Assembly: GCA_024655905.1 (NCBI GenBank)
Contig: JANLFP010000011.1
Location: 1-64,000, forward strand
DNA from: Tepidanaerobacteraceae bacterium
GTDB lineage: Bacteria; Bacillota; Thermosediminibacteria; Thermosediminibacterales; Tepidanaerobacteraceae
Length of the DNA stretch: 64,000 bases
Direction of reading: 5' to 3'
Positions 1 through 64,000 of the stretch are shown here, piece after piece. Below the pieces are notes generated by a model. The model worked only from the letters and a program-made list of their open reading frames with translations. It made no database searches and was not told the DNA's origin. The first letter of the stretch is position 1. Each line of letters begins with the position of its first letter. A program made the translations under genes and the position numbers.

Positions 1-3000
1 AGCTTATCGACGGCTTTACGAAGGACAATTCCGATGTCCCCGAAATCGTCAGGGAGGTTTTGGGCTCGAAGGGCGACTACATAGACCTGGTGGAGGTCAA
101 CATTTTCGAGCAGTCGCAGGATGTCAAGATGCCGGTGCCCGTTTTACAGTTTAAAGAGAAGGGCGACTTTGTCGTCCGGCTGAATCTTGCGGTGGGGCTG
201 TCGGCCCAAAGCACCATCATGTCCGCCAGCCGCATAGGCATCAGGGGCGGCACGAGCCAAGACCTGGAAACGTACAGGTACGGGCTTGAAGGCGACGGCC
301 GGCAAAGCCTCGACCTATACTGCGCGGGCTATCTGGGAGTCAAGTCCGGCATAAGGCTTACCGTAAGCGTCAATTTTTACGGCCTTGAATCTTTGGGCAG
401 AGTCGGCTTTACGGGAGAAGCGGGCGCCTATATGGACCTGTACGGCTTTTTGCAGCTTCATCTGCTCAAAACCGGAGCCGCCCCAGACATCAACATGAAC
501 GGCGGCGTCTACATGGAAGCAGGCATCTATTTGGAGCTGAAAATCTTTGCCGAGTCGGGGTCGTTCAGCATAAAGGCGGAGCTTTCCGTACTGGATAAGA
601 AATTTCCTTTCTATACCCTGGGCAACCGGTATGTGCTCTACAGGTTCAAGAACGCCGGAAAAACCGTGATCATCAACCAGAACGACTACTATATCAGCAA
701 CAGCGGCCTGCTGGACTGCGAAATGCTCGACCTCACCACCGGAGAGTTGGTCGAGGGCGACTATTCCAAGCTCAGTAAATTCTATTTCAAAATATCCAAC
801 CCGTGGATGATCGATTGGAATGATGAGAATCACCTCCAGGTCCAGCCGCAATATTTCGGGAAAACATATTACGGCGTGAGTGTTCCGAAAGGCACCCAGC
901 GGCTGGACGCAAAGGTGCAGGTGTATTACGGCGGAGACAACCTCTGCTTCAGCAGCCGGGAAAAGGGCTACACCTATAATGAGATCAAGCTCATATGGAT
1001 CGATCCCGGCATCGACCCCAAAACTGTCAACCTGAACCCCGTTACGGCAACCTATGTGGTCAATATGAACGGGGAGAAGGTTGGGGAGACGGAAAAGCTC
1101 GTGCTTGCGGGTACTGTCCCGGGCGCCATCGACCTGTCTGCCTGGTCCAACCCCATAGAAGGTCTGCTCGGATATCAGGAAGCTGAAGTAACCGGTTATG
1201 TAGGCGACTGGAATGAAGCCATCTGGAAGGATGCTACCTATGTGGTGAATATGACGAAGAAGCAGGTGCTGATATCCTATATATACCTCCACGACGGGCA
1301 GTGGCACTATGAGGTATATGCCGCCGAAAACGGCGATACGCCGCCCGTTCCCTCAAACTATCAGTCGCCGGGCCCGGGACGCACTTTTAAGGATTGGATG
1401 AGAAGAGATTACACGTACATCGATTACAACTACCCAACAACTGCCAACAAGCCGCTGACAAACTTAAATATCTATAGTGCTTGGGCACGCGGCCTGACCT
1501 TTACAGGTTACGACAAAACGCAGCCGGTCTATACATTTACCGGCACGCTGGATGAGTGCAACGAAAAATTTAATGAAAATCAGAAGACAAGGCCCGTCAT
1601 GTTCCACAATGTGGCAGAGTATGACATATTGCAGATACCCATACATTTCCGGTATCCTGTAATGCATTACATTGCATACGGGCAAAATTTCGATATCGTG
1701 CATCAAGAGGATATATTCTATTTCTCATATGGCAAGACGCCTATGCCCCCGCGCCAGAAGAGCTATCCCGGGTGTACGATTTTAGGATGGAGCAGCAGAT
1801 ACGTCGCCGCGGCGGATTACGCTTATGACGGGCTGCCCCCTGCCACGCAGGAAACCTATTACAATCTTATTGTCGAATTCACGCAGCGCCGCATTATATT
1901 CAAAACGGATATGGGGACCTTTGCCGACGGCAGCGCCACGGCCGACTCCGGCATGATCCCTTATCCGGATTATCTGAAGTATGTGGAGGATTTCCAGAAC
2001 GCCAACAACGCCCTCACGATCCAACCGGTGCAAAAGGACGGCGCGCTCTACAAATTCCATCACTGGGACGTGGACTATTCTCAGGACAATCAGGGCATCC
2101 AAACCTGGAACGCGGTGTGGGTCGCCGCTTCCGGCCAGGAGTTCACCGCCGCCTTCAACGCCGGAGAGGGAGCCGCGTTCCCCGGCGGAAGCACAAGCGT
2201 TTCCCTCCGGGTCACTTGTGGTACGCGCCTGAATTTGGCCTCGTACGCCCCTGTTAAGGCCGCGGATAACCAGTACACCTATACGCTGACAGGCTGGAAG
2301 GATCAGGACGGAAATACCTACGGCCTGACCGATACCGTCACCGTTCAAAAGGATATGACCTATACGGCGGTCTACACGCCGGCCGAGAGGATGTATACCG
2401 TAACGGTCAGCGCCGGAAACGGAAAGTTCTCCGACGGCACCAATACAAAAACCTTTACCGGCAAATACGGAGAGGATACGAATATTTCGGAAAGCATAAG
2501 CGACCCCATACCTCCATCGGGCAATTCCAACTATCATTATGAGTTCGACGGCTGGTCGGAAGCTTTCCCGAAGACATTCACACAGGACATGACCATTACC
2601 GCGAAGTACAGACAGGTCGAAAACGAGTACACCATCACCTTTGACGCCGGCAGCGGTTCCTTTGCGGGCGGCTCGACTACCATAACACAGACCTATCATT
2701 ACGGCGATGTAATCGTTCCTCCCGATGATCCGACCAAAGCGGAGAACGAATACTTCCGGTATGAGTTTACAGGCTGGTTCCCGACGCTGACTGAGGGAGA
2801 CACCGTTACCGGCAACCGCACATATACGGCAAACTACCGTTCCGTTCCAAAAGGTGCGACGCTGCCGGAGAGCGGAATTACCGTAACAAACGGCGAAGTA
2901 ACCGAGGATATCAGCGTGGGCAGCATCTCCGGCTATACCTACGAAATGGTCGAAACGTTTGACGGAACCACTGTTCCCGTCCTTACGATTACGGGAGACG

Positions 3001-3833
3001 GGCTGACCTTCAGCGGAACAGGCAGCAACGTATACGTGAACATTGACGGCGCGACAAACTCCGTTACCTTCGATAATCTGAACATCTCGTTCAGCAAAAA
3101 ATATTTTGACAGCATAAATATTGGGGAAAGCGGCAGTCCGTTGACCGTCAACATTGTGGGGAACTGCGCTTTCGAAATTACATTGTCGTCAGATGAAGCT
3201 CAGAATGTCATGCGCATTGAGCGTCCCACCCGATTTGCCGGTACGGACAAAACCGAAGACTCGCTGCGTATCGGCACTTCAGGAGGTAAGGCGATTTACG
3301 CCTCGAACAGCCTGACATTTGATACCCTGGATTTGGCAATAGACGCGGCAGGAGGCGAAGGCATCGATATGGGTTCAATATACGCGCTGAGCGCGGATGT
3401 GGGCGAAGGGGAGCAGTCCGTGTGCCGCTTCGTGTATTCCGATGTTGCCATTGCCTCAGACGGCGGCGGATTCATGTTGGGGTCGATTGGCATAGAAATC
3501 CAAAACAGCGTTTTGGGCATGAATTGTGACGGCCCGGCAGGAATTCTTGGCGGATTTGCGGTCGATGCTTCCAATGTGACCATTGCAGCCGGGCAAGGGC
3601 TTTGGATTGACGGAGACGCCGCATTCTCCGGAGCTTCGCAAATCAAGCTGACGGCAGACGGGGGCGCGGCCATAAGCGCCGCAAGCGGTATAACCGTGCC
3701 GGATGACTACGATTTGGGCGGCGCGTCAATCCGACTTTTGACAGACAGCTCAACAGGCGACTATTATACCTTTGCCATTGAAACAGAAGGCGTCTGGATT
3801 CCGGCGGCAAATGTGGAGATACACTCTCCTTGA
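1..3833 (+). CDS. Large surface/secreted protein with InlB-type B-repeats, 5' end outside window
   Basis: The frame is open to the left edge, so this is the C-terminal 1276 residues of a longer protein; the TTG at 60 is only the first start-like codon inside the window. Four tandem units of about 75-85 residues lie at nt ~1890-2850. Each has an F-x-A-G-x-G-x-F-x-x-G opening, a Y-x-F-x-G-W middle and a Y-T-A-x-Y ending, which is the pattern of Listeria-Bacteroides (InlB B) repeats. After them comes a Gly/Asp/Ser-rich segment (nt ~2860-3830) resembling right-handed beta-helix carbohydrate-binding domains. No LPXTG or SLH anchor is visible at the C-terminus. The GC content is visibly higher than in the flanking genes. 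Function is unknown; an extracellular adhesion or polysaccharide-binding role is inferred from the repeats. Confidence 0.75.
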   Translation, partial: LIDGFTKDNSDVPEIVREVLGSKGDYIDLVEVNIFEQSQDVKMPVPVLQFKEKGDFVVRLNLAVGLSAQSTIMSASRIGIRGGTSQDLETYRYGLEGDGRQSLDLYCAGYLGVKSGIRLTVSVNFYGLESLGRVGFTGEAGAYMDLYGFLQLHLLKTGAAPDINMNGGVYMEAGIYLELKIFAESGSFSIKAELSVLDKKFPFYTLGNRYVLYRFKNAGKTVIINQNDYYISNSGLLDCEMLDLTTGELVEGDYSKLSKFYFKISNPWMIDWNDENHLQVQPQYFGKTYYGVSVPKGTQRLDAKVQVYYGGDNLCFSSREKGYTYNEIKLIWIDPGIDPKTVNLNPVTATYVVNMNGEKVGETEKLVLAGTVPGAIDLSAWSNPIEGLLGYQEAEVTGYVGDWNEAIWKDATYVVNMTKKQVLISYIYLHDGQWHYEVYAAENGDTPPVPSNYQSPGPGRTFKDWMRRDYTYIDYNYPTTANKPLTNLNIYSAWARGLTFTGYDKTQPVYTFTGTLDECNEKFNENQKTRPVMFHNVAEYDILQIPIHFRYPVMHYIAYGQNFDIVHQEDIFYFSYGKTPMPPRQKSYPGCTILGWSSRYVAAADYAYDGLPPATQETYYNLIVEFTQRRIIFKTDMGTFADGSATADSGMIPYPDYLKYVEDFQNANNALTIQPVQKDGALYKFHHWDVDYSQDNQGIQTWNAVWVAASGQEFTAAFNAGEGAAFPGGSTSVSLRVTCGTRLNLASYAPVKAADNQYTYTLTGWKDQDGNTYGLTDTVTVQKDMTYTAVYTPAERMYTVTVSAGNGKFSDGTNTKTFTGKYGEDTNISESISDPIPPSGNSNYHYEFDGWSEAFPKTFTQDMTITAKYRQVENEYTITFDAGSGSFAGGSTTITQTYHYGDVIVPPDDPTKAENEYFRYEFTGWFPTLTEGDTVTGNRTYTANYRSVPKGATLPESGITVTNGEVTEDISVGSISGYTYEMVETFDGTTVPVLTITGDGLTFSGTGSNVYVNIDGATNSVTFDNLNISFSKKYFDSINIGESGSPLTVNIVGNCAFEITLSSDEAQNVMRIERPTRFAGTDKTEDSLRIGTSGGKAIYASNSLTFDTLDLAIDAAGGEGIDMGSIYALSADVGEGEQSVCRFVYSDVAIASDGGGFMLGSIGIEIQNSVLGMNCDGPAGILGGFAVDASNVTIAAGQGLWIDGDAAFSGASQIKLTADGGAAISAASGITVPDDYDLGGASIRLLTDSSTGDYYTFAIETEGVWIPAANVEIHSP

Positions 3834-3895
3834 GGCGCTGCATAACCTGCTTGGGAAAACAGAATTAAAAATTAAGCAAATATATCGGAATGCAA

Positions 3896-3930
3896 ACGAG
3901 GCGCTTCATGCGAAGCGCCTCGTTTGTTGA
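3896..3930 (+). terminator. Rho-independent terminator after the surface protein
   Basis: A perfect 12-bp stem (ACGAGGCGCTTC, 3896-3907, with its complement at 3912-3923) has the loop ATGC and is followed by TTGTTG. It lies between two convergent genes, so it may stop transcription from both sides. Confidence 0.85.
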
Positions 3931-3999
3931 CCTTCCGTATCGGTTTGGGTATGGTTCAATAAGTTTCCCTATTGAAACGCGCCTTTGGGCCCTTGAGTT

Positions 4000-6168
4000 T
4001 TATTGAGGAATATCAAGCGCACTGATTTCCTTAAGATCGCTCATTCTGCTGGCTTTTACCATTCCTCCGGACAGGGTGTAAAGATTTTCGCCGATGTATA
4101 TGATTCGCTCCACATTTCTTCGGCTGTCGTACCATCCGTTGCCGGCCTTAATATAGTCTTCCGGAGAAAGATGAGTGATCCTGCCCTTCAGTTTGAAGCC
4201 CTTTTGAAGGTCTATATCGTATACGTATGCTCCCTGGAATGAAAACTCGCCATACTGCGGCATGTTGCCCTTTACAGCATCATCTTTATCTTTTGTCTCC
4301 ATGACGGTGACGGGGAAGGCCATGAGGTTTTTTTCTTTGGAGAAGAGCAATGCCTTGTGATTTCGCAGAAGTTCCGAATCCGTGCCGCGGTTGCCGATGA
4401 TCTCTTTGAATTTTTCCACAGGGTGGTTTACATCGCTGACGTCAAAGAGGGCGATTTTCATGCCCTGGTAAAAAGCCATGCTTCTAATGGGGATACCTTC
4501 GGCATCCTTTTGCTCCACTTCTATGGTATCCTTTCCAAAGCCGATGATGTGGTTTTCATCATAGGGGTGGATATAGTCGCTGTAACCTGGGATTTTCAAG
4601 GCTCCCAGGATCTGAGGCTTGGCGGGATCTTTCAGGTCGACCACAAAAAGCGGGTCAACTTTTTTGAAGGTTACCATATATCCCCGGTCCCCCATGAACC
4701 TCACCGAGTAAATCTTCTCGCCCGGAGCTATGCCTTCAAGGCTGCCTGCAATGTTCATGCCGCCGTCCAGGACATACATGTTGTTTTTGGATGTCTGCTC
4801 ATCTGTGCGCCATACCTTGCCGGTCGTAGTGGCTATCCTGAAATTGCCTTTGTATTCGTCCATGGAAAACTGGTTGAGTATTATTCCGGGCACCTTGCCT
4901 TTGGCCTTGAATGCAACTTTGCCGCCATTTAAGCCGAATTTATATATGAGAGTGCAGGTATCATATTCCAAAGGCTTGATGGAAAAACTCTCGTTTGAGA
5001 CCGACCCTTCTTCGTAATTTGCGTCGTGTTTCACTTCGGCCTCCGCATCTTCATAGCCAGTCAGCGCCACATACAGATTTTCTGCGGAAGCATAAATGTT
5101 TTCACCGGCTCCCAGGTAAGTAGAAATGTCGGCCTTTTCTTTGGGCTTGTCAAGGTTCAATCCTGCGATGATGAGGTAGTTGGGCTCCGGACATTGTGAA
5201 AAATATCGGATCTTATCATAGCCGATATTGGAGAATTCATCGCCCGATACCGTATCCCGGTATGATGGAGTGAGATTTTGATCTTGCGTTAAGTTTTCCA
5301 GGATGCGAAAATCCATATTCCTATTGGCCACCAGATAAAGAGAGGCTCCAATCTTCCGGGAGGAGATGTAAAAGCCTTCCAGCTCCAGTTCCCTTATTTT
5401 TCGAATGTTTTTTTTATCCCGCATGTCATAAATGATAGCCTTTACAGTGCCATATGAGTAGCGGGCAGGATATATTTCCGGGATAAGGCTTTGCCTGTCG
5501 GCTCCGGCGAAATTGCCGGAGGATATCCCTCCGGTATTAACGGATGCCTTATTTTGTTCCACCAGCGGGATAGGCCTGACGGAGGACCCTATCACCACCA
5601 GGTGCATATCGTCAAGATATAGTTCTTGTGGAGAAAAATCAGCATCGTCAAAATTTATAAAACCGGTTATCTTCATGGTGTCTGCCGGATAAGCGTCGAT
5701 TATCGCCACCCGGCGGTTGTTGACCTGATATATGTATTTGCCATCGGTCTTGACTATATCCGCCTCATCCACTCCTTTAACCTGCACATTCGTGACAGAG
5801 AAATCCGCTGATGCTCCGTTTTCATCACCTGAACCGGATCTTGGCGCCATTTCCTGAGTGCCATCAGCAGAAGCTGTGGATTTTGCGATCGAGTTCATGC
5901 TCAAAAATTTGACATCACAGCGTGGATAGCGGGTTTGGATGCGGGACATGAGTTCTTTTAATTTCTCATAGGAACCCAGCACCGGCAGACTCCCCTCTGC
6001 ATCCAAGCTGTCGAGGCTGATGGTTTTTCCGCTGTCGAGGTTGACACCTTGTTCTGCTCCGGCACTGGACAAAGCCATGCCGTTCGGCTTAGACAACTGG
6101 GCCAGCCCCAAAATCAGTAAAACCACCAACAAAACATATAAGCCGCTCTTTTTTGAAATCATGGTCAA
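4000..6168 (-). CDS. Secreted beta-propeller domain protein
   Basis: 722 residues. The N-terminus (MTMISKKSGLYVLLVVLLIL...) is a classic signal peptide or uncleaved anchor. The phrase VDEADIVKTDGKYIYQVN near residue 130 and the repeated 'G-Y-M-V-T-F / P-L-F-V-V-D-L' blade-like strings match the family of secreted proteins with a C-terminal beta-propeller distantly related to WD40 (Pfam Beta_propel family). These proteins are widespread in Bacilli, Clostridia and archaea and their biochemical role is unknown. The start is an ATG preceded by AAGGAGGGAT. It is a single gene, convergent with the upstream surface protein and separated from it by a strong hairpin. The family assignment is good; no function is claimed. 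Confidence 0.85.
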   Translation of the reverse strand: MTMISKKSGLYVLLVVLLILGLAQLSKPNGMALSSAGAEQGVNLDSGKTISLDSLDAEGSLPVLGSYEKLKELMSRIQTRYPRCDVKFLSMNSIAKSTASADGTQEMAPRSGSGDENGASADFSVTNVQVKGVDEADIVKTDGKYIYQVNNRRVAIIDAYPADTMKITGFINFDDADFSPQELYLDDMHLVVIGSSVRPIPLVEQNKASVNTGGISSGNFAGADRQSLIPEIYPARYSYGTVKAIIYDMRDKKNIRKIRELELEGFYISSRKIGASLYLVANRNMDFRILENLTQDQNLTPSYRDTVSGDEFSNIGYDKIRYFSQCPEPNYLIIAGLNLDKPKEKADISTYLGAGENIYASAENLYVALTGYEDAEAEVKHDANYEEGSVSNESFSIKPLEYDTCTLIYKFGLNGGKVAFKAKGKVPGIILNQFSMDEYKGNFRIATTTGKVWRTDEQTSKNNMYVLDGGMNIAGSLEGIAPGEKIYSVRFMGDRGYMVTFKKVDPLFVVDLKDPAKPQILGALKIPGYSDYIHPYDENHIIGFGKDTIEVEQKDAEGIPIRSMAFYQGMKIALFDVSDVNHPVEKFKEIIGNRGTDSELLRNHKALLFSKEKNLMAFPVTVMETKDKDDAVKGNMPQYGEFSFQGAYVYDIDLQKGFKLKGRITHLSPEDYIKAGNGWYDSRRNVERIIYIGENLYTLSGGMVKASRMSDLKEISALDIPQ

Positions 6169-6329
6169 TCCCTCCTTGAAAATTTGTTATCGCTTCAATA
6201 TCGTTTCTGTATATTTAGACGATTTTTCTCCGAATTTGTTCCCTGAATTTTGGCTTGTTTGAATCATTATAAAAAATTATAATTAGTATTGATAAGACCC
6301 TGCAAGCCCCCCTACAAGGGTATGATTGC

Positions 6330-6609
6330 TCAAGCATAAAACACAAGAGAATCAGACGGTATGCAGGAAGTCGGATTGCCGCATAGTATCCATGAAGCCG
6401 GGTAACTCCGGTGGAAGGAAGGCGGCAACATACAGTCGACCTTTCACAGGGAAACATTCATCACACCAGAGGTGAACAAAAGATGGCAGCAGGGCTGGAA
6501 AGGATAGCAGGAATATGAAGCAAATGACTGTATGAAGAGCCGGATGCCTTCATTTGGCACGTCCGGTTCTGTGAGGGGCGTGGGCCGCAAGGCCTACGTC
6601 TACTCGACT
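6330..6609 (+). mobile_element. Group II intron remnant: 5'-truncated, reverse-transcriptase ORF deleted
   Basis: The 3' end is diagnostic. Domain V lies at 6537-6570: it starts GAGCCGG, ends CCGGTTCT, its lower stem pairs and a CG bulge is present. A domain VI hairpin follows at 6576-6600 (CGTGGGCC, GCAA, GGCCTACG), and the end CTACTCGAC at 6601-6609 is typical of a 3' splice site. Upstream, 'GGAAGTCGGATTGCCGCATA' at 6366-6385 and the following GAAGCCGGGTAACTCCGGTGG stretch match the domain II-IV region that precedes intron-encoded proteins. Domain I and the RT/maturase gene are missing. The apical loop of domain V is not a GNRA tetraloop, so the element is probably dead. It sits directly upstream of the ERCC4 nuclease gene. 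The left boundary is approximate. Confidence 0.75.
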
Positions 6610-6635
6610 GATTGTCGTATAAGAGGGGGATGAGA

Positions 6636-7700
6636 ATGAGCTTATTGTTATGGATTCTTGAATCCGTTGAAAATGACAAATTTCCTTATAGACTTACCAT
6701 TCAAAATGACGGCAAAGAAGTTCTTTGCCTGCGGGTGCAAAGCCGATGGCCGGGAGCCGGCAGTCAAATTTTTTGCTTGAGGGAATCGGAGGATTATTCC
6801 GATCCGGTGGAAGAAATCGAAAGAGTCCCGATAATATCTTTGAACCGCTACGGGAAGCGTCTTTCGGTGGTTCTGGATAGGCCTGCCAATAAAAGATGTG
6901 AATTCCTATTTTTAAAAAAGAAATATAAGACAAAAGAAGGTGAATATGAGCAGATTTTCTGGAGAACCCAGCAGGGGTTAAAAGAAAGGAAACCCAGGGT
7001 TAAGCTGACTGCCAGGGGAGATTCGCAAATTCATGTTCTTATAGATACCAATGAAAAATACCCCTGGAAGTTTCAGGAGTGTGTTGTAGAGCGAAAAGCC
7101 CTACCCGCAGGCGACTACGCCCTTCTGAGAGATGACGGGATTTTTGCGGTAGTAGAAAGAAAGACCTTCGAAAATCTAATAAGCGATTTTAACGATATAG
7201 CCATACTGCACCAGAAACTTGGGGAGCTTGAGGCCTATAAACATTCCGCAATGGTGGTAGAGGCCAATTATTCCGATTTTTTAAATACCGGGAAATTGAC
7301 GGCATATACGCCGTCTTATGCGGCCAAAGTCCTGGCGGAGCTTTCCGCTCTGCATCCCGGCACCAAGATAGTCTTTGCAGGCAACAGGAAACTGGCGAAT
7401 GAATGGACCCTGAGATTTTTTCAAGCTATCGAGTCCCACGAAAGGGATACCCTGCCCGATAAGATTGCCGAAAAGGCAGCCAGTTACGGGGCATCGCCGG
7501 GCTTTAAGGGCGGAGTTTACTATGATATAAGAAAATATATCCTTGATGAATCTCATGATGAGCTTACCGTTGCGGAACTTAAAGACAAATTTCCGGATGC
7601 CCCGGAAAGCACCATTAAAAGGGTGCTGAGGGACCTTAAAAATAAAGGGTTAATCACTATTATGGGCAGGGGCAGGAAAAGCCGCTGGATAAAAGTTTAG
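6636..7700 (+). CDS. ERCC4-type nuclease with C-terminal winged helix
   Basis: 354 residues from ATG 6636. GAGGGGG at 6623-6629 gives a 6-nt spacing to this ATG, whereas ATG 6630 abuts it and TTG 6612 has no site. The middle domain (residues ~125-265) has the XPF/ERCC4 nuclease signature: IDTNEK, then GDY, then VVERKTFENLISDF, where E-R-K-x-x-x-D supplies the metal-binding residues. The last ~60 residues (TVAELKDKFPDAPESTIKRV...) look like a winged helix. The first ~120 residues are not recognised. ERCC4-family nucleases cut branched or flap DNA; here substrate and partners are unknown. The stop codon overlaps that of the convergent methyltransferase gene (7697-7700). Confidence 0.8.
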   Translation: MSLLLWILESVENDKFPYRLTIQNDGKEVLCLRVQSRWPGAGSQIFCLRESEDYSDPVEEIERVPIISLNRYGKRLSVVLDRPANKRCEFLFLKKKYKTKEGEYEQIFWRTQQGLKERKPRVKLTARGDSQIHVLIDTNEKYPWKFQECVVERKALPAGDYALLRDDGIFAVVERKTFENLISDFNDIAILHQKLGELEAYKHSAMVVEANYSDFLNTGKLTAYTPSYAAKVLAELSALHPGTKIVFAGNRKLANEWTLRFFQAIESHERDTLPDKIAEKAASYGASPGFKGGVYYDIRKYILDESHDELTVAELKDKFPDAPESTIKRVLRDLKNKGLITIMGRGRKSRWIKV

Positions 7701-8842
7701 GTATTACCGTTCCCCTTCGGCCTTGGCCCAAAATATTGGTAGTAATAGCATTTCATCATGCCGTTATAGAGCTTGCGGTTTTTATCTGCCTTCCTGCCGA
7801 AGAGTCTTTCAAAGCCCTCGTGGGATGTAAGGATATAGTAAGACCAGGTATCGAGCTTTTTAAACATATGGCCCATATCCCTGTAAAGTCTCTCGACTTC
7901 TTTTAATTCTCCCAACCTTTCGCCGTAGGGCGGGTTGCAGATGATGCATCCATAGTCGCCCGGCGGGTTTATATTTCTCACATCTTTTTTTTCAAAAGTG
8001 ATATATTGATCTACATTGGCCTTCCGGGCATTATCCCTGGAAAGTTTGACTGCCTTTTCATCTATGTCTGAACCGTAGATCTGAAGCTTTACATCCTTTA
8101 CTTCAGATTCATGGGCTTCTTTTCTGGCATCCCACCAGAGCTTTTTTGGTATGTTGGGCCATTTTTCGGCGGTAAACTCCCGCTCGATGCCCGGAGCTAT
8201 ATTGGCACCTATAAGTGCTGCTTCGATGGGTATGGTGCCGGAACCGCAGAAGGGATCGAGAAGGGGCCTGTCATATCTCCAGCCGGATAGCTGCACCATG
8301 GCGGATGCGAGAGTTTCTCTCAATGGAGCTTCGTTGGAAAGGGCCCGGTATCCCCTTTTGTGCAGTCCTTCTCCGCTGGTGTCTATCATCAGCGTGACCC
8401 TATCCTTCATGAGAGAAAACTGAATGCGGTAAAGGGGGCCTTTTTCCTCAAACCAGTTTTTCTTATATTTTTTCTTTAGCTTTTCCACCACTGCTTTTTT
8501 TACTATGGATTGGCAATCCGGCACACTAAAAAGTTTTGATTTTAAGGAATAACCTTTTACGGGGAATGCTGCCTCCCCGGGTATCCACTCATCCCAGGGC
8601 AGTGCTTTAGTGCCTTCAAAGAGCTCGTCAAAGGTGGTGGCTTTAAACTCTCCTACTTTCACCAGTACACGCTCGGTGGTCCGAAGCCACAGGTTCGCCC
8701 GGCATATGGCAGCCTCATCGCCTTTAAAGGTTACCCTGCCGTCTTCCGCAAAAGTGTCTGTATATCCCAACCTTTTTATCTCCCGAGCCGCCAGGGATTC
8801 TATTCCGAAAAGTGTTGGCGCCACCAATTCTATTTCTGTCAT
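7697..8842 (-). CDS. THUMP domain class I SAM-dependent RNA methyltransferase (RlmL/YpsC family)
   Basis: 381 residues. An N-terminal THUMP-type RNA-binding region (to ~160) is followed by a Rossmann methyltransferase domain. The methyltransferase motifs are visible: DPFCGSGTIPIEAALIGANI for motif X/I and the catalytic NPPYGERL (motif IV, N-P-P-Y of N6/N2 amino methylases). The family modifies 23S rRNA guanosine (E. coli RlmL acts at G2445; B. subtilis YpsC is the close relative). Specificity is inferred from the family only. The gene is convergent with the ERCC4 nuclease, with a 4-base overlap at the stop codons, so neither gene has its own terminator there. Confidence 0.9.
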   Translation of the reverse strand: MTEIELVAPTLFGIESLAAREIKRLGYTDTFAEDGRVTFKGDEAAICRANLWLRTTERVLVKVGEFKATTFDELFEGTKALPWDEWIPGEAAFPVKGYSLKSKLFSVPDCQSIVKKAVVEKLKKKYKKNWFEEKGPLYRIQFSLMKDRVTLMIDTSGEGLHKRGYRALSNEAPLRETLASAMVQLSGWRYDRPLLDPFCGSGTIPIEAALIGANIAPGIEREFTAEKWPNIPKKLWWDARKEAHESEVKDVKLQIYGSDIDEKAVKLSRDNARKANVDQYITFEKKDVRNINPPGDYGCIICNPPYGERLGELKEVERLYRDMGHMFKKLDTWSYYILTSHEGFERLFGRKADKNRKLYNGMMKCYYYQYFGPRPKGNGNT

Positions 8843-9204
8843 AATCCATCTCCGGTTTTTAAGATTGCTGGGTATGCAAAAACTGTCCGTTATTAGATTA
8901 TACCAGTTTTTTTTGATTTAATCTAATGTTTATGTTTAAATCTTTCTTTAATTATAAAGGGAAATATATTTTGCAGGTGGGCTGGCAGTCATGAAGGATG
9001 TGAGGCAGAAAAATAAATTTTATGAAGGATATAATATTATTGATGTTGAAATATACTTCTATCCAGAAAATATAGATATATATTTTTATCATCTGATGGC
9101 AATGCGTTTTGCATCATGTATGTCTAACAGGGTTTTATGCAAAAGCCCGTATTTAAGTACGGTACCGGCGGATTGGTTGGAATACTGAGGGTAAGGAGCG
9201 CGTT
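8843..9204. other. Intergenic region with small hairpins, no convincing gene
   Basis: This AT-rich stretch holds the promoter side of the methyltransferase gene and the leader of the small gene at 9205. A 65-codon open frame at 8991-9188 has an unconvincing composition and a weak start. At 9093-9165 there are three small inverted repeats: GATG...CATC with ATGC/GCAT, GGGTTTT...AAAAGCCC, and CGTATTTAAGTACGG. They could be a folded 5' leader, but no known riboswitch class was recognised. Confidence 0.35.
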
Positions 9205-9441
9205 ATGGATAATTATGCAAGAATAGCAACTCTGGAAAATGAGATTGAAGCGGGGCTTCTGGATTCCATATTGACCGAGAGGAATATTCCACATGTGATA
9301 AGATCTTATCATGATATTGTTTACAACGGCATATATCAGACGGTAAGAGGATGGGGTTATGTGGGTTCTCTGGAATCCTACCGGCAGGAAATAATGGATA
9401 TATTGATGAATATCAGAAAAAGTCCGTCAGGAGATATCTGA
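9205..9441 (+). CDS. Small hypothetical protein, DUF2007-like
   Basis: 78 residues, with GTAAGGAGCG ahead of the ATG. The pattern 'IATLENEIEAGLLDSILTER' then NIPHVI resembles the DUF2007 putative signal-transducing family, in which a short alpha/beta protein begins with a helix that 'spans' an active-looking surface and continues with a G-I-P/NIP-x-V-I motif. The last 15 bases overlap the 3' end of the convergent diguanylate cyclase gene. Function is unknown; the family call is tentative. Confidence 0.6.
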   Translation: MDNYARIATLENEIEAGLLDSILTERNIPHVIRSYHDIVYNGIYQTVRGWGYVGSLESYRQEIMDILMNIRKSPSGDI

Positions 9442-10617
9442 TTCTATTCTATTTCTTCCGCTGTTTTTCGCCTGGTAAAGGAAGTTATCCACTTTTTTTA
9501 AAAGCTCGATTAATTTTTCATTGTTGTATTGATAGACACCACCGCTGACAGTTATTTTCATATCATGACCCGCCCAGGTTATATTTGAAATATCCTGCCT
9601 TATTCTTTCGGCTACAACAAATGCTTGCTCTTTATGGGTTTCGGGCAAAATCACCATAAATTCCTCACCGCCCAGACGACCGAATACATCCGTTTCTCTA
9701 ATGTTGTTCTTTATGGTCCTGCATACTCTTTTCAAAACCTTGTCACCTGCAACGTGTCCAAAAGTATCGTTGATTGCTTTGAAATGGTCTATATCCAGGA
9801 GAATAACAGAAAATGTTTGGCCATATTTCTCAGCCGATTTTCTCAGCGAATTCAGACATTTTAGGAGATATCTCCGGTTATATGCACCGGTCAGGCTGTC
9901 GATGACTGAGATTTCCCTGAGCTTCAGGTTCAGCTGTTCCGTTTTTCGTTTTGCTTCTTTCAGCTCTTCGTTGTTTTTTTCGAGAAGGTAATTTTTTTGT
10001 TCTATTTCTTTTCTCTGTTTTTCCACTTCGTTCAGATATAATATGACCCGCTCATGTTCCGCGTTGTAACCGTTTATTACCGCTGCCATGGTCACTGCAT
10101 TGAAAATGACGGCAATAATAAATCCGAAAAACACATCTAAGTATCTGGATAAGCTTGAATCATATCCATGAACAAACCAGGGAAGTTTGTATTCAAATAT
10201 AAAAAGAGCCATGATGGTTCCTAAAAACACAATAATGGCCAGCACTCTTTTAAAACCTTTTAGTAAAACGGCAATAAATGCGGAATATACTATAAGATAA
10301 TACGGGATGCTTCCTAAGGACCCGCCGTTGATTAACCACATAGTGGGAAAAAATATAAAAGTCAACATGCTGAGAGCCAAATATACTGAAAGTGTGTACT
10401 TTTTTTTGTACATTGATAAGTAATAAAGATAAATCGATATGATACCGCAACCAAAAGGGATAATTACTGAAAAGATTCCAAGATCTAATAGATAGTTTAT
10501 TATACTTGCCGAGAAAGCCATGAAAAACCCTATAAGGGCAATTACGTGGAAAAATCTGTATTGTAGCGGAAAATTGGAAGTGTTGCCAACCAGTTTGGAA
10601 AAAACAATCCTGATCAT
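9427..10617 (-). CDS. Membrane diguanylate cyclase (GGDEF)
   Basis: 396 residues. The first ~170 residues contain about six hydrophobic helices. A charged coiled coil (EKQRKEIEQKNYLLEKNNEE) then leads to a GGDEF domain whose active site reads GGEEF near residue 312. An RETD sequence lies exactly five residues before GGEEF, matching the RxxD inhibitory I-site, so product feedback inhibition is expected. The metal-binding ILLDIDHFKAINDTFGH motif is intact. The enzyme should make cyclic di-GMP from two GTP at the membrane in response to an unknown signal. The gene is monocistronic, with its 3' end overlapping a convergent small gene. No EAL domain is present. Confidence 0.93.
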   Translation of the reverse strand: MIRIVFSKLVGNTSNFPLQYRFFHVIALIGFFMAFSASIINYLLDLGIFSVIIPFGCGIISIYLYYLSMYKKKYTLSVYLALSMLTFIFFPTMWLINGGSLGSIPYYLIVYSAFIAVLLKGFKRVLAIIVFLGTIMALFIFEYKLPWFVHGYDSSLSRYLDVFFGFIIAVIFNAVTMAAVINGYNAEHERVILYLNEVEKQRKEIEQKNYLLEKNNEELKEAKRKTEQLNLKLREISVIDSLTGAYNRRYLLKCLNSLRKSAEKYGQTFSVILLDIDHFKAINDTFGHVAGDKVLKRVCRTIKNNIRETDVFGRLGGEEFMVILPETHKEQAFVVAERIRQDISNITWAGHDMKITVSGGVYQYNNEKLIELLKKVDNFLYQAKNSGRNRIESDIS

Positions 10618-10713
10618 ATGGTCCTACCCCTTATATTAGCCTTTTGGAACAATTTTTATGTTATTATAACAAAATTTTGATTGCTGGTCCAAGACTTATT
10701 TTATTACCGAATG

Positions 10714-10743
10714 TTGGATAAAAATCTTGAATTATGTTATACT
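10714..10743 (+). promoter_or_regulatory. Sigma-A type promoter for the RmlD-like gene
   Basis: TTGGAT (10714-10719) and TATACT (10738-10743) are separated by 18 bases. They lie 41 bases upstream of the ATG at 10784 and diverge from the diguanylate cyclase gene. Confidence 0.55.
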
Positions 10744-10783
10744 GGAATTAAAAGGCACAGTAAAGTGAGGGATGATACTTACC

Positions 10784-11656
10784 ATGAGAGTATTAGTTAC
10801 AGGTGCATCGGGGCTTCTGGGAGAGGCAATCTGCAATTCCGTTCAAAGAAATCATGAAGTAAAAGCGCTCAGGGGGAGGGTTGATGGGGATATTACCAAC
10901 GCCGGTGATATTATCGGGAAAATTGAGAACTCTAAACCCGACGTTGTAATTCATGCCGCCGCCATAAAGGACCCTGATACCGCGGAACAGGACCCGAGGA
11001 TGGCATATCTTGTAAACTGCATAGGCGTAAGGAATGTCGCACTGGCGGCTCAAAAAATCGGTGCAAAGATGCTGTACATATCCACAGAGTCGGTGTTTGA
11101 CGGGGAAAAGAGGGCACCGTATTATGAATATGAAAGGCCCAACCCGGTAAATGTCTACGGACAGACTAAGCTCATGGGGGAGCAAATCACCATGAGCCTC
11201 ATAAAAAATTATTTTATCGTGCGCCTGCCGCTTCTGTTTGGATATACCGGCAAGCCTAAGGACAATATCATTTTGAAAACCGTGAGCAAAATTAAAAATG
11301 GAGAAAAAGTGGTGGCCGGAGCTGACCAGTACAGCCAGCCCACTTATGTGGACATGGTAGGCGATGTTGTTGCAAGATTGATTGAAACCGAGTATTTCGG
11401 TATTTACCATGTCTCAAGTCCGGGTTCGGCTTCAAGGTATGAATTCCACAAGGCAGTGCTAAAATATTTGGGGATGGATGATTCCAATCTTGTTCCGGCC
11501 TCGGATGTCAATATGAACCGGCCCGCTGTAAGACAGCGGTATGTGGCCATGCACAACCTTGCTTTGGAAGCTACCTTGGGAATAAAACTTCCGCCATGGG
11601 AGGAAGCCCTCGTAATTTGTCTTGAAAAGATGAAATCTATGAACATGGTGCCTTAA
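10784..11656 (+). CDS. RmlD-like NAD(P)-dependent sugar-nucleotide reductase (SDR family)
   Basis: 290 residues from ATG 10784. The nearer ATG at 10772 abuts the GTGAGG site and would add four residues before the conserved fold, so 10784 is preferred. The sequence begins with the Rossmann motif VTGASGLLG, followed by HAAAIKDPD, a catalytic Ser region (YISTESVFDG) and YGQTK, the Y-x-x-x-K pair of extended SDR enzymes. The closest family is dTDP-4-dehydrorhamnose reductase, but no rmlA/B/C genes are nearby. The true substrate is therefore uncertain and an S-adenosylmethionine synthetase beta-like or other SDR role is possible. It is convergent with corA. Confidence 0.75.
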   Translation: MRVLVTGASGLLGEAICNSVQRNHEVKALRGRVDGDITNAGDIIGKIENSKPDVVIHAAAIKDPDTAEQDPRMAYLVNCIGVRNVALAAQKIGAKMLYISTESVFDGEKRAPYYEYERPNPVNVYGQTKLMGEQITMSLIKNYFIVRLPLLFGYTGKPKDNIILKTVSKIKNGEKVVAGADQYSQPTYVDMVGDVVARLIETEYFGIYHVSSPGSASRYEFHKAVLKYLGMDDSNLVPASDVNMNRPAVRQRYVAMHNLALEATLGIKLPPWEEALVICLEKMKSMNMVP

Positions 11657-11676
11657 GGCTGCCGGGTCCGCGGATT

Positions 11677-12636
11677 TCAAAACATCTTCCATCTTATAAA
11701 CGCTATTACCGTCACAAGCGATATTACAAATGAGGCAATCAAAATACCCGCAAAAGCAAACGAGGACTGCTGGAAGGGGATTGGCACATTCATGCCGTAA
11801 AGACTCGCAATCAGGGTTGGAATGGATAGAACTATGGTAATGGATGTGAGGAATTTCATCACTATATTTAAATTGTTGGAAATAACCGAGGCATATGCAT
11901 CCATGGTGCCGCTGAGGATGCTGGAGTAAATCTCGCTCATCTCTATGGCCTGTTTGTTTTCGGTTATCACATCCTCCAGCAGGTCTTCGTCTTCTTCATA
12001 CATTTTCAAGAGGCCGCTGTTCATCGGCACGTGAAGTCCTTTCAGGAGTCGGGATTTTAATAGTTTTTCCATGACTATCTCATTGGCCTTGAGAGACGTG
12101 GTAAAATATACAAGGCTTTTTTCGAGCTTCAAAAGTTGTATGAGTTCTTCATTTTTCATGGACTGGTGAAGCTTTCTCTCAATTTCCTCGCTTTTTTTGT
12201 CGATTTGCTTCAAGTACCTCAAATAATAAACAGCAGTCTTAAAAAGCATTTGCAAAAGGAATCTTGTTTTTTTGTAGGTATAAAAATCCCTCTGTCGGAT
12301 TTTTATGAACTCATCCATGATTGGATTGTCATTGAGGCATACCGTCACGAAGCAATCTTCGGTTATTATGATTCCGAGCGGCAGGGTATCGTATATGTCA
12401 TTGGTTACAACCGGAATTTTGATAATTATCAGCACATAATTGTCGTCATAATCGATGCGGGAGCTTTCTTCTTCATCCAGGGCATATTTTATGGTTTCAG
12501 CGGGCAGGCTAAGGGTTTGCGCTGCATGGGAAACTTCTTCATCCGTTGGATTCAAAATATGTATCCAGCAGCCTTTATCGAAATTTGACATATTTTTCAA
12601 TTCGCCGTTTTCGACAGTTTTATATATAGTTAGCAT
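11677..12636 (-). CDS. corA: CorA family divalent cation transporter
   Basis: 319 residues. A large soluble N-terminal domain is followed by two C-terminal transmembrane helices, with the signature GMN in LYGMNVPI between them and a basic tail (RWKMF). This is the CorA pentameric Mg2+ channel architecture, and the length is typical for the Clostridia branch. The ATG follows AAAGAGGTGAG. Selectivity for Mg2+ is expected from GMN, but Co2+/Ni2+ use cannot be excluded. Confidence 0.92.
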   Translation of the reverse strand: MLTIYKTVENGELKNMSNFDKGCWIHILNPTDEEVSHAAQTLSLPAETIKYALDEEESSRIDYDDNYVLIIIKIPVVTNDIYDTLPLGIIITEDCFVTVCLNDNPIMDEFIKIRQRDFYTYKKTRFLLQMLFKTAVYYLRYLKQIDKKSEEIERKLHQSMKNEELIQLLKLEKSLVYFTTSLKANEIVMEKLLKSRLLKGLHVPMNSGLLKMYEEDEDLLEDVITENKQAIEMSEIYSSILSGTMDAYASVISNNLNIVMKFLTSITIVLSIPTLIASLYGMNVPIPFQQSSFAFAGILIASFVISLVTVIAFIRWKMF

Positions 12637-12732
12637 TTTCTCACCTCTTTTTTCATAGCAGTATTATACCATTCTTATCGCATAGAGTAAAATCTTTAAT
12701 TCCAAAACAAATCTCATGAAGGAGGGATATCT

Positions 12733-13851
12733 ATGGATATAAAAGAATTGACGACCCCGTCTTTTCTTTTGGATCTGGATGTTTTGGAAAAAAACATTAA
12801 TGATATGGCAGAACTTTGCAAGAATAACAATAAGCGGCTCTGGCCCATGGTGAAAACCCACAAGAGCACGCAAATTGCGCGAATGCAGCGGGATGCAGGG
12901 GCGGAAGGCTTCCTTGTGGGGACTCTGGACGAGGCTGAAAAACTTGCAAAGGAAGGGTTTTTAAATATCATGCTGGCATATCCGACGGCCGGGGAAGCAA
13001 ATGTGGCTAGAGTGATAAGTCTGGCCCAAAAAGCGCATGTTATACTCAGCCTGGACGGCCTTGATGCGGCAAAAGCCCTGAACGAAGCTGCGAAAGCCGC
13101 GGGTTTGATGCTGGAATATCTTATCATAATAGATAGCGGACTTCACCGCTTCGGGGTTTTGCCTAAAGCTGCAGGGAAGCTGGCGGTTGATTTATCTTTT
13201 TTCGAGCATTTAAAACTGGCAGGCATCGGGACCCATCCCGGCCATGTATACGGCGCCTCGAGCTCCGAGGAAGTCAGAAAAGTTGCCAATGAAGAGATAA
13301 ATGCCATGAAACAGGCCGGGGAAAATCTAAAAGAAGCGGGATTTGCCATCGACATTGTGGCGACCGGAAGCACCCCTACGGCGGCATATGCTGCCGCCGA
13401 TAAAAATATTACCATGCTCCGCCCGGGTAATTATGTTTTTTATGACAATATTCAGATTGCATTGGGAACCGTACTGGAAAAAAGTTGCGCCCTTTGCGTT
13501 TTAGCCACGATAATTTCCCGCCCCGGAGAGGATACTTTCATCATGGATGCAGGCAGCAAATGCTTCGGGCTGGATAAAGGAGCACACGGCATCTCGCTGG
13601 TGAAAGGATACGGCGTGATAAAAGATCATCCAGAACTGCTCATTACTGATTTGTCTGAAGAAGTTGGCAAGATAAAAATACTGGGGAAAACAGAAATAAA
13701 GGTTGGAGATAAGATACGTGTTATACCAAACCATGCCTGCTCAGCCGCAAATATGACCGATTATCTTATTGGACATAGGAATGGCAATATAGAAAAAACC
13801 GTATACATCGATATCCGTGGCGGCTCCTTCCGCAAGCCGCCGGTAGAATAA
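12733..13851 (+). CDS. D-threonine aldolase / D-serine dehydratase-like PLP enzyme
   Basis: 372 residues, ATG preceded by GAAGGAGGGATAT. The N-terminal alanine-racemase-like barrel contains MVKTHKSTQIARMQ, where the Lys after 'KTH' forms the PLP Schiff base, and the glycine-rich GTHPGHVYG. The C-terminal beta domain has PNHACSAANM, matching the His-x-Cys metal ligands of eukaryote-type D-serine dehydratase and low-specificity D-threonine aldolase. It should cleave or dehydrate D-amino acids such as D-threonine. The exact reaction cannot be assigned from sequence. It stands alone, divergent from corA. Confidence 0.85.
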   Translation: MDIKELTTPSFLLDLDVLEKNINDMAELCKNNNKRLWPMVKTHKSTQIARMQRDAGAEGFLVGTLDEAEKLAKEGFLNIMLAYPTAGEANVARVISLAQKAHVILSLDGLDAAKALNEAAKAAGLMLEYLIIIDSGLHRFGVLPKAAGKLAVDLSFFEHLKLAGIGTHPGHVYGASSSEEVRKVANEEINAMKQAGENLKEAGFAIDIVATGSTPTAAYAAADKNITMLRPGNYVFYDNIQIALGTVLEKSCALCVLATIISRPGEDTFIMDAGSKCFGLDKGAHGISLVKGYGVIKDHPELLITDLSEEVGKIKILGKTEIKVGDKIRVIPNHACSAANMTDYLIGHRNGNIEKTVYIDIRGGSFRKPPVE

Positions 13852-13957
13852 ATGGTTGTATGGGGTGGGAAAATGCAGCACGATGTTTTCACACCTCAAT
13901 ATTTTTTTAAAAAAAGGATAATATATTAAAAGAAACTATGCGAAAGGTGGGGATAAA

Positions 13958-14176
13958 ATGACGGCACTTGATATTCGAAGCCTGGTTCTGAAAAACCTGG
14001 CGGGCAGCACCCGGGAAGAAGTAGAAGGCTATATAGCCGAAACCATTGAAACTCGGGAGGAAGAAGCACTCCCCGGTATGGGTATTCTTTTTGAGGCGGT
14101 CTGGCAAAAATCAAGCAACAGCGAAAGAAGCAGCATGATGGATAAGATTATGGATACCATAAACAATCATGAATAA
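13958..14176 (+). CDS. sspI: Small acid-soluble spore protein SspI
   Basis: 72 residues, with GAAAGGTGGGG before the ATG. It shows the SspI pattern of an N-terminal R-x-x-V-x-x-N-x-x-G, followed by a run of Glu and the hallmark LPGMGILFEAVW, then a helical C-terminus (ERSSMMDKIMDTI). B. subtilis SspI is a minor forespore-expressed protein of almost the same length. Expression from a forespore sigma factor is expected, but no clear sigma-G promoter was recognised. It marks the organism as a spore former. Confidence 0.88.
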   Translation: MTALDIRSLVLKNLAGSTREEVEGYIAETIETREEEALPGMGILFEAVWQKSSNSERSSMMDKIMDTINNHE

Positions 14177-14202
14177 ATCCGCTTCAGCAGCGGATTTATT
14201 TT
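14172..14202 (+). terminator. Bidirectional terminator between sspI and the PG-binding gene
   Basis: A perfect 12-bp stem (AATAAATCCGCT with its complement at 14189-14200) has a TCAGC loop. A-tracts and T-tracts flank it on both strands. It overlaps the sspI stop codon and abuts the stop of the convergent gene. Confidence 0.85.
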
Positions 14203-14437
14203 ACGGTATGAGTTTTGCGAGCATGTCATAAGTTTGCGGGCCTACTATGCCATCCACCTTTATTCTGTTATCTTTCTGAAACTGTTTTACGGCCTTTTCA
14301 GTGAGAGGGCCGAAAATTCCGTCAATGGGTCCCACCTCGTAGCCCAGGCTTTGAAGCTTGGTCTGGAGCTCTTTAACATCGTTTCCACGCATACCCCGGC
14401 GTAAAATCCTGCTGCCGAATTCATACTGAAACTCCAC
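14201..14437 (-). CDS. Small peptidoglycan-binding domain protein
   Basis: 78 residues consisting almost entirely of one PG_binding_1 domain. LRRGMRGNDVKELQTKLQSL, then D-G-I-F-G-P-L-T and V-D-G-I-V-G-P-Q-T are the standard helix and loop motifs. There is no signal peptide and no catalytic domain. Such stand-alone domains are usually attached to lytic or spore-cortex enzymes; here none is encoded nearby. It may be a spore-coat accessory, given its position next to sspI, but this is inference. Confidence 0.8.
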   Translation of the reverse strand: MEFQYEFGSRILRRGMRGNDVKELQTKLQSLGYEVGPIDGIFGPLTEKAVKQFQKDNRIKVDGIVGPQTYDMLAKLIP

Positions 14438-14576
14438 GGCTGAATCCTCCCCCCTATGCTTTCAATATATATTATATTTCAAAAACTTGCTCTTGTTGCT
14501 TTTCTGCGCTATAATTTTCTCTAACATGCATCTATGTTTTTGGATTGGCAGTTTTGAAGATTAAAGAGGAGACTAT

Positions 14577-16202
14577 ATGAGTACGGTATATATTGTAGGT
14601 CATAAGAACCCCGATACTGACTCCGTATGCTCGGCAATAGCGTATGCCGGGTATAAAAGCATATCTGAAAAAGGGCATATTTTCAAACCGTCCAGGCTGG
14701 GCCCCATAAACAGAGAAACGCGGTTTGTACTTGAATATTTTAAAGTGCCTGAACCGGAACCGATCGAAAATGTATACACGCAGGTCGGCGATATTGCTTT
14801 TGACGAGCCCCTAAACATTTTAAAAAATTCACCGCTTTCGGAAACATGGGAAACCATGATGAAACACAATGCGCGAACGGTAAACATTGTAGACGAAAGT
14901 GGAAAGTTCTTGGGGCTTGCCACTTTAGGAGATATTGCAAAAGCATATCTGGAATCTTCGGGAGATTTTTCAAAATTCAAAGTACCCATGCAGAATATAA
15001 TCAATACGCTGGATGGGGCTGCGGTACTGCAAAATGAAGATTTTTTTAATGGGAACATCATAGTCGCTGCTATGCAGGCTGATGATGTGAGAAAAAGATT
15101 AAGAAAAGGTGATCTTTTGATAACGGGCAACAGGGAAGATGTACAGCTTCTGGCAGTGGAGCATGGCGCAGGTGTCCTTGCAATAACAGGCAATCACGAT
15201 GTCTCAGAACAGATAAAAAAAAGGGCGGAACAAAAAGGTGTGACTGTAATAAGAGTCCCCCATGACACTTTTGACACTGTCAAACTCATAAATCAAAGCA
15301 TCCCGATTCATTACATCATGAAAACGGATAATCTCGCCGTTTTCCGCACCGACGACCTGATAGAAGATGTCAAAGAGGCTATGCTGAAATACAAGTACAG
15401 AAATTTTCCAATCCTGGACCATGACGGCAAGCCCGTGGGCATGCTTGCAAGGCGGCATATCCTCGATCATGCGCGCAAAAATGTAATCCTTGTGGATCAT
15501 AACGAGATGTCACAGTCGGTCAAAGGCATCGAAGAGGCCAGGATACTGGAAATTATTGACCACCACAGGATTTGCTGCATGGAGACGGATCAGCCCATTG
15601 TTTTTATTAATAAGCCTGTGGGATGTACAGCAACCATAATTTTAGATCTTTATGAGCAAAAAGGCTTCATTCCTGACAGAATTGTAGCCGGATTGATGTG
15701 TGCCGCAATATTATCCGACACCCTTGTTTTCAAATCCCCAACATGCACCAGTCAAGACATCCGCGCCGCAAAGAAGCTGGCGGAAATCGCGGGTATTGAT
15801 ATAGAGCGTTTTTCTTCCGCCATGTTCCGGGCAGGCACGTCGCTGGAAGGCAAGAGTGAGGAAGAAATTTTTTACACCGATTTTAAAGATTTTAATACAG
15901 GCAAATTCAAAATAGGTGTCAGCCAGGTAAATTTATCTCAAGAAATATCCGAATCCTTAAAGAGCCGGATGATAAGATTCATGGAAAAACTCAAGACTGA
16001 AAAGAATTATGACTTGCTGCTGCTGATGCTGACGGATATCATTAATCAAGGTTCGGAATTTTTATATGTCGGAGAGTGCAAAGAAATGCTAGGCAGGGCT
16101 TTTAATGTAGAAATCAGTGGGGAAAGCTTCCGGCTTCCTTTGGTGGTATCCAGGAAAAAGCAGGTAATCCCCAGAATTATTTCTGCCATAAACTCATGGT
16201 AG
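14577..16202 (+). CDS. ppaC: CBS/DRTGG-containing manganese-dependent inorganic pyrophosphatase
   Basis: 541 residues with the insertion architecture of regulated family II pyrophosphatases. The N-terminal DHH part contains GHKNPDTDS (metal ligands). A first CBS domain (~70-125), a DRTGG domain (~130-245) and a second CBS domain (~250-305) follow. DHH then resumes with EIIDHHRI, and a DHHA2 domain closes the protein. It hydrolyses PPi in the cytoplasm and, by family knowledge, is controlled by adenine nucleotides or diadenosine polyphosphates at the CBS domains. The ATG follows AAAGAGGAGAC. It appears to be monocistronic. Confidence 0.93.
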   Translation: MSTVYIVGHKNPDTDSVCSAIAYAGYKSISEKGHIFKPSRLGPINRETRFVLEYFKVPEPEPIENVYTQVGDIAFDEPLNILKNSPLSETWETMMKHNARTVNIVDESGKFLGLATLGDIAKAYLESSGDFSKFKVPMQNIINTLDGAAVLQNEDFFNGNIIVAAMQADDVRKRLRKGDLLITGNREDVQLLAVEHGAGVLAITGNHDVSEQIKKRAEQKGVTVIRVPHDTFDTVKLINQSIPIHYIMKTDNLAVFRTDDLIEDVKEAMLKYKYRNFPILDHDGKPVGMLARRHILDHARKNVILVDHNEMSQSVKGIEEARILEIIDHHRICCMETDQPIVFINKPVGCTATIILDLYEQKGFIPDRIVAGLMCAAILSDTLVFKSPTCTSQDIRAAKKLAEIAGIDIERFSSAMFRAGTSLEGKSEEEIFYTDFKDFNTGKFKIGVSQVNLSQEISESLKSRMIRFMEKLKTEKNYDLLLLMLTDIINQGSEFLYVGECKEMLGRAFNVEISGESFRLPLVVSRKKQVIPRIISAINSW

Positions 16203-16231
16203 ATATTAACAAGTCAGACAGGAGTGTCTCT

Positions 16232-16765
16232 CTATTCATATTTTTGCTCAGCCGATGACCTGACCGACTCCTTATGGAACGTGTTGACATAATTTTGAAT
16301 TTCATTTGCTATGCCTTTTGCATCGTCTATGTCATAACAGGGCACTTCTGCGCTTAATCTCATATCGCTGGCGATGGCAATGAGTTCTTCAGGCCTTGAT
16401 AAGAGTTTGCTGCCGACTTCCGATCTGAGAACTTCTATTTTTGGATTGTTCTCTTTTTTATATCCTTCTGTTAGAATCAAATCGACGCCAGAAATTCTGC
16501 ATATTATTTCATGCAGGGCCAGTTCATACCGGCGTTTTTCGATAAGTGCGAATTTATTGGAAGAAGATATGGCGACTATATCCGCCCCGGCTTTTGCATG
16601 TCGCCATGAATCTTTACCGGGCTGATCGATTTCAAAATCCTGGGCATGCTTTATTACGGCAATCTTTAACCCCCGGCCCTTGAGCTCTTTTATGACCTTT
16701 TCCAGGAGGGTTGTCTTGCCGGTGCCGGATTTTGCCACAAATGAAATAACCGGTATATTGTTCAT
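16232..16765 (-). CDS. mobB: Molybdopterin-guanine dinucleotide biosynthesis adaptor MobB
   Basis: 177 residues from the ATG at 16765 (M-N-N-I-P). A second ATG four codons upstream is possible, but GGATGGTG gives better spacing to 16765. The Walker A motif AKSGTGKTTLLEKVI, the KHAQDF and W-R-H-x-x-A-G-A-D motifs and the TEGYK signature are all MobB features. MobB is a GTP-binding adaptor for MobA in bis-MGD formation; no mobA is seen here. The aldehyde oxidoreductase operon 1.4 kb away needs a pterin cofactor, although tungsten AORs generally carry non-nucleotide pterin. The link is therefore suggestive only. Confidence 0.88.
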   Translation of the reverse strand: MNNIPVISFVAKSGTGKTTLLEKVIKELKGRGLKIAVIKHAQDFEIDQPGKDSWRHAKAGADIVAISSSNKFALIEKRRYELALHEIICRISGVDLILTEGYKKENNPKIEVLRSEVGSKLLSRPEELIAIASDMRLSAEVPCYDIDDAKGIANEIQNYVNTFHKESVRSSAEQKYE

Positions 16766-16777
16766 ACCATACACCAT

Positions 16778-17165
16778 CCTTGTGCATTAATCTTTGATTT
16801 CGCATTAAGCTGGAATATCCTGTGGGAATTCCTTCTATTCCGATAGATGACTTCTGTCTTCTTAAACTATGATATGTCAATATCATCTATCTTGTCAAAT
16901 TAATTTATACGCAAAAAACACACGTTGTTTGCAATTGGCAATTTGCGGCTATGGTCCATAGGCGCAGGTTAAAGATACTCACCGGGCATGGAGGAGCGAT
17001 TATCAGGCTTAAAAAGCCGTCAAAGACTTTTTGAAGAAAAGATTTGCTGGCGTGAGTCCTGAACTCGCGACCGCTTCAATCAAGGCTATAAATATTTAAT
17101 GAATCTTAAGCCTCAAAATGCCAGAATAATATTGAAAAAAGGAAAAAACAATGATAAAATGATAA
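16778..17165. other. Intergenic region, nothing recognised
   Basis: About 390 bases between mobB and the THF riboswitch. It should hold the mobB promoter on the minus strand and the folT promoter on the plus strand. No gene, known RNA family or strong terminator was recognised. Confidence 0.4.
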
Positions 17166-17171
17166 TGAACA

Positions 17172-17276
17172 TGAGCAGAGTAGGTGTCCCGCGTAAAGTG
17201 CCGGAGGATGGGACGTTGCCTCCGGACGAAAAGCCAAATAAAACAGGCTTGCGGTGGGCCGCCGCGTTCGCTGCCA
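17172..17276 (+). promoter_or_regulatory. Tetrahydrofolate (THF) riboswitch
   Basis: The segment follows the THF aptamer consensus in order: GAGTAGGTG-like 5' strand (GAGCAGAGTAGG), CCCGCGTAAAGTG, a GCCGGAGG...CCTCCGGACGAAAAGC hairpin arm containing ATGGGACGTTG, then GCGGTGGG and a closing CGCTGC. It lies 70 bases upstream of an ECF S-component gene of the FolT type. A second hairpin (GCCACA 17273-17278 with TGTGGC 17301-17306, AAGGG/CCCTT inside) overlaps the aptamer 3' end and leads into the ribosome binding site GGAGG. Translational control by alternative pairing is therefore more likely than termination. Confidence 0.85.
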
Positions 17277-17342
17277 CATCAAGGGAAGCCCTTTCCGCCG
17301 GTGTGGCAGTTCTGCCATACCTGAAGTGGAAGGAGGCTGAAA

Positions 17343-17876
17343 ATGAAAAAGATTGCTACTCGCGAATTGGTATTTATGGCCTTGCTGGTGAGCCTTAACA
17401 TTGTTTTAACGCGGGTTGCCAGCATAAGGCTGAGTATCGGCGGTGTGGAGGGAATAAGGATTGGCTTTGGAGGATTTCCGGTCATCCTGGCAGGCATAAT
17501 GTTTGGTCCAGCGGCAGGTGGAATTGTTGGTGCTGTTGGTGATGCAGTGGGGTATTACATCAATCCAATGGGACCATACATGCCTCATTTTACGCTGACA
17601 GCAGCCCTTACCGGCATTATTCCCGCTTTGATGCTCACCCCAATTAAAAAAACTGTTCCTTCGTTCTGGCAGCTTTTGCTGGCCATAGGTACCGGCCAGT
17701 TGGTTACATCGATAATTCTTGTGCCGTATTTTTTGCAGATGCTTTTTAAAATTCCTATGGCTGCAACACTTCCGGCAAGGATTATAGGGCAGGCCTTACA
17801 CGTCCCGGTTTATGCCCTTTTTGCCGAATTGCTGCTCAAAAGGATAAACATAGCGCTGCATTACAATATTCGATAG
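17343..17876 (+). CDS. folT: Folate ECF transporter S component FolT
   Basis: 177 residues with about six transmembrane helices. It contains LVFMALLVSLNIVLTRV, the small-residue motif in helix 1 that contacts the EcfT subunit, and the 'RIGFGGFPVILAGIMFGP...G' segment characteristic of folate-type S components. The upstream THF riboswitch supports folate as the substrate. Energising ECF subunits (EcfA/A'/T) are not in the window and are presumably shared from elsewhere. The ATG follows GAAGGAGGCTGAAA. Confidence 0.9.
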   Translation: MKKIATRELVFMALLVSLNIVLTRVASIRLSIGGVEGIRIGFGGFPVILAGIMFGPAAGGIVGAVGDAVGYYINPMGPYMPHFTLTAALTGIIPALMLTPIKKTVPSFWQLLLAIGTGQLVTSIILVPYFLQMLFKIPMAATLPARIIGQALHVPVYALFAELLLKRINIALHYNIR

Positions 17877-17887
17877 AAAATTATTGC

Positions 17888-17915
17888 GGTGGTAGCATGG
17901 CCTATCACCTTTTTT
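17888..17915 (+). terminator. Terminator after folT
   Basis: GGTGGTAG (17888-17895) pairs with CTATCACC (17902-17909) with one G-U pair, followed by six T residues. Confidence 0.8.
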
Positions 17916-18069
17916 ATGCCCTAAAACAATTCCTGATTAATTCTTCGTTATGGAATGCGCCAATTATAAAAATTTTTTATACCAGAAGGAAAAATTTAAA
18001 ATGTATAGAATATATATAAAGCAAGAGATTATATTGGCGAACCGGACTACTGAGTAACCCAGATTTATT

Positions 18070-18117
18070 ATGCGGCAGGAGACTTCATTACTGTGAAAAA
18101 AGAACTGCCGCAGTTTT
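18070..18117 (+). terminator. Terminator-like hairpin (possible attenuator) ahead of the AOR operon
   Basis: TGCGGCAG (18070-18077) pairs perfectly with CTGCCGCA (18105-18112) and is followed by GTTTTTA. It lies just 26 bases before the ferredoxin start and well downstream of the folT terminator, in a region that should be transcribed as leader. It could be an attenuator. The 100 bases upstream are AT-rich and match no aptamer I know, including the Moco/tungsten cofactor class. Confidence 0.6.
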
Positions 18118-18142
18118 TATAAAAAACACGGAGGTGACTTTT

Positions 18143-18535
18143 ATGAAAATTGTGAAAACTAAACCGGAACTCTGCAACGGGTGTGGAGCATGCATGACAG
18201 CATGCTCGAAAACCCGCTACAAGGTTGAGGATCCGCAAAAATCGGCTATAAGGGTTAAAGAAAACTCGGAAAAACCGGGAAGCTATGAAATCATAGTATG
18301 CAACCACTGCGGCGAGTGCATACCGGTGTGCAATACGGAGGCGATGCACCGGGCCAGGAACGGAGCGGTCAGAATCGATGACGTCAAGTGCGTGGGATGC
18401 TGCATTTGTGTGGGATTTTGCCCAAACAATGCCATTTTTACCCATCCGGAAATCAACGAACCCATAAAATGCATCGCATGCGGTGCATGCACCAGAGTTT
18501 GCCCCACGGGTGCAATTTACATGGAAGAAAAATAA
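18143..18535 (+). CDS. Four-cluster 4Fe-4S ferredoxin, AOR electron-transfer subunit
   Basis: 130 residues from ATG 18143, eight bases after GGAGGTG. The in-frame GTG at 18134 lies within that site and is rejected. Four cysteine clusters follow in order: C-N-G-C-G-A-C-x3-C, C-N-H-C-G-E-C-x3-C, C-V-G-C-C-I-C-x3-C and C-I-A-C-G-A-C-x3-C, each followed by P-x-x-A-I or a similar ending in the last two. This is the CooF/HycB-like polyferredoxin layout. The downstream gene encodes an aldehyde:ferredoxin oxidoreductase 21 bases away, so it most likely accepts that enzyme's electrons. Confidence 0.9.
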   Translation: MKIVKTKPELCNGCGACMTACSKTRYKVEDPQKSAIRVKENSEKPGSYEIIVCNHCGECIPVCNTEAMHRARNGAVRIDDVKCVGCCICVGFCPNNAIFTHPEINEPIKCIACGACTRVCPTGAIYMEEK

Positions 18536-18556
18536 AATTTGCGGAGGTGTCATAAG

Positions 18557-20707
18557 GTGGATTTGTTAGAAATGAAAAAAGCCCATAAACTGCTGGCGAG
18601 AATGGATTACGAACTGGGAAAAGTCGAAAAGGGCTATACCAACCGCACCCTCTATATAAATCTTTCCGACAACACCATAAAAACAAAACCCGTTACTGAA
18701 CAAATGAAAGAAATTTTTATAGGCGGCAGGGGGTTCGGATTGTGGTATCTTTGGAATGCCATTACGGAAAAGACAAAATGGAGCGACCCCGAAAACGAGA
18801 TAATAATTTCAACCGGGCCAATTGGAGGTATTACGCAGTACCCCGGCGCGGGCAAATCCCTGGTGGTTACCCTATCCCCCACCACCGGTTCTGTTATGGA
18901 CAACAATACCGGCGGATACTTCGGTCCCCTTTTGAAATTTGCGGGATGGGATGCGCTCGAGATTCAGGGCAAGGCAGAAAAGGATGTCATAATATATATA
19001 GACGGAAACAGCGGCTATGTGACAATTGAGGAAGCACCGCTGGAAGCCGTGGATTCCCACCTGGCGGCAGAACAGTTTACGGCCATGTACGCCGATTCAG
19101 AAGAAGACAAAAGGAATGTTGCGGTAGTCTCTTCGGGGCGCGGAGCTGAAAACACATTGATAGGCCTGCTCAACTTCTCTTTTTATGACGTAAAGCGCGG
19201 CGTTCCCAGAATGAAACAGGCGGCAAGAGGCGGGACGGGCACGGTTTTCAGGGACAAGAAGATAAAAGCCATTATAGTAAAATACAGTGGCGTCAAAGGA
19301 GACACCAACGGTCCCGCAGACAAACAAAAGATAATAGATGCCGGACTCAGGCTTCACAGAGAAATTTACGAGCTTGATAAGGTGCAAAACAGGATGCGAG
19401 AAGTAGGCACGGCCCACCTGACCGAAATAATGAACGACTATGATTTGCTGCCCGTCATGAATTTCCAGTACGGTTCCCATCAGGATGCCGTAAAACTTAG
19501 CTCCGACGTATTCAAAGAATACTTCACCCAGGGATTGCCCGACGGCTGCTGGTACGGCTGCTCCATGGCCTGCGCCAAAGCGGTGGATAATTTTGAATTA
19601 AAGACCGGCCCGTACAAGGGCCAAAAAGTATGCGTGGACGCGGCAGAATACGAGACCGTGGCGGGCGTGGGTGCCAACTGTGCAATTTTCGATCCGGAGT
19701 ATGTGATAGAAGCCAATTTTTACTGCGACACATACGGCATGGATATTATTTCGACTGCCACTTCAATGGCTTTTGTCATGGAATGCTACGAGAGGGGAAT
19801 AATAAACAAAGAAATAACCGGCGGACTGGAGATTAAATTCGGAAATAAAGATGCTGCGCTGGAACTGATTCACCAGATGGGCAACGGCTACGGCTTTGGA
19901 AAGATCGTGGGACAGGGCGTCCGCCGAATGAAGAAAATATTTGCAGAAGAATATGGAGCGGATCCAAACCTGCTAAATGACATCGGCATGGAGGTAAAGG
20001 GCCTGGAGTGCTCGCAGTATGTGAGCAAGGAGTCTCTGGCCCAGCAGGGAGGCTATGCCCTGGCAAATAAAGGACCGCAGCACGATGAGGCATGGCTCAT
20101 ATTCATGGATATGGTTAACAAGCAGATTCCGACTTTTGAGGATAAGGCCCAGGCGCTGTTTTATTTCCCGCTGTTTCGGACCTGGTTTGGATTGAACGGC
20201 CTTTGCAAACTGCCGTGGAATGATATTGAGCCAGCGGATAACGGACTTACCGACGAACCCGCCAAAGTGCCCGAGCACGTGAGAAACTATGTAGATATTT
20301 TCAATGGCGTTACCGGCAAGAACATTACAAAAGAGGATATAATCCTGCAATCCGAGAGAGTCTACAATTTCCAGAGAATATTCAACCTTAGAATGGGGTA
20401 TGGAACGCGAAAATACGATATTCCCCCTTATCGTTTCATGGGGCCGGTGACGAAGGAAGAATACGAGTCCAGGGCTGAAAGATACGATAATCAATTAAAA
20501 GAATTGGGATATGATATAGAAGGAAAGACTGTGGAAGAAAAAATCAAGATGCTTCGGGAATATAGGGAAGACCAGTACCAGAAACTGTGCGATGCAGTCT
20601 ACAAGCGCAGAGGCTGGACGCCGGATGGTGTGCCCACCCTGGAGACCGTAAAGCGGCTGGGAATCCATTTTCCGGACGTGGTGGAACTCATAAGCAAGCA
20701 TCAATGA
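18557..20707 (+). CDS. Tungsten-type aldehyde:ferredoxin oxidoreductase (AOR family)
   Basis: 716 residues from GTG 18557, seven bases after GGAGGTG; the TTG at 18539 precedes that site. The N-terminal domain shows the AOR pattern G-G-R-G-F-G...L-W and TGPIGG...P-G-A-G-K-S. The cluster-binding region has C-W-Y-G-C-S-M-A-C (C-x3-C-x3-C) with a later cysteine in NGLCKLPWND. The family oxidises aldehydes to acids with two ferredoxin electrons using a tungsto-bispterin. It is about 100 residues longer than classic AOR, with an extra C-terminal segment (KEEYESRAERYDNQLKELGY...) shared with WOR/benzoyl-CoA-reductase-associated branches, so the aldehyde substrate is open. Polyferredoxin and MoaD-like genes are cotranscribed. 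Confidence 0.9.
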   Translation: MDLLEMKKAHKLLARMDYELGKVEKGYTNRTLYINLSDNTIKTKPVTEQMKEIFIGGRGFGLWYLWNAITEKTKWSDPENEIIISTGPIGGITQYPGAGKSLVVTLSPTTGSVMDNNTGGYFGPLLKFAGWDALEIQGKAEKDVIIYIDGNSGYVTIEEAPLEAVDSHLAAEQFTAMYADSEEDKRNVAVVSSGRGAENTLIGLLNFSFYDVKRGVPRMKQAARGGTGTVFRDKKIKAIIVKYSGVKGDTNGPADKQKIIDAGLRLHREIYELDKVQNRMREVGTAHLTEIMNDYDLLPVMNFQYGSHQDAVKLSSDVFKEYFTQGLPDGCWYGCSMACAKAVDNFELKTGPYKGQKVCVDAAEYETVAGVGANCAIFDPEYVIEANFYCDTYGMDIISTATSMAFVMECYERGIINKEITGGLEIKFGNKDAALELIHQMGNGYGFGKIVGQGVRRMKKIFAEEYGADPNLLNDIGMEVKGLECSQYVSKESLAQQGGYALANKGPQHDEAWLIFMDMVNKQIPTFEDKAQALFYFPLFRTWFGLNGLCKLPWNDIEPADNGLTDEPAKVPEHVRNYVDIFNGVTGKNITKEDIILQSERVYNFQRIFNLRMGYGTRKYDIPPYRFMGPVTKEEYESRAERYDNQLKELGYDIEGKTVEEKIKMLREYREDQYQKLCDAVYKRRGWTPDGVPTLETVKRLGIHFPDVVELISKHQ

Positions 20708-20772
20708 CATGTCTTTGATGAAAAAGCAAGCAACATTAGCAGAACTGTCAGCAGTGCAGGTGGTGAGGTATA

Positions 20773-20970
20773 TTGATAAAAGTAAACAAAGAAGACATGG
20801 AGTACCAAGAGGGGATGACGATAGAAGACATCCTGAGGAAAAAGAAGTACACATTCCGGATGATAACGGTGATTGTTAATGGCAGGGTAATACCCAAAGA
20901 TCAGCATTCTGCTTACAGGATAATGGATGGCGACAATGTGGATGTGGTGCACATCATGAGCGGAGGTTGA
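20773..20970 (+). CDS. MoaD/ThiS-like sulfur carrier protein
   Basis: 65 residues, TTG start after GGTGAGGT. The ubiquitin-like fold is suggested by IKVNKEDMEYQEGMTIEDIL, V-I-V-N-G-R-V-I-P and D-G-D-x-V-D-V-V-H-I-M-S-G-G. The C-terminal Gly-Gly is the thiocarboxylate site of MoaD and ThiS. Placement as the last gene of the AOR operon, 65 bases after it, favours a role in pterin dithiolene synthesis for that enzyme rather than thiazole synthesis. No MoaE or MoeB partner is nearby. Confidence 0.85.
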   Translation: MIKVNKEDMEYQEGMTIEDILRKKKYTFRMITVIVNGRVIPKDQHSAYRIMDGDNVDVVHIMSGG

Positions 20971-21006
20971 TTTCCGCGCCGGAGATGCTAGATGGCAAAT
21001 TTGAAT

Positions 21007-21040
21007 AAAAAAGAGGATGATGGTTGTCATCCTCTTTTTT
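21007..21040 (+). terminator. Strong terminator closing the AOR operon
   Basis: A 14-base perfect stem (21007-21020 with 21027-21040, AAAAAAGAGGATGA and complement) has the loop TGGTTG and ends in T6. It separates the AOR operon from the hydrogenase gene. Confidence 0.9.
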
Positions 21041-21183
21041 GCAGCTTGTTATGCATGGCATATTATGCTAATATTTATTTAGGCATTTATGATGCAACAT
21101 GCATCGCCGATAGACGATGAATAATATTTTGGGGATATTAGCGCAGCAAACATTTTAATGAAACTCAAAGCGAGGTAATAAAT

Positions 21184-22470
21184 ATGAGAGAAGATAAACT
21201 GAAATTGAGGCGCAAGATTTACATGCTGGTGGCAGAACATGCAAAAAAGCTGGATAACCTTCAGGATGTTTACACTGCCGTGATGGAATCTCTCGGAGAA
21301 GAGTTAAACCGTGAGGAGGCGGAAGCTCGGGTTAGGGCGGCCCTCGGAACTTTTGATAAAGGAGAAATCCCTCAGAAAGTGGATTTTCCCTTTATATCGG
21401 TAATCGAAAAGGCGTGCATAAGCAGGAGGGAAAACTGCCGTTGCAGTATATCGTGTGAATCCGGCGCCATCCATATGGATGAAAGAGGAAGGCCTACAAT
21501 AGATATCGATAAATGCCTGTCATGCGGCCTTTGCATCGTTGCATGCCCGGAAGGCGCTATAACTGACAAGGCTGAGATAGCACAGGTTATAGATTTGATT
21601 AAAAAGCATAAAAGAGTCTATGCTGTGCTTGCACCTGCCTTTGCAGGGCAATTCGGCCCATATGTAAGTGAAGGGCAAATAAAGACGGCGCTTTTAATGC
21701 TGGGATTCTATGATGTGCTGGAAGTTGCACTGGGAGCCGATATGATTACGGTGAAGGAAGCGGAAGAATTTTTGCGCCGCATGGATCGGGGGGATAAATT
21801 CATGATAACCTCCTGCTGCTGTCCTCCCTTTGTGCGCATGGCCAAAGGCTACAGGCCGAAAATAGCCGGCCTTGTGTCCGATTCGGTTTCACCAATGGTG
21901 GCCATCGCACGGTTTATAAAAGCCGAGGATGAAAATGCGAAAGTTGTTTTTATTGGGCCATGCATTGCTAAAAAGACCGAAGCGAAACTGCCGGAATTAG
22001 AGGATGCGGTGGATTGTGTACTCACATTTGAAGAGCTTTCGGCCATCTTTGAAGCATATAAGATGGAGATGGAAAAGCTTGAAGTTAAAATGCCGATGAC
22101 GGATGCATCCCATGACGGAAGGATTTACGGTCACACCGGCGGCGTTTCGACAGCCATCATCAACAGTATAAAAAGCCTTCGGCCAAACTCGAAAGTCAAA
22201 GCCTGCCACGGCAACGGCATAAAGGAGTGCAAACAGATTCTGGATGCGGTGGAACAGGGCGCTTTGGAGGCCAACTTTGTAGAGGGCATGGCCTGCATCG
22301 GCGGCTGCGTAGGCGGCCCGGGGAAACTTGCAGCTCCTGAAGAAGGGGCGAGAGCGGTGGATGAATTTGCCCAAAAGAGTAGCGTAGGAGAAGCTGTTGC
22401 AAATCAGACTGCTAATATATTATTTCAAAAATATAAAGATAAAGTAAAACTGGAATCGCCGAAGATGTGA
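21184..22470 (+). CDS. Monomeric [FeFe] hydrogenase, group B-like
   Basis: 428 residues with GCGAGGTAATAA ahead of the ATG. A ferredoxin-like region has one normal cluster (C-L-S-C-G-L-C-x3-C-P-E-G-A-I) and one odd cysteine set (CISRRENCRCSISC). The H-cluster domain has all three motifs: L1 TSCCCPPF, L2 GPCIAKKTE and L3 EGMACIGGCVGGPG. D-S-V-S-P-M between L1 and L2 is a feature of group B enzymes. The L1 motif carries three consecutive cysteines. The protein should interconvert protons and H2 with ferredoxin as electron partner. It sits just after the AOR operon but behind a strong terminator, so it has its own promoter. Maturases HydEFG are not in the window. Confidence 0.9.
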   Translation: MREDKLKLRRKIYMLVAEHAKKLDNLQDVYTAVMESLGEELNREEAEARVRAALGTFDKGEIPQKVDFPFISVIEKACISRRENCRCSISCESGAIHMDERGRPTIDIDKCLSCGLCIVACPEGAITDKAEIAQVIDLIKKHKRVYAVLAPAFAGQFGPYVSEGQIKTALLMLGFYDVLEVALGADMITVKEAEEFLRRMDRGDKFMITSCCCPPFVRMAKGYRPKIAGLVSDSVSPMVAIARFIKAEDENAKVVFIGPCIAKKTEAKLPELEDAVDCVLTFEELSAIFEAYKMEMEKLEVKMPMTDASHDGRIYGHTGGVSTAIINSIKSLRPNSKVKACHGNGIKECKQILDAVEQGALEANFVEGMACIGGCVGGPGKLAAPEEGARAVDEFAQKSSVGEAVANQTANILFQKYKDKVKLESPKM

Positions 22471-22522
22471 TCAAATTATGAGACGCCTGCCGCATGAAAT
22501 ATATAGGGTCAGGCTTGCATAA

Positions 22523-22846
22523 GTGCGAAATATTGCTTTGCGATGGGAGCTATATTGGAAAGGAAGTCATGAGATTAATGGTAAAAAAAACAAGAATTTA
22601 AAAGTAGTAGCACTGGGGGACTCCATCACTCAAGGTTACCCCTTTGACATGGAGGCTTCATGGGTATATATTTTAAAGATGGAAAAAGGACTTGACATTG
22701 TAAATAAAGGTATAAATGGCGATACCCTGGAGGGGATGCTGGAGAGATTTGAACGGGATGTGATATCTCTTTTGCCCGGGATGGTCATAATCATGGGCGG
22801 CACCAATGATGCCTTCAAGCATTGGGGTAAATTAAAAAATATATAA
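22523..22846 (+). pseudogene. Truncated SGNH/GDSL hydrolase
   Basis: The open frame of 107 codons contains the block I motif ALGDSITQGYP and the block III motif GGTNDAF. It stops there, about 100 residues short, with block V (D-x-x-H, two of the catalytic triad) absent. The N-terminus also looks broken. An ATG at 22569 with an AGGAAG site reads M-R-L-M-V-K-K and then runs into TAA unless one base is removed from the A8 run at 22583-22590, which would connect it to the GDSL frame. Both ends therefore suggest decay. The frame used here would need the weak GTG at 22523. Confidence 0.7.
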
Positions 22847-22857
22847 AGGGGAGAAAA

Positions 22858-23832
22858 ATGCATACTCAAAAGCCTAAAGTCTTAGTTACCAGGAATATCC
22901 CAAAAGAGGGGCTCGCAGAGCTTTTTGAAAAATGCGAAGTGGACTATCATGACTCCAATGAGGTCATACCAAAAGAGGAACTTTATGAGAGGGTTAAAGA
23001 TATCGACGGGCTGCTTGCGGTTTTTACAAGAATTGATGAAGAGTTGATGTCTCATGCAACAAAATTAAAGGTGATAAGCAATTATGGTGTAGGATACGAC
23101 AACATCGACATAAAGGCAGCTTCCAATCGAGGCATTATTGTGACAAATACTCCTGACGTAGTGACCGAAGCTACGGCGGAACTGGCTTTTGGCCTGATGC
23201 TGGCAGTAGTGAGGCGCATTGCCGAGGCTGACAGGATTTTACGCTTTAAAAAACCTTATAGGTGGGGACCTATGGCCTTGCTGGGCATGGAACTTGTGGG
23301 CAGGACCCTAGGGATAATAGGATTTGGAAGAATAGGGAGAGCCGTCGCAAGGAGGGCTCAAGCTTCGGGCATGAAGGTCATATATTTTCAGAGAAATCCG
23401 AGAGATATGTCGCGAGATTTGGAAGATAATTGTCACTACAGGCCTTTGGATATACTTTTATCCGAATCCGATGTCTTAAGCATACATGTACCTTTGACAG
23501 AGGAAACCCGCCACCTTATCGGCGAAAATGAGCTTTCAAAGATGAAAAAGGGTTCATACCTCATAAATACTTCTCGCGGTCCTGTGGTTGACGAGGAAGC
23601 CTTGGTGAAAGCTCTTGAAAGCGGTCATCTGGCTGGAGCAGGTCTGGATGTTTTCGAAAGAGAACCAAAGATACATCCCCGCCTGCTGGAGCTTGAAAAC
23701 ACCGTGCTTACGCCCCACATAGGGACATCCACCTATAAGACCAGGATAGAAATGGCGCGTATGGCGGCTCAAGACCTCATGGATGGCCTTGAGGGAAAGC
23801 AGCCCAGGCATTTGGTATTTCCTAATGAATAG
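22858..23832 (+). CDS. D-isomer-specific 2-hydroxyacid dehydrogenase (phosphoglycerate/glyoxylate type)
   Basis: 324 residues; the ATG follows AAAGGGGAGAAAA, 12 bases after the broken GDSL gene. The nucleotide-binding motif is GIIGFGRIGRAVARR. The catalytic triad regions are visible: NTSRGPVVDEEAL (Arg), DVFEREP (Glu) and LTPHIGTST (His). The length fits single-domain glyoxylate/hydroxypyruvate reductases and short SerA-type enzymes without an ACT domain. No serine biosynthesis gene is adjacent, so the substrate cannot be stated. NADH or NADPH preference was not judged. Confidence 0.88.
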   Translation: MHTQKPKVLVTRNIPKEGLAELFEKCEVDYHDSNEVIPKEELYERVKDIDGLLAVFTRIDEELMSHATKLKVISNYGVGYDNIDIKAASNRGIIVTNTPDVVTEATAELAFGLMLAVVRRIAEADRILRFKKPYRWGPMALLGMELVGRTLGIIGFGRIGRAVARRAQASGMKVIYFQRNPRDMSRDLEDNCHYRPLDILLSESDVLSIHVPLTEETRHLIGENELSKMKKGSYLINTSRGPVVDEEALVKALESGHLAGAGLDVFEREPKIHPRLLELENTVLTPHIGTSTYKTRIEMARMAAQDLMDGLEGKQPRHLVFPNE

Positions 23833-24119
23833 CTTCTTATGATATTGCAATAAAAAAATTAATATCCCTCACAAACTCCAAATAAAACTTTTAAAAAAAA
23901 TTCAAAGATGATAATCTATAAAGTTGTAAAATAATATAGAATGACATGTACAGGTAATGCACTATGAATCACCGCATTATAAAATCCTTGATGAAAGCCT
24001 GTCGATTTCTGGCCTCCGAACTTGAAGAGAAAAGGATCTAGCCAGGTCGGTCACTACACCAGGCGTGTCTTTTTATACCGCCTAATATTGTTTGGAGAAA
24101 AAAAGAAGGGAGCATCATC
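23833..24119 (+). other. Intergenic leader with possible RNA structure upstream of uppP
   Basis: 287 bases. From 23955 there are several nested inverted repeats: TAATGC/GCATTA (23955-23960, 23974-23979) and CTGGCCT...AGG...GCCAG (around 24010-24047). A T5 run sits in the interrupted AGGCG...CGCCT hairpin near 24062-24085. No known riboswitch class was recognised. It may be a structured 5' UTR of uppP. Confidence 0.4.
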
Positions 24120-24929
24120 GTGATTTTACTTTTAAAAGCATTCATAATGGGTATTGTTGAAGGCTTGACAGAATTTTTGCCCATTTCTTCCACGGGTCAC
24201 CTTATTATTGTGGGAGATCTTATCGGATTTAAAGGCAGCAGCTTTAATGTAATGTTCGAGATAGTCATTCAGCTGGGGGCTATACTCGCAGTTGTCTTTT
24301 ATTACCGGAAGAAAATTTTTAATTCTATATTAAACATCCTGCCGGGCCGCTGGGGATTTAATCTATGGGTTAAGATGTTTATTGCTTTCATACCGTCGGC
24401 AGTGATTGGCGTGTTGCTCAATAACTATATAGAAGCGCACCTCTTTTCCTCCTTTACAGTGGCCATAGCACTGGTTTTTGGTGGCATTTTGATGATACTG
24501 GTGGAAAATATTTTTGGCCGCTACGGCATGGACGACATCGACGAGGCGAGCGTGGGACAATCCTTTGCAATAGGTATCGCCCAATGCCTGTCGCTTTTCC
24601 CCGGCATGTCCCGCTCGGCTTCCACCATCATGGGTGGCCTCGCAGCAGGTCTTTCAGCCAGGGCGGCTGCAGAATTCTCATTTTTCCTGGCAATACCCAC
24701 CATGTTTGCCGCTACCATATTTTCCCTTCACAAGGGAATTTCCGGCATGACGCCGCTGGAGTGGCAGGCCTTGGGAGTAGGATTTATTATTTCATTTATA
24801 GTGGCGCTTTTTGCGGTGGATAAATTCTTATCCTACCTTGGCAAACATTCCCTGAAACCCTTTGCATATTACCGGATAGTTGTTGGAATTTTAATGATAG
24901 TGCTAATTACAGCCGGGATAGTAAAATAG
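24120..24929 (+). CDS. uppP: Undecaprenyl-diphosphatase UppP (BacA)
   Basis: 269 residues, GTG start after GAAGGGAGCATCATC. It is a polytopic membrane protein with the two BacA signature blocks: GIVEGLTEFLPISSTGHLII at the N-terminus (E-x-x-x-E and P-I-S-S-T-G-H) and FPGMSRSASTIMGG in the middle (P-G-x-S-R-S). It dephosphorylates undecaprenyl pyrophosphate on the outer face of the membrane to recycle the lipid carrier of peptidoglycan synthesis, and it gives bacitracin tolerance. It stands alone and is convergent with the LytTR gene. Confidence 0.95.
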   Translation: MILLLKAFIMGIVEGLTEFLPISSTGHLIIVGDLIGFKGSSFNVMFEIVIQLGAILAVVFYYRKKIFNSILNILPGRWGFNLWVKMFIAFIPSAVIGVLLNNYIEAHLFSSFTVAIALVFGGILMILVENIFGRYGMDDIDEASVGQSFAIGIAQCLSLFPGMSRSASTIMGGLAAGLSARAAAEFSFFLAIPTMFAATIFSLHKGISGMTPLEWQALGVGFIISFIVALFAVDKFLSYLGKHSLKPFAYYRIVVGILMIVLITAGIVK

Positions 24930-24945
24930 GTGCATCGCATTTTAC

Positions 24946-25314
24946 TCAGCAACTCGTGCAATTTTCGGATAAATATCTTTCTATTATCATTTTCCTGCCC
25001 CGCCTGCTTAGCGGCGCTTTTTCTTCTATGCAATTGAATTCTATTTCCCATGCGCCTAAATTGTTGGCGATTCTTTTTATGTAATCGGCGTTTATCAGGC
25101 ATGACTTATGGCATCGGACAAAATTCTTCTCCTTTAATCTATCTTCTATTTCCTTTAAATTGCCGAAGAAGGTATAAATGTCCCCGGTTTTTGTATGTAT
25201 TGTTACGTGTTTTTTGTTGACACTGCATAATACAATATCATTGTGCTCAAGAATAATTATTTCCTCACGGCAGTTGAAGGCTGTTTTTCCCTCTTGAGTT
25301 ACCGCAGCAATCAT
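24946..25314 (-). CDS. LytTR DNA-binding domain protein
   Basis: 122 residues from the ATG at 25314, which shares ATGA with the stop of the upstream gene, so translation is probably coupled. The whole protein is one LytTR domain: an initial beta strand, then 'ILCSVNKKHVTIHT'-type strands, F-x-R-C-H-K-S-C-L-I-N and the basic 'PLSRRGRKMI' end. It lacks a receiver domain. Stand-alone LytTR proteins often pair with a membrane inhibitor protein (LytTR regulatory systems). Here the partner gene encodes an exported protein without membrane helices, so the pairing is unusual. Confidence 0.8.
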   Translation of the reverse strand: MIAAVTQEGKTAFNCREEIIILEHNDIVLCSVNKKHVTIHTKTGDIYTFFGNLKEIEDRLKEKNFVRCHKSCLINADYIKRIANNLGAWEIEFNCIEEKAPLSRRGRKMIIERYLSENCTSC

Positions 25315-26072
25315 GATGTCATCTTCACACCTGTTCCGTTTGCATTCCATGTAGTATTTTTTGTCTCATACACAAATGTTTTTGCAGTGCCGCCGGATGG
25401 CACCACATACAATACAACATGATTGGAGTCCTGGATATAAAACCTTAAAAACACCTGCTTTCCAGAGGCTATTTTTAAATCATCGGAATAGCCAGCAAGT
25501 TTTTTGCCAGATTCCTTTACAAAAGGTGTCCAAGCTTGAAAATATAAATTGTACAATAGCCCTGCATCAAGTTCTCCGTTAGACGAACTTGCACCCAAAT
25601 AAAGATATGGAGTAGTATTAGGCGCCTTACCATCAGGATCATGAGGATTAATCTTAAAATTAGATGTTGTATTGACGTATCCCTCTACTTTTCGATATCC
25701 CGAATTTGATTTTATAAGTCTATAGGCCCCGGTGCCAATCTCCTTTATGCCGACAGAATTGCCGGCCGGTATAAGCCAGTCTTGGGGAACAGCGTATTCG
25801 ATTCCATTTAATTTAAAGGGACCTTTTTCCTGGTCTAAATTCATCGGATGGATCCCCTTGGCCAAGCCCGGCTTGTTGGAATAAACCTTGCCGTTTTTGT
25901 CTATATATACAACGTTTTCTTTTTCTTCCTCGCTTTCTAATCCTGCAATAATTTCTTTCATTATTTCTGCTTCCGTTTTTTCCACATTCTGAGTATTATC
26001 TTGCGCCAACACGAAAACAGTTGATGTTACGATTAAAAAACTTATTATTACAGCAACCTATTTCTTTAGCAT
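25311..26072 (-). CDS. Exported protein of unknown function with an amber codon in its signal peptide
   Basis: Reading from ATG 26072 (AAGGGGG ten bases upstream) gives M-L-K-K, then TAG at 26060-26058. The same frame continues V-A-V-I-I-S-F-L-I-V-T-S-T-V-F-V-L-A-Q, an obvious signal-peptide core ending in a cleavage-like V-L-A. A 233-residue mature part follows. The mature protein is polar, with Y-L-Y-L-G-A-S-S-S and F-L-R-F-Y-I-Q-D-S-N-H-V-V-L-Y-V stretches suggesting a beta sandwich; no family was recognised. Translation could only start at GTG/TTG codons at the end of the signal peptide, which would leave a cytoplasmic product. It may be a recent nonsense mutation or a sequencing error. 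It is coupled to the LytTR gene. Confidence 0.65.
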
Positions 26073-26423
26073 TTCAAGTTAACCCCCTTTAAATTTTGTG
26101 GATTTTTCAACTTATTGAACTGACATTAGATATCCCAGCGGAACCACTTTCTTTCATAAATATTTAGTTCATGCAACGTTGTCCTTCAGCAAAATTCATC
26201 ATAGTCCTTTCACTATTCCCAATTATATCACTAATTTTATGTTATTTTCGCCGTAATTCCTAACTGGTTGGATTTACTGCCTTAGATGCAGGTTTCACTG
26301 CTCTATCGGTCGGTTTTACTGCTTTTTTGGTCTTGTAAAATATTATCATCGCTCCATGAATCATTATTCTTAAGCAAGGCTTCGAACTTTGGGATCGGTT
26401 CCCGTAGGCATGCAAGTCCTGTT
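26073..26423 (-). other. Intergenic region with a decayed repeat-coding tail
   Basis: On the minus strand, nt 26260-26325 encode three imperfect 7-8 residue repeats (KAVKPTD, RAVKPAS, KAVNPTS) ending in a stop, and an overlapping frame reads R-E-P-I-P-K-F-E-A-L-L-K-N-N-D. The frames are short and shifted relative to each other, so this is probably gene debris. The rest is AT-rich with no feature seen. Confidence 0.4.
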
Positions 26424-26948
26424 TTAAGCTTGCTTTTTGCTTTCCAATCCCAAGAGTGCAATCCTGAGAGGGGAATTGTCCACTATCAGGCAAAACAAAT
26501 AAGAAAGGGCGAATGTCAGGAAAATCAGGAACAACATATATATCATTCTTGATGTAAATAGGCCGCATGTTATGCACCCTAGCGCAACATTCAGGACCGC
26601 CAATATCTGCGGATGTACGAAATAAATACCATAGGAATATCGCGATATGTTTTTCTGCACTTTCAAAACGGCTTGATGGCACCGGGCTTTTTCACCTATT
26701 AGGAACAGGAAAGGAATTATTGTCAGGGGATCGATCAGCACCGGAGGGCGAACAGACGCATAACTTCGAAGATATGGCTGGCCTTTTTCGAGGAAACCCA
26801 CGTATGCTTCCGCTATTGCAAGGGCTGTGGCGGCAAGGTAAAAAGTCCCCATGATATATGTATTTACTTTGATTTTCTTCGCTCGGTAGACAAGTTGCTG
26901 GCTGAAAATCAGAATAAAAACGCGCTCTATCAGGGCAGGAAAATTCAT
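26424..26948 (-). pseudogene. Acyltransferase-3 family membrane protein, C-terminal half only
   Basis: 174 codons with about five hydrophobic helices and the family hallmark ISRYSYGIYFVHPQIL, which in full-length O-acyltransferases (about 340-380 residues) lies in the last third. The N-terminal half with its catalytic His (block R-x-x-A-x-x-x-V-x-x-H) is missing. The upstream sequence instead reads, on the opposite strand, as the tail of an NfeD-like protein, so a rearrangement breakpoint lies near 26870-26950. No clear ribosome binding site precedes the ATG. Confidence 0.65.
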
Positions 26949-27050
26949 TATGCAGTGGATGTGAAGGGCGAAGAATGGCAGGTTATCACAAACGATGCTT
27001 TTAGATTTGGCATGGAAGTAGTTGTATTGAAATTATCCGCAAATCCTTGA
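26866..27050 (+). pseudogene. C-terminal remnant of an NfeD-like OB-fold protein
   Basis: The plus frame reads F-D-F-L-R-S-V-D-K-L-L-A-E-N and continues through IHYAVDVKGEEWQVITND and FGMEVVVL to TGA at 27048-27050. This resembles the small C-terminal OB-fold of NfeD proteins, where 'A-V-D-V-x-G-E-x-W-x-V' and 'G-x-x-V-x-V' recur. No start codon or upstream domain is present and it overlaps the acyltransferase stub on the other strand. The family call is tentative. Confidence 0.35.
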
Positions 27051-27104
27051 CAAAACCATGTTCGAAAGTTAAAATTATACCAAGTACAACTGAAGATAAA
27101 GAAG

Positions 27105-27483
27105 CATTGAAGGGGAGGAGTAGGAGCAGTTTCTCATAAAGAGAGAAAGGCCGTGGCTGCAAGCCTTTCTGAGAGTTGCTTCGAAGGTCGCTCCTGAGCT
27201 TTTCCGGCGAACTTTAGGATTTTCGCCAAAGTTTGCGGCATATTATGCCTGGCTTTGCAATGCATTATTAAAAAGTAGCCGGAAACGGTTTGCACGTTAA
27301 AGCTTAAAGTGCTCGGCGGCCTTTTATGCAAGCTCTACTTGTTTATTCGGGCAGGCAATATTGATTTTTGGCCTTTGATTTGCCGGGACAAAAGGCCGTA
27401 AGACTTATGATCTGTTGAGCGAGAATTAAGGTGGTACCGCGGAAGTAAGCCTTTCGTCCTTTTATGGATGAAGGGCTTTTTTA
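27105..27483 (+). promoter_or_regulatory. Valine T-box leader of valS
   Basis: The canonical T-box bulge AAGGTGGTACCGCGG lies at 27428-27442. Its TGGT can pair with the ACCA end of uncharged tRNA-Val. Stem I begins near 27115 with GGAGGAGTAGGAGC (the AGTA of the loop E motif), and the 3' side reads GAAG-GTC-GCTCC, placing a valine codon GTC at 27187-27189 in the specifier position. A terminator (GCCTTTCGTCC...GGATGAAGGGC, T6, 27449-27483) competes with the antiterminator. Expression of valS should rise when uncharged tRNA-Val accumulates. Confidence 0.93.
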
Positions 27484-27536
27484 TGACTTTGAAGGAATAC
27501 GCTGACCCGAGGGAGCTTTTCTATGATACACCATCT

Positions 27537-27563
27537 GTGTCAAGAGAACCGTCCCCGTGACAT
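27537..27563 (+). repeat. Dispersed hairpin repeat, copy 1
   Basis: TGTCA (27538-27542) and TGACA (27558-27562) enclose AGAGAACCGTCCCCG. The core GAACCGTCCC is shared with copies at 30270 and 32697. It lies between the T-box terminator and the valS ribosome binding site. Confidence 0.65.
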
Positions 27564-27604
27564 GCGAAAGTTTCCCTCGCTACTATGAAGAACGAATAGG
27601 AGTG

Positions 27605-30256
27605 ATGCTTTTGGAGAACAATTTGCCTTCGGTCTACAACCCTAAAGAAGTGGAGGACAAATGGTATGAGTTTTGGGAAAGGGAAAATCTTTTTTATGCA
27701 GAAATAGACCCTACAAAAAAGCCTTTTACCATTGTCATACCGCCGCCAAATGTGACGGGGCAGCTTCATATGGGGCATGCCCTGAACAATACGCTTCAGG
27801 ATATAATTATACGCACAAAGAGGATGCAGGGATATTCGGCCCTGTGGCTGCCCGGCACCGACCATGCCGGAATTGCCACCGAGGCAAAAGTGAAAGAGCA
27901 GCTAGCAGACGAGGGCCTGTCCAAGTATGATCTGGGCCGGGAAAGGTTCCTGGAGCGGGTTTGGGCTTGGAAGGAAAAATACGGCGGGACAATAATCAAC
28001 CAGCTCAAGAAGTTGGGTTCCTCCTGCGACTGGTCGCGGCTTAGATTTACCATGGACGAGGGATTGAGCAGGGCTGTCAGAGAGGTTTTCGTTCGCCTGT
28101 ATGAAAAAGGGCTCATTTATAGAGGGGATTATATTGTAAACTGGTGCCCCACGTGTAAAACTACGCTTTCGGATATCGAAGTGGAACATGAAGATGAGAT
28201 CGGCAGGCTTTATTATATAAAATATACCCTGAAGGATGGCTCGGGGCATTTGATGGTGGCCACAACCAGGCCCGAAACCATGCTGGGCGACACTGCCGTA
28301 GCCGTAAACCCGGAAGACGAGCGCTACCGTCATCTAATAGGCAAGACCCTCATCCTGCCCGCAGTGGGACGCGAAATACCGATAATAGCGGACTCTTATG
28401 TGGATATGGAATTCGGCACCGGTGCGGTCAAGGTGACTCCAGGCCATGATCCCAACGATTTCGAGATGGGTTTGCGGCACAATCTCGAAACTATAAATGT
28501 AATGGATGAAGACGGCCGCATGAATAAAAATGCGGGCAAATTTTCCGGCCTGGATCGTTATGAGTGCAGGAAACTGATATTAAGGGACCTGGAAGAGGGA
28601 GGTTTTCTGGAAAAAATTGAGGATATCAGCCACAGTGTGGGCCACTGCTACCGCTGCGGTACTGTAGTCGAGCCAATGGTGTCCAAGCAGTGGTTTGTAA
28701 AGATGAAACCGCTGGCAGAGCCTGCCATTGAAGTTGTAAAGCAGGGCAGAGTGAAATTTGTGCCAGACAGGTTCACGAAAATATACCTCAACTGGCTGGA
28801 AAATATCCATGATTGGTGCATATCCCGGCAGTTATGGTGGGGGCACAGGATTCCCGCGTGGTACTGTGAGGACTGCGGCGAAATGACCGTATCGAGAGAA
28901 GATATTGTTACCTGTCCCAAATGTGGATCCAGTAGGATAGAGCAGGACCCTGATGTGCTGGATACCTGGTTTTCATCCGCTCTTTGGCCTTTTTCAACCC
29001 TGGGCTGGCCCGACAATACCGAGGACCTGAAATACTTTTACCCCACCTCGGTGCTGGTTACGGGATATGATATCATATTCTTCTGGGTGGCCAGGATGAT
29101 ATTTTCAGCAATGGAATTTATGAAAAAAGAGCCATTCACCTATGTGGTGATCACGGGCCTGGTGAGGGATGCCATTGGAAGGAAAATGAGCAAGTCCCTT
29201 GGCAACGGGATAGACCCGCTGGAGGTCATCGAAAAATACGGCGCCGATACCCTCAGGTTTACTCTCAGTACCGGCAATGCACCCGGAAACGATATGAGGT
29301 TTTATCAGGAAAAGGTGGAAGCAAGCCGTAACTTTGCAAACAAGATATGGAATGCTTCACGCTTTGTCATAATGAATCTTGAAGGCTTTAAACCCGGTGA
29401 TTTTGAGGCGGAAAAACTTTCGCTGAAAGACCGCTGGATTTTGAAAAGGCTGAATGATATTACAAAGGAAATAACAGAAGCCATGGAAAAATTTGAAATC
29501 GGAATCGCGGCCCAGAAGATTTACGACTTTTTCTGGAGTGAGTTCTGCGACTGGTATATTGAGATGGCAAAAATTGATTTATACGGTGGAGATGAACACG
29601 CAAAAAAGAGGACCCAGCAGGTGCTATGGATGTCCCTGGAAAGAGCGCTGAAGCTGCTTCACCCCTTCATGCCATTTATAACGGAAGAAATATGGCAGAA
29701 ATTGCCTCATACAGGAAAGAGCATAATGGTTTCAGCATGGCCTGAGTATAATCCGGAATGGGATTTTGCGGATGCAAAAGATATGGATGTCATTATGGAT
29801 GCGGTGCGTTCAATTAGGAACATCAGGGCCGAGATGAATATATCCCCCGCCAGGAAGGTGAAGGTAATTTCCAGGATTGGAGATTCCATCATCGGCGACA
29901 TTATTAAAGACAACATAAAAATAATTTACAGCCTTGCAAAAGTTGAAGATATGGAGTTCATTTTCCAGGATGCGCCCGTACCTCATAAGGCTGTAACGGG
30001 TGTAATCAAGGGAGCGGAGATTTTCATGCCGATGGAAGGCCTGGTGGATATAGATGCGGAAATCGAGAGATTAAAAAAAGAGTGTGCAAATCTGGAGAAA
30101 GAAATCGACAGAGTGTCAAAAAAACTGGGGAATGAAGGATTTCTGTCCAGGGCGCCTCAGGAAGTGGTGGAAAAAGAGCGCAATAAGGAGAAAGACTACC
30201 GGGATATGTTGATGAAGGTAAGCCAGCGCCTTAAAATTCTGGAGGAACTAAAATAG
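27605..30256 (+). CDS. valS: Valyl-tRNA synthetase
   Basis: 883 residues from ATG 27605. TTG at 27611 has better spacing to AGGAG (27598-27602) and is an alternative; the GTG at 27557 is inside repeat copy 1 and rejected. Class I motifs are present: [18 protein letters not shown] (HIGH region) and [11 protein letters not shown] (KMSKS). The editing CP1 domain contains [19 protein letters not shown]. The C-terminal coiled-coil arm ([20 protein letters not shown]...) is typical of ValRS. Two Cys pairs (C-P-T-C, C-E-D-C/C-P-K-C) are bacterial ValRS zinc-binding features. The gene is controlled by the T-box upstream. Confidence 0.97.
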
Positions 30257-30269
30257 CTCTGGAGAAAAT

Positions 30270-30294
30270 GAGTCAAGGAACCGTCCCCTGACTC
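30270..30294 (+). repeat. Dispersed hairpin repeat, copy 2
   Basis: GAGTCA (30270-30275) pairs with TGACTC (30289-30294) around AGGAACCGTCCCC. It lies in the 63 bases between valS and folC. Confidence 0.7.
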
Positions 30295-30319
30295 AATCCC
30301 CGAGAAAGAAGGGAATAAG

Positions 30320-31666
30320 ATGGCAAGTTACAAAGAAGCACTGGAATACATCCATAGCTTGAATAGATTCGGCTCCAAATTGGGACTGGAGAACATCACT
30401 AATCTGCTTGAAACTCTGGGTAATCCACATAAGGGGATAAAAATAATTCATGTGGCCGGAACCAACGGCAAAGGCTCCACCTGCGCCATGCTGGATTCGA
30501 TTCTGCGGCATGCGGGATATAAAGTTGGCCTTTATACGTCACCGTATCTTGAGGTTTTCAATGAAAGAATAAGAGTCAACGGTCGGAACATATCCGATGA
30601 CGATATAGCAAGATTGACGCAGAAGGTACGGGACGCCATATCCGTCATGCTGCAGAAAAACCTCGGACATCCAACAGAGTTCGAAGTTGTTACTGCTATT
30701 GGGTTTCTTTACTTCAAGGAGCAGGCTGTTGATTTTATCGTGCTTGAGGTGGGCATGGGCGGCAGACTGGATGCCACAAATGTGGTTTTGCCCCTTGTGA
30801 GTGTTATAACTCCCATTAGCTTTGACCACCAGCAGTATCTGGGCAATACGCTGGCAGAAATTTCCCGCGAAAAGTGCGGTATTATTAAACGGGGCGTTCC
30901 GGTGGTATCCGGCCCGCAGGAGCAGGAAGCCCTTCAAGTGATACAAAAAACATGCACTGAATTGGCGTGCCCCATGATGAGAGTAATTAAAGGCTGTAAT
31001 GATTCTCTAGAGCAGAAGCATTTGATTAAATACGAACCCGTGCAAAACAGCCTCGAAGGTCAAGTTTTTAATGTTTTTACCCCAAAAAACAATTATCAAA
31101 ATTTAAAAATAAAGTTGCTGGGAGACCATCAACTGGAGAATGCCGCAACCGCAGTGGGTGCCATTGAAGCCCTGGAGCTTTCAGGAATAAATGTACCAAA
31201 GGAAGCCATATGTTCTGGTCTTGAAAATGCCCGCTGGCCGGGAAGACTGGAAATATTGAAAGAAAACCCTGTCGTACTGATAGATGGAGCCCATAACATT
31301 GCGGGCATAAAAACCTTGAAAGAAGCAATATTGAAGTATTTTCCCCAAAAAAGAAAAATCCTTGTGCTCGGAATCCTTGAGGACAAGGATTATAGAAATA
31401 TGATAGAAGAAATCGTATCAGCATCCGATGAAATTATAACCACAGCCCCGAACAATCCGAGAGCACTTTCGGCGGAAAAACTGGCGGCTGTTGTGAAAGA
31501 AAGCTGTTCAAAGATGCATGATAAAAAAATTCGCGTGCGCGAAAAAAAAGAAATTAAAGAAGCTGCAGCCCTAGCGCTTGATTCGGCATCCCCTGAAGAT
31601 GTCATTGTTTTTGCAGGCTCTCTTTACATGATAGGAGATGTGAGGACATTGCTCATGCGGCATTAG
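30320..31666 (+). CDS. folC: Folylpolyglutamate synthase / dihydrofolate synthase
   Basis: 448 residues; GAAAGAAGGGAATAAG precedes the ATG. The P-loop AGTNGKGSTCAMLDSIL and the following GLYTSPYLEVFNERI are FolC signatures. VVSVITPISFDHQQYLGNTL and the late IDGAHNIAGIKTL are the Mur-ligase-type metal and substrate motifs. The enzyme adds glutamate to dihydropteroate and folates. Together with FolT earlier in the window it supports trapping of imported folate. It follows valS in the same direction, with a hairpin repeat between, so cotranscription is possible. Confidence 0.95.
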   Translation: MASYKEALEYIHSLNRFGSKLGLENITNLLETLGNPHKGIKIIHVAGTNGKGSTCAMLDSILRHAGYKVGLYTSPYLEVFNERIRVNGRNISDDDIARLTQKVRDAISVMLQKNLGHPTEFEVVTAIGFLYFKEQAVDFIVLEVGMGGRLDATNVVLPLVSVITPISFDHQQYLGNTLAEISREKCGIIKRGVPVVSGPQEQEALQVIQKTCTELACPMMRVIKGCNDSLEQKHLIKYEPVQNSLEGQVFNVFTPKNNYQNLKIKLLGDHQLENAATAVGAIEALELSGINVPKEAICSGLENARWPGRLEILKENPVVLIDGAHNIAGIKTLKEAILKYFPQKRKILVLGILEDKDYRNMIEEIVSASDEIITTAPNNPRALSAEKLAAVVKESCSKMHDKKIRVREKKEIKEAAALALDSASPEDVIVFAGSLYMIGDVRTLLMRH

Positions 31667-31753
31667 AATTTTGGATGGCATGGTAAGGATATTTTCACAT
31701 ATTCCTCCCCGAACTGCATAAAATGTATTATAGACTTATGGGAGGAAGCTGCC

Positions 31754-32014
31754 ATGACGGGAAAGCCTGAGGCAAAGCGCGCCAAGTGGGAGGAAAGCTT
31801 GCTTGAGGAAATATCGAGGGCCAGAAAAGAGATAGAACTGGCCGAAAAGGCTTTTCAATGGGCGAAAAACGAGCCTGAAGCGGTGGATGCCGCACTTTGC
31901 AGGATGGAAGCGTCCATTGAGCACTATAATTTTTTAATTAAACAAGCCAAAAGGGCGGGCATTTCCTTGAGCGATAAAGATCTTTTTGCCATGGTTCTCA
32001 AAACTGCACAATAA
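31754..32014 (+). CDS. DUF2508 (YaaL-like) small protein
   Basis: 86 residues, with ATGGGAGGAAGCTGCC before the ATG. It is a charged helical protein: an amphipathic 'LLEEISRARKEIELAEKAF' helix followed by 'ALCRMEASIEHYNFLIKQAK' with the aromatic Y-x-F/Y near the end, as in the YaaL/DUF2508 family that normally sits near recR. Here recR is not adjacent. Its function is unknown, and the family match rests on pattern and length. Confidence 0.65.
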   Translation: MTGKPEAKRAKWEESLLEEISRARKEIELAEKAFQWAKNEPEAVDAALCRMEASIEHYNFLIKQAKRAGISLSDKDLFAMVLKTAQ

Positions 32015-32015
32015 T

Positions 32016-32046
32016 CCTCGGAGAAATCTCCGAGGGAACTTTTATT
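32016..32046 (+). terminator. Terminator between the DUF2508 gene and hutP
   Basis: CCTCGGAGA (32016-32024) pairs with TCTCCGAGG (32027-32035), followed by GAACTTTTATTTT. It lies between convergent genes. Confidence 0.8.
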
Positions 32047-32058
32047 TTAATATCTTGC

Positions 32059-32529
32059 CTATGAACTGGGGATGGACCTGTGGCCAAGTCCGATGACTAC
32101 TTCGTTAAGATTTAAAAAACCCACTCCAAAGAACATCGCTACGCTAATGTGCTCGCCGCATCGGGCTATTCCTATTTTTCCGCCGACATTCAACCCCAGG
32201 GCTTTCTGCATGACTTGGGAAATGGCTTCCCGGGTTGCCCCCACCACGGCGCCTTCCAGTACGTGGGTTTCTTCTATTACCCCTTCCCGCTTAGCAGCTA
32301 CTACTGACCTTTCGATTATTTTTTTTATGGAATTTGTAAAGTCTCCTCCAAAATCAACCGCCGCTACACGAACCTGCATCCTGCCGTAGGATTCTTTCAA
32401 TTCGTGTTCCTCACTGCGGGTTGAAAGGGCCATTTTAATAGCTATTTTGGCAACATCAATGCTCTCCACAATAACGACGCCTCCCAAAACGATTAGAATT
32501 GCCGGATTCTCTACTTCATTGGGGCCCAT
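32059..32529 (-). CDS. hutP: HutP family RNA-binding antiterminator
   Basis: 156 residues from ATG 32529, with AGGG six bases upstream; an ATG five codons earlier is possible. It has the conserved HutP core V-A-A-V-D-F-G-G-D-F, a 'GAVVGATREAISQVMQKALG' helix and the C-terminal GKIGIARCGEHISVAMFFG and LNEVVIGLGHR. These include His residues that bind the divalent metal in B. subtilis HutP. HutP binds RNA in the presence of L-histidine and Mg2+ and prevents termination in hut genes. No hut gene is in the window, so the target RNA is unknown. Confidence 0.9.
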   Translation of the reverse strand: MGPNEVENPAILIVLGGVVIVESIDVAKIAIKMALSTRSEEHELKESYGRMQVRVAAVDFGGDFTNSIKKIIERSVVAAKREGVIEETHVLEGAVVGATREAISQVMQKALGLNVGGKIGIARCGEHISVAMFFGVGFLNLNEVVIGLGHRSIPSS

Positions 32530-32696
32530 TCCTTTCCCTGCCATGGAAAAAGACCATTGAAAAGGAGCTTGTCCCCTAACCTATTTTATCATGCATTTCA
32601 AGGTTCTGGCAATAGTATTTCGAATATTTTCACAAGACACAGGAACAACATAAACTGCAAAAACCAAGCAGGCAAGCAGACTGTCTTAGAAAGAAA

Positions 32697-32732
32697 AATG
32701 CGACAGAGACAGAACCGTCCCTCTGTCGCATT
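32697..32732 (+). repeat. Dispersed hairpin repeat, copy 3
   Basis: A perfect 12-bp inverted repeat (AATGCGACAGAG at 32697-32708, complement at 32721-32732) encloses ACAGAACCGTCC, so the shared GAACCGTCCC core runs into the right arm. It lies just beyond the 3' end of the ferritin-like gene and could end transcription there. Confidence 0.75.
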
Positions 32733-32740
32733 CGCTATTC

Positions 32741-33250
32741 TTATTTGCAATATTTTTCCATGGCTTCGCCCAGCAATCTGGCGTGCACTTCTTCATCTCG
32801 GGCAATTCTCAGCAAAAGTTTCTTCACATATTCATCATCGATTCCAGCAGCCTGCCTCTTGTATTCCTGGATGGCAACCAACTCCCCTTCGCGATTGATG
32901 CGGAGAATGCGGCACATGTCGCGCTCGTAATTTACAAATCCTGCATTCCAGTATTTTCCCAAATATTGATAGCGGGGATCAACACCGAGCAGTTTTATTG
33001 TTTCTCCAAGCATGTGAAGATGATGCATCTCTACTCGCGAAATGCCCATTAAAAGGCGTGCCACATCTGTATTGGCCACGACCAGATTGCCGTAAACATA
33101 TTGAAGTATTGCGGTAAGTTCGCTATCCCTGCCTGCATAGTCTCCCATGAGTATTTCGGCATATTCTCTGTTTGGTCTTTCCACGGCGATAGCGGGATAG
33201 GGTTCCCGGCTATTAAAAACCATTGGGCCTCTCAGCGGTTGAATAGACAT
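32741..33250 (-). CDS. Ferritin-like / manganese catalase-type protein
   Basis: 169 residues from ATG 33250, six bases after GGGAGGG; two ATGs further up are too close to or before that site. A four-helix bundle is predicted with carboxylate/histidine ligands in the right order: S-E-L-T-A-I-L-Q-Y, R-V-E-M-H-H-L-H-M-L-G-E, G-E-L-V-A-I-Q-E-Y and R-D-E-E-V-H-A-R-L. The two E-x-x-H motifs are typical of dinuclear metal ferritin-like proteins (rubrerythrin/Mn-catalase superfamily). No rubredoxin domain is present. A role in peroxide defence or spore-coat manganese chemistry is plausible but not shown. Confidence 0.8.
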   Translation of the reverse strand: MSIQPLRGPMVFNSREPYPAIAVERPNREYAEILMGDYAGRDSELTAILQYVYGNLVVANTDVARLLMGISRVEMHHLHMLGETIKLLGVDPRYQYLGKYWNAGFVNYERDMCRILRINREGELVAIQEYKRQAAGIDDEYVKKLLLRIARDEEVHARLLGEAMEKYCK

Positions 33251-33307
33251 AATCATCCCTCCCATTGTATATCTTATTTTTCGGGGATGATTTTTGTGAT
33301 ACCCTTT

Positions 33308-34009
33308 TTACATCAATCGGCTGAGTAAAAAAGCTGCCAGAAACCCGGCTAGAAGACCGAGGTTTTCCAGACGCGTTCCTATTTTATGAGCTTTAGGTAT
33401 CATGTCTGTACCCGTCATAAAAAGAATGGAGCCACCCGAAAAAGCCATGATCATGCCAAGCCATACAGGGTTCAAGTTCCTCAGGATGTAATAACCCATG
33501 AGCGCTGCAAAAGGGTCCAGAAGTGCTATCAGAAGAGCCAATACCATTGCCGATCTTGGGGATAGACGGGCTTCGAGTATGAGGTCGCATGTGGAAGACA
33601 GGCTTTCCGGAATGTTATGGAGAAATATTGAAAGGGCAAGCACTATACCCAGCCTGCCGCTATTAGTTGCAAAGCCTATGCCCATGCTCAAGGCTTCGGG
33701 CAAATCATCCAGGGCGGTTCCCAATATCATGCCTGTTCCGTGGGCAACATGCTTTGTCAGAAGCCCTTCAATTACAAAAAAGCTGATGCCCCCCATCAGA
33801 AAAGACAAAGAGGTATAAACGGGGCCCGATTGCCGGTAAGCCTCATGCATCAGTGAAAACGAAAGCACTGCCAGGAGCACGCCGGACCCGAAGGTCAGCA
33901 CGAAAGCCAGAAGCTTGTCTGGAATTTTCTTGGTGCCGAGATATCCTCCTATTATTACGGCCAAGCCCGATATGAAGCTGTATGTAAAAATCTTAAAAAA
34001 AACATTCAT
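33308..34009 (-). CDS. ZIP family metal transporter
   Basis: 233 residues from ATG 34009 after GGGGTGTGATGAT. About eight hydrophobic helices are visible. The ZIP metal-binding helices are recognisable: H-N-I-P-E-S-L in the middle and T-A-L-D-D-L-P-E-A-L-S-M-G-I-G as the paired helix. ZIP proteins move Zn2+, Fe2+ or Mn2+ into the cytoplasm. It is encoded next to and in the same direction as the ferritin-like gene (58 bases apart), which hints at metal loading of that protein. Confidence 0.88.
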   Translation of the reverse strand: MNVFFKIFTYSFISGLAVIIGGYLGTKKIPDKLLAFVLTFGSGVLLAVLSFSLMHEAYRQSGPVYTSLSFLMGGISFFVIEGLLTKHVAHGTGMILGTALDDLPEALSMGIGFATNSGRLGIVLALSIFLHNIPESLSSTCDLILEARLSPRSAMVLALLIALLDPFAALMGYYILRNLNPVWLGMIMAFSGGSILFMTGTDMIPKAHKIGTRLENLGLLAGFLAAFLLSRLM

Positions 34010-34152
34010 ATCATCACACCCCAAAAAAGAATTGTTAAATTTGATAATATCAGCAGGATTTGAGAAAAAAATGGGGAATTATAATACTTATAGATATATA
34101 AAAAGAGCGAAGCGGAGGAATCAGGGTTAACAGAAGGTTTGGGGGGTCTATA

Positions 34153-34293
34153 GTGCCTTATACCACATGTCCGTACTGCAATAAACGCTCGTACTCTGCT
34201 GCAGACTTAAAAGTCTGGATATGCCCTTATTGCGGAAGAAAAATAGAAGAAGACGAAACACATAAGGAGCAATCCACAGAAGAGCAGGCTTGA
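34153..34293 (+). CDS. 46-residue zinc-ribbon protein
   Basis: A GTG start seven bases after GGGGGG opens a short frame with two C-P-Y-C knuckles (TCPYCNKRSY and ICPYCGRKIEE) 16 residues apart and an acidic, Gln-rich tail. The spacing is right for one zinc ribbon. It is tightly followed by its own terminator, which supports it as a real gene. Function is unknown. Confidence 0.7.
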   Translation: MPYTTCPYCNKRSYSAADLKVWICPYCGRKIEEDETHKEQSTEEQA

Positions 34294-34320
34294 TTTGCCT
34301 TGCTCTTTTGTTTTTTTTCC
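34281..34320 (+). terminator. Terminator after the zinc-ribbon gene
   Basis: AGAGCA-GGC (34281-34289) pairs with GCC-T-TGCTCT, followed by TTTTGTTTTTTTT. It overlaps the end of the coding sequence. Confidence 0.8.
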
Positions 34321-34395
34321 CGAATATGTGCTAAAATAAAATCATATTGGTAATTCATAATAATAATATAACCGAATAGAAGGAGGGTAATTCGG

Positions 34396-37074
34396 GTGGA
34401 CTACAAACTTAAGATTGCAGGCATTTTGTTGATTATTGCTGCTGCTGTTTTAACGTTGACGGGCTTTTTTACGGAAATAATGTGGTTTAAATCCGCAGGA
34501 TATTTAAATGTATTCTGGATTATTCTTTATTCCAGATGGGCTGTTAGGCTGATAAGCGGTGCAATTTTCTTCGCATTTCTCTATTTTAATCTGCTCTTGG
34601 CCGGCCGCAGCCTTTCAAGGGTATGGAGCTTGAAATACAGGGAGGGCATAGTGAACGATGCCATTTCCAGGGCTTTATCCGGTAAATGGATGAAAATTTT
34701 TATCTTTTTATTCAGCTTGGTGATGGCGCTGATTTTTACGGCTTTTACATCAACTTACTGGCTTGCGGTTCAAAAGTTTTTGCACCCCGTGAGTTTTGGC
34801 ATAATAGATCCCATATTTAAAATTGACATAGGGTTTTACATATTTAAACTTCCATTTTTGCAGGCGGTTTACGAACTGGCTGTTAGCGCGGTTTCCATTA
34901 CAATGTTTTCCGTTGCATTGCTTTATATAACAACTCATGTGGAAGAAGGCCCAGCCCGGTGGCTTTTCGTTCTTGCCCGGGAAAAACAGGTGACGGTGCT
35001 GCTTGCTGTATTTTTCGCATTGAAGGCTTACGGTTACAGATTATCCATGTTTAATTTGCTTTATTCGCCCAGGGGAGTGGCCTTTGGAGCAAGTTTCACC
35101 GATATACATGCAGTACTTCCGGGCTTGAAGATATTGATGATGATATCCATTGCTCTGGCTTTCATGCTGCTAATTAACCTTGCGGCAAAAAGACCCAGAT
35201 TGCTGCTTTGGACTCTTGGGATTTTGGTTGCAGCTTCTGTGCTTCTCCAGGGGATATATCCCGCTTTTATCCAGCAATTTCAGGTAACGCCAAATGAATT
35301 TGTAAAGGAAGAACCCTATCTTAAAACCAATATTGAGTTCACATTAAAAGCTTACGGCCTTGATCGAGTGGAAAGGAAGGAGTTTCCGGTAAGGGAAAAC
35401 GTGTCAGCGGATGCAATAATGAACAGCCCTACGGTAAAGACGCTGCGTTTGTGGGACTACAGGCCCCTTCAGCAGACATATAACCAGCTTCAGCGCATAC
35501 GTTATTATTACGACTTCAATCAGGTGGATGTAGATAGATATACCATAAACGGCCAACTGCGCCAGGTAATGCTGGCCGCTAGAGAACTGGACCAGGCGAG
35601 GCTTGAGGAAAGGGCTAAAACATGGGTAAACCGGCGGCTTCAATACACCCACGGTTACGGCCTGGTGATGAGCCCCGTCAATACCGTTACTGCTGAAGGC
35701 CTGCCCAATTTTTTCATAAAAGACATTCCGCCTGTTGCCGGGGACCCGGCATTGAAGGTAGATGAGCCGCGCATATATTTTGGAGAGCTCACCAGAGATT
35801 ATGTTGTGGTGAATTCCAAGACTCCAGAGTTTGATTATCCGTCTGGAGAATCCAATGTTTATAACGAATACAGGGGGAAGGGCGGAATTCCTCTCAACAT
35901 ATGGTCGCGGCTGCTTTTTGCCATGCGTTTTTGGGATTATAAGCTGCTTGTTTCAAACAACTTCGATGCCAATAGCAGGATTATGTTCGACAGAGATATA
36001 AAGACAATGACTGCTAAGATCGCGCCTTTTTTAAGGTTTGACCGGGATCCATACTTGGTGGTAGCAAAAGGAAGGTTGTACTGGATGATGGATGGATATA
36101 CGACAACAGACAGGTATCCGTATTCGGAGCCAATAAACGATATAAATTATATCAGGAATTCGGTAAAAGCGGTTATTGATGCTTACAATGGCACGGTTGA
36201 CTTTTATATTGCAGACGACAGCGATCCAATAATAAAAAGTTATAGCGCCATTTTCCCCGATATGTTCAAGCCTATGATCAGCATGCCGGAAGAGCTGAAA
36301 GCTCATATTCGGTACCCTGAGGATTTGTTTTTGATGCAGGCAAGGATATACACTCTTTATCACATGGAGGATGCGAGGGTTTTTTACAACAAGGAGGATG
36401 CATGGCAGGTTCCCGATGAGATATACGGCAGCGAGAGAAACAAGATGGAGCCCTACTATACCATACTCCAGCTGCCTGGTGAGTCAAAGCCGGAGCAGGT
36501 GCTGATGCTGCCTTTTACTCCATCCACCATCGAGAACATGAGGGCATGGATGGCGGCTAGATCCGATGGTGAAAATTACGGCAAACTGGTGGTATATCTT
36601 TTTCCCAAGGACAAAACCGTTTACGGCCCCATGCAGATTGAAGCCCGTATAAACCAGGATTCCCAGATATCCCAGCAATTGACGCTCTGGGACCAGAGGG
36701 GTTCCAGGGTAATCAGAGGAAATCTTCTGGTTCTTCCGATAGACAGTTCCATATTATATGTGAGGCCGATATTTATACAGGGTGAACAGAGCCAGCTCCC
36801 GGAACTTTCCAGGATTGTAGTGGCATCCGGAGAGCATGTGGTCATGGAAAGGACATTTGAAGCTGCCCTTGCCAGGATTTTTGGCGAATCCGCGGTTGAA
36901 AAAACCGTGCCAACGGTTCCGGTGGAAGAGATGACCGCTGAAGAACAGATTAAGAGAGCCGCCACTTTATATGACGAAGCCATAAAAGCCCAGCGTGAGG
37001 GAGATTGGGCTGCCTATGGCCAGAAGATAAACGAACTGGGAGATTTGCTTAAAAAATTGACGGGTAAACCTTAA
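34396..37074 (+). CDS. UPF0182 family membrane protein
   Basis: 892 residues with a GTG start after AGAAGGAGGG. The first ~290 residues hold seven hydrophobic helices, starting IAGILLIIAAAVLTLTGFFT. A large soluble region follows with the UPF0182 (COG1615) features Y-T-H-G-Y-G, 'P-x-I-Y-F-G-E-L', 'Y-x-G-x-G-G-I' and 'M-L-P-F-T-P'. The C-terminus ends in a helical segment (AATLYDEAIKAQREGDWAAYG) seen in many members and possibly TPR-like. The family is common in Clostridia, Actinobacteria and Cyanobacteria; its function is unknown. The gene stands alone. Confidence 0.9.
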   Translation: MDYKLKIAGILLIIAAAVLTLTGFFTEIMWFKSAGYLNVFWIILYSRWAVRLISGAIFFAFLYFNLLLAGRSLSRVWSLKYREGIVNDAISRALSGKWMKIFIFLFSLVMALIFTAFTSTYWLAVQKFLHPVSFGIIDPIFKIDIGFYIFKLPFLQAVYELAVSAVSITMFSVALLYITTHVEEGPARWLFVLAREKQVTVLLAVFFALKAYGYRLSMFNLLYSPRGVAFGASFTDIHAVLPGLKILMMISIALAFMLLINLAAKRPRLLLWTLGILVAASVLLQGIYPAFIQQFQVTPNEFVKEEPYLKTNIEFTLKAYGLDRVERKEFPVRENVSADAIMNSPTVKTLRLWDYRPLQQTYNQLQRIRYYYDFNQVDVDRYTINGQLRQVMLAARELDQARLEERAKTWVNRRLQYTHGYGLVMSPVNTVTAEGLPNFFIKDIPPVAGDPALKVDEPRIYFGELTRDYVVVNSKTPEFDYPSGESNVYNEYRGKGGIPLNIWSRLLFAMRFWDYKLLVSNNFDANSRIMFDRDIKTMTAKIAPFLRFDRDPYLVVAKGRLYWMMDGYTTTDRYPYSEPINDINYIRNSVKAVIDAYNGTVDFYIADDSDPIIKSYSAIFPDMFKPMISMPEELKAHIRYPEDLFLMQARIYTLYHMEDARVFYNKEDAWQVPDEIYGSERNKMEPYYTILQLPGESKPEQVLMLPFTPSTIENMRAWMAARSDGENYGKLVVYLFPKDKTVYGPMQIEARINQDSQISQQLTLWDQRGSRVIRGNLLVLPIDSSILYVRPIFIQGEQSQLPELSRIVVASGEHVVMERTFEAALARIFGESAVEKTVPTVPVEEMTAEEQIKRAATLYDEAIKAQREGDWAAYGQKINELGDLLKKLTGKP

Positions 37075-37084
37075 GTTTACCCGT
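37060..37084 (+). terminator. Bidirectional terminator between the UPF0182 and SASP genes
   Basis: ACGGGTAAAC (37060-37069) pairs with GTTTACCCGT (37075-37084). The UPF0182 stop codon lies in the loop. Confidence 0.75.
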
Positions 37085-37090
37085 TGCGAA

Positions 37091-37309
37091 TTATTTTCCG
37101 CCTATCTGCTTTTCTGCCATTTCTATCATTTTTCGGACCATATGGCCTCCCACGGCTCCACAATCACGGGAAGCGATATTGCCCCAATAATCCTCGGAGC
37201 CCTGATAAACGGGTATATTGAGCTCCCTGGCCACTTCGTACTTAAAATTGTCCATGGCTTGATGAATGCCCTTCACAACATGGGGTTTTCCGCTTTGACC
37301 TGCTGACAT
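37091..37309 (-). CDS. Alpha/beta-type small acid-soluble spore protein
   Basis: 72 residues, with GGAAGGGGGAATATAAAA before the ATG. The diagnostic sequences are MDNFKYEVARELNIPVYQG, where the E-x-A-x-E-L site is cut by the germination protease, and then 'SRDCGAVGGHMVRKMIEMAE', close to the G-G-x-M-V-R/K-x-M-I/V motif of this family. These proteins coat spore DNA and give UV and heat resistance. This is the second SASP in the window. Confidence 0.93.
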   Translation of the reverse strand: MSAGQSGKPHVVKGIHQAMDNFKYEVARELNIPVYQGSEDYWGNIASRDCGAVGGHMVRKMIEMAEKQIGGK

Positions 37310-37379
37310 TTTTATATTCCCCCTTCCTTTTTTATAAAATAACCGGAAGAGAGAAACAATATGTTAGGATTTATATGGT

Positions 37380-39017
37380 CTACTTTCCTGTCCGGGAAAA
37401 GTCTTTGAAATTTTTATCAATGTTTAAAATATATGTGGCGAGGTTGAAGGCATGGTCGCCGACGCGCTCAAGATTGTTGACTATATCGAGAAAAATTACG
37501 CCGGATGAAGGATTGCATGTCCCTTCATTCAATCTTTTTATATGATGGCTTCTGAGTGTATTCTCCATGCTGTCAATTTCTTCTTCCTTTACGATAATCG
37601 TGCCTGCAGCACTTTTATCCCCAGCTAAAAAGGCATCGATGGCCATTTGGAAGGTTTCATTCACTTTGGAAGACATTTCCACCAATTCTCTGATGGCTTC
37701 ATTGCTGAAGGGAAGCCTGTGTTCTTCCTTGTATTCGGCCAGTTCAAGGATGTTCATGGCATGATCTCCAACTCTTTCCATATCATTTATTGCATTTATC
37801 ATATATGTTATTTGTTTGGATTCATCGGTAGAAAGCGGCATCCTTGAAAGCAGGGCCAGGTACCTCGTAGTGAGGCGCGCCAGTTCGTTCACAACTGATT
37901 CCTTTTCTCTGGCTATCCTTGCTTTCTGTTCGTTGTAATAGAGAAAAATATTCATGGTGTCCGCAAGGGTTTCCAGAGCAAGGCTGCCCATGCGGCAGAT
38001 TTCCTTTTTTGCCTGAGCAACGGCTATTGGCGGAGTTTCCAGCAGTCTGTCGTCTATGTATTTGGTTCCTCTTTCAACAATTTCGGGTGCTCCCGGAATT
38101 ATATAAGTAACCAGCTTCACCAGAAGAAAGGCAAACGGCAGTTGAATGATGGTGTTTGTAACATTAAAGAAAGTGTGCGCATTCGCAATCTGCCGCACCG
38201 GGTTTGAAGATGTATAACTTACCGCAACCTGGACCACAGGTAAGGCAAGCAAGAAAATAACAGTTCCTATTATATTGAACATCAGATGAAGCAAGGCTGC
38301 CCTTTTAGCCGTGATGTTGGTGCCAATGCTGGAAAGGAGAGCTGTAACGCAGGTGCCGATGTTGTCGCCAAATAATATGGGCAATGCTATGGAAATATTT
38401 ACCACGCCTTGATCAGCCAGTGCCTGAAGAATGCCTATGGTGGCACTGCTGCTCTGAATTATTCCAGTGGTCAGAAACCCTGCCACCACGCCCAGCAAGG
38501 GCGTTTTTCCAAAATTAGCCATAAAGCTTATAAATTCCGGCATTTTAGCCAGAGGCTTTAGCGCTACCTCCATGGTCTGCATGCCGAAAAACAGGAGGCC
38601 GAAGCCAAGAATAATCTGGCCTATGAATTTTTGGGTTTTATGCTTTGCGAAGAGGTGGACCGCAACACCAAGGCCGACGGCAGGCAAGGCAATTTTTGTA
38701 AATTTGAATGCGATTAGCTGGGCTGTCATGGTTGTCCCAATATTGGCACCCATTATAACACCTATAGCCTGCATCAGGTCCATAAGCCCCGCGTTTACGA
38801 GGCCCACCACCATCACTGTGGTAGCGCTGCTGCTTTGAATTATGCTGGTAACAAGCGCCCCCACCAGCACTCCCATTACTCTGTTTCTGGTGAGGAGTTC
38901 CAGAAGGTATTTCAGCCTGTCTCCGGCCGCCCTTTCCAATCCCTCGCCCATTAGTTTCATTCCGTAAATAAACAGGCCCAGGCCTCCAAAAAGAGTAAAT
39001 ATAGAATCCAGAGACAA
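37380..39017 (-). CDS. Na/Pi cotransporter family protein with PhoU-like domain
   Basis: 545 residues. The membrane half (to ~310) has the two inverted-repeat signatures T-S-I-I-Q-S-S-S-A-T-T and T-G-I-I-Q-S-S-S-A-T-I of NptA/YjbB transporters. The C-terminal half is helical and PhoU-like, with two E-R-V-G-D-H-A-x-N repeats. The family exports or cotransports phosphate with Na+. PhoU-type domains suggest regulation by phosphate status. The start ATG follows GGGGGAGGGATATTTTG. No pst genes are nearby. Confidence 0.92.
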   Translation of the reverse strand: MSLDSIFTLFGGLGLFIYGMKLMGEGLERAAGDRLKYLLELLTRNRVMGVLVGALVTSIIQSSSATTVMVVGLVNAGLMDLMQAIGVIMGANIGTTMTAQLIAFKFTKIALPAVGLGVAVHLFAKHKTQKFIGQIILGFGLLFFGMQTMEVALKPLAKMPEFISFMANFGKTPLLGVVAGFLTTGIIQSSSATIGILQALADQGVVNISIALPILFGDNIGTCVTALLSSIGTNITAKRAALLHLMFNIIGTVIFLLALPVVQVAVSYTSSNPVRQIANAHTFFNVTNTIIQLPFAFLLVKLVTYIIPGAPEIVERGTKYIDDRLLETPPIAVAQAKKEICRMGSLALETLADTMNIFLYYNEQKARIAREKESVVNELARLTTRYLALLSRMPLSTDESKQITYMINAINDMERVGDHAMNILELAEYKEEHRLPFSNEAIRELVEMSSKVNETFQMAIDAFLAGDKSAAGTIIVKEEEIDSMENTLRSHHIKRLNEGTCNPSSGVIFLDIVNNLERVGDHAFNLATYILNIDKNFKDFSRTGK

Positions 39018-39143
39018 AATATCCCTCCCCCATCAATACTTTTTTCCCTCTTTTATTATACCAAATAAGGCTTTTAAAAGATACTGCGGAAATTATTTTT
39101 ATACACATGAGGGAGGGGGTACAAAACTGCGCATTCTGCGAGC

Positions 39144-39419
39144 TTATAATTTCTGAGTGATTAGCAGTATTCCGATGATTAGAAAAGCAATACCGGCGCC
39201 TATGTGGACGTAATGCAGAGGCAGCATCTTTGAAATAATGGTTCCCAGATATACTCCTATGACCGTGTTTGCAATCAAAGCAAGCGACGCTCCCAAAAAT
39301 ACGCTAATAATAGATTCGTTATGTGCTGCCATAAGCATTGTGGAAAGCTGAGTTTTATCCCCCAGTTCTGCAAGAAAAACCAGCAAAAAGGTTGCAATGA
39401 AGGTCTTCCATAGGAGCAA
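39144..39419 (-). CDS. GDT1/TMEM165 (UPF0016) family half-protein
   Basis: 91 residues with three hydrophobic helices. It carries one copy of the E-L-G-D-K-T-Q motif of cation/proton exchangers linked to Mn2+ export (E-x-G-D-[KR]-[ST]). Eukaryotic and many bacterial members have two such halves, so this protein must dimerise or pair with a second half. The start is TTG at 39419, with GGGGG eight bases upstream. It lies two bases after the stop of the membrane gene at 39422. Confidence 0.85.
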   Translation of the reverse strand: MLLWKTFIATFLLVFLAELGDKTQLSTMLMAAHNESIISVFLGASLALIANTVIGVYLGTIISKMLPLHYVHIGAGIAFLIIGILLITQKL

Positions 39420-39421
39420 AA

Positions 39422-39721
39422 CTACAGCCCCCTTCTGAGCAGCCTTCTCTTTTTATGGGGAAACAACCCGATTATTTTTACTCCATTTTTAATAAAGTCC
39501 ATCAAGCTTCCAAAAACAAAACCTAGACCAGCGCCAAGCAGAATACTGTAAACAAAGGCATCGCCGCGGCCGAGCGAAAGTTCAAGATTCAATCCCAGGG
39601 CAGCAGGAATTCCCATAACCTGCCGGATTGCTCCCATATGATCGGTATAATAAGGAATCCAGGCGATAAAACTCCATATTACGCCTATAAATATACCTTT
39701 TTTTTGATAAATAGATATCAT
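39422..39721 (-). CDS. Small membrane protein, cotranscribed with the GDT1-like gene
   Basis: 99 residues, ATG after AAGGAGGGGAGTTTCT. Hydrophobic segments run at IFIGVIWSFIAWIPY and F-V-Y-S-I-L-L-G-A-G-L-G-F-V-F-G, with a very basic tail (HKKRRLLRR). It lacks the E-G-D-K-T motif, so it is not a second GDT1 half. It is not recognised. The tight spacing to the GDT1-like gene suggests that the two act together. Confidence 0.65.
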   Translation of the reverse strand: MISIYQKKGIFIGVIWSFIAWIPYYTDHMGAIRQVMGIPAALGLNLELSLGRGDAFVYSILLGAGLGFVFGSLMDFIKNGVKIIGLFPHKKRRLLRRGL

Positions 39722-39848
39722 AGAAACTCCCCTCCTTTATATTAAAATTTTATTCAAATAAAACGGGATATATTCGAAGCAAAAAGATTAATCATAATGG
39801 ATTTATTTGTTGAATACAAATTAATAGATATAGCGAGGGGGCGAAATA

Positions 39849-40619
39849 ATGAGGAAACAGCAATATAAAAATATTATTGCGTGGATTGTGAGTCTTGCGA
39901 CTATGGTTGCAGTTTTTTATTCAATGCTGTATACAGGATTGCCTAAGTCCGTGGGAGCTTTTGGCAGGCTTGATCGGCTGGTACCCATCTACAGAGTGGA
40001 ATGTAGCGAAAAAAAAGTGGCCATCTCTTTTGATGCCGCGTGGGGCTCGGATATTACACCACAGCTGCTGAATATACTGAAAAAACATAATATCAAGACA
40101 ACATTTTTCCTGGTGAAATTCTGGATGGAAAAATACCCGGATATGACACGACTGATAGCAAAAGAAGGCCATGAAATCGGCAACCACTCAGCCACACATC
40201 CTCAAATGGGCCGCATTCAAAGAGAGAAAATAATAAGCGAAATTAAAGAAACACATGACAAAATAAAAGAACTAACGGGTCAAAACGCCAAACTCTTCAG
40301 GCCGCCTTTTGGAGACTACAGCAACATTCTCATAACCACAGCTAACGAAATGGGATATCTTGTAATCCAGTGGGATGTGGATTCCCTCGACTGGAAGGAT
40401 TTGAGCGCCGGCGCCATATACGACAGAGTCATGAAACAGATAAAGCCCGGCTCAATTGTGCTGTTTCACAACAACGGCAAACATACGGCGGAAGCGCTTG
40501 AACCCATTATTGTTGAATTGAAAAAGCGGGGATACGAGATAGTCCCAATATCCGAACTTTTGATTAAAGGCGATTATTATATCGACAAATCTACCGGAGA
40601 AATGAGGAGCGTGAAATAG
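39849..40619 (+). CDS. pdaB: PdaB-like sporulation polysaccharide deacetylase
   Basis: 256 residues, ATG after GAGGGGGCGAAATA. One N-terminal membrane anchor (IIAWIVSLATMVAVFYSML) precedes a NodB domain. The family motifs are present: SFDAAWGSD (motif 1 Asp pair), HSATHPQM (the metal His pair H-x3-H), FRPPFGDYS (motif 3), W-D-V-D-S-x-D-W and L-F-H-N-N. The 'D-A-A-W-G' variant is typical of PdaB, needed for spore cortex maintenance in B. subtilis. Monocistronic; forespore expression is expected. Confidence 0.9.
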   Translation: MRKQQYKNIIAWIVSLATMVAVFYSMLYTGLPKSVGAFGRLDRLVPIYRVECSEKKVAISFDAAWGSDITPQLLNILKKHNIKTTFFLVKFWMEKYPDMTRLIAKEGHEIGNHSATHPQMGRIQREKIISEIKETHDKIKELTGQNAKLFRPPFGDYSNILITTANEMGYLVIQWDVDSLDWKDLSAGAIYDRVMKQIKPGSIVLFHNNGKHTAEALEPIIVELKKRGYEIVPISELLIKGDYYIDKSTGEMRSVK

Positions 40620-40744
40620 ATTAAACATTTTGAAAGAAAATATTGACTTAATATTGATGAGAATCTATAATAAAAGAAGCAATGCGGTCAAGAAATGTCT
40701 TGACCTTTTTTTGTAGCAAGAGGATGAGAGAGGAGGATATATGC

Positions 40745-41431
40745 ATGGCGGATATCAGGATACTCATGGTGGACGACGAAAAGCGCATGGTTGAATTGGT
40801 CAAGCTTTATCTTGAAAAAGAAGGTTACACAGTAGATGAGGCTTACGACGGCCAGCAGGCTCTTGAAATGATAAATAAGACGAAATACAACCTTATTATA
40901 CTTGATTTAATGCTGCCGGTGGTGGACGGATGGACAGTATGCAGGGAAATCCGAAAAAAATACGACATACCCGTAATCATACTGACTGCAAGGGGAGAGG
41001 AATTCGATAAAGTGCTGGGATTCGAGCTGGGGGCTGACGATTATGTGGTCAAACCTTTCAGCCCCAGGGAGCTTACCGCGCGGGTTAAAGCCCTTCTCCG
41101 CCGCATGGGGCCGAGCGAGGAGCAGGAAGAAACCCTTGAATTTCCGGAGCTAATAATAGAGCCGGAAGCCAGGCTGGTGAAAGCAAACGGGAAAGAAGTG
41201 GATCTTACTCCGAAAGAATTCGACCTGCTGTATTTTTTGGCAAAAAATAAAGACAAAGTGTTTACTCGGGAAAAGCTGCTTGAGGAGGTCTGGGGATATG
41301 ATTTTTTCGGCAGCCTCAGAACGGTAGACACTCATGTGAAACAGTTGAGAGAGAAGCTTGGTCGCAGCAGGGCAGCTTCATATATAACCACTGTATGGGG
41401 AGTAGGATATAAGTTTGAGGTGATTAAATGA
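40745..41431 (+). CDS. OmpR/PhoB family response regulator
   Basis: 228 residues from ATG 40745, eight bases after AGGAGG; the open frame upstream lacks a site. The receiver domain has the acidic pair V-D-D-E, the phospho-acceptor Asp in LIILDLMLPVVDG (near residue 53), T in I-L-T-A-R-G and K in V-V-K-P-F. A C-terminal winged helix (ELIIEPEARLV...VDTHVKQLREKLG) binds DNA. It overlaps the kinase gene by ATGA, so the two are coupled. The target genes are not obvious from context. Confidence 0.95.
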   Translation: MADIRILMVDDEKRMVELVKLYLEKEGYTVDEAYDGQQALEMINKTKYNLIILDLMLPVVDGWTVCREIRKKYDIPVIILTARGEEFDKVLGFELGADDYVVKPFSPRELTARVKALLRRMGPSEEQEETLEFPELIIEPEARLVKANGKEVDLTPKEFDLLYFLAKNKDKVFTREKLLEEVWGYDFFGSLRTVDTHVKQLREKLGRSRAASYITTVWGVGYKFEVIK

Positions 41432-43188
41432 ACCTCAATAAAAAGCTTCTGAACTTCAACAAAAGCATAATTTTTAAACTCTGGCTGTACATGATTATTC
41501 TTACTGTGGTTACTCTTTTGTTTTCAGGCCTTATACTTTCCAGTGCTTTTGAAAATTTCTACTTTAATATAAAACAGAACGAAATGATAAACGAGGGCCA
41601 GCAGCTTATAGCATTAATATTGCAGGGGATAGATCCCATTGAGCTGGTGGATATCAGCAAATTCATCAATGCCCATGCCGTGGTTGTGGACAGGCAAGGG
41701 CTCATTCAGGCCAGCTCCAATATTCTGAAGTTTAAGGGAATGCCGATGGACAGCAAGGAATTTTCGGAAGTGTTGAAGGGCAATATCGTGATTCATAAAG
41801 GTTTTATCTCCCAACTGGGTGCCGCGATGCTGACGGTGGCGCTGCCCATAAAAACCGAAATGGGGGTAATGGGTGCGCTCATTCTTTATTCCCCCATGGC
41901 TTCAATCGAAAACTCCATTTGGCAGATTCGGCGGCTCATGCTGCTGACTGCGGTGGGCGCTGTTTTAATAGCAACGGCGCTGAGCTTTGTGCTTTCCAAG
42001 ACGGTATCAAGACCTCTGGTGCAGATGAAGAAATTTGCAGAAAGCATGGCGGAAGGCAAGTTTGAAGGAAAGGTGGAAGTGGTGTCTGAGGATGAAATAG
42101 GGACACTGGCAAAGACCATCAATTACCTTTCAGATGCGCTTAAGAAAAATATTAACGCCCTGTCCCAGGAAAAAGAACAGCTCAAAAAGGTGCTTTTGAG
42201 CATGACCGATGGAGTGGTGAACTTCGATGCGGACGGCAGGCTGATTATGGCGAATCCTCAGGCAATAGTTATGCTTCAATGCGGTATGGAGGACGAAGAA
42301 AAAGAAGGCCTAAGGCTTCTTTATCCCATGCTTGACAGAGTCCGGGAAACCAAAAAACCCCTTAACGAGGAACTGAAACTGAGAGGCAGGATCATCAGCG
42401 CGAGAATGGCCCCGCTTATGGATGAGGGCATGAATCTGTGGGGTGCTGTGGCGGTATTGCAGGATGTTACCAGAGAAAGGAAGCTTGAGCACCTGCGCAG
42501 GGAATTTGTTGGCGATGTATCCCATGAGCTCAGGACTCCGCTGTCTTATCTCCAGGGATATACGGAGGCACTTCTTGACGGAATGGTCGAAGACCCGGAA
42601 GAGAAGAACAAATATTTGAATATAATCCTTGAGGAGACCCTCAGATTGCGGCGCCTGGTAAATGAACTCCTGGATTTATCGCAGATAGAAAGCGGACATC
42701 TGAATCTTAAAAAAGATAAAATTTCCCTTGAAAATTTAATTGGAAGAGTTGTGAAGAAACTTGCACCTCTTTCGCAGAAAAAAGGAGTTGATATACATAC
42801 TGAATATGGGGATATCCCGCTGATTATGGCTGATGAAGACAGGATAGAGCAGGTGATGATAAATCTTATCGACAATGCCATGCGATATGCTGAAAATAAT
42901 GGGGAGATAAGAATAAAAGTCAAAAGAGGCGAAAGCGGTGTGGTGGTTTCGGTAAAAGACAGAGGACCGGGCATACCCGAGGAAGAACTTCCCTTTATCT
43001 GGGAGAGATTTTATAAAGTGGATAAATCTCGGGCAAGAAAAACAGGGGGCACAGGCTTGGGCCTCGCCATCGTTAAAAACATCATAGAAGCTCACGGCGG
43101 CCGCGTCTGGGCAAAAAATTGCCCGGAAGGCGGCACCATTTTCTACTTTTCTTTGCCGGAAGGCATGGATAATAAAGATGAAACTTAA
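41428..43188 (+). CDS. Sensor histidine kinase (HAMP-PAS-HisKA-HATPase)
   Basis: 586 residues. Two membrane helices (about 15-38 and 172-192) frame an extracellular sensor region. HAMP (~190-245), a coiled coil and PAS (~250-355) follow. The H box VGDVSHELRTPL (His near 365), the N box VMINLIDNAMRYAENN, G1 DRGPGIPEEE and G2 GGTGLGLAIVKNII are all intact. The architecture matches WalK/PhoR/ResE-type kinases. Its partner is the response regulator overlapping its start. A bidirectional hairpin ends the operon. The signal is unknown. Confidence 0.95.
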   Translation: MNLNKKLLNFNKSIIFKLWLYMIILTVVTLLFSGLILSSAFENFYFNIKQNEMINEGQQLIALILQGIDPIELVDISKFINAHAVVVDRQGLIQASSNILKFKGMPMDSKEFSEVLKGNIVIHKGFISQLGAAMLTVALPIKTEMGVMGALILYSPMASIENSIWQIRRLMLLTAVGAVLIATALSFVLSKTVSRPLVQMKKFAESMAEGKFEGKVEVVSEDEIGTLAKTINYLSDALKKNINALSQEKEQLKKVLLSMTDGVVNFDADGRLIMANPQAIVMLQCGMEDEEKEGLRLLYPMLDRVRETKKPLNEELKLRGRIISARMAPLMDEGMNLWGAVAVLQDVTRERKLEHLRREFVGDVSHELRTPLSYLQGYTEALLDGMVEDPEEKNKYLNIILEETLRLRRLVNELLDLSQIESGHLNLKKDKISLENLIGRVVKKLAPLSQKKGVDIHTEYGDIPLIMADEDRIEQVMINLIDNAMRYAENNGEIRIKVKRGESGVVVSVKDRGPGIPEEELPFIWERFYKVDKSRARKTGGTGLGLAIVKNIIEAHGGRVWAKNCPEGGTIFYFSLPEGMDNKDET

Positions 43189-43213
43189 AAATCCCCGGTA
43201 AATCCGGGGATTT
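43189..43213 (+). terminator. Bidirectional terminator between kinase and ald
   Basis: AAATCCCCGG (43189-43198) pairs with CCGGGGATTT (43204-43213). It lies directly after the kinase stop and just before the convergent ald stop. Confidence 0.85.
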
Positions 43214-43217
43214 ATGT

Positions 43218-44342
43218 TTACATGCCCTTCAATATATCTTCCACAGGGAAATAAGGAAGATTATGGGCTTCAGCCACAGCTTTGAATGTTACTTTTCCAT
43301 CGAGAACGTTTATGCCTTTTGCCAGGGCCGGGTCATCCAATACGGCTTGTTTCCAGCCCTTGTTCGCCAAGTTAAGGGCATACGGCAATGTGGCATTCGT
43401 CAAAGCAAGGGTCGATGTCCTGGGAACTACGCCGGGGATGTTGGCCACTGCATAGTGCACGACACCGTGTTTTACGAAAACCGGATCAGCATGGGTGGTG
43501 GGATGGTCAATGGTTTCAACGCATCCTCCCTGATCGATTGCAACATCAACAATGACACTGCCGGGCTTCATATTCCTCACCATTTCTTCGGTAATGAGCT
43601 TAGGGGCCTTTGCACCGGGAATAAGGACTGAACCTACGACTAAATCTGCGCCGCTTACAGCTTCCATAAGGTTGAACCTGTTTGAATAGAGGGTTTCTAT
43701 GCTATTTCTGAAAATATCTTCCAGATAACGCAGCCTGTCAATGTTTATATCCGCCACTGTCACTCTTGCGCCCACGCCCACTGCTCTCTTCACTGCACTG
43801 GTACCCACAGTTCCGGCGCCCACCACCAACACCGAGGCGGGAGGCACTCCTGCCACTCCATCCAGCAGGACGCCTTTGCCCCCATTTATTTTTTCGAGAT
43901 AAGCGGCACCCACCTGTACCGCCATACGGCCGGCGATTTCGCTCATGGGGGTGAGCAAAGGCAGGCTTCTGTCTGCTTTTTGCACCGTTTCATAAGCAAT
44001 GGCCACAACCTTTTTGTCCATTAAAGCTTTTGTAAGTTCGGGTTCGGGAGCCAGGTGCAAATATGTGAATAGAATGAGGCCTTGCCTGAAATGTGCGTAT
44101 TCTGAAGGCAACGGTTCCTTCACTTTTATTATCATATCGCTGCGGCCCCAAACTTCGGCTGCATCCGCCACTATTTCCGCACCTACTGCTCTGTAGCTTT
44201 CATCGGGGAAACCCGCGCCTTCTCCAGCTCCCTTTTCAATCAGCACTATATGACCGGCAGCCACCATGGAATCAACACCGGAGGGAGTCATGGCCACACG
44301 GTTTTCCTGGGCTTTTATCTCCCTGGGAACACCAACTATCAT
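43218..44342 (-). CDS. ald: Alanine dehydrogenase
   Basis: 374 residues from ATG 44342, after GAGGAGGAAGAAATT. The open frame upstream (to 44411) runs through the -24/-12 promoter and is not coding. [10 protein letters not shown] at the N-terminus, V-K-E-P-L-P (substrate Lys), [13 protein letters not shown] (catalytic His), [18 protein letters not shown] (NAD fold) and the late 'P-x-x-V-x-R-T-S-T-x-A-L-T-N-A-T' are alanine dehydrogenase features. It reversibly deaminates L-alanine to pyruvate. It is controlled by a sigma-54 promoter with upstream operators, and its neighbours are the presumed activator and an alanine symporter. Confidence 0.96.
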
Positions 44343-44399
44343 AATTTCTTCCTCCTCTGAAAGTCGATTGATTTCATTTTTATATTGTGTTTTATTATA

Positions 44400-44415
44400 A
44401 GCAAGAATCATGCCA
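44400..44415 (-). promoter_or_regulatory. Sigma-54 (-24/-12) promoter of ald
   Basis: On the minus strand the element reads TGGCATGATTCTTGCT. GG (44414-44413) and GC (44402-44401) are spaced exactly as in the consensus TGGCAC-N5-TTGCW. The ald ATG lies about 58 bases downstream of the -12 GC. Confidence 0.88.
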
Positions 44416-44490
44416 GAGATTAAATAATGAAGATAAAGTCTTTTTTCAGCACACTATATAATAAAAAAACAATATAAGCAACAAAAGATA

Positions 44491-44524
44491 ATTTCCATAT
44501 GGAAATAAAAAGTTCCATATGGAA
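44491..44524 (-). promoter_or_regulatory. Paired palindromic operators (UAS) upstream of the ald promoter
   Basis: Two palindromes, ATTTCCATATGGAAAT (44491-44506) and TTCCATATGGAA (44513-44524), have centres 20 bases apart, so they lie on the same face of the helix. They sit about 85 and 105 bases upstream of the -24 GG, where an enhancer-binding protein would act. They abut the stop codon of the regulator gene. Confidence 0.8.
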
Positions 44525-44525
44525 A

Positions 44526-46073
44526 TTACAAATTCGACAAGCCGTATTTTTTAATTTTCTTTATCACCGTAGTATGGGATACTCCCAGTATTTTTGCGGC
44601 TTTCCTGGCGCTTCCCCCCTGCGAAAGCGCACGCATCAGCGTTTCCTTTTCGGTTTCTCTCACTGCATCTTTTAAGTGAAAATATTTTTCATGAGGTGAT
44701 GCCAGGAAATTCGGGGCATTAATTACTATATCCCTTATGTTAATTTTATTTTCCGCGGATAGATTCATGGCCCTTTCCATAACGTTTTCCAATTCTCTCA
44801 CATTGCCCGGCCAGTCGTAGCGCATCAGGCAATCAATGGCTTCCGTGGATATTCCCTGGACTTTCTTGCCTAACCGCTGATTGAATTTGTTTATGAAATA
44901 ATTCACCAGCACAGGAATGTCTTCTTTGTGCTCTCTGAGCGGAGGAAGATAGATGGGAATAACGTTTAATCTGTAAAAAAGGTCTTGCCTGAAATCGCCC
45001 CGTGCAATCATTTCTTCCAGAGGGCGGTTGGTTGCGGCTATGACGCGGATGTCCACATGCATTTCTTCCATTTCGCCCAGCCTTCGGACGCTGCCCTCCT
45101 GAAGCACTCTCAGAAGTTTGGCCTGAACATAAGGAGGCAGCTCACCAATTTCATCGAGAAAAATGGTACCATGATGGGCAAATTCGAAAAGCCCCTGCCG
45201 CCCTCCCTTTCTCGCACCGGTGAATGTCCCATCGGCATAGCCGAAAAGCTCGCTTTCCAGAAGAGTATCCGGGATTGCCGCACAGTTGACCGCCACGAAA
45301 GGTCTGTCTTTGCGGGAACTGGCCATGTGAATGGCTCTCGCGAACAGCTCCTTGCCGGTACCGCTTTCCCCGCGAAGGAGCACTGTGGAATCGCCGTGAG
45401 CGATTGTTCTGGCTAGATCAATTATTTCCTTCATTTTTCTGCTTTCATATATTATATCGTCGAAGGTCACCATTACAGGCCGGGTTAGCGAGTGAGCCAG
45501 TCTGCGCAATTCGGACATTTTTTGAAAGCTCATCACGGCGCCTGCCGGTTTGCCTCTATCGTCAAAAACGGGTCTTGAATTTAACATGACTCTCAACCGG
45601 CCCCGGGGAGTGGAAATGCTGATTTCTTTCTGTTCCAGCGTTATACCATCGCGAAACGACTTTAAGACTTCCGGCGGAAGCTCTAAAACATCGGGCAACG
45701 ACTTTCCCAGAGGCGGCCGTTCCAATCCGAGAAGCTCCATTGCCCTCAGATTGCAGGTGCTTATGACAAGGCTGCCGTTTATTGACAGGATTCCTTCTTG
45801 AACAGAATTTATTACGTTTACGAGCTGCTGTTCCGCCAGTTCATGCGGCATCCATTCAATGGGAGTGACTTCATATACATCCCGTATCAAAGCGATGGTC
45901 TGGACGATATAACGCAATTCTTCTTCATTTAATGGTTCCATTTGAAGATAAATTTCACCGGGCCGAACGGAAAGAGAAAGGATATTGGCCCCGTATTTTG
46001 CCACTATTTCTGAAATATCGCGCACCATACCGACCCTGTCGGTAAACCGTATGCGGTATCTGTTTTTTTTCAA
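44526..46073 (-). CDS. Sigma-54-dependent ACT-PAS-AAA-Fis regulator (TyrR-like) of alanine genes
   Basis: 515 residues from TTG 46073, with GGGGGTG five bases upstream; the longer open frame upstream is AT-rich and lies in the operator region. An ACT-like domain (MVRDISEIVAKYGANILSLS) is first and PAS (~95-200) second. The AAA+ domain has Walker A GESGTGKELFAR near residue 236, Walker B TIFLDEIGEL and the sigma-54 contact loop as GTFTGA instead of GAFTGA. A C-terminal TyrR-type HTH (SARKAAKILGVSHTTVIKKI) follows. The ACT domain probably binds alanine or another amino acid. The gene lies between ald and the symporter, both with -24/-12 promoters and TTCCA/TGGAA repeats. Regulation of both by this protein is inferred. 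Confidence 0.92.
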   Translation of the reverse strand: MKKNRYRIRFTDRVGMVRDISEIVAKYGANILSLSVRPGEIYLQMEPLNEEELRYIVQTIALIRDVYEVTPIEWMPHELAEQQLVNVINSVQEGILSINGSLVISTCNLRAMELLGLERPPLGKSLPDVLELPPEVLKSFRDGITLEQKEISISTPRGRLRVMLNSRPVFDDRGKPAGAVMSFQKMSELRRLAHSLTRPVMVTFDDIIYESRKMKEIIDLARTIAHGDSTVLLRGESGTGKELFARAIHMASSRKDRPFVAVNCAAIPDTLLESELFGYADGTFTGARKGGRQGLFEFAHHGTIFLDEIGELPPYVQAKLLRVLQEGSVRRLGEMEEMHVDIRVIAATNRPLEEMIARGDFRQDLFYRLNVIPIYLPPLREHKEDIPVLVNYFINKFNQRLGKKVQGISTEAIDCLMRYDWPGNVRELENVMERAMNLSAENKINIRDIVINAPNFLASPHEKYFHLKDAVRETEKETLMRALSQGGSARKAAKILGVSHTTVIKKIKKYGLSNL

Positions 46074-46140
46074 AATCGCACCCCCTGTGGCCGTGTTAAT
46101 CATAATTATTCGACATTGAATTTTACATATCCTGCACGAA

Positions 46141-46167
46141 TGGAAACTTTGGAAACAGAAAGTTCCA
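46141..46167 (+). promoter_or_regulatory. TGGAA/TTCCA operator (UAS) upstream of the symporter promoter
   Basis: The segment starts TGGAAACTTT, has a middle TTTGGAAAC and ends AAAGTTCCA, an imperfect inverted repeat built from the same half-sites as the two ald operators. Its centre is about 67 bases upstream of the -24 GG at 46221. It also lies in the upstream region of the divergently read regulator gene, so autoregulation is possible. Confidence 0.7.
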
Positions 46168-46219
46168 TTGTAAAATTGCAATGATTATACAATAGCAATA
46201 AAATTATAAAATATTACAT

Positions 46220-46235
46220 TGGTATGTATTTTGCA
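46220..46235 (+). promoter_or_regulatory. Sigma-54 (-24/-12) promoter of the alanine symporter gene
   Basis: TGGTATGTATTTTGCA has GG at 46221-46222 and GC at 46233-46234, the exact sigma-54 spacing. A leader of about 160 bases follows before the symporter start. Confidence 0.82.
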
Positions 46236-46341
46236 AAAAAATAATGTATAATATATTTATAAATTTCGCATGCCTTTATAAAATTCAGGGACATCAGCAA
46301 GTCACAAAAAGGCTTTTGCTGAAGACAAGGGAGGTGTGCTT

Positions 46342-46350
46342 ATGCTTTAG
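46342..46350 (+). other. Minimal leader frame ATG CTT TAG with strong ribosome binding site
   Basis: GGGAGGTG lies five bases before ATG-CTT-TAG in the symporter leader, 58 bases upstream of the real start. A hairpin (CAGCAAG...CTTTTGCTG, about 46297-46326) precedes it. It might be a stalling minimal ORF or simply a decayed start region. Confidence 0.3.
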
Positions 46351-46407
46351 CATCAACAGCGATTAAAACAGCATTATTATTAATAATTATTAACAGGAGG
46401 GTTTGAT

Positions 46408-47766
46408 TTGGAAGCATTGAAAAATTTTTTGAATGCGGTTGATGGCATGGTCTGGGGACCGCCTATGCTGGCACTTTTAGTCGGTACTCATATATACTTG
46501 ACTTTCAGGCTACGAATAATTCAAAGATACATATTCCCCGCAATTAGGCTTTCGCTCACCAGGACTTCTGAAGGCGAAGGAGACGTCAGCCACTTTGGGG
46601 CACTCACAACCGCTCTTGCAGCCACTGTAGGCACTGGAAACATAGTTGGTGTGGCTACGGCAGTAGGGTTGGGCGGTCCGGGAGCGGTATTCTGGCTGTG
46701 GATTACCGGGGTCTTCGGCATTGCCACAAAATATTCGGAGGCGCTTCTTTCGGTTAAATACCGTGTAAAAAATTCCATTGGTCAAATGGCCGGCGGCCCA
46801 ATGTATGTGCTGGAGAGAGGCCTGGGCATGAAATGGCTGGGCGTTATATTTGCACTGTTTACAGCAATTGCCGGCTTCGGAATAGGCGTTTCCACCCAAG
46901 CAAATTCAATAGCGGGTATGGTAAAAGCAACCTTCAATATCCCTCCCTGGGTGACCGGTGTTGTCATAGCGTTTTTGACAGGGATAGTCATTATCGGGGG
47001 CATTAAAAGCATAGCTAGAGTATGCGAGGCTCTGGTGCCTTTCATGGCAATAATCTATATACTGGGATGCCTTATTATTTTGGGGATGAATATTACTGCA
47101 CTGCCCGGAGCCATAGTCACCATACTAAAAAGCGCTTTTACCGGCCAGGCTGTGGTGGGAGGATTTGCCGGAGCCACCATGATGGCTGCCATCCGATACG
47201 GTGTCGCAAGAGGGCTATTCTCCAACGAATCTGGCTTGGGCAGTGCGCCCATAGCCGCAGCAGCCGCCCAGACGCCCAATGCCGCAAGACAGGCGCTGGT
47301 CCAGATGACGGGAACATTCTGGGATACGGTGGTTATATGCCTTATGACGGGCCTGGTGCTGGTTGCAACAGGCGCATGGCAGACCGGACTCAAGGGAGCA
47401 GAACTTACCAAGATGGCGTTTGATCAGATTCCGATCATCGGTCCCATCACTCTCACAATAGGCCTTTTGACATTCGTATATTCCACAATTCTGGGCTGGT
47501 CGTATTATTGTGAAAAGGCAGTGGAATATCTATTCGGTACAGGCGCCGTCAAACCTTACCGGTGGCTATGGGTAATAGCTGCCTTTGTGGGAGCTGTAAC
47601 GACCCTTGACATAGTCTGGGCTTTTTCGGATATAATGAACGGCCTTATGGCCATTCCCAACCTTGTATCCCTCCTTGCATTGAGCGGCGTTCTGGTGGCT
47701 GAAACCAGGAAATATGTATGGGAGGGAAATGTGCTGGAAGAAGATAAATCCATTATGGGGTTGTAA
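46408..47766 (+). CDS. Alanine or glycine:cation symporter (AGCS family)
   Basis: 452 residues with a TTG start after AACAGGAGGGTTTGAT. About eleven hydrophobic helices. Family motifs are visible: '[20 protein letters not shown]' with the T-G-N-I sodium site, '[17 protein letters not shown]', then '[20 protein letters not shown]'. AGCS proteins take up L-alanine or glycine with Na+ or H+. Placement beyond the regulator from alanine dehydrogenase and a shared operator type point to alanine as substrate. A terminator follows. Confidence 0.95.
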
Positions 47767-47797
47767 CACAAATATATGAGATTTAATCAGGCATTTT

Positions 47798-47830
47798 AAA
47801 GGAACGGTATATTTTCACCGTTCCTTTAAA
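47798..47830 (+). terminator. Terminator after the symporter
   Basis: AAAGGAACGGT (47798-47808) pairs with ACCGTTCCTTT (47817-47827), then AAAATAC. The T-tract on the plus strand is within the stem end, so efficiency may be modest. Confidence 0.7.
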
Positions 47831-47900
47831 ATACTATAAATTAAGACATATATGTGCGTGCAAAATATTTTTAAAAACAAAATGGAGCTGATGATATCGC

Positions 47901-48062
47901 ATGTTTAATATAGGCACATCTGAACTCATTATTATATTGGTGTTGGCGCTTATCATCCTGGGGCCGGGAAAACTGCCGGAAGTGGGACATGCCCTGGGAA
48001 AAGCACTGGGAGAATTCAAAAAAGCCATAAGGGATGTAAAAGACGATATAGATAGGAAATAA
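47901..48062 (+). CDS. tatA: Twin-arginine translocase subunit TatA
   Basis: 53 residues from ATG 47901. M-F-N-I-G-T-S-E-L, then one hydrophobic helix (IIILVLALIILGPGKLPE) with the F/L-G-P-x-K-L-P hinge, then an amphipathic helix (GHALGKALGEFKKAI) and a charged tail. This is the minimal TatA form used in Gram-positive TatAC systems. The tatC gene starts 76 bases downstream. Confidence 0.92.
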   Translation: MFNIGTSELIIILVLALIILGPGKLPEVGHALGKALGEFKKAIRDVKDDIDRK

Positions 48063-48138
48063 AGTCGTTTGATGAAGACCGTCTTAAAACAGACGTATAA
48101 TTTATTTATACAAAATGTAGGGTGATGATTTGCAATAA

Positions 48139-48867
48139 ATGTCAAATCAGCATAACGATTTTTTTTATAAAAAAATGCCACTGATAGAACATTTAAAAGA
48201 ACTGAGAGCAAGACTTATGGCCTGCATTTTTTCTATTATTGTTTTTTCTGTGGTGAGCTTTATTTTCTGGCACAGAACAAATAATTTGCTGCTGCCGGGG
48301 AACGTTTCCCTTATTTATATAAGCCCACAGGAAGCCTTAATGGCAAAAATGAAGCTTTCATTTTTTTGCGGGTTATTGTTATCCCTACCCGTTATTTTTT
48401 TTGAATTCTGGAAATTCATAGTTCCTGCCCTTACAATTGATGAGAGAAAATTTTATTTATTTTTGGGGATGCTGTCTTTTCTTCTATTTTTTTGCGGGGT
48501 TTTTTTCGGAATTTTTATAATCACCCCAGCATTAATTAAGTTTTTTTTGAAGTTTTCCCAACCTTCTCTCATGCCCCTCTTTTCAATCGCCAATTACTCA
48601 TCGCTTGTGATAAATATCGCCGCTGCTTCCGGCCTCGCATTCCAAATGCCAGTTATAATGATGCTGGCTGCGGCTGGCGGACTTTTAGATCGTGAGAGCA
48701 TGGCAAGATACAGAGGGCATGCTGTCATTTTAATTTTTATTGTTGCGGCTGTGATAACTCCTCCGGATGCTTTTTCCCAGATAGCACTGGCATTGCCTAT
48801 GTGGGGGCTCTATGAACTGGGGCTGGTTTTGACAATTTTCATTAAAAAAAAGCGGCAGGAAACATAA
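48139..48867 (+). CDS. tatC: Twin-arginine translocase subunit TatC
   Basis: 242 residues, ATG start with a weak ribosome binding site. The N-terminal HLKELRARL is the TatC motif that binds the twin-arginine signal. Six hydrophobic helices follow, with S-P-Q-E-A-L-M-A-K-M-K-L between helices 1 and 2 and 'VITPPDAFSQIALALPMWGLYE' near the C-terminus. It forms the Tat core with TatA for export of folded proteins. No obvious Tat substrate was recognised among the window's exported proteins. An inverted repeat (CGGCAGG/CCTGCCG, 48852-48874) overlaps the stop. Confidence 0.94.
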   Translation: MSNQHNDFFYKKMPLIEHLKELRARLMACIFSIIVFSVVSFIFWHRTNNLLLPGNVSLIYISPQEALMAKMKLSFFCGLLLSLPVIFFEFWKFIVPALTIDERKFYLFLGMLSFLLFFCGVFFGIFIITPALIKFFLKFSQPSLMPLFSIANYSSLVINIAAASGLAFQMPVIMMLAAAGGLLDRESMARYRGHAVILIFIVAAVITPPDAFSQIALALPMWGLYELGLVLTIFIKKKRQET

Positions 48868-49107
48868 CCTGCCGATAGAAGGGCTTTTTGGCCCTGTAAA
48901 TAAAGGGGGATTTTAGGAGGATTAGCCTTGCTGTTGGTAGTTCCTCCTGCTGGTTGCAATTATATTATAACCTCGAATTTTGGTGAAAATTTGGCTAAAT
49001 TGTGAGGTTTTTGTGAGGGAAAAAATAACCTCCGGCGATATAAAAAAAGTTGAGTATCTGATATAATAAAAAATGAATATCAGAAAAAATTTTGCTCGGA
49101 GGATTTT

Positions 49108-49500
49108 ATGGAAGGAAAATTGACTCGGGACGACGATTTTTGCGATGTATTTTTTTTGAATGAGGATAAAGTGAAAAAACTTATGGGAAAAGTTCCGGAT
49201 ATGACCGGGTTGGCTGAGCTTTTCAAGGTGCTGGCGGATGAGACAAGGGCAAGGATAGTTTATCTGCTTTCTAAAGAAGAGCTATGTGTTTGCGATATTG
49301 CCACAATCCTGGGCGCAACTGTATCAAATGTTTCTCATCATCTGAGAATTTTGAGAACGTCGCATCTGGTAAGATTTCGGCGGGACGGAAAGCAGGTTTT
49401 CTATACACTTGATGATGAACATGTGGAGCACATTATAAAAGAAGGATTCGACCATGTAAACCATACGGCTGCGGAAAATCGGGAACATTCTCATCCGTGA
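49108..49500 (+). CDS. ArsR/SmtB family metal-sensing repressor (CadC-like)
   Basis: 130 residues, with TGCTCGGAGGATTTT before the ATG. A winged helix has 'VLADETRARIVYLLSKEEL' and recognition helix 'ATVSNVSHHLRIL'. The C-V-C-D in ELCVCDIA is the alpha-3 metal box. An extra Cys in the N-terminal arm (D-D-F-C-D) and a His-rich tail (H-V-N-H...H-S-H-P) resemble CadC/CmtR sensors for Cd/Pb/Zn. No efflux pump gene follows; the next gene is uvrC after an 80-base hairpin region. Its regulated genes are therefore elsewhere, or the partner has been lost. Confidence 0.88.
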   Translation: MEGKLTRDDDFCDVFFLNEDKVKKLMGKVPDMTGLAELFKVLADETRARIVYLLSKEELCVCDIATILGATVSNVSHHLRILRTSHLVRFRRDGKQVFYTLDDEHVEHIIKEGFDHVNHTAAENREHSHP

Positions 49501-49565
49501 TATAATATTGAATGCCACACCTTATTTTAGAGGAGATAGCAGTGTGGGGACGCGCCGGCTTATAG

Positions 49566-49655
49566 CAGAGGTCGGACTTCAGAGGTCAGATTAAGCAGGA
49601 TTTGCCGAAAGGCAAATCCTGCTATTCCGACTTCCAACATCCGGCTTATGATATT
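49566..49655 (+). repeat. Long imperfect hairpin with a perfect GAAA-capped tip
   Basis: AGCAGGATTTGCC (49594-49606), GAAA, then the exact complement GGCAAATCCTGCT (49611-49623) form a 13-bp stem. The arms extend outward with many further matches (GGTCGGACTTC on the left, GACTTCCAACATCC on the right), to about 38-40 bases per arm. There is no T-tract, so it is not a normal terminator. It resembles a small non-autonomous repeat or a structured RNA. Confidence 0.65.
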
Positions 49656-49731
49656 GGGGGAGGTGGAGGAACATCCCCGACTAGGCGGGGTAGGCGAAGG
49701 AGTGGCCCCAATAAAGTGGGAGGGGTTATTT

Positions 49732-51558
49732 ATGTTCAATCCCGAAAGGATAGCTTCATTTCCGGAAAGACCCGGAGTTTATATAATGAAGGATAAGAGA
49801 GGCAAAATTATTTACGTGGGAAAGGCCGTTTCTCTAAAGAACCGGGTAAGGTCCTATTTTCAGTCGTCAAAAAATCTTCCCGTCAAAGTGGCTTCCATGG
49901 TGCCCATGATAGAGGACATTGAATATATCGTAACGGATTCTGAAGTGGAAGCCCTGATTCTGGAATGCAACCTCATAAAATTTCATCGCCCCAAATACAA
50001 TATCCTTCTCAGGGACGATAAACAGTATCCCTATATAAAAATTACATTAAACGAAAAGTTTCCGCGCCTTTTGGTGGTGCGGAAAGTGAAAAAAGACGGC
50101 GCAAGATATTTCGGCCCTTATGCCGATGCCGGGGCGATGAGAGAAGCCATAGACGTGATAAGAAAAATATTTCCGGTGAGAAGCTGCAAAAAGGATTTGA
50201 GCGAAGTGCCGATAAAGGAAAGACCATGCCTGAATTTCCATATAAACCGCTGTCTTGCTCCCTGCCAGGGCAAAATAGATGTAAACGATTACAATGAAAT
50301 AATTAAAAATATAATAATGTTTTTAGAAGGCAAGCAGCAGACGCTTATTGATATTCTCAGGCAGAAGATGGAAAAGGCAGCTGAAAGCCTCGACTTTGAA
50401 TGGGCGGCTGTATTGAGAAATCAGATACTGGCTCTGGAAAAAGTGCTGGAAAAACAAAAGATCGTGTCTTTTGACACGGCCGACAAAGATGTGATTGCCA
50501 TGGCGAGAGGCGTTGGCATAGTATGTGTTCAGGTATTTTTCGTGAGGGAGGGCAAACTCGTAGAACGCGAGCCCTTTATGCTGAAAAATACCGAAGGTGC
50601 CGAAAGAAAGGAAATACTCGCATCTTTTATAAAACAATTTTACGACAGCGCATCGTTTATACCGAAAGAAATCATTGTGGACGAAGAGGTCGAAGATATC
50701 GCCACCATTAGGGAGTGGCTTACCCGGAAAAAAGGCTCTAAAGTATTCATCACCGTTCCAAGTCGCGGCGAGAAAAAGAAGCTGGCGCAGATGGTGGAGG
50801 AAAATGCCCGGAGCTATCTAGAGCAGAGGGAAAGCGCGGAATGCCGGGAAAAGATGAAGAATCGGAAGGCTCTGGAGGAGCTTAAAGCATATTTGAATCT
50901 CGAAGAAATTCCCGGCCGCATAGAAGCTTTTGACATATCCAACACTCAGGGCGCCGAATCTGTGGCATCCATGGTTGTCTTTGAAGATGGCAGTCCCAAA
51001 AAACAGGATTATCGCAAGTTCAAGATCAAAACCGTGGAAGGTCCAAATGATTTTGAGAGCATGAAGGAAGCCGTAACCCGCAGGTTTAAGAGAGCGCTGG
51101 AAGGAGATGAAAAATTCAAAGAACTGCCGGATTTACTGCTCATAGATGGAGGGAAGGGCCAGCTCAAGTATGTCAGGGAAGCGCTCAGAGAGTTAAACCT
51201 TGAATATATTCCCACTATTGGCCTTGCCAAGGAATTCGAGCATATTTTTGTGGAGGATAGAGACGACCCCATCATTCTCCCCCGGGATTCTGAAGCGCTG
51301 TATTTGATGCAAAGGGTCCGGGATGAGGCTCACCGCTTTGCTGTTACATTTCACAGAAATCTGCGCGCAAAAAGGAACCTTCATTCTGCGCTGGATGATA
51401 TCCCCGGCATAGGCAAAGTCCGGAGGCTGGCCCTGCTTCGCACCCTTGGAAGCGTTGAAGGCATAAAAAAGGCTTCGGTGGATGAACTGTCTAAAGTTCC
51501 GGGGATGAACCGGAAGGCAGCGGAAGAGGTTTATAATTATTTTCATAAGAAGATATGA
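49732..51558 (+). CDS. uvrC: Excinuclease ABC subunit C
   Basis: 608 residues from ATG 49732 after GTGGGAGGGGTTATTT; the open frame upstream runs through the hairpin region. An N-terminal GIY-YIG nuclease domain (PGVYIMKDKRGKIIYVGKA), a Cys motif (C-L-N-F-H-I-N-R-C-L-A-P-C), a UVR domain (~205-240), the RNase H-like endonuclease part (E-A-F-D-I-S-N-T-Q-G and L-L-I-D-G-G-K-G-Q) and a C-terminal tandem helix-hairpin-helix (IPGIGKVRRLALL, VPGMNRKAAEEV) are all present. It makes both incisions in nucleotide excision repair. UvrA and UvrB are not in the window. Confidence 0.97.
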   Translation: MFNPERIASFPERPGVYIMKDKRGKIIYVGKAVSLKNRVRSYFQSSKNLPVKVASMVPMIEDIEYIVTDSEVEALILECNLIKFHRPKYNILLRDDKQYPYIKITLNEKFPRLLVVRKVKKDGARYFGPYADAGAMREAIDVIRKIFPVRSCKKDLSEVPIKERPCLNFHINRCLAPCQGKIDVNDYNEIIKNIIMFLEGKQQTLIDILRQKMEKAAESLDFEWAAVLRNQILALEKVLEKQKIVSFDTADKDVIAMARGVGIVCVQVFFVREGKLVEREPFMLKNTEGAERKEILASFIKQFYDSASFIPKEIIVDEEVEDIATIREWLTRKKGSKVFITVPSRGEKKKLAQMVEENARSYLEQRESAECREKMKNRKALEELKAYLNLEEIPGRIEAFDISNTQGAESVASMVVFEDGSPKKQDYRKFKIKTVEGPNDFESMKEAVTRRFKRALEGDEKFKELPDLLLIDGGKGQLKYVREALRELNLEYIPTIGLAKEFEHIFVEDRDDPIILPRDSEALYLMQRVRDEAHRFAVTFHRNLRAKRNLHSALDDIPGIGKVRRLALLRTLGSVEGIKKASVDELSKVPGMNRKAAEEVYNYFHKKI

Positions 51559-51612
51559 TTGCCGGGCCATCTCCGGCAGCGGATTTCATTTTTATATCAG
51601 CTAGGGAATATA

Positions 51613-51872
51613 GTGTCAAACCATCTGACAAAGTGGACTCAGGAGGAGAAAAAAAATATCATAACAGTTGTCATATCCGTAATTATTGCCATAGGAGTAA
51701 ATCTTGAATATTCTCCATATCAAACATTCCATTTAAAATTCCCATACTGGGGTCTCTTCTAAGGGGTCTTCTCTTTGCACGAGGCGCAGGAGTAATCGCC
51801 GATATGCTTGATATAATTTACTACACAAAAGTAAACAGGAAGTTAAAGACTCTCATAAAGACTCTCATATAG
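51613..51872 (+). pseudogene. Frameshifted small membrane protein gene
   Basis: From GTG 51613 the frame reads S-N-H-L-T-K-W-T-Q-E-E-K-K-N-I and a hydrophobic helix (ITVVISVIIAIGVNLEY), then P-Y-W-G-L-F and TAA at about 51760. One base away, the next frame continues seamlessly as L-L-R-G-L-L-F-A-R-G-A-G-V-I-A-D-M-L-D-I-I-Y and ends at TAG 51870-51872. The composite resembles small two-helix prophage-type membrane proteins with a W-G-x-x-L-x-G-L-x-x-x-R-G-x-x-x-x-x-D ending. A single-base shift in 'GGTCTCTTCTAAGG' separates the halves. Confidence 0.6.
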
Positions 51873-52087
51873 ATATGTTTTTAGTCCAGCGTAAAAGCCG
51901 GGCTTTATTTTATGCAAATGTTTGATGTCATCCTTCATAACAAAAAAATTTTATATATCGAGAAGGAATTTTGAATTTAATATCGAATTATATAATTAAA
52001 AAAGATAACGATTACATAAATAAATTAAAAATCCGCAGAAATCGTTTCAAACATATCTGCAATATAAAACAGGGAAGGGATATAAAA
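51873..52087 (+). other. Leader and promoter region of the sugar operon
   Basis: AAAGCCGGGCTTTATTTT (about 51893-51910) is a small terminator-like hairpin. Two sequences with a central CG and A/T-rich arms, ATAACGATTA (about 52003-52012) and AAATCGTTTC (about 52038-52047), resemble LacI-family half-palindromes and may be operators for the regulator encoded just downstream. No sigma-54 type element was found here. Confidence 0.4.
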
Positions 52088-53122
52088 ATGCCGACCATAA
52101 AAGACGTGGCAGCAAAAGCAGGAGTTTCAACCGCAACGGTCTCCAGAGTTCTAAATGGGGAGAAAGTTAAGGAGGAAACAAAGGAAAAGGTTTTAAAAAC
52201 AATTAAACTTCTCGGGTATAGGCCAAACCAGATAGCGCGTAGCCTGAAGACTCAAAAGACTCACACCGTCGGTTTCGTCGTTCCTGATTACGGTCAATTC
52301 TTCATGCAAATAGCCAAGGTCGTTGAAGATGTTTTAAACGGCTATGGTTACAGCCTGGTGGTTTGCTACAGTGATGAAAATCCTGATAGAGAAAAAGCAA
52401 GAATAAGGATGCTGATGGAAAAGCAGGTAGACGGCATACTGGTAGTCCCAACCAGTGATGAGGATAATTATCTTATGGAGCTAAATAAGCGAGGTATACC
52501 AGTCATTCTTATCGACCGTATGGTTAAAGACATACAGAGTGATTGCGTGCTGGTGGACAATGTAAACGGCGCATACCAGGCGGTTGAACACCTCATTACA
52601 AAGGGATATCAGCGCATAGGCATCATCAACGGACGCCAGGAAGTCACCACCGGAGAGGAGAGATATCGCGGATACTTAAGGGTACTTGAAGATTATAATC
52701 TACAGATAGATAGAGATATTGTTCGTTTTGGCGACTTTTCTACGGAGAGCGGCTATACGCTGATGAAAGAATTGATGTCTTTGCCTAACCCGCCTGATGC
52801 AATCTTTGTTGCAAATGCCTACATGACCATAGGCGCCATGCTCGCGATTGACGAGATGAAAATAAAAGTTCCTGATGATGTGGCGATAGTGAGCTTTGAC
52901 GACACGGAACTCACGCGCCTTTCAAACCCGCCGCTTACAGCAGTGGTTCAGCCGGTGAGGGAGATGGGTGAAGCAGCGGCAAATCTTCTGTACAAAAGAA
53001 TATGCGGGGATACATCCGATTATCCGAAAATGTACAGATTGAAGACAAAACTGCTTGTTCGCACTTCAACTGACCCCGGATGGAGGATGAATTTAACAAA
53101 AATGGAGGGAACACAGAAATGA
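52088..53122 (+). CDS. LacI family transcriptional regulator of the sugar operon
   Basis: 344 residues from ATG 52088 after AGGGAAGGGATATAAAA; the 39-codon extension upstream is not conserved-looking. The N-terminal HTH is textbook (MPTIKDVAAKAGVSTATVSR) with the hinge helix RPNQIARSLKT. A periplasmic-binding-like effector domain follows (HTVGFVVPDYGQFF, V-D-G-I-L-V-V-P, V-S-F-D-D-T-E-L). RbsR/CcpA-like proteins are the closest in pattern. Its stop overlaps the rbsD start (ATGA), so the repressor is the first gene of the operon it probably controls. Confidence 0.93.
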   Translation: MPTIKDVAAKAGVSTATVSRVLNGEKVKEETKEKVLKTIKLLGYRPNQIARSLKTQKTHTVGFVVPDYGQFFMQIAKVVEDVLNGYGYSLVVCYSDENPDREKARIRMLMEKQVDGILVVPTSDEDNYLMELNKRGIPVILIDRMVKDIQSDCVLVDNVNGAYQAVEHLITKGYQRIGIINGRQEVTTGEERYRGYLRVLEDYNLQIDRDIVRFGDFSTESGYTLMKELMSLPNPPDAIFVANAYMTIGAMLAIDEMKIKVPDDVAIVSFDDTELTRLSNPPLTAVVQPVREMGEAAANLLYKRICGDTSDYPKMYRLKTKLLVRTSTDPGWRMNLTKMEGTQK

Positions 53123-53547
53123 AGAAATATGGAGTGTTAAACAAGGAACTGGCCGGAGAGCTCGCGGGCCTCGGCCACATGGATGAATTCATAATTTGCG
53201 ACGCGGGTTTTCCTGTACCAAAAGACGCGAAACGAATCGACCTTGCGCTGTCAAAAGGAATACCTACATTTATGGATACCCTAAGAGCCGTGCTGAGCGA
53301 AATTGTAGCAGAAAAGATAGTGATTGCCGAGGAAACTCAGAAAGTAAGTCCCGAACTCTATAATGCGTGGAGAGGCATATTCAAATACCAGAAGTTTGAA
53401 CTTATCCCCCACAGCCAGTTTAAGGAGAGGGCCAGAAATGTAAAGTTTATTGTGAGGACGGGGGAATTTATCCCCTACGCCAACATGTTGATTGTGGCGG
53501 CCTCTCAAGCGGAAGAATTTAAAAAGAATTTCGATGTTGCATTTTAG
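53119..53547 (+). CDS. rbsD: D-ribose pyranase (RbsD/FucU family)
   Basis: 142 residues from ATG 53119 with TGGAGGGAACACAG before it. The RbsD pattern is clear: MKKYGVLNKELAGELAGLGH with the catalytic His, D-E-F-I-I-C-D-A-G-F-P-V-P, G-I-P-T-F-M-D-T and the end VRTGEFIPYANMLIVA. The family interconverts pyranose and furanose forms of ribose, or anomers of fucose (FucU). With fucI directly downstream, action on fucose or arabinose anomers is equally possible. Confidence 0.9.
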   Translation: MKKYGVLNKELAGELAGLGHMDEFIICDAGFPVPKDAKRIDLALSKGIPTFMDTLRAVLSEIVAEKIVIAEETQKVSPELYNAWRGIFKYQKFELIPHSQFKERARNVKFIVRTGEFIPYANMLIVAASQAEEFKKNFDVAF

Positions 53548-53604
53548 ATTGTATAGTTTATATAACATAAATATTGGAAATTGCAGAAAGAGGAGGAATT
53601 GCAA

Positions 53605-55401
53605 ATGAATAACACTAATTTCAGATTAATCGGCAGCCTACCAAAGATAGGAATACGGCCAATAATAGACGGCCGGCGCAAAGGTGTCAGGGAAGCACTG
53701 GAAGACCAGACTATGGGAATGGCAAGATCAGTCGCCCGATTGCTGTCTGAGAATCTCAGATACCCAAACGGTCAGCCGGTGGAATGCGTTATAGCGGATA
53801 CAACTATCGGCGGGGTTGCGGAAGCGGCAAGGTGCGCTGAGAAATTCGCCCGGGAGGGCGTCGGAGTATCCATTTCTGTAACACCATGCTGGTGCTATGG
53901 GTCAGAGACCATAGACATGGATCCTCACATTCCCAAGGCAGTCTGGGGCTTTAACGGCACTGAAAGACCCGGCGCCGTATATCTGGCAGCGGCTCTGGCG
54001 GGCCACAGCCAGAAAGGTCTGCCGGCTTTTGGGATATATGGCCGTGATGTTCAGGATGCAACTGACAGAGCAATACCGGATGACGTTAAAGAAAAACTGC
54101 TGCGATTTGCCAGAGCGGGGCTTGCAGTAGCCTTGATGAGAGGAAAGTCGTACCTCTCCATGGGAAGTGTTTCCATGGGGATAGCGGGTTCCATTGTCAA
54201 TTCTGATTTCTTTGAAAGTTATCTGGGTATGAGAAATGAATATGTGGACATGTCCGAATTTATCCGCAGAATCGATGAAGAAATTTACGATAAAGATGAA
54301 TTTGAAAGAGCGCTCAAATGGGTGAAAGAACACTGTAAAGAAGGCAAAGACAACAATTCTCCCGCCATACAGTCTTCCAGAGAAAGAAAAGATTGGGAAT
54401 GGGAATTTGTCGTAAAGATGACAATGATCGCACGGGATCTCATGGTCGGAAATGAAAGGCTGGCCGAACTGGGTTTCGTGGAGGAGGCGCAGGGCCACAA
54501 CGCCATAGCAGCCGGTTTCCAGGGACAGAGACAATGGACAGACCACTTCCCCAATGGAGATTTCATGGAGGCCATACTCAATTCATCCTTTGACTGGAAC
54601 GGCATAAGGGCTCCCTACATAATGGCCACCGAAAACGACAGCCTTAATGGCGTAGCCATGCTGTTCGGCTATCTTTTGACGAATACCGCTCAAATCTTTG
54701 CTGATGTCAGGACTTACTGGAGTCCTGATGCAGTAAAACGCGTTACCGGCAAAGAACTTACCGGTATGGCGGAAAACGGCATCATACATCTGATAAATTC
54801 TGGAGCGGCTGCGCTCGATGGAACCGGGCAGCAAACAAAAAACGGCGAGCCTGCTATGAAACCTTTCTGGGAAATAACCGAAGAAGAAGTTAAGAAATGT
54901 CTTGACGCCACCAGCTGGAGGCCGGCCAACAGAGAATATTTCCGCGGCGGAGGCTTTTCTTCCAATTTCCTCACAAAAGGTAAAATGCCGGTCACAATGA
55001 TGAGAGTAAATATAATCAAAGGCCTTGGCCCTGTGTTGCAGATAGCCGAAGGTTACACAGTGGATTTGCCTGAAGATGTTCACAATGTCCTGGATAAACG
55101 TACAGACCCCACATGGCCCACCACGTGGTTTGCACCGAGATTGACAGGCAGAGGGGCATTCAGGGATGTTTATTCTGTGATGAACAACTGGGGAGCCAAC
55201 CATGGAGCCGTAAGCTATGGCCATATAGGTGCGGACTTAATAACGCTGGCGTCAATACTTCGCGTCCCGGTATGCATGCACAATGTTCCGGAAGAAAAGA
55301 TATTCAGACCCAGTGCATGGAATGCTTTTGGAACACAGGATCTGGAGGGCGCCGACTACAGAGCCTGCAAGAATTTTGGACCACTTTATGGAAGGTTCTA
55401 G
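53605..55401 (+). CDS. fucI: L-fucose isomerase
   Basis: 598 residues from ATG 53605 after AGAGGAGGAATTGCAA, close to the 591 of E. coli FucI. Conserved regions include '[16 protein letters not shown]', [13 protein letters not shown], '[19 protein letters not shown]' (active-site Glu region) and TENDSLNG (metal Asp). It isomerises L-fucose to L-fuculose and D-arabinose to D-ribulose using Mn2+. No fuculokinase or aldolase gene follows; the operon continues with a ribose-type ABC transporter. The substrate could thus be fucose, D-arabinose or a related sugar. Confidence 0.95.
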
Positions 55402-55514
55402 AATTCTTGTTATGTATCATGTGACAGTAACTGAAGATACTTATTTAAACATAGTTGATGAAATACTCGGGGCAAACCTCCGAATCGCTTGAATATATAA
55501 TTGAGGTGGTAGGA

Positions 55515-57056
55515 ATGGGTGACATTCTTGTAAAAATGGAAGGTATCGAGAAATCATTCCCGGGTGTCCATGCGTTAAATCAGGCAAGATTTGAACTGCG
55601 TGCTGGTGAAGTCCATGCTCTGGTAGGGGAAAATGGCGCAGGCAAATCAACGCTGATGAAAGTGCTTGCGGGAATATATTCTAAAGATTCAGGCCATATC
55701 TTTTATAAAGACAAGGAAGTTGAAATCACAAGTCCAAGAGCCGCCCGGGACATGGGGATAAGCATAATTCACCAGGAACTAAATTTGATGCCCCACCTTA
55801 CTGTTGCCCAAAACATTTTCATCGGGCGAGAACCCCGAAAGGGCTTAAATTTTATACTGAATGAAAACCAAATAAATGAGAAAACAAAAGAACTGCTAGA
55901 TATGATTCATTTAGATTTGGATCCGCAAACAAAAGTGGCAAATCTAACTGTAGCCAAACATCAGATGGTTGAGATAGCAAAGGTACTTTCCTTCAGTTCT
56001 GAGGTGCTTATAATGGATGAGCCTACCTCAGCGCTTGCTGAATCAGAAATAGAAGAACTATTCCGCATTATACGGCAACTCCGTGACAAAGGCGTGGGAA
56101 TAGTTTATATTTCCCACCGCCTGGAAGAGTTAAAGCAGATTGCCGATAGAATAACCGTTATGCGTGATGGCTGCTATATCGATACAGCAGATATAAATAG
56201 CGTAACAAAAGATCAGATTATAAGCATGATGGTTGGCCGAGAGATTTATGAAACTGCGCGCCACGAAGCCGCGAACAAAAGCAATGAAATCATTCTGGAG
56301 GTTAAAAATCTAAATCGCGGCAGGGCGATTAAAAATGTAAGTTTTTATCTGAGAAAAGGGGAGATACTTGGCTTTGCGGGTTTGATGGGGGCCGGGCGTA
56401 CAGAGGTTGCGCGGGCTATTTTTGGAGCCGATCCAGTTGATTCTGGCGAAATATTTATTAAAGGCAAAAAAGTAACTATAAAAAGTCCCAAAGATGCTGT
56501 TAAATATGGTATCGGATATCTATCTGAGGATCGCAAAAGGTATGGACTTATACTCGGAATGGATGTAGAAACTAACATTGTACTTGCAGCTTACGAGAAA
56601 TTTCAGGGTGTTTTGGGATATATAAAACAAAACAAAACACGGAAAAAAGCAAAATCATGCATAGATGAGCTTAAAATAAGAACACCGAGCCTGCAGCAAA
56701 AAGTCAAATATCTTTCTGGAGGAAATCAACAGAAGATTGTCATAGGTAAATGGCTGACTAGAAATTGCGATATATTGATTTTTGACGAACCGACACGAGG
56801 TATAGACGTAGGTGCAAAGAGCGAGATATATAAGCTGCTCAATGACCTAGCACAAAGCGGCAAGTCAATAATTATGATTTCTTCTGAACTTCCGGAAATT
56901 CTCCGCATGAGCCACAGAGTCATAATAATGTGTGAAGGTCGCATTACAGGCGAGCTTGATGCAAAAGATGCAACTCAGGAACGCATTATGCAATATGCAA
57001 CAAAACGCGAGAATGCAATAAACACTGAGATTGGGGGTCTGGAATATGCAAAATAA
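55515..57056 (+). CDS. rbsA: Ribose-type sugar ABC transporter, ATP-binding protein
   Basis: 513 residues from ATG 55515 after GAGGTGGTAGGA. It contains two ABC domains in one chain. The first has Walker [13 protein letters not shown] and Walker [12 protein letters not shown]. The second has a degenerate Walker A region (G-L-M-G-A-G-R-T-E), signature LSGGNQQK and Walker [15 protein letters not shown]. This asymmetry is standard for RbsA/MglA/XylG proteins. It powers uptake with the permease whose gene overlaps its last 11 bases. Confidence 0.95.
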
Positions 57057-58026
57057 AGTCACATGTAGCAGTGTTATTCAAAAAAAGACATTATTGCAAT
57101 CGGATACGACGCAAAAATTGTTGGCGTTTGGCAGCCTGATAATTATGTTCATCGTGTTCTCACTGGCATCACCCAATTTTGCAAAATTTGATAATATAGT
57201 TGGTATTTTACTAGCTACCGCTGTAAACGGTGTGCTGGCTGTGGGCGTTACTCTCGTTATTATAACATCGGGTATAGACCTTTCTATAGGAACCGGCATG
57301 ACTTTTGCCTCCGTTATGACAGGAGTTTTCATAACTTACTGTAAGTTACCCATAATTATCGGCGTTTTGGGCGGAATTGCAGCAGGTGCTTTATGCGGCT
57401 TTATAAATGGTACAATCATATCAAGAATGAAAATTCCACCTTTTATAGCAACACTTGGAATGATGATGGCGACCAAAGGCATGTCTCTTGTAATTTCCGG
57501 CGCAAAGCCAATATATTTCACAGATGCACCTGCTTTCAATAAAATAGCCATGGGTTCTATTGCTAGTATTCCCAATGCAGTGTTAATATTTTTCGGCGTT
57601 GCTATAGTTGTAAATTTTATACTTACTAGGACAGTGCTGGGAAGATATACTTTTGCAATGGGAAGCAATGAGGAAGCTGCCCGACTCTCCGGCATCAATG
57701 TTGCCGGATGGAAAATTGCCGTTTATACAATGTGTGGCATACTTTTTGGCTTGGCAGGGGTTTTGATGGCATCCCGCCTTAATTCTGCCCAGCCCGCACT
57801 GGGCCAGGGTTATGAAATGGATGCCATTGCTGCAGCGGTTATAGGCGGCACTTCTCTGAGCGGAGGAGAAGGAACCATCCTGGGGACCGTAATAGGTGCA
57901 TTTATTATGAGTGTCCTGACAAATGGTCTGCGCATTCTTTCGGTTCCTCAAGAGTGGCAGATGGTAGTTACAGGTTCCATAGTTGTTTTGGCTGTGTACA
58001 TGGATATATTGCGCCGCAAGAAATAA
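57046..58026 (+). CDS. rbsC: Ribose-type sugar ABC transporter, permease
   Basis: 326 residues from ATG 57046, overlapping the ATPase gene; the TTG at 57031 is further upstream of the site GGGGTCTGGA. About nine hydrophobic helices. The family motifs '[15 protein letters not shown]', '[23 protein letters not shown]' and '[20 protein letters not shown]' are those of RbsC/BPD_transp_2 permeases. It acts as a homodimer in the membrane. Confidence 0.95.
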
Positions 58027-58120
58027 TGGCAAGGGGGGATCGATATGTAGGGCAAAAATAGTTTAATAGTTAATAATAATACAAGAGTGGAAGAACAAAG
58101 AACGGGAGGTAAAGGTTTAC

Positions 58121-59143
58121 ATGAAAAAGTTTCAAAGGATTTTTGCTGTAGTAGTATGTTTGCTGCTCGTATTAGCGTTATTAGCGGGTTGCGGTCAAAA
58201 GGCAGAAAACAAACAAGAAGAAACATCGCAGACGCAAGCACAACAATCGGAAACAAAATCTACTGAACCTCAGAAAATGTATATCCCTGTAATTTCAAAA
58301 GGATTTCAACACCAGTTCTGGCAGGCTGTTAAACTAGGCGCCGAGAAAGCTGCAAAGGATTACAACGTGGAAATCACTTTTGAAGGTCCGGAAAGTGAAT
58401 CGATGGTTGATAAGCAAATCGAAATGCTTCAGGCTGCCCTAAATAAAAATCCAAGCGCTATTTGCCTTGCTGCCCTAGACAGCAAAGCCGTGATACCTTA
58501 CCTCGAGAAGGCAAAAGAATCAAACATTCCCGTTATCGGATTTGACTCCGGTGTGGATAGCGACATCCCGGTAGCCACCGCTGCCACAAACAATGTTGCC
58601 GCCGCAGCGGCTGCCGCTGACAAAATGGCCGAACTAGTTGGTGGTAAAGGAGAAATTGCCGTTATCGTACACGATCAGACAAGCCGTACTGGAATTGATC
58701 GCCGTGATGGTTTTGTAAAACGCATTCAGGAAAAATATAAAGGCATAAAGATTGTAGATATACAGTACGGCGGCGGCGATCAGCTTAGATCGACGGATTT
58801 AGCAAAGGCTATAATTCAGGCACATCCGAATCTTAAAGGTTTCTTTGGTGCCAATGAAGGTTCTGCCATCGGAGTATTAAACGCTGTAAAAGAATTGAAA
58901 AAAGAAGGAAAGATTGTTGTCATCGGGTATGATGCGGGCAAACAGCAACTTGACGCAATACGGAGCGGAGTAGAAGCAGGCGCCATAACACAAGATCCGA
59001 TCGGTATAGGTTACAAGGCAGTAGAGGCAGCCGTCAAGGCTGTGAAAGGTGAAAAACTGGAGAAGAACATCGATACTGGATTCCATTGGTATGATAAAAC
59101 CAATATAGACTCTGAAGAAATCAAGCCTCTGCTGTATGAATAA
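58121..59143 (+). CDS. rbsB: Ribose-type sugar-binding lipoprotein
   Basis: 340 residues, ATG after AACGGGAGGTAAAGGTTTAC. A signal peptide ends in the lipobox L-L-A-G-C, followed by a Glu/Gln/Thr-rich linker. The mature domain is periplasmic-binding-protein type I (V-I-S-K-G-F-Q-H-Q-F-W, G-F-D-S-G-V-D-S, 'GFFGANEGSAIGVLNAVKE', V-G-Y-D-A-like 'VIGYDAGKQQLD'). It captures the sugar outside the cell for RbsAC. It is the last gene of the operon and is followed by a terminator. Confidence 0.95.
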   Translation: MKKFQRIFAVVVCLLLVLALLAGCGQKAENKQEETSQTQAQQSETKSTEPQKMYIPVISKGFQHQFWQAVKLGAEKAAKDYNVEITFEGPESESMVDKQIEMLQAALNKNPSAICLAALDSKAVIPYLEKAKESNIPVIGFDSGVDSDIPVATAATNNVAAAAAAADKMAELVGGKGEIAVIVHDQTSRTGIDRRDGFVKRIQEKYKGIKIVDIQYGGGDQLRSTDLAKAIIQAHPNLKGFFGANEGSAIGVLNAVKELKKEGKIVVIGYDAGKQQLDAIRSGVEAGAITQDPIGIGYKAVEAAVKAVKGEKLEKNIDTGFHWYDKTNIDSEEIKPLLYE

Positions 59144-59173
59144 TTTAATTATGAAGGCTTGAAAAGCTAGAAA

Positions 59174-59204
59174 GCCGGGTCATTCCATTGGCCCGGTTTT
59201 TTTA
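59174..59204 (+). terminator. Terminator of the sugar operon
   Basis: GCCGGG (59174-59179) pairs with CCCGGT (59192-59197), with C/G extension, and a T7 tract follows. Confidence 0.85.
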
Positions 59205-59423
59205 CGGCTTCATGATTTTAAATGCCTTTCATTGGAAATTGCTTTATCAGCTTCTTATTCCAATCTTTTTGAATAATTGTTTTACCAGTCAGGGTTCCCT
59301 CTTCCAGCTTTTCCAACAACATTTTATAGATAGTGGCATAGAATGTGGTATAATACGTTGTAATATTAAAGATAAAACTTAAATTTATTAAAAATCACTA
59401 CACAGCAAAATCTTCCATCATTA
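59205..59423. other. Intergenic region with a short minus-strand frame
   Basis: On the minus strand a frame of about 34 codons (M-L-L-E-K-L-E-E-G-T-L-T-G-K-T-I-I-Q-K-D-W...) runs from about 59330 to 59220. It has protein-like composition but no good ribosome binding site, so it is probably a remnant. The rest is AT-rich and holds the upstream region of the LevR-type gene. Confidence 0.3.
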
Positions 59424-59439
59424 TGGCATGACTATTGCA
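59424..59439 (+). promoter_or_regulatory. Sigma-54 (-24/-12) promoter of the LevR-type regulator gene
   Basis: TGGCATGACTATTGCA matches TGGCAC-N5-TTGCW with GG at 59425-59426 and GC at 59437-59438. It is only 33 bases before the ATG, so the regulator gene itself appears to depend on sigma-54. Confidence 0.88.
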
Positions 59440-59471
59440 TAAAATGTGAAAATGAAGAGAGGTGATTTCCC

Positions 59472-62400
59472 ATGAAAGACCGCCTTTTGCAGCTAATTAA
59501 ATCGGAGGACAAGAAAAACCCTTACACTGATGACCAGCTGGCAGGCATATTGGGTACCCGGCGGGATGAAGTCACCATTTTAAGAGGGGAGCTCGGTTTG
59601 CCGGACTCCAGGGAAAGAAAAAAGCCCTATCTTGTGAATGCATTGAAGGAATTGATTTCACAAAATCCCAGAATATCCGATAGAGAATTGACCCGTATGC
59701 TCAATCGCCAGGGCTTTAATGTATCAAGGTTTATCGTATCCCAGTTGAGAAAAGAAATAGCTGGAAATATGCCCGCAAAAAATGTATCCGGAAGCAAACC
59801 GGCTGATGTAAACCATGCTGGTGATGAAAAATCAGTCGGTTCGGGGAAAACAAACAACAGTGTAGCGACCAAGGCTTTTGAAAGAATCATTGGCTTTGAC
59901 GGCAGCCTGAAGCCCCAGATTCAGCAGGCAAAGGCCGCAATTCTTTATCCCCCCCACGGCCTTCATACACTAATTCTGGGTCCAACCGGCGTTGGAAAGA
60001 GCAATCTGGCTGAAGCCATGTACAATTTCGCAGTGGAATCGGGGAGGCTTGCCAAAAACGCCCCCTTCGTCATATTCAACTGTGCGGACTATGCGGAAAA
60101 TCCCCAATTGCTTCTGTCGCAGCTTTTTGGCCACGCAAAAGGGGCGTATACAGGAGCGGATACCGCCAAAGAAGGTTTGGTGGAAAAAGCCGACGGAGGC
60201 ATCCTTTTCCTTGACGAAGTACACCGCCTTCCTCCTGAAGGACAGGAGCTGCTTTACTATTTGATGGATAAGGGCAAATTCCGCCGCCTTGGAGAGACGG
60301 AAACCGTCAGGACCGCAAATGTCATGATAATTGCGGCTACCACTGAAGACATTGAATCTTCGCTTCTCTTGACTTTTCGAAGAAGAATCCCAATGATAAT
60401 CGAACTTCCACCGCTATCAACGCGGCCCTTGTTGGAGCGATACAACATAATAAAGGAGTTTTTCGGCAAAGAAGCTGACAGAATAGGCGCCTCAATAAAA
60501 GTAACACAGGAGGCATTAAGGGCTTTATTGCTTTACGATTGCCCGGGAAATATTGGCCAGCTCAGGAGCGACATACAGGTGGCCTGTGCAAGGGGGTTTT
60601 TAACCTATGTGGGTGGGCAGCAGCAGAGAATTGAGATAGATCTTATTGATTTGCCCATACATGCCCGCAGAGGGCTTCTCAAGATACAGAACCGCAGCCC
60701 CGAAACGGAAATATACCTGAAAGGCGACTTCGTTGTGAGTCCCGGGCAAACAAAGACAAAAATTGCGCCAAAGGAAGATTTATATATTCTCCCTCAGGAA
60801 ATCTATCAATATATCGAAGAGAAATATCAGGAACTCCAGGAGCAGGGATTGAGTCAGGAGGTTATAAACAGGGTAATCGGAGGCGAACTGGAAATAAGGT
60901 TTCAGCAGCTGGTAAAGCAGTTCGAGACCAACCGCCAACTGCTGGGGAAACAAGAGCTGATAGGAATAGTGAGTGAAAAAGTTGTAAACATGGCCGAGAA
61001 AATGGTAAATATTGCCGAGAAAAAACTGGGAAAGATGGACAGCCATCTCTTTTACTGTCTTGCCATACACTTGAGCGCAACCCTGGAACGGCTGCAGCAT
61101 AACAAGCCTATAATAAATCCACAGCTTGAAAAGGTTAAAAATGAATACAGACTGGAATATAGAGTGGCAAAAGAAATGGTGGAAGCCGTAGAAAAAATAG
61201 CCGACTATAAAATGCCGGAAGACGAAGTCGGTTTTGTGGCAATGTATCTCCGCACCATAACCCATCCGGTCGATGTGAAGAAGGGGCGCGTAGGAGTTGT
61301 GGTCCTAACTCACGGTCATGTGGCGCAGGGCATGGCGGAGGTAGCAAACAGACTGCTGGGCGTAAACCATGCGGTGGGAATAGAAATGTCTCTGGATGAA
61401 AAACCCGAATCAGCACTACAAAAAGCCATGGAAGTGGTGAGAAAGATAGATGAGGGGAAAGGCGTCCTTTTATTAGTGGACATGGGTTCCCTTATCACTT
61501 TTGGAGAAATAATCACCCAGAAAACCGGCATCCAGACCAAAACTATCGGCAGAGTTGATACCATCATGGTGCTCGAAGCAGTGCGCAGGGCCATACTGCC
61601 TGATACTGATTTGGATGAAATTGTGGCAAATATAGATAAAGATAAGGTGGGGCTGGGGAGGTTTATTCCTGTGGAAGATTCTGAAGGAGAGGAACAGGGA
61701 GAATATAAAAAAGCCATTGTGACTTTATGCATCACAGGCGAAGGGACTGCCATAAAGTTGAAAAGACTCATTGAAAAAATGATTCCGGATATTTCTGAAA
61801 GCGCAGAAATAATACCCATAGGCATAATTGGCGGAGAAGATGTTTCAAAAAAAATAGAAAAAATAAAAAGTGAAAGATGTCTAGCGGCTATAGTTGGAAC
61901 TGTCAATCCGAAAGAGAATGATATTCCTTTTATTTCTGTCGAAGAATTGATAAGCGGTACAGCGGTAAATAAAATTAGAAATATCTTGGAATTAAAAAAT
62001 ACTCGCATTATAAAATTTCAAAATCAAATTACAGTAAAACCATTTATAGACGTTTTATTCGAGGATCTAATTGTTGTTTACCCGGATTTTATTACAAAGA
62101 ATGATATTATTGATAATCTTTCTGAACTTTTAATTCGGAAAAATTATATTAACGATAAATATATATTAGATATATATAAACGCGAAGTGATGGGGCCGAC
62201 AATTATAAAAGATCATATTGCTATTCCACATGGAAATCCAGAAAATGTCGCAAAACCTGCCATCGCAATAGCTGTTTTAAAAAAACCGGTTATATGGTCG
62301 GCAGATAAAGAGGTAGATATCGTTTTTATGTTAGCCTTAAAAGAGGATGCAAAGGGAATATTAAATATTCTTTTTAATGCGATAAATAATGAGGATTTTA

Positions 62401-62477
62401 TTTCCAAATTAAAGTTATTAAAAGATAGCAGAGAGATTAGAAAAGCTTTTTTAGAATATATTTTAAGTCAAAACTAA
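59472..62477 (+). CDS. LevR-type sigma-54 activator with PTS regulatory domains
   Basis: 1001 residues, ATG after AGAGGTGATTTCCC. Residues 1-98 hold two tandem HTH modules that resemble the DNA-binding domain of sigma-54 (RpoN), each with a D-x-x-L-x-x-x-L core. AAA+ (~130-400) has Walker [17 protein letters not shown] and Walker [10 protein letters not shown]. Then come one PRD (~470-600), an EIIA-Man domain (His in [10 protein letters not shown]), an EIIB-Gat-like domain (ITGEGTA, ~750-850) and, in place of the second PRD of B. subtilis LevR, an EIIA-Fru-like domain (His in I-A-I-P-H-G-N near 917). From about 61,850 the gene becomes much more AT-rich. It should activate the downstream PTS under control of PTS phosphorylation. 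Confidence 0.92.
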
Positions 62478-62489
62478 ACCTACCATTAT

Positions 62490-62505
62490 TGGTATGATAA
62501 TTGCT
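62490..62505 (+). promoter_or_regulatory. Sigma-54 (-24/-12) promoter of the PTS operon
   Basis: TGGTATGATAATTGCT has GG at 62491-62492 and GC at 62503-62504. It starts 12 bases after the regulator's stop codon and 439 bases before the first PTS gene, with an IS remnant in between. Confidence 0.85.
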
Positions 62506-62559
62506 TGGTAAATTAATCATAAAGAGAAGGAAGTTAAATAATTTCTGAGTTAAATGTCT

Positions 62560-62880
62560 GTATAATAGGGTTAAATATCCTTTGGCTTTAGCCGCACCTA
62601 CAAGTTAACGATGAGCATCTTCACCATATTCACCTTTAGGAAAAGGGATACTTAAACTAGAGGTGATAGAAAATATAAGGATACAGAAAATTATCACATG
62701 CAATATATGATCAGAAGTATTATTTTATTATGGATAACGAAATATAGAAAACCTTTCTTTGTCGGAAAGATCGTAATAAGAACAAGAGAACTTATAAGGC
62801 AAGTATGTAAGAGCAACGAAGTAGAAATACTCGCAGGTACCTGATTTCAGCAGGTGGTGGGTTCTATTAAAACAAATTAG
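62560..62880 (+). mobile_element. IS200/IS605-type element remnant
   Basis: Two adjacent frames together read as an internal TnpA fragment: Y-R-K-L-S-H-A-I-Y-D-Q-K-Y-Y-F-I (from about 62680), then, after a frameshift, W-I-T-K-Y-R-K-P-F-F-V-G and R-T-R-E-L-I-R-Q-V-C-K-S-N-E-V-E-I-L-A-G, ending at a stop near 62841. This matches the 'Y-H-x-V-x-x-T-K-Y-R...E-L-I-R-x-I-C...V-E-I' block of IS200 transposases. The HUH motif that normally follows directly is missing. GGCTTTAGCC (62584-62593) could be part of an end hairpin. The element is dead; its boundaries are approximate. Confidence 0.65.
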
Positions 62881-62943
62881 CAAAAATCAGCTCAAAGCTC
62901 ATATTTTAATAACTTATCTAATAAGTTAAGGAGGATAAATATA

Positions 62944-63414
62944 GTGAATACAACAACTTATCAATTAGAATTCTATAATCCTATAGAAGAAAACAATTGT
63001 TCGAAGGAAAAGATTTTGGAAGAAATGGCTAGATTTCTTCAGAAAAAAGGATATGTTAAAGATACATTCATAAATGCCATATTAGAACGGGAAAAAATAT
63101 TTCCCACTGGTCTTCAAACTAAAGATATTAATGTAGCTTTGCCACATGCTGATGCAGAACATGTGATAAAACCTGCTATAGTTATTTCAATTTTAAAAAA
63201 GCCGATAATTTTTAATGTTATGGGAGAAAATGATAAAGAAATTCCTGTAAAAATAATTTTTATGCTTGCATTAAATAAACCACATGATCAGCTTTTAATG
63301 TTGCAACAGCTGATGAATCTATTTCAGAAGGAGGGATCTTTAGAAAAAATTATTCAAGCTGAAGATTATAATACAAGTAAAACTTTGTTGGAGAAGGAGT
63401 TGATTAATTTCTAA
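62944..63414 (+). CDS. PTS EIIA component, fructose/galactitol type
   Basis: 156 residues, GTG start after AAGGAGGATAAATATA. The domain has D-x-N-V-A-L-P-H-A-D-A-E-H-V, where the His is the phosphorylation site, plus 'V-I-K-P-A-I-V-I-S-I-L-K-K-P-I-I-F' and 'F-M-L-A-L-N-K-P-H-D-Q', which are PTS_EIIA_2 motifs. It takes phosphate from HPr and passes it to EIIB, encoded 80 bases downstream. Codon use is AT-rich. It resembles the EIIA-like domain at the end of the adjacent regulator, so one may derive from the other. Confidence 0.92.
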   Translation: MNTTTYQLEFYNPIEENNCSKEKILEEMARFLQKKGYVKDTFINAILEREKIFPTGLQTKDINVALPHADAEHVIKPAIVISILKKPIIFNVMGENDKEIPVKIIFMLALNKPHDQLLMLQQLMNLFQKEGSLEKIIQAEDYNTSKTLLEKELINF

Positions 63415-63494
63415 ATTAGATTTTTAATTAATTTATTTTATTAAAATTATTTGGAAGTTTAGGATATTATACTAGCATGATGGAGGTAGCAAGG

Positions 63495-63782
63495 ATGGCA
63501 AAGAAAATTTTAATTGCATGTGGTACCGGTATTTGTACATCGACAATGGCTGCAAAAAAACTGGAAGAATCTCTTAGAAAAAAAGGTAAAGATAAAGAGG
63601 TTACTATTATTCAATGTAAAGTTGCAGAGCTTGTTTCAAAAGCTCTTGATGCAGATTTAATTGTATCAACGACTACTGTATCAGGCAAGATAGATAAACC
63701 TGTTGTTATGGGCACAGCCTTTTTAACAGGAATAGGAGTTGATAAAGTAACGGATGAAATTATTGCTAAATTGGGTATTTGA
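63495..63782 (+). CDS. PTS EIIB component, galactitol type
   Basis: 95 residues from ATG 63495, eight bases after GGAGG; the ATG at 63477 precedes the site. The N-terminal phosphorylation loop is I-L-I-A-C-G-T-G-I-C-T-S-T, with the active Cys in C-G-T-G. The remaining Rossmann-like fold (V-T-I-I-Q-C-K-V-A-E-L, D-A-D-L-I-V-S-T-T) matches GatB/SgcB-type EIIB. Confidence 0.92.
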   Translation: MAKKILIACGTGICTSTMAAKKLEESLRKKGKDKEVTIIQCKVAELVSKALDADLIVSTTTVSGKIDKPVVMGTAFLTGIGVDKVTDEIIAKLGI

Positions 63783-63833
63783 ATTTTATTTTTTATTTGC
63801 ATCGAAAATAAATATAATAAGGAGGTATATTTC

Positions 63834-64000
63834 ATGGCTATATTAAATTTTATTGTTAATTTGGGTCCAAGCATAATGATGCCTATAATTTTAACGATTC
63901 TGGGGGTTTTATTAGGAGCAAAACCCGGAAGAGCCATTAGATCAGGTTTGACAGTGGGTATAGGTTTTATTGGATTAAATTTAGTTATAGGCATGTTGTC
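63834..64000 (+). CDS. PTS EIIC component, galactitol type, 3' end outside window
   Basis: Only the first 55 residues are in the window. The ATG follows AAGGAGGTATATTTC. 'FIVNLGPSIMMPIILTILGVLLG', then 'KPGRAIRSGLTVGIGFIGLN' is the start of GatC-type permeases. It should form the membrane channel of the PTS with the two preceding proteins. The transported sugar or polyol cannot be stated. Confidence 0.9.
   Translation, partial: MAILNFIVNLGPSIMMPIILTILGVLLGAKPGRAIRSGLTVGIGFIGLNLVIGML

Follow-up and report, generated by a model that had tools for sequence, protein, structure and literature searches.

A LevR-type sigma-54 activator headed by two RpoN-like DNA-binding modules, and a candidate promoter-proximal site for its subfamily

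The window, a stretch of 64,000 nucleotides from a Tepidanaerobacteraceae bacterium, carries a gene for a LevR-type sigma-54 activator of 1001 amino acids (59472..62477; all features are on the plus strand unless otherwise indicated). The -24/-12 element placed at 59424 by the first-pass annotation is real: the sigma-54 promoter of the activator gene (ATGGCATGACTATTGCA) occupies 59423-59439. A second sigma-54 promoter (TTGGTATGATAATTGCT, 62489..62505) serves a gat operon, the presumed target, whose first gene encodes a gatA-like PTS EIIA (62944..63414). This is followed by a gatB-like EIIB gene (63477..63782) and, past the window end, by EIIC-GAT and two class II aldolases. In the window's order, a good -24/-12 promoter lies just ahead of the activator start and the gat promoter at the activator stop codon. 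A further element upstream, with GG-N10-GG spacing, was considered as a second sigma-54 promoter but rejected: it has GG instead of GC at -12 and is a minus-strand match to the 13-mer described below.

Between the gat promoter and gatA lies a leader (62506-62943) about 300 bp longer than those of close relatives (for example, G005), possibly a decayed insertion; the 62.4-63.0 kb region gave no Rfam match. Directly upstream of the activator locus (55455-59143) is a ribose-type ABC sugar transporter (ATPase, permease and periplasmic binding protein), and a second ABC sugar transporter set with a LacI-type regulator is found past the window (L010, 12693-16001).

Two helix-turn-helix (HTH) modules, module 1 (residues 1-51; 59472..59624) and module 2 (residues 52-99; 59625..59768), form the N-terminus of the activator. 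They are followed by an AAA+ sigma-54 interaction domain (59889..60377; Pfam Sigma54_activat, residues 140-302, 1.5e-40) with Walker A and a GAYTGA loop in its sequence; the corresponding F-to-Y change in GAFTGA is also present in a working activator, TouR (PMC3162934). Pfam then identifies the sole PRD domain of the protein (60996..61253; residues 509-594), an EIIA-Man-like domain (61293..61634; residues 608-721) and, where PRD2 would be expected, a C-terminal EIIA-Fru/Mtl domain (PTS_EIIA_2; 62055..62453; residues 862-994). Between the last two is an EIIB-like segment with the sequence CITGEG (61698..62006). The LevR-type order of PRD1, EIIA-Man and EIIB-Gat behind the AAA+ domain is therefore present, with EIIB recognised only by alignment to the NCBIfam DagR model and by a weak PTS_IIB match in a relative (L153). 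Since the DagR model spans residues 128-845, that is, all but the N-terminus and the C-terminal EIIA, the protein is a LevR-type activator with ends unlike those of LevR. A second (truncated) C-terminal PRD is absent from the window protein and from all nine relatives tested, which have PTS_EIIA_2 at this position; replacement of PRD2 by EIIA is a reported variant among clostridial LevR-like proteins (PMC10864463). A Pfam scan of the activator identified neither the core-binding nor the activator-interacting domain of sigma-54.

The first-pass annotation had proposed, by eye, that the N-terminus consists of two tandem modules resembling the RpoN DNA-binding domain, and Pfam, NCBIfam, PDB profile searches, hhalign and AlphaFold2/Foldseek all agree. 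The Pfam model Sigma54_DBD (PF04552; gathering cut-off, 22.8 bits) matches the N-terminus on its own in two stretches, with 33.8 bits (E=3.5e-8); the first 100 residues pass the cut-off, as does the full-length protein (27.1 bits), and a few relatives score just under it. The top NCBIfam match of the N-terminus is rpoN_sigma (1.9e-6), and a PDB search with residues 1-109 alone ranks structures of the Aquifex RpoN DNA-binding domain first (E=1.4e-4). We also cut an alignment of 19 orthologs into separate sets for the two modules (17 sequences each). Against Aquifex RpoN (2o8k) these gave E=6.4e-12 for module 1 and E=4.2e-5 for module 2, and in neither search did a chain other than RpoN with a passing stretch do better than E=0.089. 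Taken singly, 17 of the 17 module-1 sequences and 11 of the 17 module-2 sequences match Sigma54_DBD (Pfam, E up to 1).

Structure prediction leads to the same result. AlphaFold2 returned two HTH units (mean pLDDT 91.7; helices 2-11, 20-27 and 31-41, then 46-64, 70-79 and 86-98), for which the first-ranked Foldseek match is 2o8k, the Aquifex RpoN domain on a -24 element (34% identity, rmsd 1.5 A, probability 1.00, although E is only 0.025). The repeated pattern described in the first-pass annotation stands to the extent that both modules are RpoN-like, but they are not equal copies. In module 1 the HTH turn is about five residues shorter than in RpoN, but the C-terminal tail (IPDSRERR) is retained; module 2 has the HTH at its full RpoN-type length and lacks a tail of this kind. 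The RpoN box is only partly kept: SR/RR and V...R are retained, whereas the second Arg is replaced, as is, in the window protein, the Tyr that is reported to be crucial (PMC5626770). The two modules are only weakly alike, which makes a tandem duplication plausible but does not establish it. The RpoN of the window genome itself is ordinary. Profile, structure and family evidence thus support the view that the activator N-terminus comprises two modules homologous to the C-terminal DNA-binding domain of RpoN.

A scan using one genome per species identified relatives with RpoN-like heads at 154 genomic loci. The 80 of these that were listed are all from Bacillota and include Tepidanaerobacter, Thermoanaerobacter, Thermoanaerobacterium, Clostridium, Clostridioides difficile, Brevibacillus, Pelosinus, Propionispira, Lachnospiraceae and others; such an activator occurs in 29 of 398 sampled Bacillota genomes. 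Judged by sequence, RpoN-headed LevR-type activators are a Bacillota-wide subfamily. The loci inspected contain the activator followed usually by gatA, gatB, gatC and sugar-phosphate enzymes. Contig C8 of the window genome encodes a further subfamily member, built in the same way and accompanied by a gat-type PTS of its own; the two other LevR-type proteins of this genome begin with a different N-terminus. Some loci are irregular. In L057/L101 (G009) an in-frame stop follows residue 109, just past the RpoN-like modules, while the reading frame of the AAA+ part stays open behind it; this is either a separated head or an effect of assembly or decay. In Thermoanaerobacterium saccharolyticum NTOU1 (L180, 6001-6283) the module region is frameshifted, and the box described below is kept at both promoters.

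For 59 promoters left after deduplication (32 activator and 27 gat), the 45 bp upstream were submitted to an unconstrained motif search. It returned ACAAAATaTGCCA with an LLR of 212, compared with a shuffled maximum of 44. The consensus in the activator and gat-PTS promoters of the family is a 13-bp sequence, ACAAAATnTGCCA, located at about -45 to -33; its 3' end lies 3-7 bp ahead of the sigma-54 17-mer in 78 distinct promoters and exactly 5 bp ahead in 37 of them. A matrix trained on gat promoters matches 20 of 32 held-out activator promoters but only 1 of 31 unrelated sigma-54 controls (p=5e-5), and one trained on activator promoters matches 21 of 27 gat promoters and none of the 31 controls (p=3e-8), these p-values being overstated because the relatives are not independent. 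Real control promoters were used since reversed sequences provided only four sigma-54-like sites. None of 13 promoters near other activators of the window genome, the two ordinary LevR types included, has the motif, and among a total of 44 sigma-54 promoters unconnected with the family it is all but missing. The two promoters of the paralog locus (ACCAAATCTGCAG and ACCAAACCTGCAG) have a common variant, ACCAAA(T/C)CTGCAG, indicating that the site follows the activator and not the genome.

Read as its reverse complement, the motif opens with TGGCA, the -24 core, and this lies on the other strand from the sigma-54 box itself, so that motif and -24 box together form an inverted repeat, TGCCA-N4..8-TGGCA. 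This likeness extends to five bases only: the candidate sites differ from the -24 box as such and hold its core inverted. Of the members with a GK-type module 2, the four that have a site all show AGACA/AGTCA in place of GCCA, whereas CC is found in 57 of the 74 others (Fisher p=0.004). A change of SR to GK in the module 2 recognition helix that tracks the change in the site is only suggested by this comparison, in which the GK type is Lachnospiraceae-type and forms one clade. Many distant members have no recognisable site. In L127, L128, L136 and L147, for example, module 1 is conserved, but the locus as fetched shows no recognisable box close to a sigma-54 promoter; these members may use sites unlike the consensus.

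In the window, the candidate site adjacent to the promoter (site P) occurs at the activator gene (GCAAAATCTTCCA, 59405..59417, 5 bp ahead of the sigma-54 17-mer) and at the gat operon (ACTAAACCTACCA, 62473..62485, overlapping the activator stop codon). Two additional candidates occur at the activator promoter on the minus strand: site U (ACATTCTATGCCA, 59334..59346), 71 bp from P, and site T (ACATTTTATGCAA, 59435..59447; 13-mer as TTGCATAAAATGT), which overlaps the -12 and start region. Copies of U, on the minus strand, tend to lie either 59-62 or 71-75 bp from P, and they are often arranged as 12-bp tandems. Both U and T recur in activator promoters of the window's order; T is in none of the gat promoters of the same genomes. 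P is missing from seven activator promoters that belong to one related family (G013, G015, G016, G017, G018, G020 and G021), in which only U and T are present. A remote upstream activating sequence for the gat promoter within the 3' end of the activator gene was also considered. Minus-strand matches 148-174 bp away appeared to be conserved but all lie in one codon frame over a conserved protein stretch, [AV][DE][LI]VF, so that coding constraint accounts for them.

We consider it likely that the tandem RpoN-like heads read the 13-bp candidate site and set the AAA+ activator directly against the holoenzyme. This reading draws on the homology, fold prediction, family, motif, motif position and specificity relative to other sigma-54 promoters computed here, from which we infer binding of the modules to the motif, promoter-proximal activation, autoregulation and a response to sugar. 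The HTH pair would recognise the site with its inverted -24 core, the TGCCA half probably being read by module 2, and would do so at one copy immediately upstream of -24, both at the activator gene and at the adjacent galactitol-type PTS operon. The activator would be turned on when the PTS phosphorylates its PRD/EIIA/EIIB/EIIA part, as the activity of LevR and CelR is gated by PTS phosphorylation (PMC10864463). The AAA+ ring, beside the -24-bound holoenzyme, would then remodel sigma-54, and the extra copies U and T would tune activator synthesis. The proposal of the first-pass annotation that the protein could bind -24-type elements, its own promoter included, gains good indirect support from the family-specific motif, whose inverted TGGCA core lies next to -24 at both the activator gene and the target operon, and from the further copies at the activator promoter. 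Points against the preferred reading are the partial RpoN box, the likeness of module 1 to the FapR HTH, the seven promoters that lack P, the distant members with no recognisable site and the mere five bases of -24 resemblance. Cooperation with the holoenzyme as against competition, both raised in the first-pass annotation, is here a matter of interpretation. A bolder version is conceivable, although we would lean against it: that the activators took over the DNA-reading domain of the sigma factor in tandem and bind a mirror-image -24 box head-to-head with sigma-54, the AAA+ domain being delivered without a distant enhancer or DNA loop, and that the copy over -12 shuts the activator's own promoter.

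The heads might instead serve mainly to occlude sigma-54, in autorepression, and not to recruit, as does the engineered RpoN* peptide (PMC5626770). A free RpoN domain binds -24 with a Kd of about 109 nM and, as a peptide, blocks sigma-54 promoters (PMC5626770), which would make occlusion at site T a realistic autoregulatory device, and T does overlap the -12 and start region in activator promoters of the window's order. However, no gat promoter there has T; the gat promoters carry P alone, which does not cover -24, and the AAA+ domain keeps Walker A and the GAYTGA loop, so that the protein should activate. As the main function of the heads, occlusion seems to us unlikely, if not greatly so.

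It is also improbable, in our judgement, that the ACAAAATnTGCCA box is read by some other protein or by the holoenzyme (through alpha-CTD or an extended sigma-54 contact), with the activator binding elsewhere or not at all. The -45 to -33 region is near the upstream edge of polymerase, and the fixed place of the box there would be consistent with such a contact. Against this, the box is nearly confined to the family when compared with the 44 outside promoters, the two paralog promoters have one and the same variant, additional copies are found 59-75 bp upstream in opposite orientation, and the loci inspected showed no other conserved regulator gene.

We regard as very improbable a third alternative, in which the N-terminus is an ordinary HTH of the FapR/DeoR or ArgR kind and its likeness to RpoN is convergent and uninformative about the site. 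FapR (loci L256-L284) clearly resembles module 1 and only weakly RpoN: its match to module 1 reaches 2e-11 in hhalign and 0.0011 with NCBIfam, Foldseek gives 4a12 a probability of 0.99, and the FapR HTH, like module 1, is missing the five-residue insertion. For module 2, some members also match ArgR. We compared 86 family members with local RpoN and FapR sets drawn from the same genomes as the activators. Median scores for RpoN and FapR were 31.9 and 18.9 bits, respectively, for module 1 and 14.6 and 1.8 bits for module 2; the corresponding hhalign values against RpoN were E=7e-19 (module 1) and E=2e-11 (module 2, compared with 1e-4 for FapR). RpoN was ahead for both modules in every direct comparison, including the reverse direction, and a FapR origin was accordingly rejected on profile search and hhalign. 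Sequence comparison hints that RpoN, FapR and the RpoN-headed activators belong to one HTH clan. A chance resemblance of a generic HTH is ruled out by the profile and structure matches to RpoN, which outscored every HTH family tested, so that assignment to an unrelated family did not result.

Textbook sigma-54 activators bind about 100-150 bp upstream and reach polymerase by looping (PMC7057263). If the preferred reading, recognition of the candidate site by the tandem heads, is true, this widespread subfamily would represent a promoter-proximal version of sigma-54 activation, its likely site abutting the -24 box on the upstream side, and would show an activator and a sigma factor naturally using one DNA code. 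With the candidate site, LevR-type regulators that are otherwise unassigned, among them those of gut clostridia, would also gain a regulon open to testing.

The closest known systems are LevR of B. subtilis and CelR of B. thuringiensis, which share with the window activator an N-terminal DNA-binding part, AAA+, PRD1, EIIA-Man and EIIB-Gat, as well as PTS operon neighbours and sigma-54 promoters. The window activator differs in its RpoN-like tandem HTH (the two other LevR types of its genome start differently), in having EIIA in place of PRD2, and in its promoter-adjacent candidate site, compared with a UAS at -125 for LevR (PMC10864463). Clostridial LevR-like regulators with EIIA-Mtl for PRD2 (Deutscher 2014, cited in PMC10864463) have the same C-terminal architecture and are probably in part the same proteins as the RpoN-headed subfamily; the text searched mentions neither RpoN-like modules nor the site. 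PMC7438776 classes CD0040 and CD2283 of C. difficile as LevR-type and gives them sigma-54 promoters of their own; their loci are of the same kind: activator, own sigma-54 promoter and a galactitol- or fructose-type PTS. Two C. difficile members are among our relatives, L142, which would correspond to CD0040 given an identical promoter sequence (ATGGCATATAAGTTGCTAT), and L153, which we guess to be CD2283. The RpoN-like domain and the motif are not noted for either in PMC7438776, and in the literature searched (which excludes subscription papers) no description of this arrangement, with Sigma54_DBD/PF04552 on an activator, was found, the label being plain 'LevR-type'. The FapR HTH, related to module 1 in sequence and fold, is weaker than RpoN in all tests and belongs to another kind of regulator. 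New here is a candidate target site for RpoN-headed LevR-type activators. The nearest counterpart of the heads is the C-terminal -24-binding domain of sigma-54, used in engineered form as the RpoN* peptide (PMC5626770), a homologous HTH that suffices in isolation to bind -24; compared with RpoN, the window activator has two copies of this DNA-binding domain and is without the core-binding and activator-interacting parts.
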